Of a DNA stretch of 64,000 bases, positions 1 through 64,000 are shown in pieces. Numbering within the stretch: the first letter of the stretch is position 1; every line of letters starts with the position of its first letter. The notes under the pieces were generated by a model. That model was not told where the DNA came from, searched no databases, and was given only the letters and a program-made list of their open reading frames with translations. The stretch covers positions 1 to 64,000 of the forward strand of contig CAIRZB010000071.1 in NCBI GenBank assembly GCA_903882935.1, written 5' to 3'. The stretch comes from an uncultured Parafilimonas sp. (GTDB lineage Bacteria; Bacteroidota; Bacteroidia; Chitinophagales; Chitinophagaceae). The translations under genes and the position numbers were made by a program.

Positions 1-158
1 AAATATTACAGATTTTGAGCATCTCTATTTTCGAAAAAATGCCCATAAATCAACTGTTTCAGCTCACTCAATTACAATATTTCAAAGAACAGAATCATAA
101 CCAATTGAATATGTTCGACTTATGACGCAACGCTAATGACAGTCAATAAAAACAAAAA

Positions 159-641
159 ATGAGCATTATGAACACTAAAAATATTAACACAACAAAACGC
201 ATAGCCTTTGTGGTGCATGCAGACAAGAAAACTGAGCTGATTGAATGGAGTTACTTTAACAAAAACCTTTTGGCGCAGCACGACATAATTGCCAGCGGGG
301 ATGCAGCAAACATTTTAGAGGGTACTTTAAATACGCCTGTGCAAACATATATTACAGGACCCTACAACGGCTACCAAGAGTTAGGCGCTTTGATTACAGC
401 TGGCTGCGTTGATGCACTGATTTTATTTGGCCATGCAGACGAAACCCAATTGCAGGCCAACGGCTTGAAGACTCTAATTGAGACAGCACTAAACGCCAAT
501 GTTATAATTGCACTTAACACAGTGACTGCAGATTTTATTTTACAAAGCCACTTGATGCATAAAAAAAAACCAACAGGCAACAAATGCTATTCAATGCCAG
601 CCGGCCACGATGAGCAAGCAAAACAGATGCATGCGGCATAA
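159..641 (+). CDS. Methylglyoxal-synthase-like protein, catalytic residues lost
   Basis: 160 aa, an MGS-like domain over roughly residues 13-125. The framework of methylglyoxal synthase is clear: KRIAFVVH near the N terminus, ITGPYNGYQELGALI in the middle and TADFILQSHLM at the end. By hand alignment to E. coli MgsA, His19 is kept, but Asp71 (the GGDQQ motif) is Tyr in NGYQE, His98 is Gln, Asp101 is Gly and phosphate-binding Thr48 is Ala. MgsA normally turns dihydroxyacetone phosphate into methylglyoxal; this copy is unlikely to do so. It may be a binding or regulatory homologue, since the MGS-like fold also occurs in ligand-sensing domains (carbamoyl phosphate synthetase), or it may be decaying. 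A second ATG lies three codons in. It stands alone before an MFS gene on the same strand. Fold assignment is fairly sure; function is unknown. Confidence 0.75.
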   Translation: MSIMNTKNINTTKRIAFVVHADKKTELIEWSYFNKNLLAQHDIIASGDAANILEGTLNTPVQTYITGPYNGYQELGALITAGCVDALILFGHADETQLQANGLKTLIETALNANVIIALNTVTADFILQSHLMHKKKPTGNKCYSMPAGHDEQAKQMHAA

Positions 642-668
642 CTACCAACAAGGCGTTAGCCATATGCT

Positions 669-692
669 GTAAACCCTATTAGGAGGGGTTAC
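669..692. other. Small hairpin in spacer
   Basis: GTAAACCCT pairs with AGGGGTTAC (8 of 9 positions) across a 6-nt loop, between the MGS-like gene and the MFS gene. No T-tract follows directly, so it is not a clear terminator. A second weak CCCT/AGGG pairing follows at about 695-710. It may be a processing or stabilising structure. Confidence 0.3.
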
Positions 693-735
693 ACCCTATT
701 TTAAAGGGCTATTATTTAAACTAAATTATTAAAAA

Positions 736-1884
736 ATGAACGTATCAATACCATTTTACAATACCAAAACACACCGTATTGCGGTAAGCGTTTTCTTTTT
801 TGTTGCTGGCATTACATTTGCCAGTTGGGCCAGCCGAATACCCGATATTAAAGAGGCCTTGCATCTTAGCGACGCAGCTTTGGGTGGTGTGCTTTTTGCA
901 TTGCCTGTTGGCCAGTTGGTAAGCCTGCCATTGTCGGGTTGGCTTACAGCCCGGTTTGGCAGTAGGCAATTGATTATTTGGGCCGCATTGTTGTACCCTT
1001 TAACATTAATTTCTCTCGCATTGGCCGGCTCGGTTTTGCAACTGGTTATTGCCCTTTTCTTTTTTGGCTTATGGGCCAACTTGGTTAACATTGCCATGAA
1101 TACCCAGGCTGTTGGCGTTGAAAAGATGTATGGCCGCTCAATAATGGCATCCTTTCATGGCCTTTGGAGCTTGGCTTGTTTTACTGGTGCAGCGGTGGGT
1201 GGTGTGTTCGTCTCCGCAGGCCTGTCTCCATTTGTGCATTTTGTAGCCATATTCCTATTAACCGCACTGTTGGTTTTTGCAGCGTTCAAGTACACTTTAC
1301 CTAATAATTTTGACGCTAACGGCAAACAGCCTTTGTTTGTAAAGCCTGACAAACAAATTTTAATGCTTGGCCTAATTGCCTTTTGTTGCATGATGTGCGA
1401 GGGCGCCATGGCCGATTGGAGCGGCATATATTTTAAAAACATTGTACATGTGCCTGCTGCGCTAACCACCGTTGGTTATATAGCGTTTATGAGTGCCATG
1501 GCCACTGGCCGCTTTACAGGCGACTGGCTGATAACAAAGTTTGGTGTTAAAATAATATTGCAAATAAGCGGCTTACTTATAACCAGTGGCTTGCTTACCA
1601 TGGTGTTGCTACCTAGCATGTACACTGCGGCAATAGGCTGTTTGCTAACTGGTTTTGGTGTGTCGTGTGTGGTGCCTATGGTATTTGCCATGGCGGGTAA
1701 ATCAAAACACATGCCTGCTGGCTTGGCGTTAGCAACCGTTAGCAGTATCAGTTTTCTCGGCTTTTTAGCGGGGCCGCCTATTATTGGTTTTATTGCACAG
1801 GCAGCCAGCCTTCGTTGGTCGTTTGTTGTAATTGCACTAATGGGGCTTGGCACTACTTTTTTCTCTAGAAAAATAGAAGGTTAG
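736..1884 (+). CDS. MFS transporter, YbjJ/fucose-permease-like
   Basis: 382 aa with about 12 hydrophobic segments, an inner-membrane major facilitator protein. The N-terminal region reads FASWASRIPDIKEALHLSDAALG followed by PLSGWLTARFGSR; this WxSRIPDIK ... GSR signature marks the YbjJ-like branch of the fucose permease group. An acidic loop EGAMADWSGIYF in the second half is also usual for this branch. Members are predicted proton symporters or effluxers of sugars or small organic solutes; the substrate cannot be read from the sequence. The gene is transcribed in the same direction as the preceding MGS-like gene, with a 94-bp gap, and ends at a good intrinsic terminator. Confidence 0.85.
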   Translation: MNVSIPFYNTKTHRIAVSVFFFVAGITFASWASRIPDIKEALHLSDAALGGVLFALPVGQLVSLPLSGWLTARFGSRQLIIWAALLYPLTLISLALAGSVLQLVIALFFFGLWANLVNIAMNTQAVGVEKMYGRSIMASFHGLWSLACFTGAAVGGVFVSAGLSPFVHFVAIFLLTALLVFAAFKYTLPNNFDANGKQPLFVKPDKQILMLGLIAFCCMMCEGAMADWSGIYFKNIVHVPAALTTVGYIAFMSAMATGRFTGDWLITKFGVKIILQISGLLITSGLLTMVLLPSMYTAAIGCLLTGFGVSCVVPMVFAMAGKSKHMPAGLALATVSSISFLGFLAGPPIIGFIAQAASLRWSFVVIALMGLGTTFFSRKIEG

Positions 1885-1911
1885 CCATAAGTGGTAAAAT
1901 GTAAAAAAGAA

Positions 1912-1949
1912 CGCCCGTGTAACTTGTTTTACGCGGGTGTTTTTGTTTT
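1912..1949 (+). terminator. Intrinsic terminator after the MFS gene
   Basis: An 11-bp stem CGCCCGTGTAA / TTACGCGGGTG (two G-U pairs), loop CTTGTT, followed by a T-rich tract TTTTTGTTTT, 28 nt after the MFS stop codon. Confidence 0.85.
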
Positions 1950-2054
1950 GGGATAAAATATCGATTTAGCTGGATTTTATTTGGATCGAAAGTTTGTTGA
2001 CTGAAAAAATTATTTGTGGCATATTTTAATAAACCGCCGGTATGAAAATAGAGA

Positions 2055-2084
2055 AGGGCTGCGCAATTATTTTCGCGCAGCCCT
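2055..2084 (-). terminator. Hairpin/terminator downstream of the NHL-repeat gene
   Basis: A perfect 10-bp stem AGGGCTGCGC / GCGCAGCCCT with a 10-nt loop, 40 nt beyond the stop codon of the minus-strand NHL-repeat gene. Read on the minus strand it is followed by TCTCTATTTT, a modest T-tract. It probably ends that transcript and separates it from the convergent MFS unit. Confidence 0.65.
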
Positions 2085-2124
2085 GCTTTATTTACAAACC
2101 CAGTTTTTGTAATTTAAGCAAGTG

Positions 2125-4797
2125 CTAGTTACCAAGCTTAATAAACTTTGTACCAAAGTTGTTTGCTTTGGTTATTAGCTTAATAAAATAAAGGCCTTGC
2201 GGCAGTATTTGCACTTGGCCTATGGTAATGTGGTTAAAGCCTTGCAACACCAATGTTTGTTCAGTATGTACAATTTTGCCAGCCGCATTATAAATTACAA
2301 TAGTTGCTGGCTCGTTTTTGTCGTTGTTAAAATCAATTTGCAAATTGTTTTTAACGGGGTTGGGGTATGTTTTAACAGACCAAGCCGTAGCCATATTAAC
2401 TACACGCACTTCTGAGAAGTTAACATTGCCATCTGCATCAACTTGTTTAAGCCTATAAAAATTATTGCCATTTGCAGGTGTAATATCAGTAAAGGTATAA
2501 TTATGCAATACGCTGCTAGTGCCATGGCCAAGCAGGCTACCTATTAGTTGCCAGCTAGTGCCATTGTCGCCTTTCCTTTCAATGTCAAAGTGGTCGTTCT
2601 TTGTTTCGGTGGCGGTGGTCCATTTAAGCAAAACAGTGTTTTTGCTTTTTTCTGCATAAAAATTCTGTAACACAACAGGCAAGGCGCCCATTATAATTTT
2701 CCTAACCACACCATTGCCTAAATCGGCTACGTAAATGTAGCCCTGGCTGTTAATATACAGCCCTTTCGGGTTGTTTAGCTGGGCCGACTTAGCTGCCCCG
2801 TTATCGCCCGAATACCCCGCTGTGCCATTGCCTGCAACAATTTGGTTTGTAAAGTTTGATCTGTCGATGCGTACAATAGTATTGTCGGTTGAGTCGGAAA
2901 CAAAAATATTGCCCGCAGCATCTGTGGCTATGCCAGAAAAAACATGCCCATTGCTAAGTATGGTGCTGATTATGCCGGTGGCTGCCGTTATTTTTCTGAT
3001 ACTTTTATTGCCACGGTCAACAATAAATACATTGCCGGCGGTGTCGGTAGCAACAGCATAGGGTAAATTTAATTGTGCGGCGGTGGCAGCTGCGCCATCA
3101 CCAGCCGCGCCTGCCGTGCCAATGCCTGCAATGGTGGAAATTTTTTGGGTAGATGCATCCACTTTTCTAATACGGTTATTTAACGCATCGGCAATATATA
3201 GGTTGCCTTTTTTATCCAACGCTATGCCCCAAGGTGTATTTAAATTAGCCGATGTTGCAGCGGCACCATCCCCGGCAAAGCCTGGCGTTGCATTGCCTGC
3301 ATAGTTGTTGATGACCTTTGAATTATAGTTAATCACCCTAATAACATGGTTAAACACATCAGCAATGTAAACATTGCTGCTTGCGTCAACCGCAACGCCA
3401 ACTGGTGCATTTAGCAACACTTGCGGAAAAGTTGCATTCAACCCATTACCCGCGTAACCTTTACTGGCAAATGCTGGGTCGGGTGACGGCTTGCCCGCAT
3501 AAATGGTGGATGAATTGGCTATATTTACTGCCCTTACATCGTAGTAAAATCCGTCGGCAATAAGCATATCGCCGTTGGTAGTGTTAAAAGTAATTGCCTG
3601 CGGAGCCAGTTGCGCCCTTAGCGCGTCAGGTGCTCCCGTAAACCCGTCAGAACCATCACCCGCCAAGGTAGAAATTATGTTAGACGATGCATCTACTTTT
3701 CTAACCCTGTTATTCACAAAATCGGCTATTAGCAAATTGCCGGCTTTGTCAACCAAAACATCAGTAGGCTTACCAATGGCGGCATTGTATGCTAGTACAC
3801 CGTCGCTGGTATAATATTGTGCGCCTGTGCCTGCAACAGTGGTAATCTTTTTATCGGCTGCGGTAATTTTTCGTACGCGGTTGTTGCCTTGGTCGGCAAT
3901 AAATATATTGCCAGAGGCGTCAACAACTATGCCAACCAAGTTGTTGATTGCCGCATTTAAGGCGAGGCCCCCGTCGCCGGAAAAACCTTGTACGCCTGAA
4001 CCCGCAACTGTTGTAATTATATTTGTGTTGGCATCTACTTTGCGCACAACAAAATTGTACTCATCTGCAATGTATAAATTGTTTGCTGCGTCTATGGCTA
4101 TGCGTTCAGGGCTGTTAAGTGTTGCAGCCGTTGCTAGGCCGCCGTCGCCCGCGTAGCCAGTAATACCAGAGCCATCACCCACTACTGTGGATATTTTAAG
4201 GGTAACGGCATCTATCCGCCGTATTACGTTATTGCCGTTGTCAACAAAATAAATGTTACCGGCCGTGTCTAGGGCTATCCCTTCTGGGCCGCTCAGGCTG
4301 GCCAATGTTGCAAATCCCCCATCGCCAGAGTAACCTCCATTTGTATTGTTACCGGCTATGGTGGAGATTTTTTGGGTGGATGCATCTATCTTTCTTATCC
4401 GGCTATTGTTATAATCAGCTATGTACACATTGCCTTTTTTGTCAACGGCCAAGCCGGGTGAACCCACATTGGTAAAATTTAATTTTGCAGCAGTGGCCAA
4501 TCCCCCATCGCCCGAAAAGCCGGAAGCACCGGTGCCTGCAATAGTGGTAATTATATGGGTAACGGCATCAACTTTTCGCACGCGGTTATCAGCGCCGGTT
4601 GCTATGTACAAATTGCCAAAAGTATCGCGGGCCAAGGTATACACCCCAAATAACCCCGCGCTGGTTGCCGGGCCCCCATCTCCCAAATAGGTTGGCCTGC
4701 CCGCTACCGTAGTAATTTGGGCTTTGGACTGGAAAAAGAAAGCGCAAAAAATGATAACTAGTAAGCAGCAAAGACCAGACTTGTAGATTTTTTTCAT
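2125..4797 (-). CDS. Secreted NHL-repeat protein with type IX secretion sorting domain
   Basis: 890 aa from the chosen ATG; an in-frame ATG ten codons upstream (4827) is possible, but the downstream start gives a clean signal peptide (MKKIYKSG, hydrophobic core, cut near SKAQ). The body is about a dozen NHL-type repeats, each with GDGG.A..A.LN.P.GIA.D..GN.YIAD..N..IRK.DA.T..ISTIAG, which fold as beta-propeller blades. A short domain with KWTTATETKNDHFDIERK follows, and the last ~85 residues (TYPNPVKNNLQIDF ... GLYFIKL) are a typical type IX secretion system type A sorting domain. The protein is therefore expected to be exported across the outer membrane and released or anchored on the surface. 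Its ligand is unknown. It is monocistronic, with terminator-like hairpin downstream. Confidence 0.88.
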   Translation of the reverse strand: MKKIYKSGLCCLLVIIFCAFFFQSKAQITTVAGRPTYLGDGGPATSAGLFGVYTLARDTFGNLYIATGADNRVRKVDAVTHIITTIAGTGASGFSGDGGLATAAKLNFTNVGSPGLAVDKKGNVYIADYNNSRIRKIDASTQKISTIAGNNTNGGYSGDGGFATLASLSGPEGIALDTAGNIYFVDNGNNVIRRIDAVTLKISTVVGDGSGITGYAGDGGLATAATLNSPERIAIDAANNLYIADEYNFVVRKVDANTNIITTVAGSGVQGFSGDGGLALNAAINNLVGIVVDASGNIFIADQGNNRVRKITAADKKITTVAGTGAQYYTSDGVLAYNAAIGKPTDVLVDKAGNLLIADFVNNRVRKVDASSNIISTLAGDGSDGFTGAPDALRAQLAPQAITFNTTNGDMLIADGFYYDVRAVNIANSSTIYAGKPSPDPAFASKGYAGNGLNATFPQVLLNAPVGVAVDASSNVYIADVFNHVIRVINYNSKVINNYAGNATPGFAGDGAAATSANLNTPWGIALDKKGNLYIADALNNRIRKVDASTQKISTIAGIGTAGAAGDGAAATAAQLNLPYAVATDTAGNVFIVDRGNKSIRKITAATGIISTILSNGHVFSGIATDAAGNIFVSDSTDNTIVRIDRSNFTNQIVAGNGTAGYSGDNGAAKSAQLNNPKGLYINSQGYIYVADLGNGVVRKIIMGALPVVLQNFYAEKSKNTVLLKWTTATETKNDHFDIERKGDNGTSWQLIGSLLGHGTSSVLHNYTFTDITPANGNNFYRLKQVDADGNVNFSEVRVVNMATAWSVKTYPNPVKNNLQIDFNNDKNEPATIVIYNAAGKIVHTEQTLVLQGFNHITIGQVQILPQGLYFIKLITKANNFGTKFIKLGN

Positions 4798-5029
4798 GAG
4801 TGTAAGTTTGCTATGGGTGATGGGCAAATATGTAAAAAAAGTAAACTTAGTTATTTTGGCTTAATTAAATTACTGACCTTAAAAAATGATAAAAGTTTAA
4901 TTTGTTTTTGTTGTTTTAGGGGTCATTTTTAGTGCTTTTATTAAAATTGGCTTAACAAAATAGTTTTCGTGGTTTTTTAATAGTTAAGCATATCATACCA
5001 ATTGAGTCAAAGCAATCATTGTTTAGCAT

Positions 5030-5153
5030 GCAAATGCCTATATGTGCCGGCATTTTGCGCTACGGCAGGGTTTTTGCCTATAAAGTAGCAAACGGCTGTG
5101 AAAAGTTTAGTAGGGCAGGTACAACTTATTTACAAAGCATATAGCCTATAGGC
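5030..5153 (+). promoter_or_regulatory. Structured leader upstream of the NRAMP-family gene
   Basis: The 391-bp spacer 4798-5188 has no credible gene. It contains GCCTATA three times (5036, 5076, 5144), the last inside the perfect palindrome GCCTATAGGC (5144-5153), and a hairpin GCAAATGCC / GGCATTTTGC (5030-5058, one bulge). Repeated motifs ahead of a metal-transporter-family gene suggest an operator or RNA element. I see no match to the known manganese (yybP-ykoY) or magnesium riboswitch cores. Function is an inference. Confidence 0.35.
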
Positions 5154-5188
5154 ACTGAACTACTCCGCCAACCGATAAACATATAAAC

Positions 5189-6487
5189 ATGGGGGAACAA
5201 AAATTGGCAAAGCCAAAAAGCAGGTTTCGGCAATTTTTAAGCACTTTGGGGCCCGGCATTACTACCGGCGCAGCCGATGACGACCCATCGGGCATTGCCA
5301 CTTATAGCCAAACCGGGGCACAGTTTGGCTACGGCCAATTGTGGACTGCGCTGTATATGCTGCCCTTTATGACAGCTGTTCAGGAAGCCTGTGCCAGAAT
5401 TGGCATTGTTACAGGCAAGGGCATAGCTGCAGTTGTAAAGGAGCATTACAGTAAGGGCGTATTGTATGCAGTGGTTTGGCTGGTGGTTATCGCCAATACT
5501 ATCAACATAGGGGCAGATATTGGTGCCATGGCTGCCGCGGCGCAGTTAATTGTACCCGCCCCGTTAATAGTGCTTACCCTATTGTTTACGGTTGTTATTT
5601 TGTTGCTGGAAATTTTTACCAATTACAGGGTGTATGCTAAAATACTAAAATGGCTAGCGTTTACATTGCTGGCTTACCCTATAACGGTTTTTATTGTACA
5701 CCAGCCTTGGGCAACAGTATTAAAGGCAACGGTGGTGCCACATTTTGAATTAAGCTTTGCGTTCTTGTTTATTATTACCGGCGTGTTGGGCACCACAATA
5801 TCGCCCTATATGTTTTTTTGGGAAGCCTCGCAGGAGGTGGAGGAAGAAAAAGCTGCACACCTCATTAAAAACGGAAAGCCAAAGATTGGCTGGGTCTATA
5901 TAAAACGCATGCGGGTTGATAACACGGTGGGCATGGTGTTTAGTGAAATAACCACTTGGAGCATTATACTGGTGGGTGCAACTGTGCTGCACGCCAGTGG
6001 GGTAACAGATGTTAAAACGGCGGCTGATGCAGCCAAGGCTTTGGAGCCGCTGGTTAAAACCTTCCCACATGCAGGGTTTCTTGCAAAACTTATATTTTCA
6101 GTGGGCATTATTGGCTTGGGTATGTTGGCTGTGCCGGTACTTTCTGGGTCGGCGGCCTATGCGGTAAGCGATGCACTTAACTGGAAGGCAAGCCTAAACC
6201 TAAAACTAAAACGGGCACATGGGTTTTATGGGGTAATTACAATTGCAACCCTCATCGGCCTCATTATTAATTTCGTAGGTATAGACCCTGTAAAAGCCCT
6301 CGTGTACGCGGCAGTGTTAAACGGAGTAGCAGCGGTTCCGCTGCTGTTTATTATTGTGCGCATTGCAAGCAGCGAAAAAATTATGGGCGAGTACAAAAGC
6401 GGCTGGTTATCCAACACATTGCTGTGGTTTACGTTTATTGCCATGGGGGCCGCTGCCGTGGCTATGTTTTTTACCATAGGGAAGTGA
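5189..6487 (+). CDS. NRAMP/SLC11-family transporter, non-canonical metal site
   Basis: 432 aa, about 11 membrane segments, inner membrane. The TM1 region GPGITTGAADDDPSGIA (residues 21-37) and TM6 region GTTISPYMFFW (201-211) place it in the NRAMP superfamily. Classic manganese/iron members carry DPGN in TM1 and MPH in TM6; here the corresponding positions read DPSG and SPY, so the metal-coordinating Asn and Met are not at their usual places. It belongs to a divergent bacterial branch annotated as divalent metal cation transporters; related divergent members (NRMT) transport magnesium. The substrate may be Mg2+, Mn2+ or something else. An EVEEEKAAH stretch follows TM6 on the cytoplasmic side. 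Single gene with a structured leader, convergent with hicAB. Confidence 0.85.
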   Translation: MGEQKLAKPKSRFRQFLSTLGPGITTGAADDDPSGIATYSQTGAQFGYGQLWTALYMLPFMTAVQEACARIGIVTGKGIAAVVKEHYSKGVLYAVVWLVVIANTINIGADIGAMAAAAQLIVPAPLIVLTLLFTVVILLLEIFTNYRVYAKILKWLAFTLLAYPITVFIVHQPWATVLKATVVPHFELSFAFLFIITGVLGTTISPYMFFWEASQEVEEEKAAHLIKNGKPKIGWVYIKRMRVDNTVGMVFSEITTWSIILVGATVLHASGVTDVKTAADAAKALEPLVKTFPHAGFLAKLIFSVGIIGLGMLAVPVLSGSAAYAVSDALNWKASLNLKLKRAHGFYGVITIATLIGLIINFVGIDPVKALVYAAVLNGVAAVPLLFIIVRIASSEKIMGEYKSGWLSNTLLWFTFIAMGAAAVAMFFTIGK

Positions 6488-6572
6488 TGGGACGCAGATT
6501 CGGTGGATACTTATGTTTTACAACAGTATTGCCTTGAAATAGCTTACGCCATAGATTTTAATTGACACATCC

Positions 6573-6986
6573 CTACAACTTAACACTCAACAATTCCCTG
6601 CCCAATGCATGCAGGCCGGCCTCAATTTTTTGCTTTTGTTTGTCGCTGGCCAACGCATGGCCGCTCTTGTATTGACGTAACAAAGATGCATTCATGCCTA
6701 TTTTTTTGGCAAACTGGGTGGCATCCAGCACGCCGAAATGTTCAAAAATGCTGGCTATGTCGTATTTGAACACAAATTTTATGTTGCCGTTGTTATAGGC
6801 TGGAGGCAGTGGTTCTCCTTTCTCTTGATAGTATTCAATCATCTCCTCCAATACATCTTTTAAATCCTCTTTGGCTTCGTCAATGGTATCACCATAGCTT
6901 GTTAAAGGCAATGCATTGTCTTCGGCATAAATTCCAAAGCCGGTTTTTGAGGCTTCTATAATCGCATAAACAGTTTTTGTTTTCAT
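6573..6986 (-). CDS. hicB: HicB-family antitoxin
   Basis: 137 aa. Residues 1-70 form the HicB partial RNase H-like fold (YAIIEASKTGFGIYAEDNALPLTSYGDTIDEAKEDL), which binds and blocks HicA; residues 80-137 (FAKKIGMNASLLRQYKSG) form a helix-turn-helix that should bind the operator ahead of hicA. It is the second gene of the pair, 22 nt after the hicA stop, matching the usual hicA-hicB order. Likely autoregulatory, see the repeated ATAACG sites upstream of hicA. Length and domain order are normal, so the antitoxin looks intact. Confidence 0.9.
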   Translation of the reverse strand: MKTKTVYAIIEASKTGFGIYAEDNALPLTSYGDTIDEAKEDLKDVLEEMIEYYQEKGEPLPPAYNNGNIKFVFKYDIASIFEHFGVLDATQFAKKIGMNASLLRQYKSGHALASDKQKQKIEAGLHALGRELLSVKL

Positions 6987-7008
6987 ACATGTTTTTTCAA
7001 TTCAACAA

Positions 7009-7194
7009 CTATTTAAGACCCGCTAATTTTAAAATTTTGTTGAGAGTGCCGGTTGCAACTTCCTCACTTTTATGTTTGCCAATCGGAATTTGAATGCTTG
7101 GCTTGGCCGGGTGTACATAAATGTGGTGCTTGGCCGTTCTTTCAATATACCATCCTTCTCTTTCAAGCTTTCGTTGCAATTCTGAAAATTTCAT
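7009..7194 (-). CDS. hicA: HicA-family mRNA interferase toxin
   Basis: 61 aa, the usual size for HicA. The protein starts MKFSELQRKLEREGWYIER and has the double-stranded RNA-binding-like fold with the catalytic histidine in KHHIYVHP (residues 22-29), then IPIGKHKSEEVATGTLNKILKLAGL. Family members cleave translated mRNA until HicB neutralises them. It is first in a two-gene operon with hicB. All key positions appear intact, so the module is probably functional. Confidence 0.9.
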   Translation of the reverse strand: MKFSELQRKLEREGWYIERTAKHHIYVHPAKPSIQIPIGKHKSEEVATGTLNKILKLAGLK

Positions 7195-7218
7195 AAACAG
7201 CGGGCTTAATGGTCAGTA

Positions 7219-7276
7219 CAAAAATAACGCATATGTTACAATGTAAAAAAAATAAAAATAACGGATTCGTTATTTT
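7219..7276 (-). promoter_or_regulatory. hicAB promoter with repeated ATAACG half-sites
   Basis: AAAATAACG occurs at 7221-7229 and 7255-7263, and its inverted copy CGTTATTTT at 7268-7276, the last two forming a palindrome with a 4-nt centre. On the minus strand the sequence TATTTTTG (7226-7219), a match to the Bacteroidota -7 box TAnnTTTG, lies 24 nt upstream of the hicA start and overlaps the first half-site. The arrangement fits repression by HicB binding to its own promoter. Confidence 0.5.
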
Positions 7277-7303
7277 TTATAAGTGTATTTGGTGTGCTAA
7301 GTT

Positions 7304-7819
7304 TCAACAACCTATTCCTCCAAATACCCTATATATTCTTTTCTTTTTGCCGTCGGTAATCTCAATTGTGCCGACATAAATTGACAATTCATCTCCGTCA
7401 TTTTTTAGCCATCCTGTTTTTATGGTTATGGTATAGCCCTCACCTGTAAGCGTTTCAGTATAGATTTTATCAGTATCTGCCTTTTCCTTCTTTTTACCAC
7501 CAAGCTCTTTTAGCAAGATAAAGTGATTGTTAATTTTAATAAGCCGATTCTCTCCCAAATTTGACATATATATCATAAGCCCAGCCGCATAATTTAACGA
7601 ATCAGTGGCAAAGCCCGCCTCACATCCATCTATTAAACCGGCCGGTGCCTTTGAGAACGTATCAAGCTGTAGTGCTTTTTCTGTTGCATTAGCAGTTTCA
7701 TCACTTTTTTCAAAGCTTGTGTCCTGCCGCAAACGGTTGTTTATGTTTGCCTCGCTGTTGTTTGAACAAGCAAAGAAAAAGACTAAGCAAATTGTGATAT
7801 AGGTTAAGATTTGTTTCAT
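7304..7819 (-). CDS. Putative lipoprotein, no recognised domain
   Basis: 171 aa. N-terminal signal with a lipobox-like end (ITICLVFFFAC, Cys18), then a polar linker rich in Asn, Glu and Thr. The rest has alternating hydrophobic residues typical of a small beta-rich extracytoplasmic domain (EGYTITIKTGWLKNDGDELSIYVGTIEI) and ends IYRVFGGIGC. I do not recognise the family. It lies 56 nt after the next lipoprotein gene on the same strand and may be co-transcribed with it; it is 109 nt ahead of hicA. Confidence 0.7.
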   Translation of the reverse strand: MKQILTYITICLVFFFACSNNSEANINNRLRQDTSFEKSDETANATEKALQLDTFSKAPAGLIDGCEAGFATDSLNYAAGLMIYMSNLGENRLIKINNHFILLKELGGKKKEKADTDKIYTETLTGEGYTITIKTGWLKNDGDELSIYVGTIEITDGKKKRIYRVFGGIGC

Positions 7820-7875
7820 ATAAATACCTTTAATTACAAGTATACCTAGGTGTAAATGACTTTAGGCCAACGCCC

Positions 7876-8349
7876 TTACTTCACCCGCACATATTTTTCA
7901 ATGTTCAGCCTGTTCACACCAATACTGTCAATTTTCTCAATGCCTTTTTGCACAAACGTGTCATTTTTTACGGTAAGGGTAAAATTAAAATCATGGTTTT
8001 CCCATTCCCGGTCGTTGCAGTATTCAAGCATTTCTGTGTATTGGTCGCCAACCAAAGTGTAGTGGCCTCCACCTGCAGAAAATACGGCATCCTTTCCCTT
8101 GCCTTTAGTAAGGTCGTGGTTTAAAAAGGCGAAATGCGTGCCGTTAAGTATTTTTATAAACGACTTTCCGGTGGTATAGTCGGTTACCACCGTGTCGCCT
8201 TTAATATTGTCTATCAGTGTGCCCGATATTAATTTCCAAGTGCCTTCAACGGGCAATGCTTCTTGTTTTGCGTTTGTTTTATCTGTCGCTGCCGTATTGC
8301 ATGATAGCACTAGCATAGCGGTGGCAATTATCGCTGTTATTTTTTTCAT
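7876..8349 (-). CDS. Lipoprotein with lipocalin-like domain
   Basis: 157 aa. Starts MKKITAIIATAMLVLSC, a short lipoprotein signal with Cys17. The mature part opens with the lipocalin-like signature VEGTWKLISG and continues as a beta-rich barrel (SFIKILNGTHFAFLNHD, GGGHYTLVGDQYTEMLEYC, FTLTVKNDTFVQKG), similar to the small DUF4488/lipocalin-like proteins common in Bacteroidota. The role is unknown; a ligand-binding or stress function is usual speculation for this group. Probably first gene of a two-gene unit with the lipoprotein downstream. Confidence 0.75.
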   Translation of the reverse strand: MKKITAIIATAMLVLSCNTAATDKTNAKQEALPVEGTWKLISGTLIDNIKGDTVVTDYTTGKSFIKILNGTHFAFLNHDLTKGKGKDAVFSAGGGHYTLVGDQYTEMLEYCNDREWENHDFNFTLTVKNDTFVQKGIEKIDSIGVNRLNIEKYVRVK

Positions 8350-8490
8350 TTGATTGGTTTGGTTGTACTATCATGGAAGATAAGGGGAAACCATAAAACG
8401 CCAAAAAATATCTATCACAGCAATCTTGCAACAGGCAGTTCACGCCGATGCGTAATTACTTAAATCGGGTATCTCAGAAAAAGCACTATA

Positions 8491-8525
8491 ACCCAATAAA
8501 AACACCACCCGATAGTTGGGTGGTG
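8491..8525 (-). terminator. Intrinsic terminator facing the AraC gene
   Basis: Perfect 8-bp stem CACCACCC / GGGTGGTG with a 7-nt loop (8503-8525). Read on the minus strand it is followed by TTTTTATTGGG. It lies 275 nt beyond the AraC-family stop codon, the only minus-strand gene upstream of it. Confidence 0.65.
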
Positions 8526-8800
8526 CGAGAAAAAAATTAGAAGGTTAGCAACGGCAAAAATAGTAGCCACAAAAGATTTATACTAATAGACGGATTAGCT
8601 TTAAAAGGTTTAATTGACGCACAGAAAATATCAAATATACCGGTGCTTTTATACATAGCCAGTGATCCCTTAACACGAATTGAGGCCGTTTTATTGGTGG
8701 GCAGCATCAAATCATTCTACTGAACACTCTTGCAAATTAATACACAGGGTCTGAACCAAACAACGGACTGGGTTCAAAATGTTACGCAAAAAGTTCATAT
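8526..8800. other. Non-coding spacer downstream of the AraC gene
   Basis: No gene with a start codon is visible. A 61-codon stop-free stretch on the plus strand (8541-8723) has a protein-like hydrophobic pattern (IPVLLYIASDPLTRIEAVLLVG) but lacks any ATG or plausible ribosome site; it may be a gene remnant or chance. Confidence 0.3.
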
Positions 8801-9640
8801 TTACATAGACTGGCTGGGGGCTTTTCCAAACTTGGTTTTAAAAGCTGTGCTAAAATGAGCGTGGTTTTTGTACCCGGTTGCGGTGAATATTTGAGAGGGC
8901 TTTGAGGCACCTGATTCAAGCAGGCTTTTTGCCCTTTCAAGCCGTTGTTGTTTAAACCAATTGCCGGGCGTATCGTTAAATATTTCAACAAAATGCCGTT
9001 TAAAGGTGCTAAGGCTCATGTTACATAAAAAAGCCAGCTCGCTAACGCTTAGGTTATTGTATTTGTTGGCCTCCACGGTTTGTTTAAAAGAAAGGTTTTC
9101 GCCGTTTTTTAATCCTTGGCAAAGAAACGACAGAAATGCATCGCCATATTGGTCCAGAAGATAGGTCATTACCTCCTCAAACTTTAAAGCCAACATACTT
9201 TCTGAAAGCTTGGCATTGACTGTTGTTTTGTGCATTGACAAGGAGCTTACGAACATTTTAATAAATTCATCTTGTTCAAATACAAACCAAGGCTTAGGGC
9301 AGTCCGGTTTCAGGGTATTTAATGGCCGTGGCCCTCTTTTTACCAAAAAATCAGTAAGTCTTTGCCTGCTAAAGAAAAAAAGTATGCTGTTGTAATCTTC
9401 TGAGCCGCGGCCCCTGCCGGTAACCAAACAGTTGCCTTGGGCAATAACCAGTGCCTGTGTGCTGTCTATCCAAACCTCAGAATCGGCAAAATTCATTTCC
9501 TTATGCCCCTTAAGCAAAAAACTTATCACAAAATGCTCAAGCACTACTTTGTTCCTGCCAAGCATGCCTTCTAAATCAACTTCAACAACTTGTAGGCTTT
9601 TTGTTTCTTCGCCCAAAACAGTAACCGTTGTTTTTTGCAT
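8801..9640 (-). CDS. AraC-family transcriptional regulator
   Basis: 279 aa. The N-terminal ~130 residues are a cupin-like sensor (VISFLLKGHKEMNFADSEVWIDSTQALVIAQGNCLVTG). The C-terminal ~90 residues are a double helix-turn-helix of AraC type: NNLSVSELAFLCNMSLSTFKRHF and PSQIFTATGYKNHAHFSTAFKTKFG, the second matching the family signature. This ExsA-like Bacteroidota subgroup acts as dimeric activators responding to small ligands; the target here is unknown. Monocistronic, with the next plus-strand gene divergent 347 bp away. Another start is unlikely since the first ATG gives a complete sensor domain. Confidence 0.88.
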   Translation of the reverse strand: MQKTTVTVLGEETKSLQVVEVDLEGMLGRNKVVLEHFVISFLLKGHKEMNFADSEVWIDSTQALVIAQGNCLVTGRGRGSEDYNSILFFFSRQRLTDFLVKRGPRPLNTLKPDCPKPWFVFEQDEFIKMFVSSLSMHKTTVNAKLSESMLALKFEEVMTYLLDQYGDAFLSFLCQGLKNGENLSFKQTVEANKYNNLSVSELAFLCNMSLSTFKRHFVEIFNDTPGNWFKQQRLERAKSLLESGASKPSQIFTATGYKNHAHFSTAFKTKFGKAPSQSM

Positions 9641-9987
9641 ATGCGAGCGTATTTAGGGATTTATGTTGTTGGCACTGAAGTAAAAATAAGGTAAAGTATT
9701 TAAACTGTTGGTTCAAAATTGGTAACGTTTTTTAAATATTTGCATACAAGCTTATGTGTTGCTGGGTTAATTTGCTATAATTAAAATTTAGCCAATCGGC
9801 AACCCGCCAGGCCATTTATACCTTCCACTAAAAACTGTTCTACAAACTCCATTTGGCAATTTTACACCCATACCTACCCCCTGCTATTCAAAATTCACCA
9901 TTACGGCAACTCCTTTTGCATCAACCATAATAAATAACTACAGTGGTTTTCTTAGCACTAATTTTATGGTAGCCTTATCATCCACAT
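9641..9987. other. Divergent intergenic region
   Basis: 347 bp between the AraC gene (minus) and the beta-helix gene (plus). AT-rich, with no open frame of interest and no convincing tandem repeat or RNA structure. It must hold both promoters, but I could not place a good TTTG/TAnnTTTG pair. Confidence 0.5.
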
Positions 9988-12342
9988 ATGAAGAAAATTG
10001 TTGCCATACTCAACGCTTGCATTTTTTGTTTAATTACACTTTGTGCGCAGCAAAAAACATTGTATGTTTCCCCAGCGGGTAGTGACGCATACGCGGGCAC
10101 ATTAACCCTGCCATTTAAAACCATCGCCTGTGCGTTGGCCCACGTGGCAACGTTACCCCAAAACAACATCAGCATACTGTTGAGGAAGGGTACCTACCGC
10201 CTTGATACAACCTTGGTTGTTACTCCGGGGCTGCTCCAAAACCATTCGTTAACCATTGCCCCTTTCAACAATGAAAAGGTAACCATCAGCGGTGGGCGTA
10301 AAATAAACCCTGTTTGGAAAGTATACAAAGGGGCAATACGCCAGGCATTTATTGGTAAGGGTTTACCAATGGACGGATTATTCTGTAATGGCCATAATTT
10401 ACCTCTGGCCCGCTATCCCAATTACGATTCATCGGCCAGGGTTTTTAACGGTACGGCGGCCGATGCCATAAGCCCGCAGCGGGTTAAAACTTGGTCTAGC
10501 CCCTATGGCGGCCTTGTGCATGCCTTGCATAGTGGCGAGTGGGGCAGTTTTGATTACCGTATTACAGGTGTTGACTCGGCAGGGCGTTTAACATTAAACG
10601 GCGGGTGGCAAATGGCCAGGCCCGCGCCCATGCACCCCGAGTACCGTTTTGTGGAAAACATTTTTGAAGAGTTGGATGCCCCTGGCGAATGGTTTTACAA
10701 CGCAAAAGAAGGTATATTGTACCTATACCCGCCTAACAATGTAGCATTAAAAACAGCGGTTTTTGAATACAGCGCACTGGATAACTTGATTGTGCTTAAC
10801 GGCACAGCAGCCAACCCTGTAAACAAGGTAACCATAAACGGCATAACCTTTACTGAAACCAAGCGCACTTTTATGCAAACCAAAGAGATATTGTTACGCA
10901 GCGACTGGGCCATATACCGGGGTGGCGCTGTTTTATTAAATGGCACTGAGCATGTTACCATACAAAACTGCCAATTTAAAGCACTTGGCAGCAATGCCAT
11001 TTTTGTAAGCAATTACAACCGCAATAGCACCATTGCCGGTAATGAAATATATGGGATAGGGGCAAGTGCTATTTGTTTTGTTGGCAGTGCCACCGCAGTG
11101 CGTTCGCCGGCATTTGGGTATGAAAAATTTGTGCCGCTGGCGGATATGGATATGCAGCCCGGGCCTAAGTCAACAGAATACCCGGCGCAATGCACCGCCT
11201 TTAATAACCTGATACATGATATTGGCAACATAGAAAAACAATCAGCCGGGGTTGATATTGACATGGCCTTGAAAATAACTGTTAGCCACAACACTATTTA
11301 CAATGTGCCACGCTCTGGCATTAACATTGGGGATGGTTGCTGGGGTGGGCACATGGTTGAGTACAACAACGTTTTTAACACCGTGCAGGAAACAGGCGAC
11401 CACGGGGCCTTCAACTCCTGGGGTAGGGACAGATTTTGGCTGCCGCGTGTGGAAGATGTTGATTCTATTGTCAATACTTACCCTACGCTACCTTTTTTAG
11501 ATGCAGTAGAACCAATTACACTCCGCAACAACCTTTTTTATTGCACCCACGGCTGGGATATTGACCTTGACGACGGCAGCAGCAATTACCATATTTACAA
11601 CAACCTTTGCCTGAATGGAGGTTTAAAGCTACGGGAAGGTTTTGGCCGGGTGGTGGAGAACAATATAATGGTTAATAACTCCTTCCACCCCCATGTGTGG
11701 TATATTAACAGCAATGATGTTTTCAGGCACAACATCGTTTGCGCTAATTATGCCCCAATCGGTATTAGAAACTGGGGCAGGGAAGTGGATAGCAATTTTT
11801 TTATGCTTAAAACATCCCTTGCCAAGGCGCAAAAAAACAATACCGATAAAAACAGCCGGTACGGTAACCCACAGTTCAATAACCCGGCTGTTAATAATTA
11901 TTCAGTGCTAGGTGCCTCACCAGCCTTAGAAATTGGCTTTAAGAATTTTTCGATGGATGCGTTCGGTGTAGTTAGCGCGGCGCTTAAAGCGAAGGCTGCC
12001 AAGGTACCAACGCCAGGGTTAAAGGTTATTATGGAATTAAAAAAAGGCGAAACCGTTGAATGGCTGGGTGCAAATATTAAAAACATTGAAGGTTTGGGCG
12101 AGCGGTCAGCCACCGGCTTGTTTGATGAAAATGGGGTATTAGTTGTTCGTGTTGCTGACGGAACTTTGGCCCAAAAAAGCGGTTTACAGGCAAGGGATGT
12201 GATACGTACGATAAACACCCAACCGGTTAACAATGTGGCGGAGTTTTTAGCAGCCATACAGGGGGTAAACTGGCAAGGTACCGCAAAGGCTACTATTGTG
12301 CGAAACCAACAGGAGCAATTTATTACGTTGGTGCTGAAATAG
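9988..12342 (+). CDS. Secreted right-handed beta-helix protein with C-terminal PDZ domain
   Basis: 784 aa. Signal peptide MKKIVAILNACIFCLITLCAQ. The mature start KTLYVSPAGSDAYAGTLTLPFKTI is the DUF1565/pectate-lyase-like opening. The centre is a parallel beta-helix of repeated N.I......I.....N turns, with a conserved-looking patch SGINIGDGCWGGHMVEYNNVF ... TGDHGAFNSWGRDRFW that should form the active cleft. The last ~85 residues (GLFDENGVLVVRVADGTLAQKSGLQARDVIRTINTQPVN) are a PDZ domain. Such proteins in Bacteroidota act on polysaccharides (lyases or hydrolases of the GH120/GH141 type of fold), but I cannot assign the reaction. No SusCD pair is nearby, so it is not in an obvious utilisation locus. 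Confidence 0.85.
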   Translation: MKKIVAILNACIFCLITLCAQQKTLYVSPAGSDAYAGTLTLPFKTIACALAHVATLPQNNISILLRKGTYRLDTTLVVTPGLLQNHSLTIAPFNNEKVTISGGRKINPVWKVYKGAIRQAFIGKGLPMDGLFCNGHNLPLARYPNYDSSARVFNGTAADAISPQRVKTWSSPYGGLVHALHSGEWGSFDYRITGVDSAGRLTLNGGWQMARPAPMHPEYRFVENIFEELDAPGEWFYNAKEGILYLYPPNNVALKTAVFEYSALDNLIVLNGTAANPVNKVTINGITFTETKRTFMQTKEILLRSDWAIYRGGAVLLNGTEHVTIQNCQFKALGSNAIFVSNYNRNSTIAGNEIYGIGASAICFVGSATAVRSPAFGYEKFVPLADMDMQPGPKSTEYPAQCTAFNNLIHDIGNIEKQSAGVDIDMALKITVSHNTIYNVPRSGINIGDGCWGGHMVEYNNVFNTVQETGDHGAFNSWGRDRFWLPRVEDVDSIVNTYPTLPFLDAVEPITLRNNLFYCTHGWDIDLDDGSSNYHIYNNLCLNGGLKLREGFGRVVENNIMVNNSFHPHVWYINSNDVFRHNIVCANYAPIGIRNWGREVDSNFFMLKTSLAKAQKNNTDKNSRYGNPQFNNPAVNNYSVLGASPALEIGFKNFSMDAFGVVSAALKAKAAKVPTPGLKVIMELKKGETVEWLGANIKNIEGLGERSATGLFDENGVLVVRVADGTLAQKSGLQARDVIRTINTQPVNNVAEFLAAIQGVNWQGTAKATIVRNQQEQFITLVLK

Positions 12343-12399
12343 CAGCATGTAATAAACCCCACAGAATTAACTCTATATTGCGTTTACAATATAATTGTC

Positions 12400-12975
12400 A
12401 TGCTTTTCCATTTCAAAGATAAATTACCCCAATTAAACCATTACTGGGATAAGTATTTGGAATTTCAAAAACGCATAGACGTGCCCGCAAAAACTGTATT
12501 GTTGAAAGAAGGCACGGTTTCTGGTAACTATATTTTTTTGGAGAAGGGCTGCATACGCGCTTATATTAACAATAACGGTGTTGAAAAAACGGTTCAGTTT
12601 TTCTTTGAAAACGAAGGGTTGGCCTCATTGGAAAGTTTTTTGGAAAATACGCCAAGCCTGTTAACCGTTGAAACAATAGAATCCTCCATTGTTTATTTAT
12701 TACCCAAAAAGTTTGTAAATAAATTGATGGCCGATTTGGGCAGCGAGCCTGGCTTTGTGAATATGATTATAAAAATGATGGCCGAAAGGCAAATACATTA
12801 CATGAATGAATTTGTTTCGTTTATAAGAGACACGCCCGAGCAACGCTACCTAAATCTACTACACAAAAAACCTCATATCATCCAACGCGTACCCCAGCAT
12901 TACATAGCCTCTTACCTAGGCATTTCAAGGGTGCATTTAAGCCGCATAAAAAGTGCCCTTACGCGAAAAAAATAA
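12400..12975 (+). CDS. Crp/Fnr-family transcriptional regulator
   Basis: 191 aa. Residues 1-120 are a cyclic-nucleotide-binding type beta-roll (VLLKEGTVSGNYIFLEKGCIRAYINNNG), and residues 140-191 a winged helix with PEQRYLNLLHKKPHIIQRVPQHYIASYLGISRVHLSRIKSAL. The phosphate-binding motif of true cAMP receptors is not evident, as in most Bacteroidota Crp-like proteins, so the effector is unknown. It lies just upstream of the oxidoreductase gene on the same strand and may control it. Confidence 0.88.
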   Translation: MLFHFKDKLPQLNHYWDKYLEFQKRIDVPAKTVLLKEGTVSGNYIFLEKGCIRAYINNNGVEKTVQFFFENEGLASLESFLENTPSLLTVETIESSIVYLLPKKFVNKLMADLGSEPGFVNMIIKMMAERQIHYMNEFVSFIRDTPEQRYLNLLHKKPHIIQRVPQHYIASYLGISRVHLSRIKSALTRKK

Positions 12976-13027
12976 CAGCTTATATATTTTTGTAACAAAT
13001 GTTATCGTGCAGGGCCTGTCCCGGTTA

Positions 13028-13035
13028 TAGTTTTG
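13028..13035 (+). promoter_or_regulatory. Candidate -7 box of the oxidoreductase gene
   Basis: TAGTTTTG matches TAnnTTTG and lies 18 nt upstream of the chosen start. No good TTTG was found at the ideal -33 distance, so only the -7 element is claimed. Confidence 0.35.
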
Positions 13036-13053
13036 TGTTTACAAAGCAAAAAA

Positions 13054-14025
13054 ATGAAGGCAGCAGTTTTATACCCAAATGACGGATTACCCATATACAC
13101 CGATTTTACAGAGCCGGCAATTAGAAACAACCGAGAACTATTGGTATTTGTAAAAGCAGTTGCAATAAAGCACCTGGATAAAAGCAGGGCGGCGGGCAAA
13201 CATTATTCAAGTGATGATGCAAAAGAAACAGGCCGGGTGATTGGCGGCGATGGCGTTTGCCTGCTTGACGATGGCACAAGGGTGTATGGCATGGGCGTTA
13301 GCGGTATGTTGGCTGAAAAAGCTGTAATTGAAAAACATAGGATGGTACTGATACCCCGAGGGTTGGATGATTCAACGGCAGCTGCGCTACCGAACGCAGT
13401 GATAGGTGCTGCTATGGGCCTGCGCTTTAAGGCAAACATACAACCCGGTGACAATGTGTTGATTAACGGAGCCACTGGTTTTACCGGCAGGGTAGCCGTG
13501 CAAATAGCAAAGTATTATGGTGCCAAAAAGGTAATTGTAACTGGCAGGAACCCACAATCGCTAAAAGAGTTATTGGCCTTGGGTGCCGACGAGATTATTT
13601 CTCTAAAACAGACCGACGAACAATTTATCGCTCAATTAAAAGAAGCATATAGTGCTTCGCCAGTTGACATAATTATTGATTATTTGTGGGGGCATACGGC
13701 CGAAATGATATTGGCCAGTTTAAAAGGCAACGGCAGTTTTACCCACAAAACAAGGTATGTTTCTGTGGGCAGCATAACGGGCGATGTAATACAGTTGTCG
13801 GCGGCAAATTTAAGAAGTGTGGATTTGCAATTAACAGGCTCTGGTTTGGGTAGTTGGTCCAAAGGCCAGGTAGGCCAATTGTTCACCGAAATACTGCCAG
13901 AAATGTTTCAGCTTGCAGCAGATAGAAAATTGAAAGTAGACACTGTTGAAGTTAGCTTAAAAGATATTGCAAGCCTCTGGAACGTGGATGTGCCCGATGG
14001 TAAGCGGTTGGTTGTTACCATTTAA
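13054..14025 (+). CDS. Zinc-independent medium-chain quinone-oxidoreductase-like dehydrogenase
   Basis: 323 aa from the ATG giving MKAAVLYPNDGLPIY, the normal opening of the quinone-reductase group; an ATG seven codons upstream (13033) is in frame but adds only a polar tail. The Rossmann motif is GATGFTGRVAVQIAKYYGAKKVIVTGR, and no zinc-ligand set is visible, so this is the zinc-free NADPH branch that reduces quinones or enones. It follows a Crp/Fnr regulator by 78 nt and is probably regulated with it. Confidence 0.85.
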   Translation: MKAAVLYPNDGLPIYTDFTEPAIRNNRELLVFVKAVAIKHLDKSRAAGKHYSSDDAKETGRVIGGDGVCLLDDGTRVYGMGVSGMLAEKAVIEKHRMVLIPRGLDDSTAAALPNAVIGAAMGLRFKANIQPGDNVLINGATGFTGRVAVQIAKYYGAKKVIVTGRNPQSLKELLALGADEIISLKQTDEQFIAQLKEAYSASPVDIIIDYLWGHTAEMILASLKGNGSFTHKTRYVSVGSITGDVIQLSAANLRSVDLQLTGSGLGSWSKGQVGQLFTEILPEMFQLAADRKLKVDTVEVSLKDIASLWNVDVPDGKRLVVTI

Positions 14026-14080
14026 AGATAGGCCTTACGACCGTTAAGAAACTTGCTTGACTTTTAGGTTAAACTAACTT

Positions 14081-14866
14081 TTATGCTGGATGCGCTCTAA
14101 TGTCGTTTTTGCTAATATCCAAGCCTTTTATCTGCAAACTATACTCCCTTGGCAGTAATGCTTTTTTAATCATTCCATCCAACTTTAGTACCCGACAGAA
14201 CTTATACGCTTGTACAACCGGCCAAAGCCACGGTATGTTATTAAGCAAAAGCAACCTGCTTACACAAGCAGGCAGCAATAATACCTGCACTTGCTTTAAC
14301 AATAAATAACGTGCAAGCCCAAGGTGCTTTTTGTATTGTTGGTACAGATGCGTTGTTAGGTTGCTGCACGTTAGGTTTTGTTGTAAGTGCTGCGCACGCA
14401 TTACAAACCATTCGTTAAGGGTAGTTGGCAACCCCTCTATCCCCATACGAGCGCCGATTGCATAGAACACCGCAAATGTTTCCTCTTTTTCTGCGTACGT
14501 TAATTTTCGGTCAAGCAGTTCAAACGAGCGGATGGAATAATCAACCAGCATAAACAGCACATCCCTGTAGGCCCAGGCCGGAATTTGAGTGCCGCGCTGT
14601 TCTTCCACGGCTTTGTGTATGGCTGTAATACTGTCAATGGCCGCCATCGCTTTTTTATAGTCAGAAAATACTATTTTTTGCGCGTACACCACTGTTGAGA
14701 AGAGCCTTGCGAGTGGCGCTGCGGGCAGCCGGCCTGTAAAGTATAGCCAGTCAACCGCTTTGTTTAAGGCAAACTCTGCTGAGGCACCTGCAAACACGAA
14801 CAACACGGTGTCGGCACTGCCCCAAATTTTTCGCACAATGTTTTTTGGTGGTACAAAAGGTTGCAT
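14081..14866 (-). CDS. Oxygenase MpaB/DUF2236-like protein
   Basis: 261 aa from the ATG 4 nt after the DUF2809 stop; an upstream ATG at 14902 would overlap that gene by 32 nt. All-helical pattern with IWGSADTVLFVFAGASAEFAL, LARLFSTVVYAQKIVFSDY, AAIDSITAIHKAVEEQRGT and AYRDVLFMLVDYSIRSFE, the order seen in MpaB/latex-clearing-protein relatives that bind haem. The H in ITAIHKAVEEQRG matches the expected H of the family motif; the second ligand is not certain. Substrate unknown. Likely co-translated with the DUF2809 gene. Confidence 0.7.
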   Translation of the reverse strand: MQPFVPPKNIVRKIWGSADTVLFVFAGASAEFALNKAVDWLYFTGRLPAAPLARLFSTVVYAQKIVFSDYKKAMAAIDSITAIHKAVEEQRGTQIPAWAYRDVLFMLVDYSIRSFELLDRKLTYAEKEETFAVFYAIGARMGIEGLPTTLNEWFVMRAQHLQQNLTCSNLTTHLYQQYKKHLGLARYLLLKQVQVLLLPACVSRLLLLNNIPWLWPVVQAYKFCRVLKLDGMIKKALLPREYSLQIKGLDISKNDIRAHPA

Positions 14867-14870
14867 GGGT

Positions 14871-15296
14871 TTAAGGGTTAACCGGGTTATGCGTTTGGGC
14901 ATCGGGTAATTTTTTTCTTCGCCAAATCCCCTGGGTTAACCTTTCAATGGCAACGGTTAATAAAATGCCCAGGGTGTACATCAACATATCCATCCATGAG
15001 AATGAATTACCCAATAAAATATTCGCCCATGCCGCATTTTTTAGCCCAAGGTGGTTGACCAACTTTAAATATTGCGACACCTCCACCACATAGGCGAAAA
15101 AAAGCGTCGCTATGGCTGCCGTATTAACTGGCAAGGCGAAAAGGGATTTAACAAAGCAATATATAAGTATAACCTCTAAAAAATCGCCGCCGAATGGACG
15201 GATGTATTTATCATGCATACATGTGCCGATGAAAACCTCTATGGCAAACAACAGAACGGTTAACAGGCAATAGGTTTTACTGAATAGTATTTTCAT
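14871..15296 (-). CDS. DUF2809 membrane protein
   Basis: 141 aa, four membrane helices. Contains the family hallmark DKYIRPFGGDFLEVILIYCFVKSLF (residues 29-53) and EVSQYLKLVNHLGL, typical of DUF2809 (VanZ-like inner-membrane proteins of unknown role). The C terminus is a basic cytoplasmic tail. It forms a close pair with the MpaB-like gene downstream. Confidence 0.85.
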   Translation of the reverse strand: MKILFSKTYCLLTVLLFAIEVFIGTCMHDKYIRPFGGDFLEVILIYCFVKSLFALPVNTAAIATLFFAYVVEVSQYLKLVNHLGLKNAAWANILLGNSFSWMDMLMYTLGILLTVAIERLTQGIWRRKKLPDAQTHNPVNP

Positions 15297-15410
15297 TTAT
15301 AAAAGCACTTTGAAATACAAAGTAATGTAAAAATTTTGTAACCTCAAAAATTGGGTTACAGTAGCTCTGGTGAATTTGATTTGCTGTGCCTAAGTAAAAA
15401 TGCCGGTTTC

Positions 15411-15554
15411 AGCTGCCCCGCTCACTTAGGGCGGGGATAATGGCAATGCGCTAGCACCCTATCGGCTTCAGCTCAGTTATGGGAGTTGGTAACTGGGCTA
15501 AAGCCCAGGCAAACGGAAGGCGCTCTATCTCCGCCCAAAAGGACCGGGGCAACT
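15411..15554. repeat. Structured REP-like intergenic element
   Basis: The spacer 15297-15626 has no gene. Within it, AGCTGCCCCGCTC (15411-15423) and GGACCGGGGCAACT (15541-15554) are inverted copies (about 11 of 13) that bracket ~145 bp. Inside are a CCCCGC/GCGGGG hairpin (15416-15436) and the palindrome CTGGGCTAAAGCCCAG (15493-15508). The block is richer in G+C than its flanks. It resembles REP/BIME-type elements. Confidence 0.5.
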
Positions 15555-15626
15555 AAATAAACCTATTTTGTGTTTTTACAAAAGATAATTGCGAATTGAT
15601 TGTAAGAAGTGCTGTATCAGATGGCG

Positions 15627-16328
15627 TTAAATATTGCCAGTGCTGGGGCTGTTTTGCTGTTTCACTACCAACCGCCTTATTACCACCAAATGGCAAAACA
15701 ATACCAAGGGCACAATAAAACCCGGTAGTAAAACAAACGGAAAATATAGTATGGCTATAGTGGGTTGGTCGAAAGCAAGCCGCTGGAATGGGAATGGAGC
15801 GGAGAGAATTGCGCGGGCAACTACGTTTAGTAAAAGTGCAAGGCACAAAAAATTCCAAGCAATAATCAGCCCTTTGTTCATTTGCTTTTTAATAAAACCA
15901 AAGTAATAAATAAAAGGGGCCGAGAGGCCGGAAAGAATATCCACGTTGCCGCCTTCAAACGTGATAATTTTAGGTACTGTTTTATATAGAAATAATGAAA
16001 ATAACACAAGTTCTACCGGTATGCGTACAATGTGGATAAGCGTTAATGTTTTTGTGTCCAAGCCATCAATAAACTGCTTTCCTTTTTTACTTACAAAGAG
16101 TAAAACAATTAACATAACCGGCGGCAATACCAATAGCATAAACCGCGGCGGGGTTGCGTTTGACACTGCATAAAAACCAGACAGCCCGATGAGTGATTGG
16201 ATAACAATCCAGGCCGTTATAACAATCAACACTGTTTTTTGCTTATTGGCCGCTTTATTAAAAAGTAAAACAGTTAGCAATACCGTAAACCCAAAAACGA
16301 TGCTGATAAAAACTGGTACATTTTCCAT
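15627..16328 (-). CDS. Hypothetical seven-TM membrane protein
   Basis: 233 aa from MENVPVFISIVFG (an ATG seven codons earlier exists). About seven hydrophobic helices: VPVFISIVFGFTVLLTVLLF, VLIVITAWIVIQSLIGLSGFY, FMLLVLPPVMLIVLLFV, IPVELVLFSLFLY, APFIYYFGF, IIAWNFLCLALLLNVVA and FPFVLLPGFIVPLVLFCHLVVI. No catalytic motif or known family recognised. Divergent signals are absent; it lies 77 nt downstream of a Crp/Fnr gene on the same strand and may be its partner. Confidence 0.7.
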   Translation of the reverse strand: MENVPVFISIVFGFTVLLTVLLFNKAANKQKTVLIVITAWIVIQSLIGLSGFYAVSNATPPRFMLLVLPPVMLIVLLFVSKKGKQFIDGLDTKTLTLIHIVRIPVELVLFSLFLYKTVPKIITFEGGNVDILSGLSAPFIYYFGFIKKQMNKGLIIAWNFLCLALLLNVVARAILSAPFPFQRLAFDQPTIAILYFPFVLLPGFIVPLVLFCHLVVIRRLVVKQQNSPSTGNI

Positions 16329-16405
16329 TGCTTTATATTTATACAACAAAGGAAGGTGGATATATTTTTGCAGTGCTTGCCAATTGGCAAGAAATATGAA
16401 CTGTG

Positions 16406-16987
16406 TTATTTTTTAAGGTACTCCCTTCTAATCCGGCTTAAGGAAGTATCGGTTATACCAAGGTAAGAAGCAATATGTTTCAACTGAGCGTATTGGAATA
16501 TTTCAGGGCTACTATCCATCAAGTTTATATACCGCACTTCTGCAGTCTCGTTTATCAGCGATAATGTCCGTTGTTTTAATGCAACAAACCCGTGTACTAG
16601 CATAGCCCGCCCAAACTCCCTAAATTCGGGTATGCTATGAAAAAGCATGTTCAATTGGCTGAAAGTAATAGCATAGCCTTTACAATCGGTGATGGCCTGA
16701 ATATTTTCCTTTGAGCGTGTATGGCTGAAGAAAGACGACACCTCAAACACCATTTGTTTTTTTGCATAAAACCCGGTGGTTACTTCGTTGCCATCCGTAT
16801 CAAAAGTAAAAGCGCGCATAAAGCCTTCCTCCAAAAACATATAGTGGTTACTGTTTGCGCCTTCTTTAAGAAAAAAGCCGTTTTTGGGTATTTCCATTTC
16901 CTCAAAATGTTCAGCAATATCAACAACTGTTTGCCTTGCGGCGGGCAGGTTGCGCTGAATGAATAGTATAAGAGATTGTTTATCCAT
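16406..16987 (-). CDS. Crp/Fnr-family transcriptional regulator
   Basis: 193 aa. Beta-roll domain (NGFFLKEGANSNHYMFLEEGFMRAFTFDTDGNEVTTGFY) followed by a long helix and winged helix (AEVRYINLMDSSPEIFQYAQLKHIASYLGITDTSLSRIRREYL). Same subfamily as the other Crp/Fnr gene in this window but clearly diverged. Effector unknown. Probably first gene of a pair with the downstream membrane protein. Confidence 0.88.
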   Translation of the reverse strand: MDKQSLILFIQRNLPAARQTVVDIAEHFEEMEIPKNGFFLKEGANSNHYMFLEEGFMRAFTFDTDGNEVTTGFYAKKQMVFEVSSFFSHTRSKENIQAITDCKGYAITFSQLNMLFHSIPEFREFGRAMLVHGFVALKQRTLSLINETAEVRYINLMDSSPEIFQYAQLKHIASYLGITDTSLSRIRREYLKK

Positions 16988-17172
16988 TGTAGGCTGCTGT
17001 TATTATAGTAAGCAATGTAGCAAAGTATCAGCGTTCATTTAGAGAATTACAACGAAATAAAGCCCAAACCTTACCATAATAAGCTAAATAATTTAGTATA
17101 TTGCAGGGTGTTAAACAGTCAACCCATAAACTCTCAAACATTCAAACCCAAAACATAAAACCTTCAAACATT

Positions 17173-18537
17173 ATGCTTACCCTTTCCCCCAAACAGTCAA
17201 GGGCCATGGATGCCATCGCCAGCGAACAATATACGTTTATCCTTTTTGGCGGTGCCATGGGCGGTGGCAAAACCTTTTGGGGCCTGTCGGCACTGCTGAT
17301 TATGTGCGAGATATTCCCCGGCAGCCGTTGGTGCGTCATCCGCGAAGACATGGAAAAAATCCGAACCACCACCATACCCAGCTTTAAAAAATTGCAACCC
17401 AGCGGCACCTTGCGCGAAAGCCCCTTTAACTATACCCACCACAATGGCAGCGTTATATTGTTTAAAGGCGAGAATTACGACAACGACAAAGACCTGCAGT
17501 GGCTTAAAGGGCTGGAAGTAAACGGCTTTTTGTTTGAGGAGATAAACGAATGCAACCAGGATACTTTTGAGCTTGCCTTTAGCCGTGCAGGGCGCTGGGA
17601 ATGCGCCCCCAACCGGCCCAAGCCCATTATACTGGCCACTTGCAACCCCACCAAGAATTGGGTAAAAACATTGGTGTACGACCGTTGGGTGAACGGCACA
17701 TTACCCCCAAACTGGCTGTACTTGCCCAGCAGCATTGAGGATAACCCACACTTAACTAATGAGTACAAGCAAAACCTTGGCAGCTTGCCGCGCTATAAAT
17801 ACGAAGTGTTTGTAAAAGGCAATTGGGATGTGCAGCTTAAAACCGGGGGCGAGTTTTACAAATGCTTTAACCTGCAGCAGCACACCGGCAGCTACCCCTA
17901 TAACCCCACCCTGCCCCTGCACATAAGCTGGGATGATAATGTTAACCCTTACCTGCCCTGCGGTATTTTTCAAATTAGCGTTATGGAACTGCGCATGGTG
18001 GCAGAAATTGCCGCCGTAACACCGGGCAACACTATAAGCGCGGTATGTAGTGAGTTGCTGCGTATGTACCCCGCCCACAACGCTGGGATGTTTATTTACG
18101 GCGACGCTACCGCTAACAAACAGGACACGAGGCTGGAGAAAGGCTACAACTTCTTTCGGCTTATTTTGGATGCCCTGCGCCAGTACCAACCCGTTAACCG
18201 GGTGCTGGCCAGCAACCCCAGTGTGGTGATGCGCGGCAATTGGATAAACACTGTGTTTGAGAAAGAGCCACGCGGCCTGCGTTTTAGAATTGATGAAAGT
18301 TGCAAGCATGCCATTACCGATTTCACTTGCCTTAAAGAGGCCGCAGACGGCACCAAGCTGAAGGAGATGGATACCAACCCCATTACCAAAGTACGCTACC
18401 AAAAGCTGGGCCATTTTACCGACCTGTTTGATTACATAGCATGCAGTGCCTTTGCGAACGATTTTGCAGCCTGGCAAAAAGGAGGTGCCAGCCCATTGCC
18501 GTCTGTGGGTAGAAATGTGAGTAAAAATATCTATTGA
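17173..18537 (+). CDS. Solitary phage terminase large subunit-like protein
   Basis: 454 aa starting MLTLSPKQSRAMDAI; an upstream in-frame start at 17101 would add a low-complexity tail. The ATPase half has a P-loop FGGAMGGGKTFWG (residues 25-37) and Walker B GFLFEEINE; the nuclease half has candidate RNase H-like acidic residues in ISWDDNVNP, IYGDATANK and HFTDLFDYIA. The enzyme would package phage DNA. No portal, capsid, small terminase or integrase gene is near: it sits between a Crp gene and ftsZ. It appears full length and more C-rich in third positions than its neighbours, suggesting a recent or domesticated prophage remnant. Confidence 0.85.
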   Translation: MLTLSPKQSRAMDAIASEQYTFILFGGAMGGGKTFWGLSALLIMCEIFPGSRWCVIREDMEKIRTTTIPSFKKLQPSGTLRESPFNYTHHNGSVILFKGENYDNDKDLQWLKGLEVNGFLFEEINECNQDTFELAFSRAGRWECAPNRPKPIILATCNPTKNWVKTLVYDRWVNGTLPPNWLYLPSSIEDNPHLTNEYKQNLGSLPRYKYEVFVKGNWDVQLKTGGEFYKCFNLQQHTGSYPYNPTLPLHISWDDNVNPYLPCGIFQISVMELRMVAEIAAVTPGNTISAVCSELLRMYPAHNAGMFIYGDATANKQDTRLEKGYNFFRLILDALRQYQPVNRVLASNPSVVMRGNWINTVFEKEPRGLRFRIDESCKHAITDFTCLKEAADGTKLKEMDTNPITKVRYQKLGHFTDLFDYIACSAFANDFAAWQKGGASPLPSVGRNVSKNIY

Positions 18538-18676
18538 TATACCTAGCCCTTGGGGCATCTTATTAACGTGTTGGCAAGTGGCAACGGAAAAATTAACAGC
18601 ACAACACTTTGCTTTGGCAACCCCCTAAACCTTACACCACAATCCGTTTAAGTTTATAACTGCCCAAAGTGTGTAA

Positions 18677-18704
18677 TGGGCATTGGCCCAACGGCCCTTT
18701 TTTT
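18677..18704 (+). terminator. Terminator downstream of the terminase gene
   Basis: GGGC (18678-18681) can pair with GCCC (18694-18697), or TGGGC with GCCCA (18677-18690), followed by seven T (18698-18704) on the plus strand, 140 nt after the terminase stop. The rest of 18538-18877 holds no credible gene. Confidence 0.5.
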
Positions 18705-18812
18705 CCGCGGCCCCCTGGAACTTGCAGTTAAGCGGTTATATATTGGCATAACATCAAGTTTGGCAATGGCAAAAACCAACTACAGAGCGCGCAGGTTTTA
18801 TACAAAAGCATC

Positions 18813-18848
18813 GTATAAAAAAAATCCCCCGGGGGCGAAACCCAGGGG
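18813..18848 (-). terminator. Terminator of the dcw operon after ftsZ
   Basis: On the minus strand CCCCTGGG pairs with CCCCGGGG-type sequence with one mismatch around loop TTTCGC, followed by ATTTTTTTTATA. It lies 30 nt beyond the ftsZ stop codon and should end the cell-division transcript. Confidence 0.7.
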
Positions 18849-18877
18849 AACAACTAAAACATCATGTTCAAAAAAAA

Positions 18878-20833
18878 TTAATCAGGCTTTTTGCCTTCTA
18901 AAAAACTATTGCGGCTGTTAAGCTCACCTTTGTCGTTTTCGTTCTTGTTTACAGTATGCTTGCTATAGTAATTCTCCACCGAGGCAAGCGTGTTGCCAAA
19001 CAGTTCCATATTACGGCGCACATATGCTGGCACTTGGTCAAATTCACCATTTACATCCTGGCCTGTTCCTGTTTTAAATGACAGGTTGCGCAGCTTGCTA
19101 AGGCGGTCAGCAGCACGGCGGCGCTGGTCTTCCTCAGTACCCATATCTTGCACAGCGTTCCGGTTGTTCGGCAGCTGTGTTGCGTTAACTGGCTGCGCTT
19201 CGGGTTCTTCTTTTATCACCAATGTAAAAGAAAGGTTTTCCTCCGGCTCGGGCTCATTTCTAAGCACGGGCAGCGGCGCCTCCTCCTGCTTTGGGGCTAT
19301 GGGCTGCCGTATTTCCAATGGTATTTCGTCAAACTTTATAGGCTGCTGCGGCACTGGCACCTGCCTATACATATAACTCATTTCCCGTTGCTCTTCTGCA
19401 TAAATATTGGCGGGTTTGTTTAAAAAGCTGCTGCGGGCAGTGGTTTTACTTTCAAACGGCTTTGCTTCAGCAAAATTATTTTCTGGCAAAACAGTTTGCG
19501 GCACCGCATTTTCAACAGGCTTTTCAGCATAAGTCATCTGTAGCAATGGGTCAATTGACGCTGTTTTTTTAATCGGTTCCTGCTCTATTTGCTTAGTGGG
19601 TTCAACGGGTACCGTTAGTTCAAAAACAACCTGCTTTTCTACCGCAGCTGTTATGGAAGCGGGCTGTGATTCCTCTTTAAAAACAGGCATCCTAAAACTA
19701 TCTGTGGCGTCCATTATCCTGGGGGCAAAAGGGTCTTTATCTTCAAACGGCAGCGGGGCCTGGTTATACATTTTCTTCTCCTCCCCTTCAATACCCAACC
19801 GCATAACTATTTTTTCTTCTTTTTGCACTGGCTCTTTCGCAGTAACAGTATCCTTTGCAAAAGGGTCCTTATGCTCAAAACCCGTGGCTATAAGTGTTAT
19901 GCCCACCTTTCTTTCCAGCGAGCTGTCGTAACCCATACCCACAATTACGTCGGTTTCGTCACCTGCCTGCATACGTAAGTGGTTGTTGATAATTTCTAGT
20001 TCATCCATGGTACACTCGTAGTCACCCTCGGCACTGTTTATGTTTATCAATATCCATTTTGCGCCCCTAATTTCGCTGTCGTTGAGCAAAGGCGAATTCA
20101 ACGCCTCTTCAATGGCTTGCTGGGCCCTATTTTCACCCTCGGCGGCTGCGCTACCCAATATAGCAACGCCACCATTTTTCATTACCGTGCATACATCGGC
20201 AAAGTCAACAATGATGTGGCCTCGGCTATTGATAATGTCTGTAATACATTTTGCGGCGGTTGCCAACACATTGTCGGCTTTAAAAAAAGCTTCCTTCAGC
20301 TTTAAGTCACCATATTGCATGCGCAACTTGTCATTGCTTATCACCAGCAAGGTATCCACATAGGGCTGCAATTGCCTTATGCCTTCTTCCGCTTGCCTTA
20401 GGCGACGTGGCCCCTCAAAACCAAAAGGCGTTGTTACTATACCAACGGTAAGTATATTTAAGTCGCGGCATATTTTGGCTATAATAGGCGCGCCACCTGT
20501 GCCGGTACCGCCGCCCATGCCGGCAGTTATAAATGCCATTTTGGTATTTACCTCCAATATGCGCCGTATTTCTTCCAACGATTCTTCCGTGGCATTTTTA
20601 CCCACCTCAGGGTTAGCGCCAGCCCCAAGGCCCTGTGTTAACTGCGGCCCCAACTGTATTTTATTGGGCACTTTACTTTGTTCAAGCGCCTTTACATCTG
20701 TGTTGCAGATTATAAAATCAACGTTTTCAATATCCTGTGCAAACATGTAGTTTACCGCATTGCTTCCGCCGCCGCCCACACCCAACACTTTTATGATGGA
20801 TGATTTTTGTTTAGGCAAATCAAAATGTATCAT
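18878..20833 (-). CDS. ftsZ: Cell division protein FtsZ
   Basis: 651 aa. The tubulin-like GTPase occupies residues 1-~320, with GVGGGGSNAVN near residue 18, the signature GGGTGTGG at 107-114 and NTDVKALE. It is followed by a ~300-residue low-complexity linker rich in Glu, Pro and Gln, much longer than in E. coli but usual in Bacteroidota, and a conserved tail DQVPAYVRRNMELFG near residue 590, the FtsA-binding peptide region, then a further ~50-residue charged extension. It polymerises into the Z-ring at midcell. Last gene of the dcw cluster, downstream of ftsA. Confidence 0.98.
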   Translation of the reverse strand: MIHFDLPKQKSSIIKVLGVGGGGSNAVNYMFAQDIENVDFIICNTDVKALEQSKVPNKIQLGPQLTQGLGAGANPEVGKNATEESLEEIRRILEVNTKMAFITAGMGGGTGTGGAPIIAKICRDLNILTVGIVTTPFGFEGPRRLRQAEEGIRQLQPYVDTLLVISNDKLRMQYGDLKLKEAFFKADNVLATAAKCITDIINSRGHIIVDFADVCTVMKNGGVAILGSAAAEGENRAQQAIEEALNSPLLNDSEIRGAKWILININSAEGDYECTMDELEIINNHLRMQAGDETDVIVGMGYDSSLERKVGITLIATGFEHKDPFAKDTVTAKEPVQKEEKIVMRLGIEGEEKKMYNQAPLPFEDKDPFAPRIMDATDSFRMPVFKEESQPASITAAVEKQVVFELTVPVEPTKQIEQEPIKKTASIDPLLQMTYAEKPVENAVPQTVLPENNFAEAKPFESKTTARSSFLNKPANIYAEEQREMSYMYRQVPVPQQPIKFDEIPLEIRQPIAPKQEEAPLPVLRNEPEPEENLSFTLVIKEEPEAQPVNATQLPNNRNAVQDMGTEEDQRRRAADRLSKLRNLSFKTGTGQDVNGEFDQVPAYVRRNMELFGNTLASVENYYSKHTVNKNENDKGELNSRNSFLEGKKPD

Positions 20834-20877
20834 ACTCGTCCAGTTTTAATTTTAGGTTAGTAAGTTTTAATAAGCTT

Positions 20878-20940
20878 TTAGCAATTAGCCTTTAGCTTTT
20901 TAGTAATTCGCTTGCATGTAAGCGTGTAGCTAATGGCTAA
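20878..20940. repeat. TTAGC-type inverted repeat in the ftsA-ftsZ spacer
   Basis: TTAGCAATTAGC (20878-20889) and GCTAATGGCTAA (20929-20940) are inverted copies with 11 of 12 matches; inside is a second stem CGCTT/AAGCG (20909-20924). The whole would form a nested hairpin in the mRNA between ftsA and ftsZ. It has the look of a short-unit repeat family (TTAGC, TAGCTTTTAG) rather than a terminator, as no T-run follows. Confidence 0.6.
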
Positions 20941-20960
20941 CAACTTGCCGCTAAAAGCAG

Positions 20961-22322
20961 CTATATCATTTTATCGGGTTCCTCTTTAAACACATCAATC
21001 AGCCCATCTTTAAACATGTCCCAAATTCTGCGTTTAGGCACTTTTACTTGTGCTTCATTTTGTGGCGGTGGCGTAGCTGTAAACTTCTCGTCCTTCTTAA
21101 GATTATCAGGCACCTCTACCTTGGTAAACTTGCTTTCAAATTCCTTATACTTATGTTCGTAATCGCTGTACCCTTTTAATATAAGGCCGATACAGGTTGA
21201 ATACATTGGCTTGGCAAGCTCTTCAATATGATTTGCCGCAAGATGCTCATTGGGAAAACCAATGCGCGCGCTTAAGCCCGTAACATACTCTGTTAGTTGC
21301 TTTAAGTGCATCAACTGGCTTCCACCTCCTGTTAGTATAATACCCCCGCTCAACATGCGTGCGTCAAGGTCAATTTGCTTTAAATGGTAGGTTACAAACT
21401 CCAATATTTCGGTCATTCTTGCACTAATGATGTGCGCGAGTGTTTGCACGCTAATTTCTTTTGCGGGCATGCCTTTTAAACCCGGTATGGTTATAACGGC
21501 ATTGCTTTTGGTTTCGGCCGGTAGGGCACTGCCAAACTGTATCTTCATTTGCTCGGCCTGTATTTTCAGCACACCCAAGCCGGTACGTATGTCGTTGGTA
21601 ATGTTTTCACCGCCAAAAGGTATTACCGCTGTATGTTTTAAAATACCTTCACTAAATACTGCAAGGTCGCTGGTGCCGCCGCCAATGTCTAGTATAGCAA
21701 CGCCTGCCTCTAAGTCAATATCGCTCATAACAGCACTGGCAGAGGCCAATGGCTGTAGCACAAGGTCCTTTGTACGTAGGCCGCTGCGCTCCACCGCACG
21801 GTTTATGTTACGGATGGCATTACGGTCGCCCGTGATGATATGAAAGTTAGCACCCAACTTAACTCCGTTTACGCCAACAGGCACTGTAATGTTGTGGTTA
21901 TTGTCAACATGAAAATCTTGCGGTATCACATCAATAATCTGGTCGCCTGCCGGTATAAACGTTTTACGTTGGTTTTCCACCAACTGGTCAACCTCCCATT
22001 GCTCAATTTCCGTGTCGGGGTTTTGGCGCACGATATCCCCCCTTGTTTGCAGGCTTTTTATATGGTGGCCTGCCACGCCAACATATACTTCGCTTATTTC
22101 TAGGTCGGGGTTGCTGGCGGCACAATTAGCCAGTGCTGCCTGTATGCCCTTTATGGTTTGGTCAATGTTAAGCACCTGGCCGTGCTGCACGCCTATGCTA
22201 TTGGCACGCCCAAAGCCAAGTATCTCCAGTTTGTCGTATTCATTCTTACGCCCTGCAATGGCAGCAATTTTGGTTGTGCCAATATCAAGACCCACAATGA
22301 TTGGTGCTTCCTTAAAATTCAT
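20961..22322 (-). CDS. ftsA: Cell division protein FtsA
   Basis: 453 aa from the ATG giving MNFKEAPIIVGLDIGTTK; a frame extension of 27 codons upstream has no support. Actin-like ATPase: phosphate-1 loop GLDIGTTKIAAIAG, phosphate-2 AILDIGGGTSDLAVF, adenosine motif ILTGGGSQL. The C terminus RRIWDMFKDGLIDVF is the amphipathic helix that tethers FtsA to the membrane, so it anchors FtsZ. Gap of 115 nt from ftsQ and 127 nt to ftsZ. Confidence 0.97.
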   Translation of the reverse strand: MNFKEAPIIVGLDIGTTKIAAIAGRKNEYDKLEILGFGRANSIGVQHGQVLNIDQTIKGIQAALANCAASNPDLEISEVYVGVAGHHIKSLQTRGDIVRQNPDTEIEQWEVDQLVENQRKTFIPAGDQIIDVIPQDFHVDNNHNITVPVGVNGVKLGANFHIITGDRNAIRNINRAVERSGLRTKDLVLQPLASASAVMSDIDLEAGVAILDIGGGTSDLAVFSEGILKHTAVIPFGGENITNDIRTGLGVLKIQAEQMKIQFGSALPAETKSNAVITIPGLKGMPAKEISVQTLAHIISARMTEILEFVTYHLKQIDLDARMLSGGIILTGGGSQLMHLKQLTEYVTGLSARIGFPNEHLAANHIEELAKPMYSTCIGLILKGYSDYEHKYKEFESKFTKVEVPDNLKKDEKFTATPPPQNEAQVKVPKRRIWDMFKDGLIDVFKEEPDKMI

Positions 22323-22437
22323 ATCGATGTGTTTTAGTTGTTTTATGTTTATCAACGTGCTACCTGGTGGCAGCCTGTTTTCAGTATCTCTTTTTTGCTT
22401 CAATTTGCTATACCCTTTACTCCGCTTAATTACGTAT

Positions 22438-23466
22438 CTAACCTCGGTGCCTTCGCATTACCGCCCTGGGTGGTTTTTTTCCGCCGTTGGCACCTCTTGT
22501 ACCTTGGGCGTTGTGCGCTGCTTGCCTTGTGCCTCTTTTTGGCGGCAGCGTTGGTGTTATGCTTGTATGCTGAATGCCGCGGGCCACCGTGTCGCGCCCT
22601 GCGTTGGGTTGCGGTTTGGGTGGGTTGCTTATACGTAAGCTGTCACCTGCCACCAAACCTGCGCTTGCACCAACTGCGGGCTGGGTTGAGTCAACGGCAT
22701 TTAACATTGCCCCCCTTTTTACCGCCACCACCTGCCCTTCGTATTGCACATCTATGGCAGAGTATTTTTCAAAACCTGCTTTACTCCAAACCTGCTTGTA
22801 AAAAGCATACAGCTTTTTAAATTTTGTGCCAATGCCTTCCGCCGTACCCAAGTTTATCAGCTGGTTGCCCAGCACCGGTATTATTTGGTATGTACGTTGG
22901 GGCGTAATATCCACCTGTGCCACCTGTGCCATCCAAAAACTGTCATTTTGAATATACAGGGCAATATTTTTTACTTCGTGCAACAAAACACTGTCGGCGT
23001 GCCTTAACGTGTCGCTCTCCAAGGGGAAAGAAGTGAACACTGGCACCCTTGCAGCATGCCTTGCGCTAATTGGCAAAAGCTTGGCCGCACTGTCAATATA
23101 AAACGACTTGCCAGACACCGTAAAAACTCTTGCTAACGGCTGCCGCTCAATTATTTTCACCGTAAGCAATTGGTTATTATCAAAGAACAACTGCGCATCT
23201 TTTATCCAAACATTCTTCTCCAATTCCTTTTCAACCAACCCCAGCGGAATATTCTCTACCTGCCTGCCCTTTACCACATTATTTTTCTGCAGCAGTATTC
23301 CTATTTCAGCAGTGTCTACAAAAACATGGTCCCCTGCATCATCCAAGTCAATTTTAATATCGCTGCATACCTTGCGGTCTTTGGCTTGCATGGCAGCCAC
23401 CAGAAGCACCACACAGGTGCAGCCCAACAGGCACCATAACAATATTTGCAACCGCTTCTTCCACAT
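22438..23466 (-). CDS. ftsQ: Cell division protein FtsQ-like
   Basis: 342 aa. Short cytoplasmic N terminus (MWKKR), one membrane helix (ILLWCLLGCTCVVLLVAAM), then a POTRA-like domain (DHVFVDTAEIGILLQKNN, PLGLVEKELEKNVWIKDAQLFFDNNQLLTVKIIERQPLARVF) and the beta domain. From about residue 262 the sequence becomes Ala/Pro/Gly-rich, ending in a strongly basic tail (GKKPPRAVMRRHRG) that is not part of the usual fold. FtsQ links the early ring to FtsL and FtsI in the periplasm. Position between murC and ftsA is the classical one. Confidence 0.92.
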   Translation of the reverse strand: MWKKRLQILLWCLLGCTCVVLLVAAMQAKDRKVCSDIKIDLDDAGDHVFVDTAEIGILLQKNNVVKGRQVENIPLGLVEKELEKNVWIKDAQLFFDNNQLLTVKIIERQPLARVFTVSGKSFYIDSAAKLLPISARHAARVPVFTSFPLESDTLRHADSVLLHEVKNIALYIQNDSFWMAQVAQVDITPQRTYQIIPVLGNQLINLGTAEGIGTKFKKLYAFYKQVWSKAGFEKYSAIDVQYEGQVVAVKRGAMLNAVDSTQPAVGASAGLVAGDSLRISNPPKPQPNAGRDTVARGIQHTSITPTLPPKRGTRQAAHNAQGTRGANGGKKPPRAVMRRHRG

Positions 23467-23536
23467 TTTAACTTCACGAATTATTGCGAATTGAACGAAT
23501 TATAAAACCAACCGCACCATTTATCAAGCCCACTTA

Positions 23537-24955
23537 TTATGTTGTCTCTAAAATTTCTTTAACTGGCTTAACTAAGGTGTCAATGTCGCCCGCGCCGCTC
23601 GTTACTACCAATGCGGGCTTGTTTTGTTTCATCCAAGCCAACGTCTCCTCTTTTGTAAAAACGTGCTTGTTGCCATGCATGTAGCCCGCTATCAAATCGC
23701 TCGTCACCCCTTCCATCGGTAGCTCCCGGGCAGGGTAAATGGGTAGCAATATCACCTCGTCGGCCAGATCAAGGCTCTCGGCAAACTCCTTCGCCAAATC
23801 CTTGGTACGGCTGAACAAATGTGGCTGGAACACTACCACACATTTCTGCCCTTTAAACAAACTCCTTACACCTGTTATCAATGCCCGCAGCTCTTCGGGG
23901 TGGTGCGCATAATCATCAATCAACACATGTTGTTCATTTTTCAACATATACTCAAACCTCCGCCTCACACCTTTGAAAGCACTAACCGCTGCTTTTATTT
24001 TATCGTCTTCAATCTTTAAATATTTTGCAATGGCTATTGCTGCTATGCTGTTTTCAATGTTATGCAATCCGCCAACATGCAATACCACATCGTGCAGAAC
24101 CCACTCTTTATGAACCACATTATACCGGTATGCGCCATCCTCCACTTTTACGTCTGCTGCATACACATCGGCCGCCGTGTTATCAAAACTGTAGGTATAA
24201 TGTGTGGCAGCACTCAGCTCGGCACTCCGCGCCATGCCGTGTTTCGATATAAGGCACCCCCCAATTTTAACCCGTTGCGAAAACTGCACAAACGCATCTT
24301 CTACTGCCTGTGGTGTACCATAAATATCCAAATGGTCAGGGTCCATGGCAGTAATCACTGCCACGTCAGGTACAAGCTTCAAGAAACTCCGGTCGTATTC
24401 ATCCGCCTCCACCACGCAAACATTCCGTTCGCTGCTCCAAAAATTGGTGTTGTAGTTGGCGGAAATACCTCCCAAAAACGCATTACTGCCATACCCTGTG
24501 TGCCGCAGCAAATGCGCCGCCATGGTGGTGATGGTTGTTTTGCCATGTGTACCGGCCACACAAATGTTAAATGAGTTTTCCGTTATCCATTGCAGCACAT
24601 CGCTGCGCTTAACCACCTTGTACCCATGTTCCCGGTAATATGCCAACCCCTTGTGCGATGCTGGCACCGCGGGCGTGTACACAACCACTTCCGCGTCTTT
24701 TGCTATTAAATCAACATTATCCTCATACTGTATGCTTATGCCCGAGGCTTCCAACTCCCTTGTTAACGCCGTTGGTGTTTTATCATACCCACTAACCCTG
24801 GCCCCACGGCTGTGGAAATACCTGGCCAACGCACTCATACCGATACCACCGATGCCGATGAAGTAGATGACCGCCAACGCGTCAACACCACTCTTACCTC
24901 CCCCGCCCCCTAAAGGGCTGGCCGTAAACTGCTTAATATTTTGTGCTTCCCTCAT
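23537..24955 (-). CDS. murC: UDP-N-acetylmuramate--L-alanine ligase MurC
   Basis: 472 aa. Mur ligase with the N-terminal Rossmann domain IYFIGIGGIGMSALARYF, ATP loop GTHGKTT (residues 135-141) and central EADEYDRSFLKL, DHLD and HHPEE motifs. It adds L-Ala to UDP-MurNAc in the cytoplasm. The usual Bacteroidota MurC begins almost directly at the IYFIG motif; here ~28 extra residues precede it, containing SPLGGGGGK (13-21) encoded by the palindromic repeat. No ATG lies between the repeat and the fold, so the extension must be translated. Confidence 0.97.
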   Translation of the reverse strand: MREAQNIKQFTASPLGGGGGKSGVDALAVIYFIGIGGIGMSALARYFHSRGARVSGYDKTPTALTRELEASGISIQYEDNVDLIAKDAEVVVYTPAVPASHKGLAYYREHGYKVVKRSDVLQWITENSFNICVAGTHGKTTITTMAAHLLRHTGYGSNAFLGGISANYNTNFWSSERNVCVVEADEYDRSFLKLVPDVAVITAMDPDHLDIYGTPQAVEDAFVQFSQRVKIGGCLISKHGMARSAELSAATHYTYSFDNTAADVYAADVKVEDGAYRYNVVHKEWVLHDVVLHVGGLHNIENSIAAIAIAKYLKIEDDKIKAAVSAFKGVRRRFEYMLKNEQHVLIDDYAHHPEELRALITGVRSLFKGQKCVVVFQPHLFSRTKDLAKEFAESLDLADEVILLPIYPARELPMEGVTSDLIAGYMHGNKHVFTKEETLAWMKQNKPALVVTSGAGDIDTLVKPVKEILETT

Positions 24956-25062
24956 TTTTTACTTCTTTGGGTAAAACATACTTTATTCTATCCCGGTTCT
25001 CGAATATTCCTACTACATTATCATATCGCGTCATTCTTCCCCCTTTAGAGGGCGGTGGTGGC
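24891..25062 (-). repeat. MITE-like unit between murG and murC, inverted palindromic ends
   Basis: Two inverted copies of a CCCTTTAGGG palindrome with a G-rich arm bound this unit. On the minus strand the left end is CCACCGCCCTCTAAAGGG (end of murG) and the right end CCCTTTAGGGGGCGGGGG (start of murC). The murG stop codon TAA lies inside the left palindrome and the murC N-terminal codons lie inside the right one. The interior holds a 33-codon reading frame. Confidence 0.6.
24933..25034 (-). CDS. Possible small ORF between murG and murC
   Basis: 33 codons, ATG directly after the palindrome at the murG end, stop TAA 23 nt inside murC. The reading (MTRYDNVVGIFENRDRIKYV, then LPKEVKNEG) looks protein-like with mixed charge, unlike random AT-rich sequence. 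It is nearly exactly bounded by the inverted palindromes, so it may be a passenger of that repeat or an old gene fragment. No recognised family; translation is unproven. Confidence 0.3.
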   Translation of the reverse strand: MTRYDNVVGIFENRDRIKYVLPKEVKNEGSTKY

Positions 25063-26220
25063 TTCATGGGCCAGAATCTCCCCCGCAATCCTTACGTCTG
25101 CATCCGTCACCGCCAATGCCCCTATGTTTGCTTTAAATTCAGCTCGCTTTGCTTCATCAAATGCTAATTTGGTTATTGCGCCAAAAAGCTTTGCCTGCGC
25201 CTCACTATCCTTCACCAAAAGGGCAGCATTTCTATCTACCAACCGTTGTGCATTTACTGTTTGGTGGTCCTCCGCCGCAAATGGGTAAGGCACAAACACC
25301 ACTGGTTTGCCTGCCACACACAGTTCGGTAACACTCATGGCACCAGAACGTGAAACAACCACGTCTGCCGCCGCATAGGCTTTATCCATATCGGTTATAA
25401 ACTCATTTACCCAAATACAGTCAAACGCCTTGCCGCGTTGTACATATGCCAACGCCGTGGCCTTGCCTGTTTGCCAAATCAACTGTAGGTTTAGCTGGTT
25501 TATATCCTGTACGTGTTGCGCCAGTACTTCGTTAATACTTTTGGCACCCAGGCTACCGCCTATGGCAAGTATCGTTGTTTTGTTTGGCTGTAAGCCGAAA
25601 AACCGCAACGCGTCGTCCCTTGTTATTGTTGACTGGGCGATAGCCTTACGGACTGGGTTGCCAGTAACCACAATTTTTGCCGCTGGAAAAAATTTTTCCA
25701 TTCCATCGCTGGCCACAAATATCTTGGTGGCCCGTTTGCCCAACAGCATATTGCTTTTGCCCGCAAAAGAATTGCTCTCGTGTATGTACGTGGGTATGTT
25801 TCGCCGCTGTGCCACACGCAATACCGGAAAACTTGAATACCCGCCTACACCAACCACCGCATCGGGCTTAAATGCACTTATAATGCTGCGCACCTGTAAA
25901 AAACTGTTGATGAGCTTAAACGGCAGTGAAATATTTTTAAGTAAAGAACTTCTGTTGAACCCCGCAATGTCAATACCTTTAATAGCATACCCCGCCTGCG
26001 GCACCCGCTCCATTTCCATCTTACCGTTGGCACCTACAAAAAGAATTTCGGCATTGGGCCGCAATTGCTTTACTGCGTTGGCTATGGCTATAGCGGGAAA
26101 GATATGGCCGCCAGTGCCACCGCCCGCAATGATGAGCCGGAAAGGGCCTGCCGATGCAATGCCCCCACCGCCCCCTAAATTGGTAGCGTTATCCTGATTA
26201 ATATCTTTTGCTTCGTTCAT
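25045..26220 (-). CDS. murG: UDP-GlcNAc:undecaprenyl-PP-MurNAc-pentapeptide GlcNAc transferase MurG
   Basis: 391 aa, GT28 family, GT-B fold, peripheral on the inner face of the membrane. Motif AGGGTGGHIFPAIAIA (residues 32-47), VGVGGYSSFPVL, IGGSLGAKSIN and VSRSGAMSVTE are all present. It turns lipid I into lipid II. The family normally begins within a few residues of the IIAGGGTGG strand; here 25 residues precede it, including NLGGGGGI (14-21) encoded by the CCCTTTAGGG-type repeat. The stop codon also lies in another copy of the repeat. Sits between ftsW and murC. Confidence 0.97.
   Translation of the reverse strand: MNEAKDINQDNATNLGGGGGIASAGPFRLIIAGGGTGGHIFPAIAIANAVKQLRPNAEILFVGANGKMEMERVPQAGYAIKGIDIAGFNRSSLLKNISLPFKLINSFLQVRSIISAFKPDAVVGVGGYSSFPVLRVAQRRNIPTYIHESNSFAGKSNMLLGKRATKIFVASDGMEKFFPAAKIVVTGNPVRKAIAQSTITRDDALRFFGLQPNKTTILAIGGSLGAKSINEVLAQHVQDINQLNLQLIWQTGKATALAYVQRGKAFDCIWVNEFITDMDKAYAAADVVVSRSGAMSVTELCVAGKPVVFVPYPFAAEDHQTVNAQRLVDRNAALLVKDSEAQAKLFGAITKLAFDEAKRAEFKANIGALAVTDADVRIAGEILAHEATTAL
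26159..26190 (-). repeat. Palindromic repeat copy inside the murG N terminus
   Basis: On the minus strand AATTTAGGGGGCGGTGGGGG, a near match to the repeat in murC, read in the same frame (N-L-G-G-G-G-G). Its AATT replaces the CCC of the left half, so the palindrome is partly degenerate. Confidence 0.6.
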
Positions 26221-26234
26221 TGTTTTACACTTGG

Positions 26235-27644
26235 TTATTTTATACCCGGTTTTGCTGCACCTTTTTGGATGAACAAAGCCCCTCCTTGGTTTTTTTCCTG
26301 CTGAATACCCTTTCCTTGCCTGGACGCACCGTCAGTATTGATGACGGGTGGGGAAGACGCTGCAACTTCAGCCTGGGGCCCACCTGCAGAGGATTGGGGT
26401 AAACCTTCCAACTGCTCTACATTTCTGGCCACACTCAAAATAATGCCGATAGCCGCACAGGTAAATAAAAACGAGCTGCCACCCATGCTTACCAAGGGTA
26501 ATGTAACACCTGTTACTGGCATTAGGCCTACAGCTACGGCCATATTTGCTGTTGCCTGTATGGCCAGCGTAAAACTTAATGCCAGCGCCAGCAACGCGCC
26601 AAACGCAAACGGGCACCGCCTGAAGATGCTGATACAGCGGTATAAAAAAACGAGGTACATAAACATAATAAACGCCCCACCCAGCAGCCCATACTCCTCA
26701 ATAATAATGTTGAATATAAAGTCGTTGTAAGCTTGTGGCAGGTAATTGCGCGCTTGGCTGTTGCCCGGCCCCAGGCCAAAAAATATACCCCCGTTGGCAA
26801 TAGCCATTTTTGCCTGCTGCAATTGGTAAGGTGTAGCGTCTTTTTTGGCATACATAAAGTCTTGCACACGCCTAACCCATGTGCCAACCCTGCCCACAGA
26901 AGTTAACGCTGTTGCCATGGATGGCTTGGCTACTGGTTTATCATCGTCTTTTTTGTGCGTGGCAACCGCAATGCCTATAATAAGCAGTACCGGCAATATG
27001 GCAATACAAATTACCCCGAGTATATGCTTAAAGCTAGCACGCCCGATAAATAGCAGCAGCAACGATGTTGCACCTGTTAACAAGGCGTTGGATAAGTTTG
27101 CAGGCATTATTAAGATACAAGTAAACGCCACAGGAACAACAAGGGGCAGAAAGCCCTTTTTAAAATCTTTAATCACCTCCTGCTTGCGGCTTAACTGCCT
27201 TGATAAATACATAAACAATGCCAGCTTGGCAAAATCGCTTGTTTGGAAAGTGAGGTTAATAACGGGTACTTTAATCCAACGGCTGCCTTCATTAATTTCA
27301 GCACCAAAAAATAACGTGTACACCAGCAACGGTATTGATATTAAAAACAATACCAACGAAACCTTTGAGTACAGCGTGTAGTTAACCAAGTGCAAAAAAT
27401 AGATCATCAACAAACCGATGATGATAAATGATATTTGTTTGAACAGATAAATTTCCGTGTTGCCATGGTTCATTTTATACGCAAGCGAACCTGTGGCACT
27501 GTATACCACCAACAGCGAACTGATGGCAAGCATTATTACAGTGCCCCATATATAACGGTCGCCTTTTGTTTTATTAAAAAGGTGCCCGCCTGCGCCGCTT
27601 ACCGCAGAAAACTGGGAAAAAAATTTATCTGTTCTCTCGTTCAT
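26235..27644 (-). CDS. ftsW: Peptidoglycan glycosyltransferase FtsW
   Basis: 469 aa, SEDS family, about ten membrane helices. Recognisable segments: LVVYSATGSLAYK, FGAEINEGSRWIKVP, GPGNSQARNYLPQAYNDFIFNIIIEEYGLLGG and MAVAVGLMPVTGVTLPLVSMGGSSFLF, the last being the FtsW/RodA signature. It polymerises lipid II with its partner FtsI at the septum. A ~65-residue polar C-terminal tail rich in Gln, Gly and Ala follows the last helix. Located between murD and murG as usual. Confidence 0.97.
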   Translation of the reverse strand: MNERTDKFFSQFSAVSGAGGHLFNKTKGDRYIWGTVIMLAISSLLVVYSATGSLAYKMNHGNTEIYLFKQISFIIIGLLMIYFLHLVNYTLYSKVSLVLFLISIPLLVYTLFFGAEINEGSRWIKVPVINLTFQTSDFAKLALFMYLSRQLSRKQEVIKDFKKGFLPLVVPVAFTCILIMPANLSNALLTGATSLLLLFIGRASFKHILGVICIAILPVLLIIGIAVATHKKDDDKPVAKPSMATALTSVGRVGTWVRRVQDFMYAKKDATPYQLQQAKMAIANGGIFFGLGPGNSQARNYLPQAYNDFIFNIIIEEYGLLGGAFIMFMYLVFLYRCISIFRRCPFAFGALLALALSFTLAIQATANMAVAVGLMPVTGVTLPLVSMGGSSFLFTCAAIGIILSVARNVEQLEGLPQSSAGGPQAEVAASSPPVINTDGASRQGKGIQQEKNQGGALFIQKGAAKPGIK

Positions 27645-27751
27645 TCGTATTTTTTACTCCCTATGCCCAAGGGCTTTTACCATGTTTATTAATGTTGGCC
27701 GAGTATTGCTTTTTCCTTATTTATTTATAGCAAACCCCATTAATTAATGCA

Positions 27752-29149
27752 TTACAGTTCCATCACGGCTTCTTTAAACTGCCGGCCCCTGTCTTCATAA
27801 TTCCTAAACAAATCAAAGCTTGCACATGCGGGGCTTAACAAAACCACATCGCCTTTTTCTGCAAGGCCGTAACATGCTTTAACAGCAGCCTTGGCACCCA
27901 TAGTGTCTGTAATAAAAGGCACCTTATCGGCAAAAGCATTGTGTATCTTTTTATTGTCAACCCCTAGGCAAACTATTGCTTTAATTTTGTGGGCAAACTC
28001 AAACAAAATACTGTAATCATTTCCCTTATCCTGCCCGCCTAAAATAAGTACCACTGGCTTATCCATACTGTCAAGCGCATACCACGTACTGTTTACGTTG
28101 GTGGCTTTACTGTCGTTAATAAATGTAATACCGCGTACCACGGCTACTTCTTCCATACGGTGTTCAAGCCCTGTTGCAGTAGTTACCGCGTCGCGAATCT
28201 TTTCTTTCCTAATACCCACCGCAACGCCGGCCAATCCTGCTGCCATAGTATTGTATTGGTTGTGTTTCCCTTTAAGGGCAAAATCGAAAATACTCATCGT
28301 TATCCGCTCCTCATTAGTTTTAATTGTCATCTCTCCGTTGGTAATCCAGGCTCCGTTAATCAGTTCGTGCTTCATGGTAAATGGCATTGGGTTAGTTAGT
28401 AAGGATATGGTTTTCAAACGCTGCATGATTACTTCGTCATCTTCGCAATAAATAAAATAATCGCCTGCCTGTTGGTTCTCAATAATCCTGAATTTACTTT
28501 TTATGTAGTTATCAAATTTGTACTCGTATCTGTCTAAATGGTCTTCTGTTATATTCAATAGCACCGCCACATCTGCCCTGAATGTTTTTATGTCATCCAA
28601 CTGGAACGAGCTTATTTCAGCAACATACCAAGGCTTCGGGTCTTCGGCAACCTGTTTGGCAAACGAATAACCAATATTGCCAACCAGTGCACAATCTAGC
28701 CCGGCGGTTTTGCACATATGGTATATAAGTGTTGTGGCGGTGCTTTTGCCATTGCTGCCTGTTATGGCAATAATTTTGCTGCTGCCCTTAAACCTGTATG
28801 CCAGCTCTATTTCACTTATTATAGGTATTCCATTTGCGCGTATCTTTTTAACCAGTTCATTCTTTTCCGGTATGCCGGGGCTTTTCATTACCTCCGTGGC
28901 CGATAGTATTTTTTCTTCGCTGTGCGTACCTTCTTCAAACGAAATACCGTTTTCAACCAATTCCTTTTTATATGCTTCTTTAATTTTCCCGCCGTCACTT
29001 ACAAACACATCATAACCGTGCTGCTTACCCAGCAAAGCGGCACCCACGCCACTCTCGCCTGCGCCGAGAATAACAAGAAAACCCCCATCCCCTAAAGGGG
29101 GGCTTTGAGCTTTGTGCTCTTTTTTGATATTTGATGAATTGTCCGTCAT
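27752..29149 (-). CDS. murD: UDP-N-acetylmuramoyl-L-alanine--D-glutamate ligase MurD
   Basis: 465 aa Mur ligase: Rossmann start FLVILGAGESGVGAALL, ATP loop AITGSNGKSTATTLI, DHLDRY, GLEHRMEEV, FINDSKATN and SPACASFDLFRNYEDRG. It adds D-Glu to UDP-MurNAc-L-Ala. As in murC and murG, the fold begins right after an in-frame palindromic repeat (residues 16-23, SPPLGDGG), and no internal ATG precedes the fold, giving an N-terminal extension of about 22 residues. Confidence 0.97.
   Translation of the reverse strand: MTDNSSNIKKEHKAQSPPLGDGGFLVILGAGESGVGAALLGKQHGYDVFVSDGGKIKEAYKKELVENGISFEEGTHSEEKILSATEVMKSPGIPEKNELVKKIRANGIPIISEIELAYRFKGSSKIIAITGSNGKSTATTLIYHMCKTAGLDCALVGNIGYSFAKQVAEDPKPWYVAEISSFQLDDIKTFRADVAVLLNITEDHLDRYEYKFDNYIKSKFRIIENQQAGDYFIYCEDDEVIMQRLKTISLLTNPMPFTMKHELINGAWITNGEMTIKTNEERITMSIFDFALKGKHNQYNTMAAGLAGVAVGIRKEKIRDAVTTATGLEHRMEEVAVVRGITFINDSKATNVNSTWYALDSMDKPVVLILGGQDKGNDYSILFEFAHKIKAIVCLGVDNKKIHNAFADKVPFITDTMGAKAAVKACYGLAEKGDVVLLSPACASFDLFRNYEDRGRQFKEAVMEL
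29078..29115 (-). repeat. Palindromic repeat copy inside the murD N terminus
   Basis: On the minus strand AAAGCCCCCCTTTAGGGG is followed by ATGGGGGTTTT. This is the best preserved copy: CCCCTTTAGGGG is a perfect 12-bp inverted repeat. It is read in frame as S-P-P-L-G-D-G-G. A degenerate opposite end (AAAGGGGGAAACG, about 29276-29288) lies near the mraY stop. Confidence 0.65.
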
Positions 29150-29308
29150 TCCGCACTTATATTTTTTTCATACTATTTTTCGCTTTTTGCCCCAGCTTTT
29201 GTTTTTCATGGCATCGTTCCTTGCGTCGCACTCTTGTGCTACATGTTTTCATTAAGCCCCAACCCATACATATTATCGTTTCCCCCTTTGCCTGCCACCC
29301 ATCGCTTG

Positions 29309-30625
29309 TTACCTTATCTTCAACGTTATAATGGATGATACCACACATAAAATGGTGATAATCCAAAACCTAAACACTATCTTATTTTCATGTATGCCTT
29401 TCTTTTGAAAATGGTGGTGCAACGGGCTCATTAAAAATATGCGCCTGCCTTCGCCGTATTTTTTCTTGGTGTATTTAAAGTAGCTCACCTGCATTATAAC
29501 ACTTAAGTTTTCCACCAAAAAAACGCCGCAAAAAATGGGTATCAACAACTCCTTACGAATAATAATTGCCAACGATGCAATGATGCCGCCCAATGCGAGG
29601 CTGCCAGTATCGCCCATAAAAACCTGTGCTGGGTATGCATTGTACCATAAAAACCCTATGCAGCCGCCCACAAAGGCCCCGATAAAAATGGAGAGTTCCC
29701 CCATGCCGGGTATGTACATTACATTTAAGTACGCCGCAAAATTTATATTACCGCTTACATACGCAAACACCCCTATACCTGCGCCTATTATGGCACTAAC
29801 GCCAGCGGCTAAACCATCCAAGCCGTCGGTTAAGTTAGCACCGTTTGACACGGCTGTAATGATAAACGTTACTATAATGATGTAAACAAGCCATGTAAAT
29901 TTTTCTGCACCCTTGCCCATCCAACTGATTAACGAGCTATAATTAAACTCATGGTTTTTTACAAAAGGTATGGTGGTAATAGGTGTTTGTACTTTTACGT
30001 ACCTAATTTTATTACCGTTGATATTATACACCGTAACGTTTGAATCTTTGGTAATTCTTTCGCCTGCGCGTAATTCGGTGCGCGAAATGTGCTGCCCAAT
30101 TATCTGCCGCTCAACTGTAACATTGCTGTTGAAATAAAGTGTTGCGCCTATTATGATACCCAACCCTATTTGGCCAATAATTTTTGACACCCCTGCTAAA
30201 CCATCTTTATCCTTTTTTTGGTACTTCTCCCCCTTGGTTTGGGCCGCCTTGCGGGCTTTTATTTTTAGGTAATCATCCAAAAAGCCAATCACACCCAGCC
30301 AAACGGTACACAGTAGCATAAGCCGCACATATACTTTGTTTAGGTCTGCAAACAGCAAAGTGGGTACCAATATGGCCAGCAGAATAATGATGCCGCCCAT
30401 GGTTGGCGTACCTTTTTTTTGCTGCTCGCCAGCCAGGCCAAGGTCGCGGACAGTTTCACCTATCTGCTTTTTCTTGAGTATGTTAATGATACGCCGGCCA
30501 TATATGGCGGCAATCACCAACGATAGCAGCACGGCCATAGCAATCCTGAATGTTTGGAATTGAAACACCCCCGCCCCGCTGAGGTTGAATTGCTGCTTTA
30601 ACCAAGTGAATAAATAGTATAACAT
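29309..30625 (-). CDS. mraY: Phospho-N-acetylmuramoyl-pentapeptide transferase MraY
   Basis: 438 aa, ten membrane helices. Motifs [44 protein letters not shown] and [12 protein letters not shown] are all present. It transfers phospho-MurNAc-pentapeptide to undecaprenyl phosphate to make lipid I. The protein is ~75 residues longer than the E. coli enzyme because of an extra segment (about residues 165-235, [21 protein letters not shown]) between helices, a feature of Bacteroidota MraY. Lies between murE and murD. Confidence 0.97.
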
Positions 30626-30811
30626 AGTATTTAGTTAGTAATCCATAGTCAATGGTGAATAGATCCGACCGCTATTGATAATCTCTTCCTCTTCTTTGCC
30701 ACCTCTCTAAGGCTTTTAAAATCGTTGTTATTTTCAAGTCTCTCACAAACCAAAGTCATCATATTAGCTTATCGTCCCCTGCAAACTCTTACCGCATCTC
30801 CTCCATTTCCG

Positions 30812-30848
30812 TTTCCCTTTAGGAAAGGATAGGATGGGTTTTTATTTT
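30812..30848 (+). repeat. Palindromic repeat copy at the murE 3' end
   Basis: TTTCCCTTTAGGAAA is a 15-bp imperfect palindrome followed by GGATAGGATGGGTTTTTA; it matches the murD copy in layout (CCC-TTTAGG, then a GATGGGG arm and T-run) but on the opposite strand. It touches the murE stop codon (30842-30844). The rest of the 30626-30841 spacer shows nothing else but a short ATAGTCAATGGTGAATAG motif. Confidence 0.5.
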
Positions 30849-32305
30849 CCCAACAGGTCAAACATCTCAGCCAATACTTCCTTGTCGTCAAAATGATGGC
30901 GTTCATCATTAATGATTTGGTATTTCTCGTGCCCCTTGCCAGCCAATAAAATAATATCTTCTTTATCTGCAATACTAACAGCGTACTTTATAGCCTCATG
31001 TCGGTCAACAATTGAAACCGCTTTCCTGCGGCCTGCTGAGTTTAACCCTTCTTCCATATCCTTCAATATCTCCAACGGGTCTTCAAAGCGCGGGTTGTCG
31101 CTGGTTAGTATCGTCTTGTCGCTCAATTCGCTGGCTAGGCGTGCCATCACAGGCCTTTTTGTTTTATCCCTATTACCGCCACAGCCCACCACGGTTATCA
31201 CCTGTTCATGGCCTTTACGCAGTTTTTTTATGGTAAGCAATACATTCTCCAATGCATCCGGGGTGTGGGCGTAGTCAACAATGCCTATAACTTTGCCCTT
31301 GCTTATCACGTAGTCAAAGCGCCCTTCGGCACCGCTTAACATACTCAGCACCCTTAGTACTTCGTTACTTTCTTCGCCAAGGCATACCGCCGCCCCATAA
31401 ACGGCCAACAGATTATACGCATTAAACTCCCCTATCAGCCTAAAATGAACCTCTTTGTCGTTCACCGTCATCACCAGCCCGGTAAGGGCATTCTCTAACA
31501 GCTTGCCCTTAAAATCAGCCAGGGTTTTAAGGCTGTAGTAATATTTTTTGGCCGGTGTATTTTGCAGCATCACTGTACCACGTTTGTCATCTAGGTTTGA
31601 TATGGCAAAGGCCTCGGCCGTAAGGTTGTCAAAAAAACTTTTCTTCACCCGTATGTACTCATCAAACGTTTTATGGTAGTCAAGGTGGTCGTGTGTAATG
31701 TTGCTAAACAGCGCACCGGCAAATTGCAAACCAGTTATCCGGTGCTGGTGTATCGCGTGGCTGCTGCATTCCATAAAAACATGGGAACAGCCCTCATCGG
31801 CCATTTGCTTAAGCAAGGCATTAAGGCTTACTGCATCAGGCGTTGTATGCGTTGCAGCAACTACCACATTGCCTATTTGGTTTTGCACGGTGCTTAACAA
31901 GCCACACTTATACCCTAACCCTGTAAACAATTTGTATAGCACGGTGGCTATTGTGGTTTTGCCATTGGTACCTGTTACGCCTACAAGTTTTACCCTTTGC
32001 GATGGCTCGCCATAAAAATTATGCGCAATAAAAGCCACTGCCTCGTGTGTATCGGCCACTTTAATGTAGGTTATGCCAGCGTGTAATGCAGCAGGAAACT
32101 CCTCGCAAACCACGGCAACGGCACCTTGGTTAATTGCGGTGGCAATAAAAGCATGCCCGTCGGATTTCTCGCCGCGTATGGCAACAAATGCCGAGCCTTC
32201 TGATACCTTTCGGGAATCAATTTGTATATCTGCCACCTCTGTGTCAGTACTGCCGTTTACTGACTGTAGGCGCACTTTGTACAATATGTCGCGTAGTGTT
32301 GCCAT
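30842..32305 (-). CDS. murE: UDP-MurNAc-L-Ala-D-Glu:meso-diaminopimelate ligase MurE
   Basis: 487 aa. Domains: N-terminal UDP-binding (ADIQIDSRKVSEGSAFVAIRG), ATP loop VGVTGTNGKTTIATVLYKL (residues 108-126), carbamylated-lysine region and C-terminal domain with TSDNPRFEDP. The DNPR motif marks enzymes that add meso-diaminopimelate, fitting the dapD gene in this window. Starts ATG two nucleotides after ftsI ends, so translation of the two genes is probably coupled. Confidence 0.97.
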   Translation of the reverse strand: MATLRDILYKVRLQSVNGSTDTEVADIQIDSRKVSEGSAFVAIRGEKSDGHAFIATAINQGAVAVVCEEFPAALHAGITYIKVADTHEAVAFIAHNFYGEPSQRVKLVGVTGTNGKTTIATVLYKLFTGLGYKCGLLSTVQNQIGNVVVAATHTTPDAVSLNALLKQMADEGCSHVFMECSSHAIHQHRITGLQFAGALFSNITHDHLDYHKTFDEYIRVKKSFFDNLTAEAFAISNLDDKRGTVMLQNTPAKKYYYSLKTLADFKGKLLENALTGLVMTVNDKEVHFRLIGEFNAYNLLAVYGAAVCLGEESNEVLRVLSMLSGAEGRFDYVISKGKVIGIVDYAHTPDALENVLLTIKKLRKGHEQVITVVGCGGNRDKTKRPVMARLASELSDKTILTSDNPRFEDPLEILKDMEEGLNSAGRRKAVSIVDRHEAIKYAVSIADKEDIILLAGKGHEKYQIINDERHHFDDKEVLAEMFDLLGK

Positions 32306-32307
32306 GT

Positions 32308-34419
32308 TTAATTTAATGCTATTTCTACCGGCTGGCCTTTTTTAAAGGCCATACCCGCCGCAATTGATTGATCAGTTACCCGCCCTTTGCCTTTAATACG
32401 CACCCGCAGGCCTAAACCCTCGCAAATAAATACCGCATCCTTTAGGCCAAGGCCTGCCAATTGTGGCATCAGGTTACCGCTTACTACTTTACCCTGCATC
32501 ACCGGCCTGCTGTTCTGTTTAAAAAGGCTTGCCCAGTCCGTGGCCGCACTTCCTGCGTCAGTATACGGCACACTCAATGAAGCCATAATTTTTTTTACTT
32601 CGTCCTTATGCCCCGCATAGGCATAATTTATTGTATCGCTTGTTGGGGTAACCCCAGCGGAATATTTAACGGGCGACGGTTGCTTTACATACCGTTTGTA
32701 CAGTTGGTCGGCAATATCCTTAAACACCGGCCCCGCCACCAGCGCGCCCACGTGCTTTACTGCGTGTGGTTTGTTTACTATTACCACAACACATGTGTAT
32801 TGCGGGTCCTCTGCCGGAAAATACCCCGCAAACGATGACTGGTACACCATATCAGCATACCCATTTTTACCATTGGCCACCAAGGCTGTGCCTGTTTTGC
32901 CTGCAACATTGTAAGGCGTTTTTTTAAAAAGCTTAAAAGCGGTTGACCCAGAGTCTGCGCAAACACCCCTTAAACACTCCTTTAATTGTTGCAACACCGC
33001 ATCATTACAAATTTTATCCCTCACCACCAGCGGGCTGGTTTGCTTAACTATTTTATCATCTTTTTTTACCGCGTCCATCAGGTACGGCCTCATCATGGTA
33101 CCACCGTTTGCAACGGCGTTGTACAACATGGCGGTATGCATAGGCGTAATGGCTAAGTTGTAGCCAAACGCCATCCATGGCAAAGTGGTAGAACTCCAGT
33201 TTGGCGTTCCTGGCCGGTAAACAATAGGTGGCCTTTCCCCGTATAAGTCTATGCCGGTTAATGTATCAAGCCTAAGCCATTTTAAATGGTTGGTAAACAT
33301 AGAGGGTGTTGCCGCATAACTGGTATAGGCTAGCTTTGCCATGCCCACGTTTGAACTTACTTCAAAAGCCCGTTTGGCGGTAACCAGGTTATCCTTGGCG
33401 TCGTATTCCTCTGCATCAATTACTGTTCGCCCGTTAACCTGCCATTTACCCCCTTCCAAGTTAACCATATTATTGAGCGATATTTTATTGTCAGTCAGCA
33501 TGTTCATCAACGAAACCAGCTTGAAGGTAGACCCAGGTTCAGTTGGCGTCATGGCATAGTTAAAATCCTCCCAGTAACTGCCGTCTGGCTGTTTGCCAAG
33601 GTTGGCTATCGCCTTAATTTTACCAGTTTTAACTTCCATCACAATGGCGCAGCCATGTTGCGCGTCGTTGCTCACTAGCATGTTGCCCAATGCGGTTTCT
33701 GTTATATCTTGTATATGTGTGTCAAGGGTGGTTATAATATCTTTTCCGTTCTCAGGTTCAATTTGGTAGTCTTCTTCCACCGGTATGGCTACTCCCCCCA
33801 TATACCTTACTAAGCGTTTGCCGGTGCGGCCCTTCAAAAGAGTATCGTAGGTTTGTTCCAAACCCACTTTCTGCGCATTGTCCCTATACAGGCCCACTGT
33901 TCTAAAAGCCAGCATCTTAAATGGGTTTAGGCGCTTGTTTTGCACATCGGTAATAAAGCCGCTTTTGTTTTTGCCCAACCTAACCAATGGCATTTGCTTT
34001 AAAAGCTTGTAGTTCTCAAAACTTACAGCCTTTAACAAAGGGAAATACCTGGCCCCATCATTAAAGCCATCTTTTAATAACTGTTTATATTCTGCTGCCG
34101 TTCTGTCTTTAAAAAGATTTGAAAGATCTATACTCAATGAGTCGAGGTTGGCAAAAAAACGCTTGCCGCTATTTTCACGTACCCCGTCGGCACTAAAGTC
34201 GATATATATGTCAAATTGGGGTATGGTTGTGCAAAGCATCTCGCCGTCGTTGCTGTAAATTGTACCCCTTTCGGCTTCTATTGATTCCATTTTTTGGTGC
34301 AAGCTGTCGTTCATCGTCTTCCAGTACTTGCCTTCTGCCTGTTGTATATAAAAAGCTTTTGCCATTATTGCCACGCAAATAGCCACTACCACTATATAGC
34401 TTAGGTAAACGCGCCACAA
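32308..34419 (-). CDS. ftsI: Septal transpeptidase FtsI/PBP3-like, C-terminal PASTA
   Basis: 703 aa from TTG. N-terminal single membrane helix, dimerisation domain (ERGTIYSNDGEML), transpeptidase with SxxK at 297-300 (PGSTFK), SxN at 355-357 (SSN) and KTG in VAGKTGTALV, then a PASTA domain from ~residue 635 (MPQLAGLGLKDAVFICEGLGLRVRIKGKGRV). It cross-links septal peptidoglycan with FtsW. No ATG precedes the membrane helix: the open frame upstream reads LEVKKDIL before TTG, so the real start may be TTG at 34419 or CTG at 34440; the first ATG is residue 19, inside the helix. Confidence 0.93.
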   Translation of the reverse strand: MWRVYLSYIVVVAICVAIMAKAFYIQQAEGKYWKTMNDSLHQKMESIEAERGTIYSNDGEMLCTTIPQFDIYIDFSADGVRENSGKRFFANLDSLSIDLSNLFKDRTAAEYKQLLKDGFNDGARYFPLLKAVSFENYKLLKQMPLVRLGKNKSGFITDVQNKRLNPFKMLAFRTVGLYRDNAQKVGLEQTYDTLLKGRTGKRLVRYMGGVAIPVEEDYQIEPENGKDIITTLDTHIQDITETALGNMLVSNDAQHGCAIVMEVKTGKIKAIANLGKQPDGSYWEDFNYAMTPTEPGSTFKLVSLMNMLTDNKISLNNMVNLEGGKWQVNGRTVIDAEEYDAKDNLVTAKRAFEVSSNVGMAKLAYTSYAATPSMFTNHLKWLRLDTLTGIDLYGERPPIVYRPGTPNWSSTTLPWMAFGYNLAITPMHTAMLYNAVANGGTMMRPYLMDAVKKDDKIVKQTSPLVVRDKICNDAVLQQLKECLRGVCADSGSTAFKLFKKTPYNVAGKTGTALVANGKNGYADMVYQSSFAGYFPAEDPQYTCVVVIVNKPHAVKHVGALVAGPVFKDIADQLYKRYVKQPSPVKYSAGVTPTSDTINYAYAGHKDEVKKIMASLSVPYTDAGSAATDWASLFKQNSRPVMQGKVVSGNLMPQLAGLGLKDAVFICEGLGLRVRIKGKGRVTDQSIAAGMAFKKGQPVEIALN

Positions 34420-34515
34420 TATGTCTTTTTTTACTTCCAGGGTAAATTTTTTAAACGTTATTAAAGGTTAGCACCAAGTTGCATTTGCCGTTGGGCAGCT
34501 GGCTACCAAGGCTTT

Positions 34516-34851
34516 TCATTTTTGCGCATTCCCGCCTTCCATCGTTAAATGTACAGGGGGCTGTGCCGAAAGCTTTAAGCCCAATGCCGATGCGGCTTCT
34601 GCTACCTGCGCCTGCCTGCTCTTGAAGATTTCCTCGCTTTTAAGTGTCTTATATTCGTATTTCAATTCTCTAATTTCTTTTGCGGTAATATTAATGTCTC
34701 TTATTATCTTATCAGCTTCGTGGCCGTTGGCTATATACAGTACGGCCAGGAATGCAACAAATAGAAAAAATACCAGGTTGTTAAGTATCCAGCGGTAACT
34801 AAACAGCCCTTTTAAATAAGGGAACTTTCTTTTTGTTTGTATGTTTTCCAT
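34516..34851 (-). CDS. ftsL: FtsL-like cell division protein
   Basis: 111 aa bitopic protein: basic cytoplasmic N terminus (TKRKFPYLKG), one membrane helix (LVFFLFVAFLAVLYIAN) and a periplasmic coiled coil (DINITAKEIRELKYEYKTLKSEEIFKSRQAQVAEAASALGL). This is the pattern of Bacteroidota FtsL proteins, and the position between rsmH and ftsI is the FtsL slot. It bridges FtsQ to FtsW/FtsI. Sequence similarity to E. coli FtsL is low, so the name rests on topology and synteny. Confidence 0.85.
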   Translation of the reverse strand: MENIQTKRKFPYLKGLFSYRWILNNLVFFLFVAFLAVLYIANGHEADKIIRDINITAKEIRELKYEYKTLKSEEIFKSRQAQVAEAASALGLKLSAQPPVHLTMEGGNAQK

Positions 34852-34855
34852 TGCA

Positions 34856-34883
34856 AGTTTTCAGTTTATAGTTTTCAGTTTGT
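34856..34883. repeat. Tandem AGTTTTCAGTTT repeat in the rsmH-ftsL spacer
   Basis: AGTTTTCAGTTTAT (34856-34869) is followed directly by AGTTTTCAGTTTGT (34870-34883). This is another short-unit direct repeat in a dcw spacer, close to the ftsL start codon. Confidence 0.6.
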
Positions 34884-34984
34884 GGTTTATAAGTCCTTTC
34901 AAGCATTACGCCTCATTTCCCTCTTCCGCAAACCCAATGCCTTTTACCTTACGCCCACTACCTCATACATACCCCCCTTTGCCC

Positions 34985-35890
34985 TTACACCCTTTCCGCC
35001 ACCCTTAGTTTTGCACTACGCGACCTCGGGTTTTGCTTGGCCTCTTCAACCGAAGGCACTATCGGCTTCTTGGTTATTACCTGCAACGGTTGCTCTTTCA
35101 GCTTTGTGCCAAAGGGATTCTCCGGTTCGTCTGATTCCTCCCCATGCTTAAAAAAATTTTTCACAATCCTGTCTTCCCCCGAGTGGAACGTGATGATGGC
35201 CGCTCGGCCACCTTTGTTTAACACCGCAGGCAGTTGCTGCAGCATTTCTTTCAACGCACCCATTTCGTCATTTACCTCAATGCGCAATGCCTGAAAAACC
35301 TGGGCTAAGTATTTGTGTGGGTTGCCCTTTACCACCGGGTGCAGCACAGCCTTTAGGGCATCAATGGTTTGCATGGGCTTAAACGCCCTGTTTTGCACAA
35401 TGTGTTTTGCCAATGTTTTGGCGTTGGATACCTCGCCGTATTGCTCAAACATTTTGTGCAACTGTGGCTCAGTATACCCCTGCAGCACATCTGCCGCTGT
35501 TTTGGGCTGGCTCCTATTCATCCGCATATCTAAAGGGCCGCTAAACCGTGTTGAAAACCCACGCGCCCCTTCGTCAAACTGGTAGCTGCTTACACCCAAA
35601 TCGGCCAGTACCCCGTCAACCCCCGCTATTTTGTGCAGTTTCAAAAACCGTTGTATGTGCCTAAAATTGTGCGGCACAAACAACACTCTTTCGTCTGCCG
35701 GTATATTTTGCTTTGCGTCGGCATCTTGGTCAAATGCCACCAGCCGCCCCGTGTTATCCAATTTTTCCAATATACCATTGGCATGCCCACCGCCACCAAA
35801 GGTGCAGTCCACATATATGCCGCTTGGCTTTATATGCAACGCCTCCATTACTTCGGTAAACAAAACAGGTATATGGTATTCCTTTGTCAT
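34985..35890 (-). CDS. rsmH: 16S rRNA (cytosine-N4) methyltransferase RsmH
   Basis: 301 aa from the ATG giving MTKEYHIPVLFTEVMEAL, the usual family start; upstream in-frame ATGs at 35905 and 35920 exist. SAM-binding motif YVDCTFGGGGHANGIL, VAFDQDADA, DGVLADLGVSSYQFD and RGFSTRFSGPLDMRMN identify RsmH (MraW), which methylates C1402 of 16S rRNA. Second gene of the dcw cluster after mraZ, 100 nt from it. Confidence 0.97.
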   Translation of the reverse strand: MTKEYHIPVLFTEVMEALHIKPSGIYVDCTFGGGGHANGILEKLDNTGRLVAFDQDADAKQNIPADERVLFVPHNFRHIQRFLKLHKIAGVDGVLADLGVSSYQFDEGARGFSTRFSGPLDMRMNRSQPKTAADVLQGYTEPQLHKMFEQYGEVSNAKTLAKHIVQNRAFKPMQTIDALKAVLHPVVKGNPHKYLAQVFQALRIEVNDEMGALKEMLQQLPAVLNKGGRAAIITFHSGEDRIVKNFFKHGEESDEPENPFGTKLKEQPLQVITKKPIVPSVEEAKQNPRSRSAKLRVAERV

Positions 35891-35990
35891 ACTGTCAATT
35901 TTCATTTTACCCTGCGCCACTTTTCCATGGGTCAGTTGGTAACATCTTATATTTATTCACCCAAAGAGTGCCGCCCTACCAACCTATAAC

Positions 35991-36437
35991 CTATTGCAGG
36001 TTTACACCCACTTCCATCGCTAGGGCACTAAACGCCTCGGCCGATAACTCCTCAAAGAACTTTTTGTATCTGTCAGCATCCCAAATCTTTATCTTATCAA
36101 TGTCCGATGCCAGCACCACATCCTTTGTAAGCCCTGCATATTCCCTTAACGATGGCGGCAAAAGCATCCTTCCCGCGCTATCCAATTCAACCTCCGAGGC
36201 ACCGCCCAAAAAAACAAGTTTAAATTGCCGTACCTTGGGGTCAAAATCGTTCAACTTGGCCAATTTTTCAACAAGGGTTTCCCAGGTTTTCATCGGGTAC
36301 AGCACTAGGCATTTTTCAAAGCCGCGGCTTACCACAAACTTGTTTTCTCCTTCCGGAAATTGCTTTTTCAAGCCTCCCGGAAGCAAAAAACGGTTTTTGG
36401 AATCCACCGTTGCTTCATATTCGCCTAGAAAACCCAT
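35991..36437 (-). CDS. mraZ: Transcriptional regulator MraZ
   Basis: 148 aa. Two SpoVT/AbrB-like halves: GEYEATVDSKNRFLLPGGLKKQF and ASEVELDSAGRMLLPPSLREYAGL, the D-x-x-x-R-x-x-x-P pattern of MraZ. MraZ binds DNA upstream of its own operon and can repress the dcw genes. First gene of the cluster, divergent from the DUF3052 gene across 163 bp. Confidence 0.97.
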   Translation of the reverse strand: MGFLGEYEATVDSKNRFLLPGGLKKQFPEGENKFVVSRGFEKCLVLYPMKTWETLVEKLAKLNDFDPKVRQFKLVFLGGASEVELDSAGRMLLPPSLREYAGLTKDVVLASDIDKIKIWDADRYKKFFEELSAEAFSALAMEVGVNLQ

Positions 36438-36524
36438 AAGTTGAACAGATTTTTACACAAATTACCACTTAATGACACAAAGAGACAACTTTGTTACCCA
36501 ATGGCGTAATAAAAAGCTTGTTTT

Positions 36525-36577
36525 TTTTCCACAGCATATACAAGAAAATGTGCATAGCGCAAATTATATGTGGATAA
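36525..36577. promoter_or_regulatory. DnaA-box-like sites in the mraZ promoter region
   Basis: TGTGGATAA (36569-36577) is the reverse complement of the perfect DnaA box TTATCCACA, and TTTTCCACA (36525-36533) differs from it by one base, on the other strand. Both lie in the 163-bp divergent region between mraZ and the DUF3052 gene. On the minus strand a possible -7 box TAATTTG is nearer to mraZ. A 9-base match is expected about once per two such windows by chance, so this is only suggestive. Confidence 0.35.
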
Positions 36578-36600
36578 CTCTATAACTCACCGTAAAATTC

Positions 36601-36999
36601 ATGGCAGGCTACTCACAAAAACCCATTTTGAAAAAAATGGGCATACAAGAAAACACGCGTTTATTTGTACTGCATGCGCCAAGTGATTACATGGCTTTTT
36701 TGGGAGCCGACATTAAAGCCCAACTGACCGGCCAATTGGTTGATGCAGACATGTACCATATTTTTGCCTTTGGCAAAACAACATTGGCTGCTGATTTTAC
36801 CGAGATAATTGGGTTAGCAAAAAATAACGCCGTGATATGGGTTAGCTGGCATAAAAAAGCCAGCAAAATACCCACCGACGTTACCGAGGATATCATCAGA
36901 GAGATTATTTTGCCCACGGGCTGGGTTGACGTAAAAGTTTGCGCCGTCAGCAATATTTGGAGCGGGCTAAAAATAGTGAAGCGTGTTAAAAACCGCTAA
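36601..36999 (+). CDS. DUF3052 family protein
   Basis: 132 aa cytoplasmic protein. Starts MAGYSQKPILKKMGIQENTRLFVLHAPSDY, the family opening with a conserved GYS..P...K.GI segment, then VIWVSWHKKASKIPTDVTEDIIREIILPTGWVDVKVCAVSNIWSGLKIVKR, the DUF3052 core. No known biochemical role. It is divergent from mraZ and 99 nt ahead of queA, perhaps in one unit with it. Confidence 0.85.
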   Translation: MAGYSQKPILKKMGIQENTRLFVLHAPSDYMAFLGADIKAQLTGQLVDADMYHIFAFGKTTLAADFTEIIGLAKNNAVIWVSWHKKASKIPTDVTEDIIREIILPTGWVDVKVCAVSNIWSGLKIVKRVKNR

Positions 37000-37098
37000 C
37001 GGTATGTATTACCACTTAAATTTGCGGCTTAAAAAGGTAAGTATTTGTATCCTATATGGATAATAAAACTGCCCTATATGTTAGTTTGTTATACTATT

Positions 37099-38346
37099 AT
37101 GCACCCAAAGCATCTTTCCATACAGGATTTTACTTACAGTTTGCCGGACTATAAAATAGCCAGGCACCCATTGCAGCAGAGAGACGCCAGTAAATTGTTG
37201 GTGTATAAAAACGGCAGCATAGCCACCAGCCAATACAGTGCGCTGCCTGAACAGCTGGCCCCCGGCACACTGTTGGTTTTTAACAATACCAAAGTGGTGG
37301 AAGCCCGCATGTTATTTACGAAAACAACCAGCGGCATAGTTGAATTGTTTTGCCTTGAACCTGATGAGCAGTATGCCGACATTACCACTGCAATGCTGCA
37401 AAAAGGGCAGGTGTATTGGAAATGCTTGGTAGGTGGTGCCAAAAAATGGAAAGAACCAAGCTTGGTAAAAATAATAAACACAGGCAATAAGGCTGTAACG
37501 CTAACAGCCACAAAAATTAATAAGCCGGGTGACTATTTTACGATCGCCTTTGGTTGGGATGACGAAACTTTAAGCTTTGCTGAAATATTACATGCGGCCG
37601 GCCTTATACCGCTACCCCCCTATTTAAACCGTGATGCGGAAGATGCCGACAATACAACCTACCAAACGGTGTACGCCCAGCACGAGGGTTCAGTGGCGGC
37701 ACCAACGGCAGGCCTGCATTTTACCAACGAGCTGTTGACCAAACTAAGCAACAACAATATTGAAACAAGCTTTGTTACCCTGCATGTTGGGGCGGGTACT
37801 TTTAAACCCGTTAAGGCGGCCACCATGGCGCAACACGACATGCATGCAGAGTTTATTGATGTAAGCGCCGCTTTTATACAGCAATTGCTAAACAGCCTGC
37901 AAAAGCCCATTGTAACGGTAGGCACAACCAGCCTACGCACAGTTGAAAGCCTTTACTGGATGGGTGTAAAGGCAAACATATTGTATGAAGAAAACGAAGC
38001 TGTGGAAATTACCGAACAAGCGTTAACCATACACCAGTGGGACGCATATGAATTACCGCAGCACATATCAACCGCAGCCGCACTTACCAGCCTGCTAACA
38101 TGGCTAAACGCCACCGGCAGGCAGCGGCTAATTACAAAAACGCAAATTATAATGGCACCTGGCTATACTTTAAGGGTAGCGGCAGGGTTGGTTACAAATT
38201 TGCACCAGCCACAATCCACCTTATTGCTGCTGGTGGCGGCTGTTATAGGTGATGATTGGCGTAAAGTGTATGACTTTGCCCTGCAAAACAATTTTAGGTT
38301 TCTAAGTTATGGGGATGGCTGTTTGCTTTGGGCCAAAAGCCATTAG
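37099..38346 (+). CDS. queA: S-adenosylmethionine:tRNA ribosyltransferase-isomerase QueA
   Basis: 415 aa from the ATG giving MHPKHLSIQDFTYSLPDYKIA, the normal Bacteroidota start; an ATG 18 codons upstream is in frame but unsupported. Motifs RDASKLLVY, LVFNNTKVVEARM, GSVAAPTAGLHFT, LHVGAGTFKPVK and VGTTSLRTVESL identify QueA, which makes epoxyqueuosine on tRNA from preQ1 and the ribosyl part of SAM. Convergent with nusG across a strong terminator. Confidence 0.96.
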   Translation: MHPKHLSIQDFTYSLPDYKIARHPLQQRDASKLLVYKNGSIATSQYSALPEQLAPGTLLVFNNTKVVEARMLFTKTTSGIVELFCLEPDEQYADITTAMLQKGQVYWKCLVGGAKKWKEPSLVKIINTGNKAVTLTATKINKPGDYFTIAFGWDDETLSFAEILHAAGLIPLPPYLNRDAEDADNTTYQTVYAQHEGSVAAPTAGLHFTNELLTKLSNNNIETSFVTLHVGAGTFKPVKAATMAQHDMHAEFIDVSAAFIQQLLNSLQKPIVTVGTTSLRTVESLYWMGVKANILYEENEAVEITEQALTIHQWDAYELPQHISTAAALTSLLTWLNATGRQRLITKTQIIMAPGYTLRVAAGLVTNLHQPQSTLLLLVAAVIGDDWRKVYDFALQNNFRFLSYGDGCLLWAKSH

Positions 38347-38448
38347 GCCAATGGGCAAATAGTAACTGCCTATAACTGCTTGGTTATAACCGCATTTGTA
38401 GCATACTCTAAAAAGCTACTAGTGCCACCTAAAAAACTTTCCAACTAA

Positions 38449-38482
38449 ACAAAAAAAACAGCCGCAGTTTTACCTGCGGCTG
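38449..38482 (-). terminator. Strong terminator after nusG
   Basis: Perfect 9-bp stem CAGCCGCAG / CTGCGGCTG with loop TTTTAC (38459-38482). On the minus strand it is followed by TTTTTTTTG. It ends the tRNA-tuf-secE-nusG operon 27 nt after the nusG stop codon, so rplK cannot be co-transcribed here. Confidence 0.9.
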
Positions 38483-38508
38483 CTAAATAAATAACTTTAT
38501 GTAATAGA

Positions 38509-39090
38509 CTATGCCAGTTTTTCCACTTGCATATAGTTCAACTCCACAGGAGTTGACCTACCGAATATCTTCACCGTAACCTTCAATTTCTTCTTCTCAT
38601 CGTTCACTTCTTCAATAACACCGTTAAAGTCGTTAAACGGCCCTTCTATTATCTTAATGGTTTCGCCAATAATAAATGGCTCGCTCATGGTAGCACCTTG
38701 GTCGTTCATCTCATCAACCTTACCAAGCATCTTATTTACTTCAGCCTTACGGAGGGAGATGATATTACCTTTTGAACCCTTGCCATCTGTAAGAAAGTGC
38801 ATCACATTGCTAATATTGCTGATGTGCAATATAATATCATCCGTAAGCTTACCATCTGCCACCTCCAACATTACATATCCGGGATAATAGTTTTTTTCGC
38901 GCATTACCTTTTTACCGTTCTGCACCTTGTAAACCTTCTCCATGGGCAAAAACACTTGTTTCACCACTTCAGTCCAACCGCTGCGACTTATATCCTTGTC
39001 TAAATATTCCTTCACCTTCCTTTCCTTGCCGCTTACTACACGCAACACATACCATTTACTTTCTTTCTGCGGCACCAACACGTCTTCCAT
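38509..39090 (-). CDS. nusG: Transcription termination/antitermination factor NusG
   Basis: 193 aa. NGN domain at residues 10-115 (KWYVLRVVSGKERKVKEYLDKDI, VFLPMEKVYKV, YYPGYVMLEV) and KOW domain near the C terminus (ETIKIIEGPFNDFNGVIEEVNDEKKKLKVTVKIFGRSTPVELNY). It binds RNA polymerase and couples it to the ribosome. Three nucleotides follow the nusG ATG-side of secE: the genes are adjacent with a 3-nt gap. No rplK follows, unlike in most bacteria. Confidence 0.97.
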   Translation of the reverse strand: MEDVLVPQKESKWYVLRVVSGKERKVKEYLDKDISRSGWTEVVKQVFLPMEKVYKVQNGKKVMREKNYYPGYVMLEVADGKLTDDIILHISNISNVMHFLTDGKGSKGNIISLRKAEVNKMLGKVDEMNDQGATMSEPFIIGETIKIIEGPFNDFNGVIEEVNDEKKKLKVTVKIFGRSTPVELNYMQVEKLA

Positions 39091-39093
39091 GGC

Positions 39094-39291
39094 TTAAGCT
39101 TTAAAAAATGAATAAACAAACTTTAAAACCATGGCGCTGGCACCGTCCATAACGCCAACGCATACCATAATTAAAATTGTGGCAACAAGCACTATCACTG
39201 TCGACTGCTGTAACTGCCCCCATGTAGGCCAAGTTACTTTCTCCAACAGCTCTTGGTATGAATCCTTAAAGTAGCTAGATACCTTGTTCAT
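39094..39291 (-). CDS. secE: Preprotein translocase subunit SecE
   Basis: 65 aa from MNKVSSYFKDSYQEL; this is the typical short SecE of Bacteroidota. It has an amphipathic stretch (LLEKVTWPTWGQLQQSTVIVL, with the conserved VTWPT) and one membrane helix. It stabilises SecY in the translocon. The in-frame extension upstream to 39363 reads through the large inverted repeat and is rejected as start. Confidence 0.95.
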   Translation of the reverse strand: MNKVSSYFKDSYQELLEKVTWPTWGQLQQSTVIVLVATILIMVCVGVMDGASAMVLKFVYSFFKA

Positions 39292-39297
39292 GTATAA

Positions 39298-39405
39298 AAT
39301 TTGAAAATGTGTTAATTTGAAAATTTGAAAATTAAAGCAATTCCATAATTTGAAAATACGCAATACGCAATTTTCAAATTTTCAAATTAACACATTTTCA
39401 AATTT
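39298..39405. repeat. Perfect 37-bp inverted repeat upstream of secE
   Basis: The arms 39298-39334 and 39369-39405 are exact reverse complements (37 of 37), separated by 34 nt. Each arm is built from TTTGAAAA / TTTTCAAA units. The transcript of the tRNA-Trp to secE spacer would fold into a very stable hairpin just before secE. It is not a terminator, since secE and nusG lack another obvious promoter here. Confidence 0.9.
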
Positions 39406-39413
39406 CCTTTTTG

Positions 39414-39484
39414 CACGGGCCAGAGGATTCGAACCACTATCAACGGTTTTGGAGACCGCTATTCTACCATTGAACTAGGCCCGT
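39414..39484 (-). tRNA. trpT: tRNA-Trp (CCA)
   Basis: 71 nt; acceptor ACGGGCC/GGCCCGT, D arm GTTCAATGGTAGAATAGC, anticodon arm CGGTCTCCAAAACCG with anticodon CCA, T arm GTGGTTCGAATCCT. CCA tail not encoded. It lies between tuf and secE, as in other Bacteroidota. Confidence 0.97.
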
Positions 39485-39614
39485 ATACCCCTATCCCCTA
39501 AATTGGGGACAAGGAAGAACTTAATTAGAAGCAAAGTACCCGAACATTCTGTTCAGGTACTTTGCAAATATAGTTACTTTATATTTTACTCTCACTCCTT
39601 TAGGGAGTGGGGGC
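39485..39614. repeat. MITE-like spacer between tuf and tRNA-Trp
   Basis: One palindrome copy (CTCCTTTAGGGAG plus arm TGGGGGCTTA) lies directly at the tuf stop codon (about 39591-39617) and an inverted one (on the minus strand CCCCAATTTAGGGG, then ATAGGGGTA) next to the tRNA 5' end (39485-39510). They bracket ~130 bp like terminal inverted repeats, the same layout as between murG and murC. Confidence 0.55.
39531..39565 (-). other. Long hairpin in the tuf-tRNA-Trp spacer
   Basis: GCAAAGTACCTGAAC pairs with GTTCGGGTACTTTGC over 15 bp (one G-U) around the loop AGAAT, on the minus strand. It has no T-tract, so it is a processing or stability element rather than a terminator: it separates the tuf mRNA from the tRNA. 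Confidence 0.65.
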
Positions 39615-40802
39615 TTATTTTATAACTTCAGTAACCTGACCGGCACCTACTGTACGGCCACCTTCGCGAATCGCGAATTTCAAACCTTTTTCCATTGCGA
39701 TTGGGGCAATCAAGGTAACAATCAACCTTACGTTATCGCCAGGCATAACCATTTCAGTACCTTCTGGTAATTTAACTTCACCCGTTACGTCAGTTGTACG
39801 GAAGTAGAACTGAGGACGGTATTTGTTAAAGAACGGTGTGTGACGGCCACCTTCTTCCTTGCTAAGTACGTAAACTTCGCATTGGAAATCAGTGTGCGGG
39901 GTAATGCTCTTAGGTTTACAAATAACCATACCGCGGCGGATATCTTTCTTTTCAATACCGCGCAACAGCAAACCAGCGTTGTCACCAGCTTCACCACGGT
40001 CAAGCAATTTCTTAAACATTTCCACACCAGTTACGGTAGAGGTTAATGGTTCAGGAATTAAACCAACCAGTTCAACAGGCTCACCAACCTTGATGATACC
40101 GCGCTCAATACGGCCTGTGGCAACAGTACCACGACCTGTGATAGAGAACACGTCTTCAACGCTCATCAAGAAATCCATATCTATCGGGCGTGGAGGCAAC
40201 GGAATGTAGCTGTCAACAGCATCCATCAGTTGGTCAATAGCACCAAGCCATTTGGGTTCACCAGCCAATGCGCCAGTTGCAGAACCTTGTATAACTGGAG
40301 TATTGTCACCATCGAAACCGTTTTTAGTTAACAGCTCGCGGATTTCCATTTCAACCAACTCCAACAATTCGGGGTCATCAACAAGGTCAACCTTGTTCAT
40401 AAATACCACCATGCGGGGTACACCTACCTGGCGGGCAAGAAGGATGTGTTCCCTTGTTTGTGGCATCGGGCCATCTGTAGCAGCCACCACAAGTATAGCA
40501 CCATCCATTTGGGCAGCACCGGTAATCATGTTTTTAACATAGTCGGCGTGGCCTGGACAGTCAACGTGTGCATAGTGACGGCTGGCTGTTTGGTATTCTA
40601 CGTGTGCTGTATTAATGGTAATACCGCGTTCTTTTTCTTCTGGTGCACCATCAATTTCATCATATTTCTTAGCTGTCGCAAGGCCTTTCTTAGAAAGAAT
40701 GGTGGTAATAGCGGCAGTTAAAGTTGTTTTACCGTGGTCTACGTGACCAATGGTACCAACGTTTACGTGAGGTTTGTCCCTGTTAAAGGTCTCTTTAGCC
40801 AT
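39615..40802 (-). CDS. tuf: Elongation factor Tu
   Basis: 395 aa, full length. [32 protein letters not shown] with G1 loop GHVDHGKT, switch [32 protein letters not shown], and the C-terminal beta barrels. It delivers aminoacyl-tRNA to the ribosome. Only one tuf is seen. Placed between four tRNA genes and tRNA-Trp/secE/nusG. A CCCTTTAGGG-type palindrome touches the stop codon. Confidence 0.99.
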
Positions 40803-40966
40803 CTTATCGGTTTTTAAGTTGTGTTTTAAAATGTTTGTTTATGTATCCGGTCCCGCTTGTACGGGGTTACGATTCACTCTTCATCTTTCGTTATTCATTC
40901 ACCCATCGCGGCCGTGAACAAACTTTCTTCTACTACCGTAAAACAATGTACTTGCTTTACTAGTGG

Positions 40967-41038
<72 letters not shown>

Positions 41039-41048
41039 TTTTCTAAAA

Positions 41049-41126
41049 GTCATTGAGCCATCAGCCATAGGGCTGCTAAAACGAGTCATTAACTTTATCC
41101 TCCCCTATGACTCATTGACCTATGGC
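41049..41126. repeat. Imperfect inverted repeat between tRNA-Thr and tRNA-Gly
   Basis: A GTCATTGA/CCATAGG-unit sequence at 41049-41071 and its imperfect inverted copy at 41104-41126 (16 of 23 positions agree). Another short-unit family in a tRNA spacer; no T-run, so no terminator. Confidence 0.45.
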
Positions 41127-41134
41127 CGAACAAG

Positions 41135-41207
41135 AGCGGAAGACGAGGCTCGAACTCGCTGCCTATAGCTTGGAAGGCTATCGCTCTACCAAATGAGCTA
41201 CTTCCGC
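41135..41207 (-). tRNA. tRNA-Gly (TCC)
   Basis: 73 nt; acceptor GCGGAAG/CTTCCGC, D arm GCTCATTTGGTAGAGC, anticodon loop CTTCCAA with anticodon TCC, T arm GCGAGTTCGAGCCTCGT. Confidence 0.97.
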
Positions 41208-41220
41208 AGAACAATTTGAA

Positions 41221-41310
41221 TCCCGCGTGGGCGGGATGAAAACTTGAAAATGAATTACCGAAGTTGTTTCATTTTCAAATTTTCAAATTCCCTCATTTTC
41301 AAATTTTGAA
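41221..41310. repeat. Hairpins and TTTTCAAA repeats between tRNA-Gly and tRNA-Tyr
   Basis: A GC hairpin TCCCGC-GTGG-GCGGGA (41221-41236), then TTGAAAATGAA (41244-41254) pairing with TTCATTTTCAA (41268-41278), then further ATTTTCAAA units to 41310. The units are the same as in the large repeat before secE. Confidence 0.6.
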
Positions 41311-41317
41311 AGAACTG

Positions 41318-41400
41318 TGGGTAGAGAAGGATTCGAACCTCCGTACTCGTGAGAGAACAGATTTACAGTCTGTCGCCTTTAGCCACTCGGCCATCTACCC
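41318..41400 (-). tRNA. tRNA-Tyr (GTA)
   Basis: 83 nt with a long variable arm; acceptor GGGTAGA/TCTACCC, anticodon stem ACAGA/TCTGT with loop CTGTAAA (anticodon GTA), T arm GGAGGTTCGAATCCTTC. Confidence 0.97.
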
Positions 41401-41460
41401 AAATTAACCTTTACCCTAACGCTACATGCCAGCACCTGTAAACTGATGGCTTGTTTTCTG

Positions 41461-41533
41461 AGCCACTTGTCGGAGTCGAACCAACGACCTACTGATTACA
41501 AATCAGTTGCTCTACCAACTGAGCTAAAGTGGC
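41461..41533 (-). tRNA. tRNA-Thr (TGT)
   Basis: 73 nt; acceptor GCCACTT/AAGTGGC, D arm GCTCAGTTGGTAGAGC, anticodon loop TTTGTAA with anticodon TGT, T arm GTTGGTTCGACTCCGAC. First gene of the operon. Confidence 0.97.
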
Positions 41534-41861
41534 ATATCACCACCCTTTGCTTATAATTATCGCCATCCTGATTTCTTTTTTCAAAACCAACACCCTGCTG
41601 ATTAAACGAATTCTCATTAAAACACAGCAGCTAGGCCGAATTGGCATTTTACAATACCCGCTTTAACAGGGTTATAAACAAAGTAATATTTTACCTACGT
41701 TAAAGTAATTAAGAACAAAGAGCTACCCCGTTTTTAGGGATGGCAAAGGTAAGAGAATTCTTAATTCGGCAAAATTTTGTGCAGATTATTTTAGATGAGT
41801 TTTAAAAAAAGCTTCAAAACATGCCGGCCATGTACATAAAAATGGCGGTAGTCGGCTAATA
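41534..41861. other. Upstream region of the tRNA-tuf operon
   Basis: 328 bp without a gene. It should carry the strong promoter for the tRNA-tuf transcript on the minus strand; a possible -7 box TTACTTTG lies at about 41678-41685, without a well-placed -33 box. No repeats of note. Confidence 0.4.
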
Positions 41862-42122
41862 CTATTTTGCATTTTCACCAAGGCCGCCATCTGTTAAAAG
41901 CCTTATGTTTATTGAGTCCTGCTCAATTACCCGGTTATTTATAACGCAACTGTCGTTAACAATTCCGCTGTTATTTTTATAGCGGTAGGCTACAAAAAGT
42001 TTATTTCCGGGCAACGCCTTTCGTTCAAAAATAAAGCCTTTTACGGCTGCAATAGGGCTGCTTTTGCATGAAAAACAGCAAAGTATCGCCAAAATAGGTG
42101 CTATCATTTTTATGTTACGCAT
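41862..42122 (-). CDS. Small putative lipoprotein
   Basis: 86 aa. Lipoprotein signal MIAPILAILCCFSC (from Met6; either Met may be used) with the Cys near residue 19, then a short domain with ERKALPGNKLFVAYRYKNNSG and NDSCVINNRVIEQDS. Not recognised. Downstream of hpf but separated by a terminator, so it probably has its own promoter. Confidence 0.6.
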   Translation of the reverse strand: MRNIKMIAPILAILCCFSCKSSPIAAVKGFIFERKALPGNKLFVAYRYKNNSGIVNDSCVINNRVIEQDSINIRLLTDGGLGENAK

Positions 42123-42133
42123 GTTATTATTAA

Positions 42134-42162
42134 CAAAAAAAGCCCCGCATTATTGCAGGGCT
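42134..42162 (-). terminator. Terminator after hpf
   Basis: On the minus strand AGCCCTGCA pairs with TGCGGGGCT (one mismatch) around a 4-nt loop, followed by seven T. It lies 9 nt beyond the hpf stop codon. Confidence 0.85.
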
Positions 42163-42171
42163 GTAAAATTT

Positions 42172-42471
42172 TTATGCTGCCAATTTTTGTTTTTTTCTTT
42201 TAATTTGGTTTACAAGTGATTCAAAAGCATTGTCAAAAGATTCTTCAAACGATTTTGAGGAAACCTTCACAAAAAAACTGTGTCGCGGAACATCTACCCT
42301 AATCTCTGCAATTTTGTCTTTGATGGTGTGTACAACGTTATCAAGCTTTAGAAAAACATCAACCTTAATAACCTTGTCGTGAAAAGTAGATATCTTCTGC
42401 AATTTCCTGTTTACATAGTCCACCAATTTCAAGTCTGCATCAAAATGCACAGTCTGGATGTTTACATTCAT
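42172..42471 (-). CDS. hpf: Ribosome hibernation-promoting factor, short HPF/RaiA-like
   Basis: 99 aa from MNVNIQTVHFDADLKLVDYVNRKLQKI; an in-frame ATG at 42522 adds an unsupported 17 residues. Beta-alpha-beta-beta-beta-alpha fold of the S30EA family (KVDVFLKLDNVVHTIKDKIAEIRVDVPRHSFFVKVSSKSFEESFDNAFESLVNQIKRKKQKL). It binds the 30S subunit A/P sites under stress, causing dormancy. It lacks the C-terminal dimerisation domain of long HPF. Third gene after rpsU and xerC. Confidence 0.92.
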   Translation of the reverse strand: MNVNIQTVHFDADLKLVDYVNRKLQKISTFHDKVIKVDVFLKLDNVVHTIKDKIAEIRVDVPRHSFFVKVSSKSFEESFDNAFESLVNQIKRKKQKLAA

Positions 42472-42623
42472 AAAAAATCGCGTTTTAAGTGAAAAAATAA
42501 AAGAACTACACTCGTTTGCCACCGTATGTGGCTGTTAGCGATGTTGAAATTACTTCATTTGTGCTTAAAAACTTTGACGTTAATCAATTTTAACCTTAAA
42601 ATTTTATTATTTCTTAACGCAGG

Positions 42624-43532
42624 CTACGCCTTTGGGTGCGCCTTTTTATGTATGTCCTTTAACTTGTCTATGGTGTTGTGCGTGTACACCTGGGTGGCTG
42701 CAAGGCTGCTATGCCCCAGCAATTCCTTAACAGCGTTCAGGTCGGCCCCGTTATTGGTTAAATGGGTGGCAAAAGTGTGCCGCAGCACATGCGGGCTTTT
42801 TTTGTCGATGGTGGTTACCTGCGCAAGTTTTGAATGCACCAAGGTGTATATATACTTGGCATACAATGGCTTGCCCTTACTATTTACAAAAACATTGCCT
42901 ACACCCGGCTGGGTAGGTGGCCTGGTGGCAATATAATTTTGCAAATCGCCCATCAGCACCTTGCCAAGCGGTATTATCCGTTCTTTATTGCCCTTGCCCA
43001 ACACCTTAATATGGCCGTTTGGCGCGTCAAGTTGCCCTACTTGCAAATTTACCAGTTCACTTAGGCGCATGCCCGTGCTGTAAAACAGTAACAAAATCAG
43101 GCGCCCCATCCTACCCTCCCAAGTATCGGCGAATAGGCTTTTGCCTTCTTCCTCGTCAAACAAGGTTGTAATATCGTTATCTGCCACAAACGCGGGCAGC
43201 CGCTTTGCTGTTTTGGGGCTAACAATCACCGCCATAGGCGTTTGCTTTATTACGCCCTGCTTAATCATATATTTGAAAAACGACTTTAGGGCAGATATCT
43301 TCCGGTTTATGCTTTTGGCGGTAAGCTTGTCTCCCTTTAACTCTGCCAGCCAACTGCGCACAAGCGGTGCTGTTATTTCAGCTATGGGCGGTGCGCTATA
43401 TTGGCTCACCAAAAAAGCGCAAAACTGCTCCAGGTCGTTTTGGTAGGATATAATTGTATTGGGCGAGCAGCGTTTTTCAAAACGCAGGTACTGTAAAAAC
43501 TGGTGTATTTGCGGGTATTGTGTGGTAGGCAT
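42624..43532 (-). CDS. xerC: Tyrosine recombinase XerC/XerD
   Basis: 302 aa. N-terminal SAM-like core-binding domain (FLQYLRFEKRCSPNTIISYQNDLEQFCAFL) and catalytic domain with Arg in STGMRLSELVNLQ, Lys in VLGKGNKERIIPL, HVLRHTFATHL, LGHSSLAATQVYTH with the nucleophile Tyr. Full-length housekeeping Xer that resolves chromosome dimers at dif. Its position after rpsU and before hpf is conserved in many Bacteroidota, so it is not a mobile-element integrase. Confidence 0.92.
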   Translation of the reverse strand: MPTTQYPQIHQFLQYLRFEKRCSPNTIISYQNDLEQFCAFLVSQYSAPPIAEITAPLVRSWLAELKGDKLTAKSINRKISALKSFFKYMIKQGVIKQTPMAVIVSPKTAKRLPAFVADNDITTLFDEEEGKSLFADTWEGRMGRLILLLFYSTGMRLSELVNLQVGQLDAPNGHIKVLGKGNKERIIPLGKVLMGDLQNYIATRPPTQPGVGNVFVNSKGKPLYAKYIYTLVHSKLAQVTTIDKKSPHVLRHTFATHLTNNGADLNAVKELLGHSSLAATQVYTHNTIDKLKDIHKKAHPKA

Positions 43533-43571
43533 AAAAAAGTAGCCATAAAGTTAACACTTAATGGCTACTTG
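43531..43571 (-). terminator. Hairpin-T tract between rpsU and xerC
   Basis: On the minus strand AAGTAGCCAT pairs with ATGGCTACTT (10 bp, inner AAGT/ACTT stem), followed by TTTTTT directly before the xerC start codon (43532). It ends rpsU transcription at least partly; xerC and hpf must rely on read-through or another promoter. Confidence 0.7.
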
Positions 43572-43591
43572 TACTATAATTAGCTATTTAA

Positions 43592-43789
43592 CTAAATTTC
43601 TATTTTGCCGCTGGCTACTTGCTGTTTGTAAACCGCTTTCAACACTTCCATCCTGCGTTTTACTGAAGGCTTTGTAAAGCTTTGGCGTTCCCTCAACTGC
43701 AAAAGCACTTTGCTTTTTTCAAATTTCTTTTTGTACTTTTTAAGCGCTTTGTCGATGTTTTCGCAATCTTTTGAGTCAATTATAAGCAT
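43592..43789 (-). CDS. rpsU: 30S ribosomal protein S21
   Basis: 65 aa. DCENIDKALKKYKKKFEKSKVLLQLRERQSFTKPSVKRRMEVLKAVYKQ fits bS21, highly basic with a coiled N-terminal helix. It helps mRNA bind the 30S subunit; in Bacteroidota S21 is part of the ribosomal site that occludes the anti-Shine-Dalgarno, fitting the weak SD sequences here. Strong own promoter upstream. Confidence 0.95.
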   Translation of the reverse strand: MLIIDSKDCENIDKALKKYKKKFEKSKVLLQLRERQSFTKPSVKRRMEVLKAVYKQQVASGKIEI

Positions 43790-43823
43790 ATTGTATATAC
43801 CCCCTTTAAGGAATTTTGAGGCG

Positions 43824-43854
43824 CAAAAATAGGCATTATTTACAAACTGCCAAA
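43824..43854 (-). promoter_or_regulatory. rpsU promoter, Bacteroidota consensus
   Basis: On the minus strand TTTG (43854-43851), 19 nt, then TATTTTTG (43831-43824) followed by C: a perfect fit to TTTG-N19-TAnnTTTG. It lies 34 nt upstream of the rpsU start codon. The remaining spacer to ribE (43855-44126) shows no gene and no further clear motif. Confidence 0.8.
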
Positions 43855-44126
43855 TTACAATAATTATATTTCTTCAATTTTAATCGGCCAGGGTAAACAG
43901 GTATTGTGCATGGCGGTACGCACCACTCACTTGCCAATAAGCGCGATGCCCGTGGCGGCGCAAAATAATTACCCAAATAACGAACAACTATAAAAAGCAT
44001 ACTTAAGGTCATGTCAACCCTTCAACCTATAGCCCAACAAACAAAAATCGTGGCCGCCAATAACCGTCTTGGCCATTACAATACCCAAGCGGGCCAGATT
44101 ACTAATTTGCACTAAATTGCAAGCCT

Positions 44127-44726
44127 ATGTTTACAGGTATTATTGAAACCACCGGAAAAATTGAGGCTGTAGAAACCCATGGCAGCAACAAAACCTTTTG
44201 GATAAGCAGCCCAATTTCGGCTGCATTAAACATTGACCAAAGTGTTAGCCACGATGGCGTGTGCCTTACCGTTGAGGAAATTGCAGGTAGCAGCCACCGC
44301 GTTACCGCCATAGACGAGACGTTAAAAAAATCAAACCTCGGCACCTGGCAAACAGGCGGCGAGGTTAATATTGAACGGTGCATGCAAATGAACGGGCGGC
44401 TTGACGGGCATATTGTACAGGGCCATGTAGATACCACCGGCAGCTGCACCGAGCGTACCGATTTGCAGGGAAGCTGGGAATACCGCTTTCAATTTCCGCC
44501 GCAATTTGCCGCTTTGGTTATTGAAAAAGGTTCCATAGCCGTAAACGGTACCAGTTTAACGGTTTTTAATGTAACTAACAACGCATTTTCGGTGGCTATA
44601 ATACCCTACACATACAACCACACGGGTATTAAGCATGTTTACGCGGGCAGTACAGTAAACATTGAGTTTGACCTAGTAGGCAAATACGTAACACGCATGC
44701 TAACGTTACAAAATAACCTTCAATAA
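44127..44726 (+). CDS. ribE: Riboflavin synthase alpha chain
   Basis: 199 aa with the two lumazine-binding barrels: MFTGIIETTGKI at the N terminus, SHDGVCLTV at 41-49 in the first, GHIVQGHVD at 94-102, VNGTSLTV at 139-146 in the second and NIEFDLVGKYV near the C terminus. It makes riboflavin from two lumazine molecules. The membrane-protein gene follows after 5 nt. No FMN riboswitch is seen. Confidence 0.97.
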   Translation: MFTGIIETTGKIEAVETHGSNKTFWISSPISAALNIDQSVSHDGVCLTVEEIAGSSHRVTAIDETLKKSNLGTWQTGGEVNIERCMQMNGRLDGHIVQGHVDTTGSCTERTDLQGSWEYRFQFPPQFAALVIEKGSIAVNGTSLTVFNVTNNAFSVAIIPYTYNHTGIKHVYAGSTVNIEFDLVGKYVTRMLTLQNNLQ

Positions 44727-44731
44727 CACAC

Positions 44732-46792
44732 ATGCGAAGCCGCCTAGCAGCCTTAATGCCTTTTTTAATATTGTTGCTGGTTTTGCTGGTGGCTTACCTG
44801 CCGTTGAGTACTTTTTATTTTGGCATGAAAAACGATGCCTTCAGCGACAACTTTCCCAATAAGTTTTTTCTGTCTGAAGCCATCCATGCCGGCCAGCTGC
44901 CCCTTTGGAACCCCTACATGAATTATGGGCTGCCCATATATGCCGATATGGGGTTTGCATTTTACAACCCCATTACCTGGTTTTTTGCATTAATAGGCTA
45001 CAATGCCTATACACTTACGGCCGAGGTGCTGTTGTATATATACCTAGGGGGCGTTTTTATGCTTAGGCTTGGCCGCTTTTTTGGGTTCACTAAAAAAATA
45101 TGCCTTGTTATTGCGGCAATGTATATGTGCAGCGGGTTTTACACTGGCTGCTTACAATACATTAATTTTTTAACCGCTGCCGCTTTTTTGCCATTGGCGT
45201 TACTAACAATGCTACAGCTTTTTAACAACCCCGGTTTTAAAAGCAGTTTTTGGTTTGCTGCCGCTTGCTATGCGGTTTTTGCGGGGGGGCACCCGGCCAT
45301 ACCGATAGCATTAGTGTATTTTTTAATTGCACTAATTATTCTGCTATTTGTGTATTTGCCACACTACAGGCGCCAAGCAAAACAAATCATCTTTTCTTTG
45401 GCTATATCCTCAGTGTTGCTGGCATTGTTTTACCTGCCCGCCATATACAGCTATATTAATATACTGCCTTTCTATGGCAGGGGTGGCCCTGCACAGCAAG
45501 CTTTGTCAACACAGGCAGGCTTTACGCCGGTGGCTTGGCTATCGTTCCTTTTTCCGTTTTCTACTGCTGCAAATACCAACTTTTTTGGTACTGACGTGGC
45601 CATGCGTAACGGCTTTTTTAGCGTAACGGGGTTTATTTGTGTTAGCCTTAGCAAAAAAAGCAAACAGCTTTACACAAGGGTGCTGCTTATTGCAGCATTG
45701 TTTATGCTACTTTTAAGTACCGGGGGGTGGATAAAGGAAATGCTTTTTAGCAAATTGCCACTTTTACAATATGTGAGGTACAACGGTGAGTACCGGGTAT
45801 TTAGTATACTGTGCTTTTGCGTTCTCGCCGGGTTTGTGCTGCAACACTTGCAGCAAGGCGAAAAAACACTTTCGCGCCGTTTTAATTGGGCATTTATTAC
45901 AGTGGCGCTAAGCTGCTGCTGCATTTTAATTGTACTGGCCGCCACAAGCCACCTTGGGGTAAACGCTTTATTGGGCATACTAAAGCAACCGTTACCCGCC
46001 GCACAAAAAATTAAGGTATTGCTGGCAGGGGCTTTACCCGGGTTTTTAACAGCAAGTGCCGTGCTAACCCTAGTGGTAAGCTTATTAAGTTTAATGGCGG
46101 TTAAAAAACACCGTTTTAATTTATTGGCCGGTATTGTGCTGTGCGATGTTGCCTTTAACTGCATCATATACCTTCCTGTAACTGGCGTTGGGCAGGTAAC
46201 ATTAAAACACATACAATCAGTGTACAACACTTCCCCAAAAGGCATACCCATCCCGCCGCTGGTACCCATCAAAAACATAGACACCCTGGATGCCAAAAGC
46301 ACAGGCCTGGTGGGCGACATAACCTACTATAACAAATTGATCGGTACTACAAAACTTACCGATTACCCATCCTATTTTACGGCCACTGCCACATATTTTA
46401 ATAACCGCACCCTAGTTAACCAAGTATCTACACACCCTTTTATATTCACAAAAAAGGCAGCCCCCGCCACCGCTGCCATTTCAATACAACAATTTACCCC
46501 CACTGTTATACATGTGCTTGTAAACGGCCCGGCCGATGATACACTGGTGTTGCTGCAAAACAACTACCGGTTTTGGCATGCAACCGTAAACGGGCAAAAC
46601 ACACCCATTGCTACGGCATACACAACTTTTTTATCAGTTAAAATTAAAAAAGGCAACAATGACGTGGTGTTTTATTACCAAGACAGATGGCTTGGCTTTT
46701 GTTTGTTAATAAGCCTGGCCGCGTTTATTGTAAGCTTGTCTGTAGTGGCGCGCCAAAGCATCACCGGTAAATTACCAGTGCAGAATCTGTAA
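44732..46792 (+). CDS. YfhO-like large membrane protein
   Basis: 686 aa with about 13 membrane helices and a C-terminal extracytoplasmic domain (~540-660). The motif LPLWNPYMNYGLPIYADMGFAFYNPITWFFA after the first helix is the hallmark of the YfhO/GT-C-like bacterial membrane proteins, some of which modify teichoic acids or transfer sugars. Substrate not assigned. It is 5 nt after ribE. Its last 32 nt overlap, tail to tail, with the opposite-strand membrane gene. Confidence 0.8.
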   Translation: MRSRLAALMPFLILLLVLLVAYLPLSTFYFGMKNDAFSDNFPNKFFLSEAIHAGQLPLWNPYMNYGLPIYADMGFAFYNPITWFFALIGYNAYTLTAEVLLYIYLGGVFMLRLGRFFGFTKKICLVIAAMYMCSGFYTGCLQYINFLTAAAFLPLALLTMLQLFNNPGFKSSFWFAAACYAVFAGGHPAIPIALVYFLIALIILLFVYLPHYRRQAKQIIFSLAISSVLLALFYLPAIYSYINILPFYGRGGPAQQALSTQAGFTPVAWLSFLFPFSTAANTNFFGTDVAMRNGFFSVTGFICVSLSKKSKQLYTRVLLIAALFMLLLSTGGWIKEMLFSKLPLLQYVRYNGEYRVFSILCFCVLAGFVLQHLQQGEKTLSRRFNWAFITVALSCCCILIVLAATSHLGVNALLGILKQPLPAAQKIKVLLAGALPGFLTASAVLTLVVSLLSLMAVKKHRFNLLAGIVLCDVAFNCIIYLPVTGVGQVTLKHIQSVYNTSPKGIPIPPLVPIKNIDTLDAKSTGLVGDITYYNKLIGTTKLTDYPSYFTATATYFNNRTLVNQVSTHPFIFTKKAAPATAAISIQQFTPTVIHVLVNGPADDTLVLLQNNYRFWHATVNGQNTPIATAYTTFLSVKIKKGNNDVVFYYQDRWLGFCLLISLAAFIVSLSVVARQSITGKLPVQNL

Positions 46793-48152
46793 ATACAAAT
46801 CGCATGGTTGGCAGGCCAGGCTGCGCAGGCAACAGCACGGTGTTGTATGGCACCTGCAACGGGCGTAATTCATACCGCCAAGACTTAATATTTACCCGGC
46901 CTATTTTTGGGTTGCCTGAGTAAAAAAACTGCCCATCTTGCAAGCCACTTGCCAACATAAGGGCCCCATGCTGGCTTTTAGGCAATCCCTCCACATTAAT
47001 ATCGCGGCCTTCAGGCGCGTTAGCCAACGCGCTTAAGGTTTGCTGTACCAGCTTGCCTGCAAACCGGTAGTTAACCGCAGTAACATACAATTGAACGGCA
47101 TACAAAATAGCAAGGCCACCAGCGGCACCATAAAAAAAATATTGTTTTTTTAGCCTGCCTAATATTGCAACGGTACACAAAACCGTAAATATTGATGGCA
47201 GATATAAAAAACGTTCGCCCTCGGTGCCATGCGTATCAATACCAAGAGATAGGTAAGGCAGAAGCGATATAAAAACGCAACACCCTAATTTAAACGCCCA
47301 GCTTGAAAAAAACCGGTAAAACAAAAAAATAAACACCATAAAACAAACAAAAAAGCCCGCCTGCAATGCCATAGGGCTATCTGTATAGGCCACAAAACCC
47401 ATGGCCAATAACTTAAAATAGTTGCTGGCAAGCACGGCTGCATTAAACTGCAAAAAATTAGCCCCCTCATAGTTGCCCACCAGCCCTCCATTAATAAAAA
47501 CCCGCGCCGCCAAATACACCACAAATAGTATAGTAACACCTAAATATGGCTTCAGCTGCTGTAACACGGTTTTCTCCCCCAAAGGCTTTGCCAAAACCGC
47601 CGCCACCAACGGCAGCACCCAGCAAGATTCGTAGGTTAGCAAGGCTGCCCCCCAAGCGGCAAGCCCAGCCACGGCATAAAAGGCTGATGTACCGCCCTTT
47701 AAAAAAAACAACAAAAACACCACCGAGAAGATGGCACCGAGTATGCCCGACCTACCCAATATCCAAAAAACAGCCTCCCCGTGAAAAGGATAAACAAAAA
47801 ATAGCACAGCGGCTGTTAGGGCAAAAACGGGCTGTTGCAGGTACGGGCAATGTAGCAAAAACAGATGTTTGCTTAAAAAATATACCAACACGGTACAGAT
47901 AACATGCAAAAAAAGGTTGGTAATGTGATAGCCGGCGGCATATTTGCCCCAAACAAAATAATCCGCCATCACCGATAAATCACAAATAGGCCTAAAGGAG
48001 TTTTTTTGGAAAAACACGCCTTGCTTGCTTAGCAATAAATGGGAAAAATCATCATTTTGAAACCAAAGTGCAAAAGGGTTGTAACACACAAATACCCATA
48101 ATGCCAGCGCTGCGGCACAGGTATAAACAGCAATTTTGCGGGTAAACAACAT
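46761..48152 (-). CDS. Polytopic membrane protein, possible GT-C-type
   Basis: 463 aa from MLFTRKIAVYTCAAAL; frame upstream to 48230 lacks support. About 11 helices. The first loop FQNDDFSHLLLSKQGVFFQKNSFRPICDLSVMADYFVWG contains an Asp-Asp pair of the type found in GT-C glycosyltransferases, and the following AAGYHITNLFLHVICTVLVYFLS is as in dolichyl-phosphate-mannose mannosyltransferase-like proteins. Function and substrate not assigned. Overlaps the YfhO-like gene by 32 nt at the 3' ends. Confidence 0.7.
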   Translation of the reverse strand: MLFTRKIAVYTCAAALALWVFVCYNPFALWFQNDDFSHLLLSKQGVFFQKNSFRPICDLSVMADYFVWGKYAAGYHITNLFLHVICTVLVYFLSKHLFLLHCPYLQQPVFALTAAVLFFVYPFHGEAVFWILGRSGILGAIFSVVFLLFFLKGGTSAFYAVAGLAAWGAALLTYESCWVLPLVAAVLAKPLGEKTVLQQLKPYLGVTILFVVYLAARVFINGGLVGNYEGANFLQFNAAVLASNYFKLLAMGFVAYTDSPMALQAGFFVCFMVFIFLFYRFFSSWAFKLGCCVFISLLPYLSLGIDTHGTEGERFLYLPSIFTVLCTVAILGRLKKQYFFYGAAGGLAILYAVQLYVTAVNYRFAGKLVQQTLSALANAPEGRDINVEGLPKSQHGALMLASGLQDGQFFYSGNPKIGRVNIKSWRYELRPLQVPYNTVLLPAQPGLPTMRFVFTDSALVIYR

Positions 48153-48157
48153 GGTGT

Positions 48158-48195
48158 AAATTAAAGAAAAAGCCGGTAATTTAAAAATACCGGCT
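48158..48195 (-). terminator. Attenuator-like hairpin in the leader of the membrane gene
   Basis: On the minus strand AGCCGGTA pairs with TACCGGCT (perfect 8 bp, 9-nt loop) and is followed by TTTTCTTTAATTT, ending just ahead of the start codon at 48152. No minus-strand gene lies upstream, so it may attenuate its own transcript. Confidence 0.5.
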
Positions 48196-48322
48196 CTGTT
48201 TCTCATGTGCGCGTCAACTCTTCTATCCAAAAATAGTGATTTTTTTATTAATTTTTTATACCTAAAAAAAATTAAGGGATTCCTAATTTGCTTTAAACGT
48301 TACCCAACAAGCCTACTTTGTA

Positions 48323-48330
48323 TATGTTTG
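48323..48330 (+). promoter_or_regulatory. Candidate -7 box of dapD
   Basis: TATGTTTG followed by C fits TAnnTTTG and lies 15 nt upstream of the dapD start. The -33 element is weak. Confidence 0.4.
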
Positions 48331-48345
48331 CAAAAAAATTTAGGC

Positions 48346-49158
48346 ATGGAATTGCAAGCACTTATCATGGAAGCCTGGGCCAACCGGGAATTATTAAAAG
48401 ACAACACCTACACCGAGGCCGTTAGGGCCGTGATTGAGGAGGTTGACAAGGGCCGCCTACGTACTTCCTCGCCAACTGAGGATGGATGGGTGGTGAATGA
48501 ATGGGTAAAAAAAGCGATTTTATTATATTTTGGCATACAGCAAATGCAAACGTATAACCTGCCCCCGTTTGAATTTTACGACAAAATGGTGCTAAAAAGC
48601 AATTATGCTGCATTGGGCGTGCGTGCGGTTCCGCATGCTGTGGCACGTTATGGTGCCTTTATTGCCCGCAATGTGGTGCTGATGCCAAGCTATGTTAACA
48701 TTGGCGCGTATGTTGACGAAGGCACTATGGTTGACACATGGGCCACTGTTGGTAGTTGTGCGCAAATTGGCAAAGGCGTGCACCTTAGCGGCGGCGTTGG
48801 CATAGGCGGGGTTTTGGAGCCTTTACAGGCGAGTCCCGTTATTGTGGAAAATGGCTGTTTTATAGGCAGCCGCTGTATTGTGGTGGAAGGCGTGGTGGTT
48901 GAAAAAGAAGCCGTGCTGGGCGCAAATGTGGTACTTACGCAGTCTACCAAAATTATAGATGTAAGCGGCACCGAGCCTGTTGAATACAAAGGCCGCGTAC
49001 CTGCACGCAGTGTGGTTATACCCGGCACTTACAATAAAAGCTTTCCTGCGGGTTCGTTTGGGGTAGGTTGCGCACTTATAATAGGCAAGCGCAAACCCAG
49101 CACCGACCTTAAAACGAGCCTTAACGATGCATTACGGGATTTTAATGTAAGCGTGTAA
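48346..49158 (+). CDS. dapD: Tetrahydrodipicolinate N-succinyltransferase DapD
   Basis: 270 aa from MELQALIMEAWANRELL; an in-frame ATG-less extension upstream to 48205 passes through the promoter region. The C-terminal two thirds are a left-handed beta-helix of hexapeptide repeats (VVLMPSYVNIGAYVDEGTMVDTWATVGSCAQIGKGVHLSGGVGIGGVLEP), followed by CFIGSRCIVVEGV. It makes N-succinyl-2-amino-6-ketopimelate on the way to lysine and meso-diaminopimelate, the residue that MurE adds. Own promoter and terminator. Confidence 0.97.
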   Translation: MELQALIMEAWANRELLKDNTYTEAVRAVIEEVDKGRLRTSSPTEDGWVVNEWVKKAILLYFGIQQMQTYNLPPFEFYDKMVLKSNYAALGVRAVPHAVARYGAFIARNVVLMPSYVNIGAYVDEGTMVDTWATVGSCAQIGKGVHLSGGVGIGGVLEPLQASPVIVENGCFIGSRCIVVEGVVVEKEAVLGANVVLTQSTKIIDVSGTEPVEYKGRVPARSVVIPGTYNKSFPAGSFGVGCALIIGKRKPSTDLKTSLNDALRDFNVSV

Positions 49159-49239
49159 ACAATATTTCTTAACCATGGATTGGGTTCGTTTTTCAAATTT
49201 CCCGATTGACGGCTAAATATTGACGTGACCTTTTTTCAG

Positions 49240-49269
49240 TACCCTGCTTTTTTCAGCAGGGTATTTTTA
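49240..49269 (+). terminator. Terminator after dapD
   Basis: Perfect 8-bp stem TACCCTGC / GCAGGGTA, 8-nt loop, followed by TTTTTAT. It lies 81 nt beyond the dapD stop. Confidence 0.85.
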
Positions 49270-49399
49270 TGCAATACCATAATAAAAAGAAGTTTGAACA
49301 GCGCAATCACCTCACAAGTGCCAAACCAATAAGTTAAAAACGTTAGCCAGTTTTGTTTAATCTGCTTAAGCCTGTATTACTGGTGGGGCTTTAACTAAG

Positions 49400-49424
49400 G
49401 CTGCCCCGCTTTTGGCAGGGCAGC
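49400..49424. other. Hairpin between dapD and lepA
   Basis: GCTGCCC pairs with GGGCAGC (7 bp) around an inner pairing. It lies downstream of lepA on the minus strand (67 nt) and may end its transcript, but neither strand has a strong T-tract. Nothing else is seen in the 332-bp spacer apart from the dapD terminator. Confidence 0.4.
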
Positions 49425-49490
49425 TTTAATATGTTTCTGTTTTAAGAATATTGTGGTGCAGCTTTGGTAAATAGCCCGCACCTTAAATTA

Positions 49491-51278
49491 TCAACTGTCA
49501 AGCTTAAGCACGGCCAAAAATGCTTCCTGGGGTATTTCAACATTACCCACTTGGCGCATACGTTTTTTACCTTCTTTCTGCTTTTCCAACAGTTTGCGTT
49601 TTCGGCTAATATCACCGCCATAACATTTGGCGGTTACATCCTTACGCATGGCACTTATGTTTTCTCGCGCAATAATTTTTGCGCCTATGGCTGCTTGTAT
49701 CACAATTAAAAATTGCTGGCGGGGCAAAAGGTCTTTTAGTTTTTCGCAAAGTTTGCGGCCAAAATCCTGGGCCCGGCTGCGGTGTATAAGCGCACTAAGT
49801 GCATCCACTTTTTCCGCATTTAGCATAATATCCATTTTTACAATATCTGCTTCGCGGTAGCCTATCGGAGTATAATCGAATGATGCATACCCCCTGGTAT
49901 TACCCTTCAGTTTATCATAAAAGTCAAACACAATCTCCGTCAGCGGCATTTCAAATACTAATTCAACCCGGGTTGCGGTTAAATAGCTTTGGTTGATGAG
50001 TATGCCACGTTTGCCCAAACACAAGGTCATTATGTTACCTATATAATCCGGCAGGGAAATTATTTGGGCGCGAATAAACGGCTCTTCAATCCGCTCAATC
50101 TTGGTGGGGTCGGGCATCTCGGCCGGGTTATTCACCACTATTTTTTCACCTCGGCTGGTGTAGGCGTTAAAGCTTACGTTTGGCACGGTGGTTATAACCG
50201 TCTGGTTAAACTCCCGCTCCAAACGTTCCTGTATTATTTCCATGTGCAGCAAGCCCAAGAACCCGCACCTAAAACCAAAACCCAATGCCTGCGATGTTTC
50301 AATTTCGTAGGTAAGGGATGCATCGTTAAGCTGCAGCTTATCCATACACTCCCGCAACTCCGCAAAATCCTCGGTAACCACCGGAAAAATGCCAGCAAAC
50401 ACCATTGGCTTTACCTCCACAAAATCTTTAACGGGCAGCGCGGGCTGGCTGGCCAAGGTAATTGTGTCGCCCACCCTTACCTCTTTTGCGTTTTTAATAC
50501 CAGTAATTATATAGCCCACATTGCCTGCCCTAACTTCAGATTTGGGTTCCAAGCCAAGTTTCAATATGCCCACCTCCGTGGCTTCGTAATCCATGTTGGT
50601 GGCTATAAACTTAATCTTATCCCCTTTTCTAAGTATGCCGTTAAAAACCCTAAAGTAAGCAATGATGCCCCTAAAGCTATTAAACACGCTGTCGAATATT
50701 AAACATTGCAGCGGTGCATCCTCGTTGCCTTTTGGGTGGGGTATCCTTTCAATGATAGCTGCCAGTATTTCTTCTATGCCTATGCCGGTTTTGCCACTGG
50801 CCAGCAGAATATCTTCTTCTTTACAGCCAATCAGCTCAATTATTTGGTCCCTTACCTCGGGTATCATAGCCCCGTCCATATCAATCTTATTGATAACAGG
50901 TATTATCTCCAAATCGTTTTCAACCGCCAAATATAGGTTGCTTATTGTTTGCGCCTGTATGCCTTGTGTGGCATCCACCAGCAATAACGCGCCCTCGCAA
51001 GCAGCAAGGGCACGGCTTACTTCGTAGCTAAAATCTACGTGGCCGGGGGTGTCAATTAAGTTAAAGCTATACTGTTTGCCCTTATAGCTATACTGCATTT
51101 GTATGGCGTGGCTCTTAATGGTTATACCTTTTTCACGTTCCAGGTCCATATCATCTAATACCTGGTTCATCATGTCCCTCTCACCAATTGTTTTCGTAAA
51201 TTCTAGCAGCCTGTCAGCAAGGGTGCTTTTACCGTGGTCAATATGCGCTATGATACAAAAATTCCTTATATCCTCCAT
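49491..51278 (-). CDS. lepA: Elongation factor 4 (LepA)
   Basis: 595 aa from [28 protein letters not shown]; an in-frame ATG at 51317 adds an unsupported 13 residues. G1 AHIDHGKST (10-18), [21 protein letters not shown], and the LepA-specific C-terminal domain (GSGYASFDY-like [59 protein letters not shown]) are all there. It back-translocates or rescues stalled ribosomes. Confidence 0.97.
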
Positions 51279-51285
51279 AATAACG

Positions 51286-51293
51286 CAAAGATA
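51286..51293 (-). promoter_or_regulatory. -7 box of lepA close to its start codon
   Basis: TATCTTTG then C on the minus strand, an exact TAnnTTTG, ending 7 nt before the lepA start codon. The transcript would have almost no 5' leader. Confidence 0.45.
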
Positions 51294-51406
51294 ATCATTG
51301 GAGCACGCATTTTTCATGAATAATACATTATCTTAGTCCTCTGGCAAGAAAGAGATTTATAGCGACATAAAATAATTGAATCACACGTAAATTCAAATTC
51401 CAAGTA

Positions 51407-51703
51407 ATGGATTCTGTAATTGAGCTTATTCACACAATTATGCCGGTATTATATGTTTTGGCAATAATCGGATTAATCGTTAAAATCATTATCGTCTTCA
51501 GTAACAAAGGCTTTGACATAATAGCCCTTTTAGCGAGCTTTTTTAGGTTATATACAACAACCGATTTAGAAATGACCTCGAAGAAAAGGCGTGTAAATTA
51601 TATGCGCTTTAACAACTACCTCAACTACTATTTTTATGTATTCCTTTTTTTGTTTACGCTCATGCTTATCATCTTTAAAAAAAACGTTTTCACTTATCAA
51701 TAG
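51407..51703 (+). CDS. Small two-TM membrane protein
   Basis: 98 aa with two hydrophobic helices (IMPVLYVLAIIGLIVKIIIVF and YFYVFLFLFTLMLIIF) separated by a basic polar loop. Not recognised. ATG is the first in the frame. Its last 14 nt overlap the end of the glycosyltransferase gene on the other strand. Confidence 0.55.
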   Translation: MDSVIELIHTIMPVLYVLAIIGLIVKIIIVFSNKGFDIIALLASFFRLYTTTDLEMTSKKRRVNYMRFNNYLNYYFYVFLFLFTLMLIIFKKNVFTYQ

Positions 51704-52862
51704 CCCCTGCATATAATTGGCAAAGCATTTTGCCTGTTGAAATATAGTTGAACGGCCTTGCCAATGCAGAAACAGCTATGGGGCTTTGTGGCTGCCCACT
51801 GTTAATAAACCTATTTAAAACATCCGCCAGAGCGGAGGGATCATTGCCATCGGCAAACCAAGCGGTGCCATCCTGTGGCAAATATTCCCTAAAAACGGGC
51901 AAATCGCTTACTATAACCGGCACGCCACAAGCTATTGCCTCAATATTTACACAGCCAAAACTCTCAAAGCAAGAATATAACACTTGTGCCGACACCCGCT
52001 GCATTAATGCTGCAATAGTTTGTTGGGTAGTTTCACCAAACCATTTTATATCGTCGCCAATTCCTAATTCGGCGGCTAATTTTTTAAATCCGGGTTGCTC
52101 AGGGCCTACTATCCAAAGCTGGAACGGGCATTGGTACCGGCTTTTTAGCAAGGCAAAGCCCAGCAGCATTTTAACGGGGTTTTTTTGTGGTGTTAAGGTT
52201 GAAATATGCAAAAAGGTGGCAGGGGCGTTTTTGGCAGATACTGTTTGAGGAAAAAAAATACGGGTATCAACAGTATTGGGTATCACTAAAACCTTTTTCA
52301 GGTTAAATGACTTGCGCAGTGCGCTTGCCAGTGATAATGACACAGGCGCAACCGCTTCGGCATGCTCGGCAATTAATTTTAAAGGCCAATAATTAAGTGG
52401 GGTTACACCGCTTAAAATGCCCTTTGCCTCTGGCATGTAGCCACTGTACTGTTCCGTTACAACATAAGGAATCTTGTGTACCCATTTGTAATAAAGCGCC
52501 ACCAAACCGCAGCGCAGCATAACATGCACATGCAACAAATGGGGTTTGCCGTACTGTTTAATAAATTGTTTAACCAGTGCTTTGTAAAGCCACAAAGAAT
52601 AAGCGTAAGAAAAAAGGCGACCAAATAACCCCATATTTTTCGCGCTGTAATGGCAAATCGCCTCCCGTAGGTTGGGAAAGTCAGGGTCAGAATTCTCTAT
52701 AATTCTTTTTCCCTTTTTTGTATTTGGGGTATATTTTTTTACATGTATAACATGCACGGGTTGTAAAAGAGAGCAAGCTTGGGCATGGCGTTTAATAAAA
52801 TCGCCGGTAAGCACATCCACTTCTGTTGGGTACCAGCTTGCCAGCCAAACAATTCTCTTCAT
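51690..52862 (-). CDS. Glycosyltransferase family 4
   Basis: 390 aa from MKRIVWLASWYPTEVDVLTGDFIKRHAQA; an ATG seven codons upstream is in frame. GT-B fold: N-terminal ASWYP...GDFIKRHA, linker, C-terminal STLTPQKNPVKMLLGFA, FGETTQQTIAALMQRV and SCFESFGCVNIEAIACGVPVIVSD, the GT4 donor site with E-x7-E. It likely adds a sugar to a surface glycan lipid precursor, together with the flippase upstream. Sugar unknown. Confidence 0.88.
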   Translation of the reverse strand: MKRIVWLASWYPTEVDVLTGDFIKRHAQACSLLQPVHVIHVKKYTPNTKKGKRIIENSDPDFPNLREAICHYSAKNMGLFGRLFSYAYSLWLYKALVKQFIKQYGKPHLLHVHVMLRCGLVALYYKWVHKIPYVVTEQYSGYMPEAKGILSGVTPLNYWPLKLIAEHAEAVAPVSLSLASALRKSFNLKKVLVIPNTVDTRIFFPQTVSAKNAPATFLHISTLTPQKNPVKMLLGFALLKSRYQCPFQLWIVGPEQPGFKKLAAELGIGDDIKWFGETTQQTIAALMQRVSAQVLYSCFESFGCVNIEAIACGVPVIVSDLPVFREYLPQDGTAWFADGNDPSALADVLNRFINSGQPQSPIAVSALARPFNYISTGKMLCQLYAGAIDK

Positions 52863-52915
52863 ACAATTAAAAATTAGTGCCAAACATAGCCATTACCACA
52901 CCAATCGGCAGCACA

Positions 52916-54229
52916 TTATGCACCACCAGTTATCAAATTAAGCAACCAAACATAATCCTGCCTTCTCCATTTAAAAAAATCGGCCCAGGTAATGGAATAA
53001 TCTTTGTAAAAACGCATAAGCGAATACAACGTGTTTACAAAATACCCCACCGTGCTAACCAGCGCAGCCCCTATAATGCCATATACAGGCACTAAAAAAT
53101 AATCGCCTGCAACAATTACTGCCAAAGCAATGGCATTGCCTACAACATTTACGCGCAACACCCCCTTGCCCGAAAAATAGGCAGCCAGCAACACCAGTAC
53201 CGACAGGCAAAAAATACCGGGTATAATAATTAAAAAGGGCCACTGCATTTGGTTAAAGGTTGGGCCAAAAACAGCCTTAAACACTACCCCGCCAAACAAC
53301 AAGGTTATTACAAATGTAAGCAAGAAGAACTGCGAAAGCAGCCGGGATAGGGTCATTAAAGCCGTGCTTAATTCCACCCTGTTGCCGCAGCTGGCCGACC
53401 GCGGGAAGATTACACTGGCCATAATTTGCGGCACGATAAGAAACAACTGCCCCATTTTAGACACCTGGATGTAATTGCCCAAGTCGGCATCCGTACAAAC
53501 GGCCCGGTTGATATGCACAAACCAATAGTCAATTCTGTACCCGAGAAAGAAAATAATATTGCCTGAATGCGCAACCAGCGAATATTTTAATACTTGCCCG
53601 CTTTGCTGCAACGAAGGAAACGAAATTTGCCGCCAGCTTTTATTTATTATGGCAAACGCAACCACTAAAAAAAGACCTTGCAAAATGAACACCAAAAAAT
53701 AAAGGTTCAAAACGATATCTACGGAAGCATTGTTTGCAGCGGTGCCTAAAAACGGCATCGCGACCAAAAATGCAATATTGAAAAATATTAGGATGGCATT
53801 TGAAACAATAAAATTACCCTGCATGTAAAACAGCACCGAACAATAATTGGTGAGCAATAGCCCCGCTATATAACTAACGGCAAAAAAACAATATTGTATA
53901 ACCGTTGACAAAGGGGCGTGCAGTAAACTGTACTGATAAATATAGGTACCCGCCAACACCAGCACGGCCACGGCACCAGACCAACATAACGAAAACCACA
54001 AAAGCTTGTTTGGAGGCACCAGTCTGCTTGCGGAAAAGTAAGTGATGCCTGCCTCAAGGCTGAGGCTGGCCACGGTTTGTATAAACGAGAATATGTTTAA
54101 CAGAAAATAAAGCTGCCCTGTACCAGTGGCTTTTAAAAAGCGGGATAAGAACACATTGACCAATAACATGGAGGCGAAATACAAACTACGCCAAACCAGC
54201 CCCTGTGCCAACAGCTTTTTAAAATTCAT
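52916..54229 (-). CDS. Oligosaccharide flippase / polysaccharide biosynthesis protein
   Basis: 437 aa from MNFKKLLAQGLVWRSLYFASMLL; the frame upstream to 54340 reads through a repeat (SRLTIHVSRSPF) and is rejected. About 12-14 helices, a MATE/Wzx-like MOP-family exporter: FLSRFLKATGTGQLYFLLNIFSFIQTV, LGNYIQVSKMGQLFLIVPQIMASVIFPRSA. It flips an undecaprenyl-linked glycan to the periplasm. 53 nt upstream of the glycosyltransferase start, same operon. Confidence 0.85.
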   Translation of the reverse strand: MNFKKLLAQGLVWRSLYFASMLLVNVFLSRFLKATGTGQLYFLLNIFSFIQTVASLSLEAGITYFSASRLVPPNKLLWFSLCWSGAVAVLVLAGTYIYQYSLLHAPLSTVIQYCFFAVSYIAGLLLTNYCSVLFYMQGNFIVSNAILIFFNIAFLVAMPFLGTAANNASVDIVLNLYFLVFILQGLFLVVAFAIINKSWRQISFPSLQQSGQVLKYSLVAHSGNIIFFLGYRIDYWFVHINRAVCTDADLGNYIQVSKMGQLFLIVPQIMASVIFPRSASCGNRVELSTALMTLSRLLSQFFLLTFVITLLFGGVVFKAVFGPTFNQMQWPFLIIIPGIFCLSVLVLLAAYFSGKGVLRVNVVGNAIALAVIVAGDYFLVPVYGIIGAALVSTVGYFVNTLYSLMRFYKDYSITWADFFKWRRQDYVWLLNLITGGA

Positions 54230-54254
54230 TTGGTAAAAATAATGAAACGGCGAC

Positions 54255-54519
54255 CGGGAAACGTGAATCGTCAATCGTGAAACGCGAAACGGGAATCGTG
54301 AAACAGGAATCTCTCCACACCTGGTCTTAAATATCACCAAACGAACAATACAAAACCAAGTTTAGCAAGCTGGCCGAACCTAAAAACCCAGTAACGGAAT
54401 TTAAATAAGTTCTACTTAGACGCTTGGAGGTCAAATTTAACGATTTTCTACGCTCATTTCACGAATGACGATTCTCGCATCACGATTCACGTTTCACGAT
54501 TGACGATTCACGTTTCCCG
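54255..54519. repeat. Perfect 30-bp inverted repeat flanking the flippase-tpiA spacer
   Basis: Arms 54255-54284 and 54490-54519 are exact reverse complements (30 of 30), built from CGTGAATCGT / CGTGAAACG units; about 205 nt lie between them, with further related units inside (54458-54489, 54285-54310). The right arm touches the tpiA stop codon (within 3 nt). Confidence 0.85.
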
Positions 54520-54522
54520 TAT

Positions 54523-55287
54523 TTACTGTTTCAACGCATTGATAATTGCTTCAAACTCAGTGGCAATCAGCGAAGCACCGCCCACCAAACCGCCATCAAC
54601 ATCGGGCTGTGAAAATATTTCTTTGGCATTGCTGGCTTTTACGCTACCGCCATATAAAATAGAAATACTGTCGGCCACATGTTGCCCGTATTTAGACGCA
54701 ATTACCTCTCTTAGGTAAGCCTGAATTTCTTGTGCTTGGGCACTAGTGGCCGTTTTGCCTGTGCCGATGGCCCAAATAGGCTCATAGGCAATCACCACTT
54801 TCAATATACTTGCCTCATCCAGGTGAAAGAGGGATTCTTCCAATTGTTTGGCAACATATTCGTTTTGGGTGCCAGCTTCGCGTATGCTTAGTGGCTCGCC
54901 GCAACAAAAAATAGGCGTAATGCGATATTCCAGGGCTATGTCAACCTTATCGGCCAAAAACTTGTTGCTCTCGGCAAAATATTCGCGGCGTTCTGAGTGG
55001 CCGAGTACCACACACTCAATGCCCAAAGAGGTAAGCATTTCAACGGAAACCTCGCCCGTGTAGGCACCACTTTTTTTGTTGTAGCAGTTTTGTGCCGCAA
55101 TAAACACATGCTGCACACCTTTTACCTTTGCCTGCGCGGCGGCAAGGTATGGGGAAGGCACGGCGAACACCACCTGCTGGTGGCTGGTGAATTGGTAATG
55201 CTTGCTTAGTATATCATCCAACAGTTGTTCCCCCTGCTGAAGGGTTAAGTTCATTTTCCAGTTGGCTGCGGCTATTTGTTTTCTCAT
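54523..55287 (-). CDS. tpiA: Triose-phosphate isomerase
   Basis: 254 aa. Active-site Lys11 in AANWKMN, His in VVLGHSERR, Glu in VIAYEPIWAIGTGKTA and phosphate loop in ILYGGSVK and GLVGGASL. Converts dihydroxyacetone phosphate to glyceraldehyde 3-phosphate. Both its ends are flanked by CGTGAATCGT repeats. Probably its own transcript. Confidence 0.98.
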   Translation of the reverse strand: MRKQIAAANWKMNLTLQQGEQLLDDILSKHYQFTSHQQVVFAVPSPYLAAAQAKVKGVQHVFIAAQNCYNKKSGAYTGEVSVEMLTSLGIECVVLGHSERREYFAESNKFLADKVDIALEYRITPIFCCGEPLSIREAGTQNEYVAKQLEESLFHLDEASILKVVIAYEPIWAIGTGKTATSAQAQEIQAYLREVIASKYGQHVADSISILYGGSVKASNAKEIFSQPDVDGGLVGGASLIATEFEAIINALKQ

Positions 55288-55317
55288 AAAACAGGTATAA
55301 ATTATAGTATGTTTTTA

Positions 55318-55390
55318 TTCGTGAAACGTGAATGGGGAAACGTGAATCGTGAATCGTCAAACTTCAAACGTCAATCGTGAATGGTGAATA
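55318..55390. repeat. CGTGAATCGT repeat upstream of tpiA
   Basis: Tandem TCGTGAAACGTGAAT, GGAAACGTGAATCGTGAAT and CGTCAATCGTGAAT units fill the spacer between tpiA and the GlmU-like gene. Same family as the 30-bp inverted repeat on the other side of tpiA. Confidence 0.75.
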
Positions 55391-55483
55391 CCCTCAAATG
55401 GGGATTCAATAATACTTGGATCTATTTGCCATTCATTTTTATTCAATTTGTTCACAATTACTCTTTGACCAATGACTATGTTT

Positions 55484-56647
55484 TCAATTGCGGTCAAAGA
55501 TATGTTTCAAAACGTCTTTTTCTGCATCTTCCAGCGTATGGTGCTTCATTTTTTTCCAGTTGGCTATATCTCGGAGTGCTTTTTCAAATACATATTTCTC
55601 CTCTGTAGCGCCTCCCCAGCTGAAATCGGCTATTTGTTTTGGCATTAGCCCGCCATCAAAAATATTACAGCAACAGCCCACTATAGTGCCTGTGTTTAAA
55701 GTGGTATTGATGGCAGTACGGCTGTAGTCGCCCATAATAAAACCGCCTTTTTGGCCAACGGGCAGGTAACCTTTAGCCGGATAGTTAAACATCTTTACTT
55801 CCGCACCGGTGTTTTTTACATTGCTGTTGGTGGTGCCTGCCCCAAGGTTGCACCAACGGCCAACCACCGCATCGCCCAGGTAACCGTCATGCCCTTTGTT
55901 GCTGTAGGCTTGCATAACGCTGTTTTTTATTTCGCCGCCGGCTGTGCAATGGGGGCCCACAGTGGTAGCACCATAAATTCTGGTACCCATTTTTACCACG
56001 GCACCCTCGCATAGGGCAAAAGGCCCGCGGATGGTGGCACCTTCCATCACCACGGCATCCTGGCCAATGTAAATCGGCCCAGTGGATGCATTTAGGGTTG
56101 CAAAAACAACCTGCGCACCCTCTTCAATAATAATCTGCGACGGGTTTGTGTACTGGTTATTTTCCGGCAGGGGCTTGGATGATTTTTGGGTCTGCACTAA
56201 GATAAAATCCTCCCGTAACAAGGTGTCGTTCCATTGGAATATCTGCCAAGGGTATTGCAACCGCCTTACCGTAGGCACCTGTTGTATCTTATTGAAATAT
56301 TTTTGAGGGTTTGCAGCATCAAATCCATCTGGTGAAATGGAAACAACACCTGCGATGAAACCGTTTTCGTCAGCCAAGCCACAGCCTTCACCCAAAGCAA
56401 GTACGATATTTGCGAGTGCGGCATTTGCCAGCACGGCGGCATCCACCCACAAGTTTTTTGCATGCGGTATGGTTTCATACAAAGGCAGCAAATACCTAGC
56501 AGAATGGACGAAAACCTTTTCGCCGGTTTGTAATGCCCATCTTTCCCTCGCCGTAAAAATACCGGCCCTTAACTCTGCCACGGCATTTGTAAGTGTTAAC
56601 GGAAACAGGTTTTGCCGGTGTGGATTGTCAAAAAGAATGATGTTCAT
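55484..56647 (-). CDS. GlmU-like putative sugar nucleotidyltransferase
   Basis: 387 aa. The N-terminal half (LFDNPHRQNLFPLTLTNAVAELRAGIFTARERW) is the degenerate nucleotidyltransferase domain of a Bacteroidota-specific GlmU-like family: it lacks the usual LxxGxGTRM loop. The C-terminal half (~residues 170-300) is a left-handed beta-helix (ASTGPIYIGQDAVVMEGATIRGPFALCEGAVVKMGTRIYGAT), then SNVKNTGAEVKMFNYP. It may make UDP-GlcNAc or related sugar nucleotides; the reaction is not proven. Placed 7 nt after a higA-type gene. Confidence 0.85.
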   Translation of the reverse strand: MNIILFDNPHRQNLFPLTLTNAVAELRAGIFTARERWALQTGEKVFVHSARYLLPLYETIPHAKNLWVDAAVLANAALANIVLALGEGCGLADENGFIAGVVSISPDGFDAANPQKYFNKIQQVPTVRRLQYPWQIFQWNDTLLREDFILVQTQKSSKPLPENNQYTNPSQIIIEEGAQVVFATLNASTGPIYIGQDAVVMEGATIRGPFALCEGAVVKMGTRIYGATTVGPHCTAGGEIKNSVMQAYSNKGHDGYLGDAVVGRWCNLGAGTTNSNVKNTGAEVKMFNYPAKGYLPVGQKGGFIMGDYSRTAINTTLNTGTIVGCCCNIFDGGLMPKQIADFSWGGATEEKYVFEKALRDIANWKKMKHHTLEDAEKDVLKHIFDRN

Positions 56648-56654
56648 GCGTTGA

Positions 56655-56981
56655 CTAACTTAATTGCAAAAGATGGTCTGCAATTTTTACATTAAAGCTT
56701 ATCTCTGCTTTTAATGCCTTAAAAACTTTAATTACGGTATCGATGGTAGCGCTGTTAGCACTGTTTTCCAACTTTGAAATCTGTGCTTTTTGTACACCAA
56801 CCAATTTACCAAGCTGCTCCTGCGTAAGATTACGCTCCTGCCTCGCTTTTTTTATCATATAACCCAGTACATCCATTTTAAGTTCATACTCATATTCGGC
56901 ACGTGCGGGTGTACCCTTTTCACCGATATATTTATCTTTCATCTCTTCAAGAGAAAATGATTCTATTTCACCTTTTCCCAT
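56655..56981 (-). CDS. higA: HigA-type antitoxin, XRE helix-turn-helix
   Basis: 108 aa from MGKGEIESFSLEEMKDKY. The HTH is LGYMIKKARQERNLTQEQLGKLVGVQKAQISKLENSANSATIDTVIKVFKALKAEISF. Toxin gene upstream ends 1 nt before its start codon, so the two are co-translated; order toxin-antitoxin is that of higBA. Frame upstream to 57152 overlaps the toxin gene and is rejected as start. Confidence 0.88.
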   Translation of the reverse strand: MGKGEIESFSLEEMKDKYIGEKGTPARAEYEYELKMDVLGYMIKKARQERNLTQEQLGKLVGVQKAQISKLENSANSATIDTVIKVFKALKAEISFNVKIADHLLQLS

Positions 56982-56982
56982 A

Positions 56983-57321
56983 TCATTTCTTTTTGCTCTC
57001 AAAATACTTTTTCTTAATGTTTTTTGCCCGCTCAATTTCATTGGCAGGCACTTTGTCCACTTTCTTAATAAATCCGTGCGTCGCAAAAACAAGCGTGTTG
57101 TTGTTATCCGATTTGTCCCAAAAAGCAAGCAAGCGCACCTGGTTATTGCCAATTCTTATGCGGAACGCCCAAATATCATCCCTTAACTTTTTAAATAATT
57201 TAGGGTCATTCGTTTGTTCAGCCAAATCAATATTGTAAAGAATCTTTTTAATTGCCTTGGCATCAAGGCTGGCAATAAACTCATTGGCCTCTTTTAAAAA
57301 ACGTGTTTCAAAATATTTCAC
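56983..57321 (-). CDS. higB: HigB/RelE-type toxin, Gp49-like
   Basis: 112 aa of the phage-derived Gp49-like/HigB family: RFLKEANEFIASLDAKAIKKILYNIDLAEQ, LFKKLRDDIWAFRIRIGNNQVRLLAFWDKS, LVFATHGFIKKVDKVPANEIERAKNIKKKYFE. These are RNA-cleaving ribosome-dependent toxins. Family key residues (basic stretch in WAFRIRIGNNQVRLL and GFIKK) are in place, so it is likely active and kept in check by HigA. Confidence 0.9.
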   Translation of the reverse strand: MKYFETRFLKEANEFIASLDAKAIKKILYNIDLAEQTNDPKLFKKLRDDIWAFRIRIGNNQVRLLAFWDKSDNNNTLVFATHGFIKKVDKVPANEIERAKNIKKKYFESKKK

Positions 57322-57334
57322 ATCTTTATTATTG

Positions 57335-57368
57335 CAAAGTTAAAGAAACTGTTTCCAAATATAGAAAC
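57335..57368 (-). promoter_or_regulatory. higBA promoter with GAAAC/GTTTC operator
   Basis: On the minus strand TAACTTTG followed by C (57342-57335) fits TAnnTTTG, 13 nt before the higB start. Upstream, GTTTC-N8-GAAAC (57368-57351) and then GTTTC (57349-57345) make three half-sites that overlap the promoter, as expected for binding by HigA. Confidence 0.55.
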
Positions 57369-57382
57369 CTATTCTCCTAAAG

Positions 57383-57412
57383 TGGGTTGCGCTTTGCATT
57401 TTAAGCAACCCA
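57383..57412 (-). other. Hairpin downstream of the membrane gene
   Basis: Perfect 8-bp stem TGGGTTGC / GCAACCCA with a 14-nt loop, 17 nt past the stop codon of the minus-strand membrane gene. No T-tract, so its role as terminator is doubtful. Confidence 0.4.
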
Positions 57413-57428
57413 TCAAATATTTGATATT

Positions 57429-57800
57429 TTATGCCATTGGTTTTAAAAAATAAGACAATGCAAAACCGGCGCTTGCCAGCATGTAGCCAGTAGTCCCAAT
57501 CCAAAATAACGCGCCCCGCAATTCTGCAAAATTCTTTTCCCCCTTGAACGACACAATTACTACTGATTCAATAACATACCCGACAGAATAAAGAACATTA
57601 GCCATTACACCCCAGCATAATATACCAAAGTAATCGAAAGCAGATAAACGAAAGCCACTAAACAGTGCTATTGAAGCAAGACCCGAAAAGCCCACCAATA
57701 TATTGAATAACAACAACTTGCCAACCCAATAATTGTAAGCCGCAAGCAACTTGTTTGCTGTAACGTTTTCGCCAACCTCTTCAAAAATCGAGTTTTCCAT
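57429..57800 (-). CDS. Hypothetical three/four-TM membrane protein
   Basis: 123 aa with helices LLLFNILVGFSGLASIALFSG, FGILCWGVMANVLYSVGYVIESVVIV, LFWIGTTGYMLASAGFALSYFL after a polar N terminus. Not recognised. It lies between the higBA module and the DUF58 operon, same strand, but its spacing (67 nt) to DUF58 does not show an operon. Confidence 0.65.
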   Translation of the reverse strand: MENSIFEEVGENVTANKLLAAYNYWVGKLLLFNILVGFSGLASIALFSGFRLSAFDYFGILCWGVMANVLYSVGYVIESVVIVSFKGEKNFAELRGALFWIGTTGYMLASAGFALSYFLKPMA

Positions 57801-57866
57801 AACCGAAAAAAAAATAAATACAATATGAAAATTTGCTAGGCGAGTACGGTATGCCTGTTATACTTT

Positions 57867-59207
57867 CTATATCATCTGCTTCGCCTTCACCTCCAAATAT
57901 TTGTTCATGGCGTTGATGGTTAGGTTTTCGGGGGTGGTAAGCACTGCCAGTATACCATGGTTGTTCAATTCCTTCACCATTTGGCGTTTTTCAAAAGCAA
58001 ACTTCTCGGCAATGGTTTGTATGTATATGTCCTCCGTGGTGGCGGCATCTTTCTGTAGCAGGCTGTTTATTTCGGTGTTTTCAAAAAACACCACCATCAG
58101 CAGGTGGTAATGGGCTATTTTTTGCAGGTAGGGCATCTGGCGCTGTAGGCTATACAGTGACTCAAAATTGGTAAAAAGCACTAACAGGCTGCGTTGCTTT
58201 ATGCGGCTGCGAATGTAGGCATACACGGTTTCGTAATCGGGGTCCAGGAACTTGGTTTGCTGGCTGTACAACGCCTCCAACACCGCCTCCATTTGCAGGC
58301 TCTTTTTTTCGGCCAGCACAAATGTGTCAACCTTTTGGGCAAAAGTAAGCAGCCCCGCCCGGTCTTGTTTTTGCAGGGCCACATTGGTTAACACCAGCGT
58401 GGCGTTAATGGCATAATCCAACAAGGTTAACCCGCCAAACGGCATTTTCATGCTCCGGCTTTTGTCAACCAGGCAGTACACTTGCTGGCTTTTTTCATCC
58501 ACAAAGGTGTTTACCATCAACTGCCCCCGGCGCGCACTGGCCTTCCAGTTAACGGTGCGGTGGTCATCGCCCCGCACATATTCTTTTATCTGCTCAAACT
58601 CTATGCTGTGGCCTTGTTTACGCAACCGTTTTGCCCCGGCTTCCCGCAAATCGTTGCTAATACCCGTAAGGGTATACTTGCGCATTTGCAGGTACGATGG
58701 GTATACGTACACCGTTTGCGCGGCAGGTGCAACGTACCTGCGCTGCACCAATTGCAATGGGCTTTGTACGAGTGAGATGATATTGCCAAAATTATACTCC
58801 CCGCGCTCAAAAGGCTGCAGCACATATACCACCGATGCCGGCAAACCGGCAGGTATGGTAAGCTGCCTAAACCAGTTGCGCTGCTGAAACTGCACAGGCA
58901 GCTCGTCAATAAGCATTAACTGTACAGCAAAGCTGTACTGGTTTTGTAATTGAATGGTAACGTTATTTTCATCGCCGTTGCTAAACCGCGCGGTGCAAAC
59001 GCGCTGTGCGGTAATTGCGTTTTTACCGTACAGCAACACAATGTCAACTACCAATATTATGCAAAGAAAAAGAAGCGCTATTTTGGCTACGTCCTCCAGC
59101 GGGGTGGCAAAAAAAGACAAGGCAAAAAGCAACACGATGGCAGCACCTGCCATGTAGGTGCGCCTTGCGAGGTAAAAGCTTTTGTAAAAGCGGGTTATGC
59201 GCTCCAC
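57867..59207 (-). CDS. DUF58 domain protein
   Basis: 446 aa. Two N-terminal helices (VVLLFALSFFATPLEDVAKIALLFLCIILVV), a beta-sandwich region, then the DUF58 motif YVRGDDHRTVNWKASARRGQLMV and a von Willebrand A-like domain with CLVDKSRSM (MIDAS-like D-x-S-x-S). DUF58 proteins work with MoxR ATPases. Last gene of the operon; start is 2 nt after the moxR stop. Confidence 0.9.
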   Translation of the reverse strand: MERITRFYKSFYLARRTYMAGAAIVLLFALSFFATPLEDVAKIALLFLCIILVVDIVLLYGKNAITAQRVCTARFSNGDENNVTIQLQNQYSFAVQLMLIDELPVQFQQRNWFRQLTIPAGLPASVVYVLQPFERGEYNFGNIISLVQSPLQLVQRRYVAPAAQTVYVYPSYLQMRKYTLTGISNDLREAGAKRLRKQGHSIEFEQIKEYVRGDDHRTVNWKASARRGQLMVNTFVDEKSQQVYCLVDKSRSMKMPFGGLTLLDYAINATLVLTNVALQKQDRAGLLTFAQKVDTFVLAEKKSLQMEAVLEALYSQQTKFLDPDYETVYAYIRSRIKQRSLLVLFTNFESLYSLQRQMPYLQKIAHYHLLMVVFFENTEINSLLQKDAATTEDIYIQTIAEKFAFEKRQMVKELNNHGILAVLTTPENLTINAMNKYLEVKAKQMI

Positions 59208-59209
59208 TG

Positions 59210-60187
59210 TTAACGGGGTATTTCTATTGAATGAATTACCTGCTTTATCACATCATCCGTGGTAACACCTTCCATTTCTTTATCGGGCGTAAGCAACAAA
59301 CGGTGCCTTAATACGGATGGGGCCACATAAACAATGTCGTCGGGTATTACAAAATCGCGCCCTGCCATGGCCGCAATGGCTTTGGCTGCATTTAGCAAAG
59401 CAAGCGAGGCACGCGGCGACGCACCCAAGAAAATGGATTTATGGCTGCGTGTGGTAACGGTTATTTTAGCAATAAACTGCAACAGTTTTTCTTCTACCAG
59501 CGTTTTTTTAACGGTATTGCGCACTATGGCGATTTGCTCAGCCGACAACACGGGGCTGATAGAATTAATAATTTCCGAATTGCCCAACCCGTGCAGCCTT
59601 GATAAAATGGCCGCCTCCTGCTCTTCAGTGGGGTAGGGTACGTTTATTTTAAACAAAAACCGGTCAAGCTGTGCCTCGGGTAGGCGGTAGGTGCCTTCGT
59701 AGTCAATGGGGTTTTGGGTTGCCACAATCATAAATGGCACCGCCATGGGGTAAGTTTGCCCATCCATGGTAACCTGCCGCTCCTCCATTACCTCAAACAA
59801 AGCGGCCTGTGTTTTTGCCGGTGCACGGTTAATTTCGTCAATCAGCACAATGTTGCTAAAAACGGGACCTTTCTTAAATTCAAAATTGGAGTCGCGGGGA
59901 TTGAAGATGGATGTGCCCAGCACATCGGACGGCATCAGGTCGGGGGTAAACTGTATGCGCGAAAAATCAACCGCCATGGTTTTGGCCACCAATTTTGCGG
60001 TTAGTGTTTTTGCCACGCCGGGTGCGCCTTCAATCAGCACATGGCCGTCGGCCAGCACGGCCGCCACAATAAGTTTTACCATCTCCTCCTGCCCAACAAT
60101 TACCTTTTTAATTTCGTTGGTTATGGCAAAAACTGCCTCATTTAACTGCGAAAGATCGGTGCGTTGCTCGAATATTATGTCGTCCAT
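59210..60187 (-). CDS. MoxR-family AAA+ ATPase
   Basis: 325 aa, AAA_3 group: Walker A EGAPGVAKT, Walker B VLIDEINRAPAKTQAAL, sensor ATQNPIDYEGTYRLPEAQLDRFLFKI, followed by the AAA lid (PSVLRHRLLLTPD). It acts as a chaperone that remodels or activates partner proteins, usually the vWA/DUF58 protein encoded next. Overlaps the upstream stop by 1 nt (TGATG), so translation is coupled. Confidence 0.95.
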   Translation of the reverse strand: MDDIIFEQRTDLSQLNEAVFAITNEIKKVIVGQEEMVKLIVAAVLADGHVLIEGAPGVAKTLTAKLVAKTMAVDFSRIQFTPDLMPSDVLGTSIFNPRDSNFEFKKGPVFSNIVLIDEINRAPAKTQAALFEVMEERQVTMDGQTYPMAVPFMIVATQNPIDYEGTYRLPEAQLDRFLFKINVPYPTEEQEAAILSRLHGLGNSEIINSISPVLSAEQIAIVRNTVKKTLVEEKLLQFIAKITVTTRSHKSIFLGASPRASLALLNAAKAIAAMAGRDFVIPDDIVYVAPSVLRHRLLLTPDKEMEGVTTDDVIKQVIHSIEIPR

Positions 60188-61404
60188 CAGGATGTATATT
60201 TATAAAATGTTGAAAATGCTGCGTATATCTCCGCCAGTTGCTGTTCGGTAACCTTGTTACCCACCTGTATAAATAGCAGATACTCTACCAATTGCCTAAC
60301 CTTGTCCTCCTCATAGCCTGCTTTACTGGCAAGGTTTTTAATAAATTCGTCGTTAAGCAGCGTCGTTTTAATAAAATACTTGTTCCTAACGTGCTCCAGC
60401 AGGTAGGTGGCCATTTTATTAGCTAAGTTGGTGCTGTCTCCTTTTTCAAAATACAGCCTGCCGATGGTTTTGGTAAATTCAAGTGTGTCATTTTTGGGCT
60501 TGGCAAGCAGCGGTATGGCGCGTTGCACCATTTTTATACCCAGTAATATGTATAGCGCAAGTAGTAAAAATGCAATGGAAAACGCCCACCTAAAGGCGTT
60601 GATGGCAAACAACACCCGAAATGGGGATGGCGCATCGTTGCGGTTTTCCTGGCCTAAGCTGTATACAAAGTATTCATCCCAAATAATTCGTTTTTTGTCG
60701 GGTGGTAGCAACGACACCACTTTTTGCAAATAGCCAATATTGTTGCGGTATAGCAAAAAATAATTGGCAAAAAGCAAAGGGTTACTGTTTAAATAAAAAC
60801 ACCCTTTGCCTGCCGCCACTTTAATAAAATTGGGGTAGCCAGAATCATCTTTGCCCAGCACGGTGTAGTGCACGGAATCAACCCCGTTAAAATGGGCAGT
60901 ATAATGGTAACCAGGGTTAAAATAGGCAGTATCGCTTGCAAATGGCGGGTTTAATAAATGCACCAGCCCCGAGTCATTAATACCCGACCCACCAAACCCA
61001 AGGCCGCCTTCCTCCCCAACACCAAAGTATGTTTTGGCGGTCTCGTTCATCGTGGGGCTACAAATAAAAACCTGGTTACCCTGCTTTGCATAATCATACA
61101 AATACGCCAATTCGTTTTTTGTGGGGTAAAAATGCTGGCTTACCAGAAAAAACACACTTTGCCCGTCGGCGAACGAATCGGCAGAATACCATTCCCATGG
61201 CGCCTGGGTGTTAACTTTTACCTTACTGCCCTTAATAAAACCACCCAACTGGTTATACGTTACATACAGCCCAAAAGGCGTTTTGTAGTTTTTGTCAAGC
61301 ACCAAACGCTTGTCAAAAGCTTCGCCCCTTGGCCGCAAAAAAATAACCAGCAGTAATACTACCGCCAAAACTGCCCCAATGATATAAATTGTTTGTTTAC
61401 GCAA
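60187..61404 (-). CDS. DUF4350 domain protein
   Basis: 405 aa. N-terminal helix (IYIIGAVLAVVLLLVIFL), then the DUF4350 domain (KTPFGLYVTYNQLGGFIKGSKVKVN, VSQHFYPTKNELAYLYDYAKQGNQVFICSPTM), a second helix near 275 (FSIAFLLLALYILLGIKM), then a helical cytoplasmic part (FTKTIGRLYFEKGDSTNLANKMATYLLEHVRNKYF). Of unknown biochemical role but regularly encoded with MoxR-DUF58. Start overlaps the DUF4129 stop by 8 nt. Confidence 0.85.
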   Translation of the reverse strand: MRKQTIYIIGAVLAVVLLLVIFLRPRGEAFDKRLVLDKNYKTPFGLYVTYNQLGGFIKGSKVKVNTQAPWEWYSADSFADGQSVFFLVSQHFYPTKNELAYLYDYAKQGNQVFICSPTMNETAKTYFGVGEEGGLGFGGSGINDSGLVHLLNPPFASDTAYFNPGYHYTAHFNGVDSVHYTVLGKDDSGYPNFIKVAAGKGCFYLNSNPLLFANYFLLYRNNIGYLQKVVSLLPPDKKRIIWDEYFVYSLGQENRNDAPSPFRVLFAINAFRWAFSIAFLLLALYILLGIKMVQRAIPLLAKPKNDTLEFTKTIGRLYFEKGDSTNLANKMATYLLEHVRNKYFIKTTLLNDEFIKNLASKAGYEEDKVRQLVEYLLFIQVGNKVTEQQLAEIYAAFSTFYKYTS

Positions 61405-62191
61405 ATCTGTTATTTATTTGGCTGGTTAACTCGTCCAGCCGCTGCTTTAACTGCATAAACTGGTTTTGTTGAATGTTAAAATTGCCATACCACACGTACT
61501 CATACCCTCTGGCCACAGCAGAGAAACTATTAAAATAAGGGCTGCGGCCTAACTCAAACAAATAATCAAAGTTTGTTTTTTCTATACTGTAGGCTATAAT
61601 GTTTCGGTCGGCCATGGTGCGCAGCAATTTCAAAAACAGCAGGCGGGTTGCCAGCCGGTAGTCTTGCGCCGCTATGGCGTTGGCCAAGCTGCTGTCAAAA
61701 TCCATTTCAAAAATATTGTCGGCATGCTCTTCCGCCGGCATGGCGTGTACATAACGCCCACCGCCTTTAAATGCAAACATGCGTATGCATACTACCACAA
61801 TGGCAACGGCAATGGCACCAACCAGCACCCAAAAAATACCCTTAAATAGGTTGGCCAGCCAAGGGCGGTCAACTACGGGCTCTTCGCCCGGCATGGGCTT
61901 GTTAGCATACCAAAAATCCTTGTCGTTGGCCAGCTTTTGGGCATCGGCCTCCGGTATGCGCCTTTCGGCAACCACCGGTGTGGCTTCCTTAAGGTTAAAC
62001 TTATTGAGGGTGTTTTTTAATGTATCGCTGTCGTTAGTATCAGCAGTGGCGCTGTCCGGTGGCACTGTTTGGGCAACGACGGTATCCACGGCACCAGCCG
62101 CCGAATCAGCCTGCTGGCCAAAAGCAGCCGTAAAAAAGGCCATGCAGCAAGCCAACAACAAAACGGTATGTTTACAATGTGTATTACGCAT
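61397..62191 (-). CDS. DUF4129 domain protein
   Basis: 264 aa. Signal peptide or anchor (TVLLLACCMAFFTAAFGQQ), low-complexity Asp/Thr region, helix near 115 (GIFWVLVGAIAVAIVVVCIRMFAF), then the DUF4129 domain (RLLFLKLLRTMADRNIIAYSIEKTNFDYLFELGRSPYFNSFSAVARGYEYVWYGNF). Overlaps the upstream gene by 8 nt. Role unknown; likely part of one membrane complex with DUF4350 and DUF58. Confidence 0.85.
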   Translation of the reverse strand: MRNTHCKHTVLLLACCMAFFTAAFGQQADSAAGAVDTVVAQTVPPDSATADTNDSDTLKNTLNKFNLKEATPVVAERRIPEADAQKLANDKDFWYANKPMPGEEPVVDRPWLANLFKGIFWVLVGAIAVAIVVVCIRMFAFKGGGRYVHAMPAEEHADNIFEMDFDSSLANAIAAQDYRLATRLLFLKLLRTMADRNIIAYSIEKTNFDYLFELGRSPYFNSFSAVARGYEYVWYGNFNIQQNQFMQLKQRLDELTSQINNRFA

Positions 62192-63155
62192 TCGGCAACA
62201 ACCCCTCCCCCATTTTAATGCGCTTGTTTAACCTTATTGGGTACAGTACAAAATACCCCACCACAAAAGCCAATGAGCCGGCCAGTATGCTTATATTAAG
62301 CAACAACGGCATGCGGTAGTGCCGGGTAACAAACCCCTCAAAAAAAGCGGCGGTAACAAACACCGGTATAAGGCCAATAATTATTAAGGCACCTTCTTTT
62401 GCGCCTGTTTTAAGGGCCTCCAGCCGCTTGCGCGTGCCGGGAAAAAGCCAACTTTTGCCTAATATAATACCGGCGGCCCCAGCTATAATTATGGCACTAA
62501 GCTCTAGCGTGCCATGTATCATAACTGTTAATAAAAACTGCCCGCCCAGCCCTTTTGAATAAAACATATAGTCAAACGCACCTACCTCTATACCTTGGGT
62601 TATTAGGCTATAGCCGGTGAATAAAAAAGGGATAATGCCCTCAAAAAAATAGAGGAAAGAAACTTTAATGTTGTTTACCATTATACCAAGCCACATTAAA
62701 AAACTGTTATCGCCGTTGTACACATCAAACGGGTTGCCCTTGGCTATGTTGCGCATGGTTTGGTTAACATACTCATCCCCCATTATCTCCCGTACAAAAT
62801 GCTCATCCTTCATGGCAGAAAAAAAGCCTACCGCATAAAACAACAAGAATAGCAAGAAGCACACCAGCAATACCTTGTGGTGTTTTGCAACTGCCAACGG
62901 AATATCGTATTTACACAGCTTAACAAATCGGTTTTGGCGTTCTCGGCGGTTACGGTAAATTTTCAAATACCGTTTAGCGGCCTCGGTGTTTAAAAAGCGG
63001 GTTACTTTACTATGGGGGTAAAAGGTTTTGGCATACCCCAAATCGTCTACCAACTGGGTAAACTCAAGGGCCTGTTCGTCTGGGTTGGTTGACGGGTGCT
63101 TGCTTATGTTTTCCCACCGCTCTTTGTTTTTTTTTATAAAAAGGGCTTCTCTCAA
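62184..63155 (-). CDS. Stage II sporulation protein M (SpoIIM/DUF95)-like
   Basis: 323 aa with about six helices; SGMKDEH-like first loop (FFSAMKDEHFVREIMGDEYVNQTMRN), IMVNNIKVSFLYFFEGIIPFLFTGYSLITQGIEVGAF, TVMIHGTLELSAIIIAGAAGIILGKSWLFPG and IGLIPVFVTAAFFEGFVTRHY, which is the SpoIIM family. The organism is not a spore former; this family is common in MoxR operons in Bacteroidota. First gene of the operon and divergent from the RDD gene. Confidence 0.88.
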   Translation of the reverse strand: MREALFIKKNKERWENISKHPSTNPDEQALEFTQLVDDLGYAKTFYPHSKVTRFLNTEAAKRYLKIYRNRRERQNRFVKLCKYDIPLAVAKHHKVLLVCFLLFLLFYAVGFFSAMKDEHFVREIMGDEYVNQTMRNIAKGNPFDVYNGDNSFLMWLGIMVNNIKVSFLYFFEGIIPFLFTGYSLITQGIEVGAFDYMFYSKGLGGQFLLTVMIHGTLELSAIIIAGAAGIILGKSWLFPGTRKRLEALKTGAKEGALIIIGLIPVFVTAAFFEGFVTRHYRMPLLLNISILAGSLAFVVGYFVLYPIRLNKRIKMGEGLLPNA

Positions 63156-63186
63156 ACATTAAATTTGCTCCAAAATAATTAATTAG

Positions 63187-63217
63187 TTGTTACCCCCGGC
63201 ACAAAACGCTAATTTTA
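63187..63217 (+). promoter_or_regulatory. Promoter of the RDD-family gene
   Basis: TTG (63187-63189), 20 nt, then TAATTTTA (63210-63217), 15 nt upstream of the start codon. A near match to the Bacteroidota consensus. The promoter of the divergent spoIIM operon must share this 77-bp region. Confidence 0.4.
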
Positions 63218-63232
63218 TTTATCACACATTAT

Positions 63233-64000
63233 ATGAGCAGGTTTAAAATACTCACCCCGTTTAACATTGAGCTTGATTTTGACATACCTGATTTCCACAA
63301 ACGCCTGTTCGCATGGTTGCTGGATGTGATCATCGCCATATTGTACGTGGTTGTTATATTCATATTGGCAGCATTAATTTGGGGGGATGGCAAAAATGAT
63401 GTTTTTACTCGAAACTACGCGTGGATTAGCCTTATCATCATGGTACCCATCTCTATTTACCCGCTTGCCACCGAAATTATGTTTAACGGGCAAACCTTGG
63501 GTAAAAAAATAATGGGCATACGGGTAATTAACCAAGACGGTGGCAATGCCACCGTTAGCCAGTTTGTAATACGCCTATTACTGCGTGTATCGGATCTTTT
63601 GATGCTGAACCTGTTTTTGTTTTTTGTATTTATCCTACCCACCGATGCAAAGGAGGTGTTACAATCATCTCAATTGTTATTTTTCTTCCTGTTCATGATT
63701 GCCGACACCCTTTGCATTATTATAACGAAAAAATCGCAACGGCTAGGTGACTTGGCGGCCGGCACCATATTGGTAAACCTACGCACCAAGGCTGATTTGG
63801 AAGAAACCGTTTTTATGGAAACGGAAAACAACTACGTACCCGTTTTTCCGGAGGTGATGCGGCTTACCGATAGGGATTTGAATATTATTAAATCAGTGTA
63901 CAGCGCGGTAATTAAAAAGAACGACTACGCCCTTGCAGAACGCACTGCCAGCAAAATAGAAGGTGCCCTTAAAATACACACCAAACAACACCCCGTTGAT
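63233..64000 (+). CDS. RDD-family membrane protein, 3' end beyond the window
   Basis: At least 256 codons, open at the window end. MSRFKILTPFNIELDFDIPD, then RLFAWLLDVIIAILYVVVIF: the family motif R-x-x-A-W-x-x-D at residues 24-31. GQTLGKKIMGIRVINQDG and QRLGDLAAGTILV are the usual RDD motifs. About four helices, then a cytoplasmic tail of unknown role (FPEVMRLTDRDLNIIKSVYSAV). Divergent to the SpoIIM-MoxR operon; such RDD genes travel with it, suggesting one functional unit. Confidence 0.88.
   Translation, partial: MSRFKILTPFNIELDFDIPDFHKRLFAWLLDVIIAILYVVVIFILAALIWGDGKNDVFTRNYAWISLIIMVPISIYPLATEIMFNGQTLGKKIMGIRVINQDGGNATVSQFVIRLLLRVSDLLMLNLFLFFVFILPTDAKEVLQSSQLLFFFLFMIADTLCIIITKKSQRLGDLAAGTILVNLRTKADLEETVFMETENNYVPVFPEVMRLTDRDLNIIKSVYSAVIKKNDYALAERTASKIEGALKIHTKQHPVD

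Follow-up and report, generated by a model that had tools for sequence, protein, structure and literature searches.

A perfect palindrome between tRNA-Trp and secE in an uncultured Parafilimonas belongs to a dispersed repeat family built of eight-nucleotide words

An inverted repeat whose arms match at every position, placed between a tRNA gene and secE, raises the question of whether such a stem is kept for what its RNA does in the operon, is a mobile repeat that came to lie there, or has some other history. The window considered here is a stretch of 64,000 nucleotides from an uncultured Parafilimonas sp. (positions 1 to 64,000 of contig CAIRZB010000071.1, assembly GCA_903882935.1), for which a first-pass annotation had reported a perfect 37-bp inverted repeat in the tRNA-Trp-secE spacer. 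The inverted repeat is real, with arms at 39297-39333 and 39369-39405 that are complementary at 37/37 positions and separated by 35 nt (39334-39368); the annotated start lay one base late. Its reported placement is also correct, as tuf, tRNA-Trp, the element, secE and nusG lie in this order, all on the minus strand. The features of the region are as follows.

38509..39090, minus strand: nusG, an open frame, used as the query for relatives
39094..39291, minus strand: secE, an open frame, with a similar N-terminus and position in relatives
39297..39333, minus strand: secE-proximal (3') arm, the exact reverse complement of the other arm
39334..39368, minus strand: loop of the palindrome, with one further TTTGAAAAT word (plus strand) at 39349-39357
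39369..39405, minus strand: tRNA-proximal (5') arm, reading AATTTGAA AATGTGTT AATTTGAA AATTTGAA AAT plus flank, recognised by complementarity and family matches
39413..39484, minus strand: tRNA-Trp (CCA), from a tRNA call and the Rfam tRNA model
39615..40802, minus strand: tuf (EF-Tu), an open frame
41237..41311, minus strand: a second, imperfect family member, between tRNA-Tyr and tRNA-Gly in the same gene cluster

The names secE and nusG are supported by the conserved gene order in relatives, and the gene at 39615..40802 is taken to be tuf (EF-Tu). Genes were called with a codon scorer trained on this genome, with the consequence that some starts are over-extended and some secE genes of relatives were skipped.

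The spacer between tRNA-Trp and secE measures 121 nt and is almost wholly palindrome, the element leaving a gap of 7 nt to the tRNA on one side and of 5 nt to the ATG of secE on the other; its GC content is 19%. The description of the arms as consisting of TTTGAAAA units holds for three of the four words in each arm, and one word deviates (AATGTGTT); together the words and the terminal AAT cover 35 of the 37 bases of each arm. Among the 20 inverted repeats listed for the window with arms at most 150 nt apart, this palindrome is the longest, and scored as an inverted repeat the spacer reaches a z of 14.3 (40 shuffles). RNA folding of positions 39280-39420 on the plus strand (z -8.78) and of positions 39250-39490 on the minus strand, which is the sense strand (z -8.35), was in each case better than that of 200/200 dinucleotide shuffles. 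Scanned against Rfam, positions 38000-43000 yielded five tRNAs as the only matches to reach a gathering score and no RNA family for the palindrome; the microRNA precursors listed for it were rejected, as their scores fall far below their gathering scores. A terminator-like hairpin with 16-nt arms (39531-39565) lies between tuf and tRNA-Trp, upstream of the tRNA.

The annotation had proposed a search of the genome for the arm sequence, and this search revealed a dispersed family rather than a unique sequence. A 20-mer of the arm matches the 5.54-Mb genome, a draft of 114 contigs, at 68 positions with at most 2 mismatches, a count that includes shifted readings of one element, and the reversed control matches at none. 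A 24-mer of the arm occurs at 30 places with at most 3 mismatches (control none), and the 24-mer containing AATGTGTT is mismatch-free only in the two arms of the window element. From the pattern matches 32 element clusters were entered by hand, which fall into 30 spacers with a median length of 139 nt (range 78-913); two places with 3 mismatches (contig C58 near 75585, and contig C108) are not counted among these spacers. Given this dispersal, the idea of a regulatory stem peculiar to the tRNA-secE operon was rejected. The consensus arm is about 37 nt long and comprises four 8-nt words, namely AATTTGAA, a variable word, AATTTGAA and AATTTGAA, followed by AAT, the number and order of words varying among the arms of the family. 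Arms are present at 23/33 consensus positions in 28 of the 30 spacers; both arms are found in 21/30 at a loose threshold and in 9/25 with a stricter two-word core, and an inverted repeat of at least 20 pairs exists in 19/30. Loop lengths range from 2 to 409 nt, and the interior is not conserved, since with the words masked only 3 of 171 loop pairs have a common 10-mer, compared with a mean of 1.1 and a maximum of 4 in shuffles (unmasked, 50/171 pairs do, and these are dominated by the words). Beyond this genome the distribution is patchy: out of 195 genomes in the bacterial family, 45 contain a related 20-mer exactly, and the reversed control gave 2 matches, both in one genome; the nearest named relatives are, as we take it from record titles, Chitinophagaceae. 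Viral carriers were considered and rejected, as the exact 35-nt arm had no match among viral contigs.

Repeats of other kinds are found in the same genome. Positions 54230-54522 of the window hold a palindrome of heptamer words around a 169-nt loop, which has more pairs than the tRNA-Trp-secE element (42, with 6 mismatches), and arrays of 7-nt words of the CGTGAAA type at 54244-54516 and 55319-55389 flank the gene at 54523-55287, the 42-pair inverted repeat belonging to the spacer that holds the first of these arrays. The genome matches the CGTGAAA-type words at 233 positions, many of which lie on contig C98 near 56583-57756. Strong inverted repeats in general (at least 14 pairs, z of at least 4) occur in 12 of 51 convergent spacers versus 11 of 175 codirectional ones among the spacers sampled; several of these repeats have a short loop and a perfect stem of 19-20 bp and are probably bidirectional terminators.

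The position of the family relative to genes is strongly biased in this genome. Its 30 spacers comprise 28 codirectional, 2 divergent and no convergent ones, whereas a background sample of 464 kb from this genome has 282 spacers with lengths of 40-500 nt, of which 175 are codirectional, 56 divergent and 51 convergent (P 1.1e-4 for 28/30 codirectional, 0.0025 for zero convergent). This background was drawn from the window and from 20 stretches of hit-carrying contigs, placed off the hits, and serves as an orientation baseline, giving no count of the family; one of the 30 spacers (913 nt) exceeds its length range. The codirectional bias did not recur in three other carrier genomes, in which 30 loci supplied 26 distinct spacers (17 codirectional, 6 divergent and 3 convergent), all spacers of at least 40 nt in the same loci being 36, 12 and 8, respectively. 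Similarly, long-loop palindromes of any words in 80 named loci occupied 29/590 codirectional, 2/21 convergent and 0/11 divergent spacers, which is no codirectional excess. The operon preference is therefore strong in this genome, and these two sets of counts do not extend it to others.

Within the codirectional spacers the elements mostly stand between the stop codon of one gene and the start codon of the next. The first word begins at a median distance of 8 nt behind the stop codon or tRNA end (28 spacers, 27 of them within 18 nt), and the last word ends at a median distance of 10 nt ahead of the start codon (27 spacers, 19 within 17 nt and 8 at 30-330 nt). The neighbours, whose gene symbols are our reading of Pfam names, include several pairs typical of operons: groES-groEL, ATP synthase b-delta and beta-epsilon, ATP synthase gamma-scpB, nuoI-nuoJ, two aconitase-family subunits, fabH with a release factor, and the genes flanking six spacers within the S10-spc operon of ribosomal proteins, in which L30 and S17 are named by position. 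One copy stands before pheS, and other copies adjoin metabolic, uncharacterised or prophage-like genes. The S10 operon is enriched for the element, with 6 of its 17 spacers occupied (p 3.7e-8, calculated with an extrapolated total of 2087 spacers; one S10 spacer was bounded by tblastn matches instead of the gene caller). An integron cassette array, considered for this dense cluster, was excluded, as the Pfam families are S10-spc ribosomal proteins.

A comparison of the same spacer in relatives had also been proposed, and it showed a congener without the palindrome and other relatives with palindromes in other words. The tRNA-Trp gene is followed by secE in 77 of the 80 named loci. The spacer between them is at least 40 nt long in 49 of these 77, and 18 of the 49 carry an inverted repeat that passes p<=0.01, against an expectation of about 0.5 spacers; in the remaining 28/77 it is shorter than 40 nt, which means that a stem is not required at this site. 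Ten relatives have TTTGAAAA words followed by TTTTCAAA words and none has the reverse order, while others have different words of 7 or 8 nt; in the spacer of one relative a small inserted hairpin, rich in GC, interrupts an 8-nt word as judged by eye, so that one repeat is nested in another. The occurrence of palindromes in unrelated words at one site hints at selection or at a local mutational cause.

The S10 operons of the family offer a second view. In 17 genomes of the bacterial family, this one included, their spacers have a median of 67 nt, and a stem at p<=0.01 is present in 31 of the 223 that are at least 40 nt long (29/206 when this genome is left out). Four genomes from the order's other families have a median spacer of 10 nt, and stems number 0/11 there. 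Different S10 sites of one genome have a common 11-mer in 6.0% of 2268 pairs, and different sites compared between genera in 3.1% of 56872 pairs (shuffles 1.3-1.5%), and thus the ‘genome dialect’ of spacer words is modest, at about twice the between-genera level. The same site compared between genera gives 13.5% of 3575 pairs.

The annotation had further held that a mismatch-free stem implies recent origin or active maintenance, and the two halves of this claim fared differently. Arm agreement was scored on 21 elements, taking the sense arm and then a non-overlapping antisense arm in fixed register only. The two arms of one element agree at 24.4/35 positions and arms of different elements at 24.9/35, and permuting partners gives p 0.95, or 0.99 without the window copy; active maintenance is not supported, as own arms in the repeat family do not track each other and pair no better than their shared words provide for, even though 19/30 spacers still have an inverted repeat of at least 20 pairs. 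The window copy alone reaches 35/35, the next best element being at 30/35. Recent origin is supported, both by the restriction of fully matching arms to the window copy and by a same-genus genome (G002, NusG 96% identical), whose tRNA-Trp-secE spacer is 24 nt long and holds only start-side words, with no pair. Four S10 sites that carry an element here are readable in G002, and none of them has such a palindrome; they show a 26-nt spacer, another word set, a short GC hairpin and only start-side words, respectively. At several S10 spacers G002 uses another word set, of the AATTCCAA type. Turnover is not always fast, since S10 spacers at the same site within a genus have a common 11-mer in 50 of 59 pairs, and since three congeners of another genus have kept a related element at tRNA-Trp-secE, with words changed on the right side. 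As own arms in the family are no more alike than arms of different elements and the window copy is the sole exception, its perfect arms point to recent copying of one arm onto the other and not to lasting maintenance; a single such event is the simplest account of the match, and a perfect stem need not imply a selected RNA.

The explanation that we favour, with moderate confidence, is that the element is a dispersed non-coding repeat of Chitinophagaceae, whose copies in operon gaps are tolerated as folded hairpins and whose window copy was freshly perfected by arm copying. Its unit would be the arm of about 37 nt with four 8-nt words, which frequently occurs twice, in inverted orientation, with an unrelated loop in between. 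The transcript may fold the insert into a hairpin, bringing the flanking genes effectively close together, and insertion would for this reason be tolerated. The 37/37 match would have arisen lately through arm-to-arm copying, for which a template switch in the course of replication is the simplest route. The explanation leaves room for a slight influence on mRNA decay but does not need one. Template switching is able to make and to repair perfect stems, according to the available portion of PMC8794818.

The main competing view is that the stem is a selected RNA structure, in which a hairpin at the new 5' end after tRNA excision would shield the secE-nusG mRNA against ribonucleases, or would protect the upstream RNA from 3' decay, the sequence being free to change while the stem stays. 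The stems found in several unrelated word sets among relatives at tRNA-Trp-secE, their presence in S10 spacers of the 17 family genomes and the strong fold on the sense strand speak for it. We nevertheless consider it unlikely, given the short spacers of so many relatives, the pairless 24-nt spacer in the same genus and the failure of own arms to track each other. It is more doubtful still that the start-side TTTTCAAA array is what matters, as a candidate site ahead of start codons to which a protein or the ribosome would bind, by analogy with what was proposed for TAACTGA repeats, with the palindrome as a side effect. An identical 35-nt start-side arm does precede five different genes, TTTTCAAA arms predominate among arms that stand alone (30 versus 13 in three sets), and word types differ by side in this genome (0/7 versus 10/3, p 0.003, with several counts coming from one spacer). 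In relatives, however, the side difference is not significant (p 0.27), and TTTTCAAA arms are not clearly start-side, having a median relative position of 0.64 in S10 loci and of 0.32 in nusG loci, the latter affected by the secE genes that the gene caller skipped; to our knowledge no protein binds TTTTCAAA words. A terminator or attenuator between tRNA-Trp and secE would also place a stable hairpin within the operon, but it is very improbable: the element is not a GC-rich stem with a T run, no T run follows it on the sense strand, it was absent from the terminator-like sites found, its copies precede core operon members, and a terminator-like stem with a T run sits after nusG instead, at 38484-38457. 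The chance that the palindrome is an assembly artefact is slighter still and close to negligible, for in spite of the draft state of the 114 contigs the same kind of element appears in independent assemblies of relatives, with the flanking genes in their usual order.

The suggestion that the palindrome is a mobile repeat proved right as regards dispersal (68 matches versus 0 in the control) and found no counterpart in a target duplication or a transposase. That it is a classical MITE or REP-type element moved by a transposase in trans appears improbable, even though its arms resemble terminal repeats, its copies are dispersed and patchy across genera, and the window copy has inverted arms around a short non-coding interior. 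The order of the arms also fits such an element, as it is fixed here (14/15 spacers have the TTTGAAAA arm within their first half, and 16/19 have the TTTTCAAA arm within their second) and is the same in the ten relatives mentioned above at tRNA-Trp-secE. Against it stand the interior, which has no conservation beyond the words, and the arms, which differ in word number and order. By eye, no target-site duplication is apparent in the flanks of the window copy, and the G002 spacers do not align as clean empty sites. No transposase was named by Pfam among the 51 of 56 flanking proteins scanned, 7 of which had no family at the cut-off, and the search for transposases in the whole genome covered one family, Y1_Tnp. 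The stem of 37 bp carries no REP tag, GTAG and CGTC being absent from both strands of 39297-39405, and around the five Y1_Tnp (RAYT-type) genes TTTGAA/TTCAAA words number 0-4 per 3-kb locus. As seen by eye, each of these five genes has its own repeats beside it, different for each gene. Mobilisation by RAYT proteins was excluded on account of these other repeats.

One observation runs counter to the part of the favoured explanation that makes the repeat a passive passenger, namely the enrichment in the S10 operon at 6/17 spacers, which would be unexpected of one. A broader proposal, which we advance tentatively and regard as doubtful, is that operons of Chitinophagaceae carry changing intercistronic palindromes of 7- or 8-nt words as fold-out spacers, such that in essential operons their architecture and their place between stop and start persist while the words are replaced, and the two sides have different roles, with a variable word on the stop side and fixed TTTTCAAA words on the start side.

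Among known systems, MITEs and TAACTGA-type word arrays come closest to the way in which the dispersed repeat described here works. TAACTGA heptamers form direct repeats in Beggiatoaceae, in Cyanobacteria and in some Bacteroidetes (MacGregor 2015, PMC4679880) and, as far as the available text of that source describes them, share with the present family tandem short words in intergenic positions, mostly just upstream of start codons, an occurrence in ribosomal protein operons and before pheS, a patchy distribution and a mechanism of spread that is not evident. They differ in having a fixed 7-nt word in direct arrays, with one inverted case (PMC4679880), whereas the main word here has 8 nt, the arrays often form folding inverted pairs, and word sets differ between relatives. 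The MITEs ERIC and Correia are likewise small intergenic inverted-repeat elements, and their transcripts can be processed, those of Correia by RNase III and those of ERIC by RNase E (portions of PMC10969869); unlike MITEs, the present family has yielded no conserved interior, target duplication or parent transposon, and its arms are tandem words. Degenerate tandem words in spacers are also a feature of the cyanobacterial STRR heptanucleotide repeats, but there they form direct arrays. REP sequences and the GTAG and CGTC palindromes are, like the present element, dispersed, extragenic and often paired, and CGTC palindrome families also exist without a dedicated transposase; their stems are of 5-13 bp with a GTAG or CGTC tag, in contrast to an untagged stem of 37 bp (as described in parts of PMC3733652). 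Quasipalindromes perfected by template switching are a likeness of another kind, in which one event gives a perfect stem (portion of PMC8794818), and this fits one perfect copy among imperfect ones; that process is mutational, it makes no repeat family, and dispersal is left unexplained by it. The accessible part of PMC4060949 treats palindromes in general, and a word search of the accessible part of PMC2267715 gave no mention of Bacteroidetes or operons. The open-licence literature yielded no description of this repeat family or of its 16-mer.

What sets the dispersed repeat apart is the unusual load that it places on essential operons, where it separates the members of core gene pairs, with six copies in the S10-spc operon of this genome, and yet can be absent from the same sites of a congener. 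Two questions thereby become testable in one group of organisms, namely by what route such word arrays spread when no transposase is in evidence, and whether folded intercistronic spacers are merely tolerated or are put to use.
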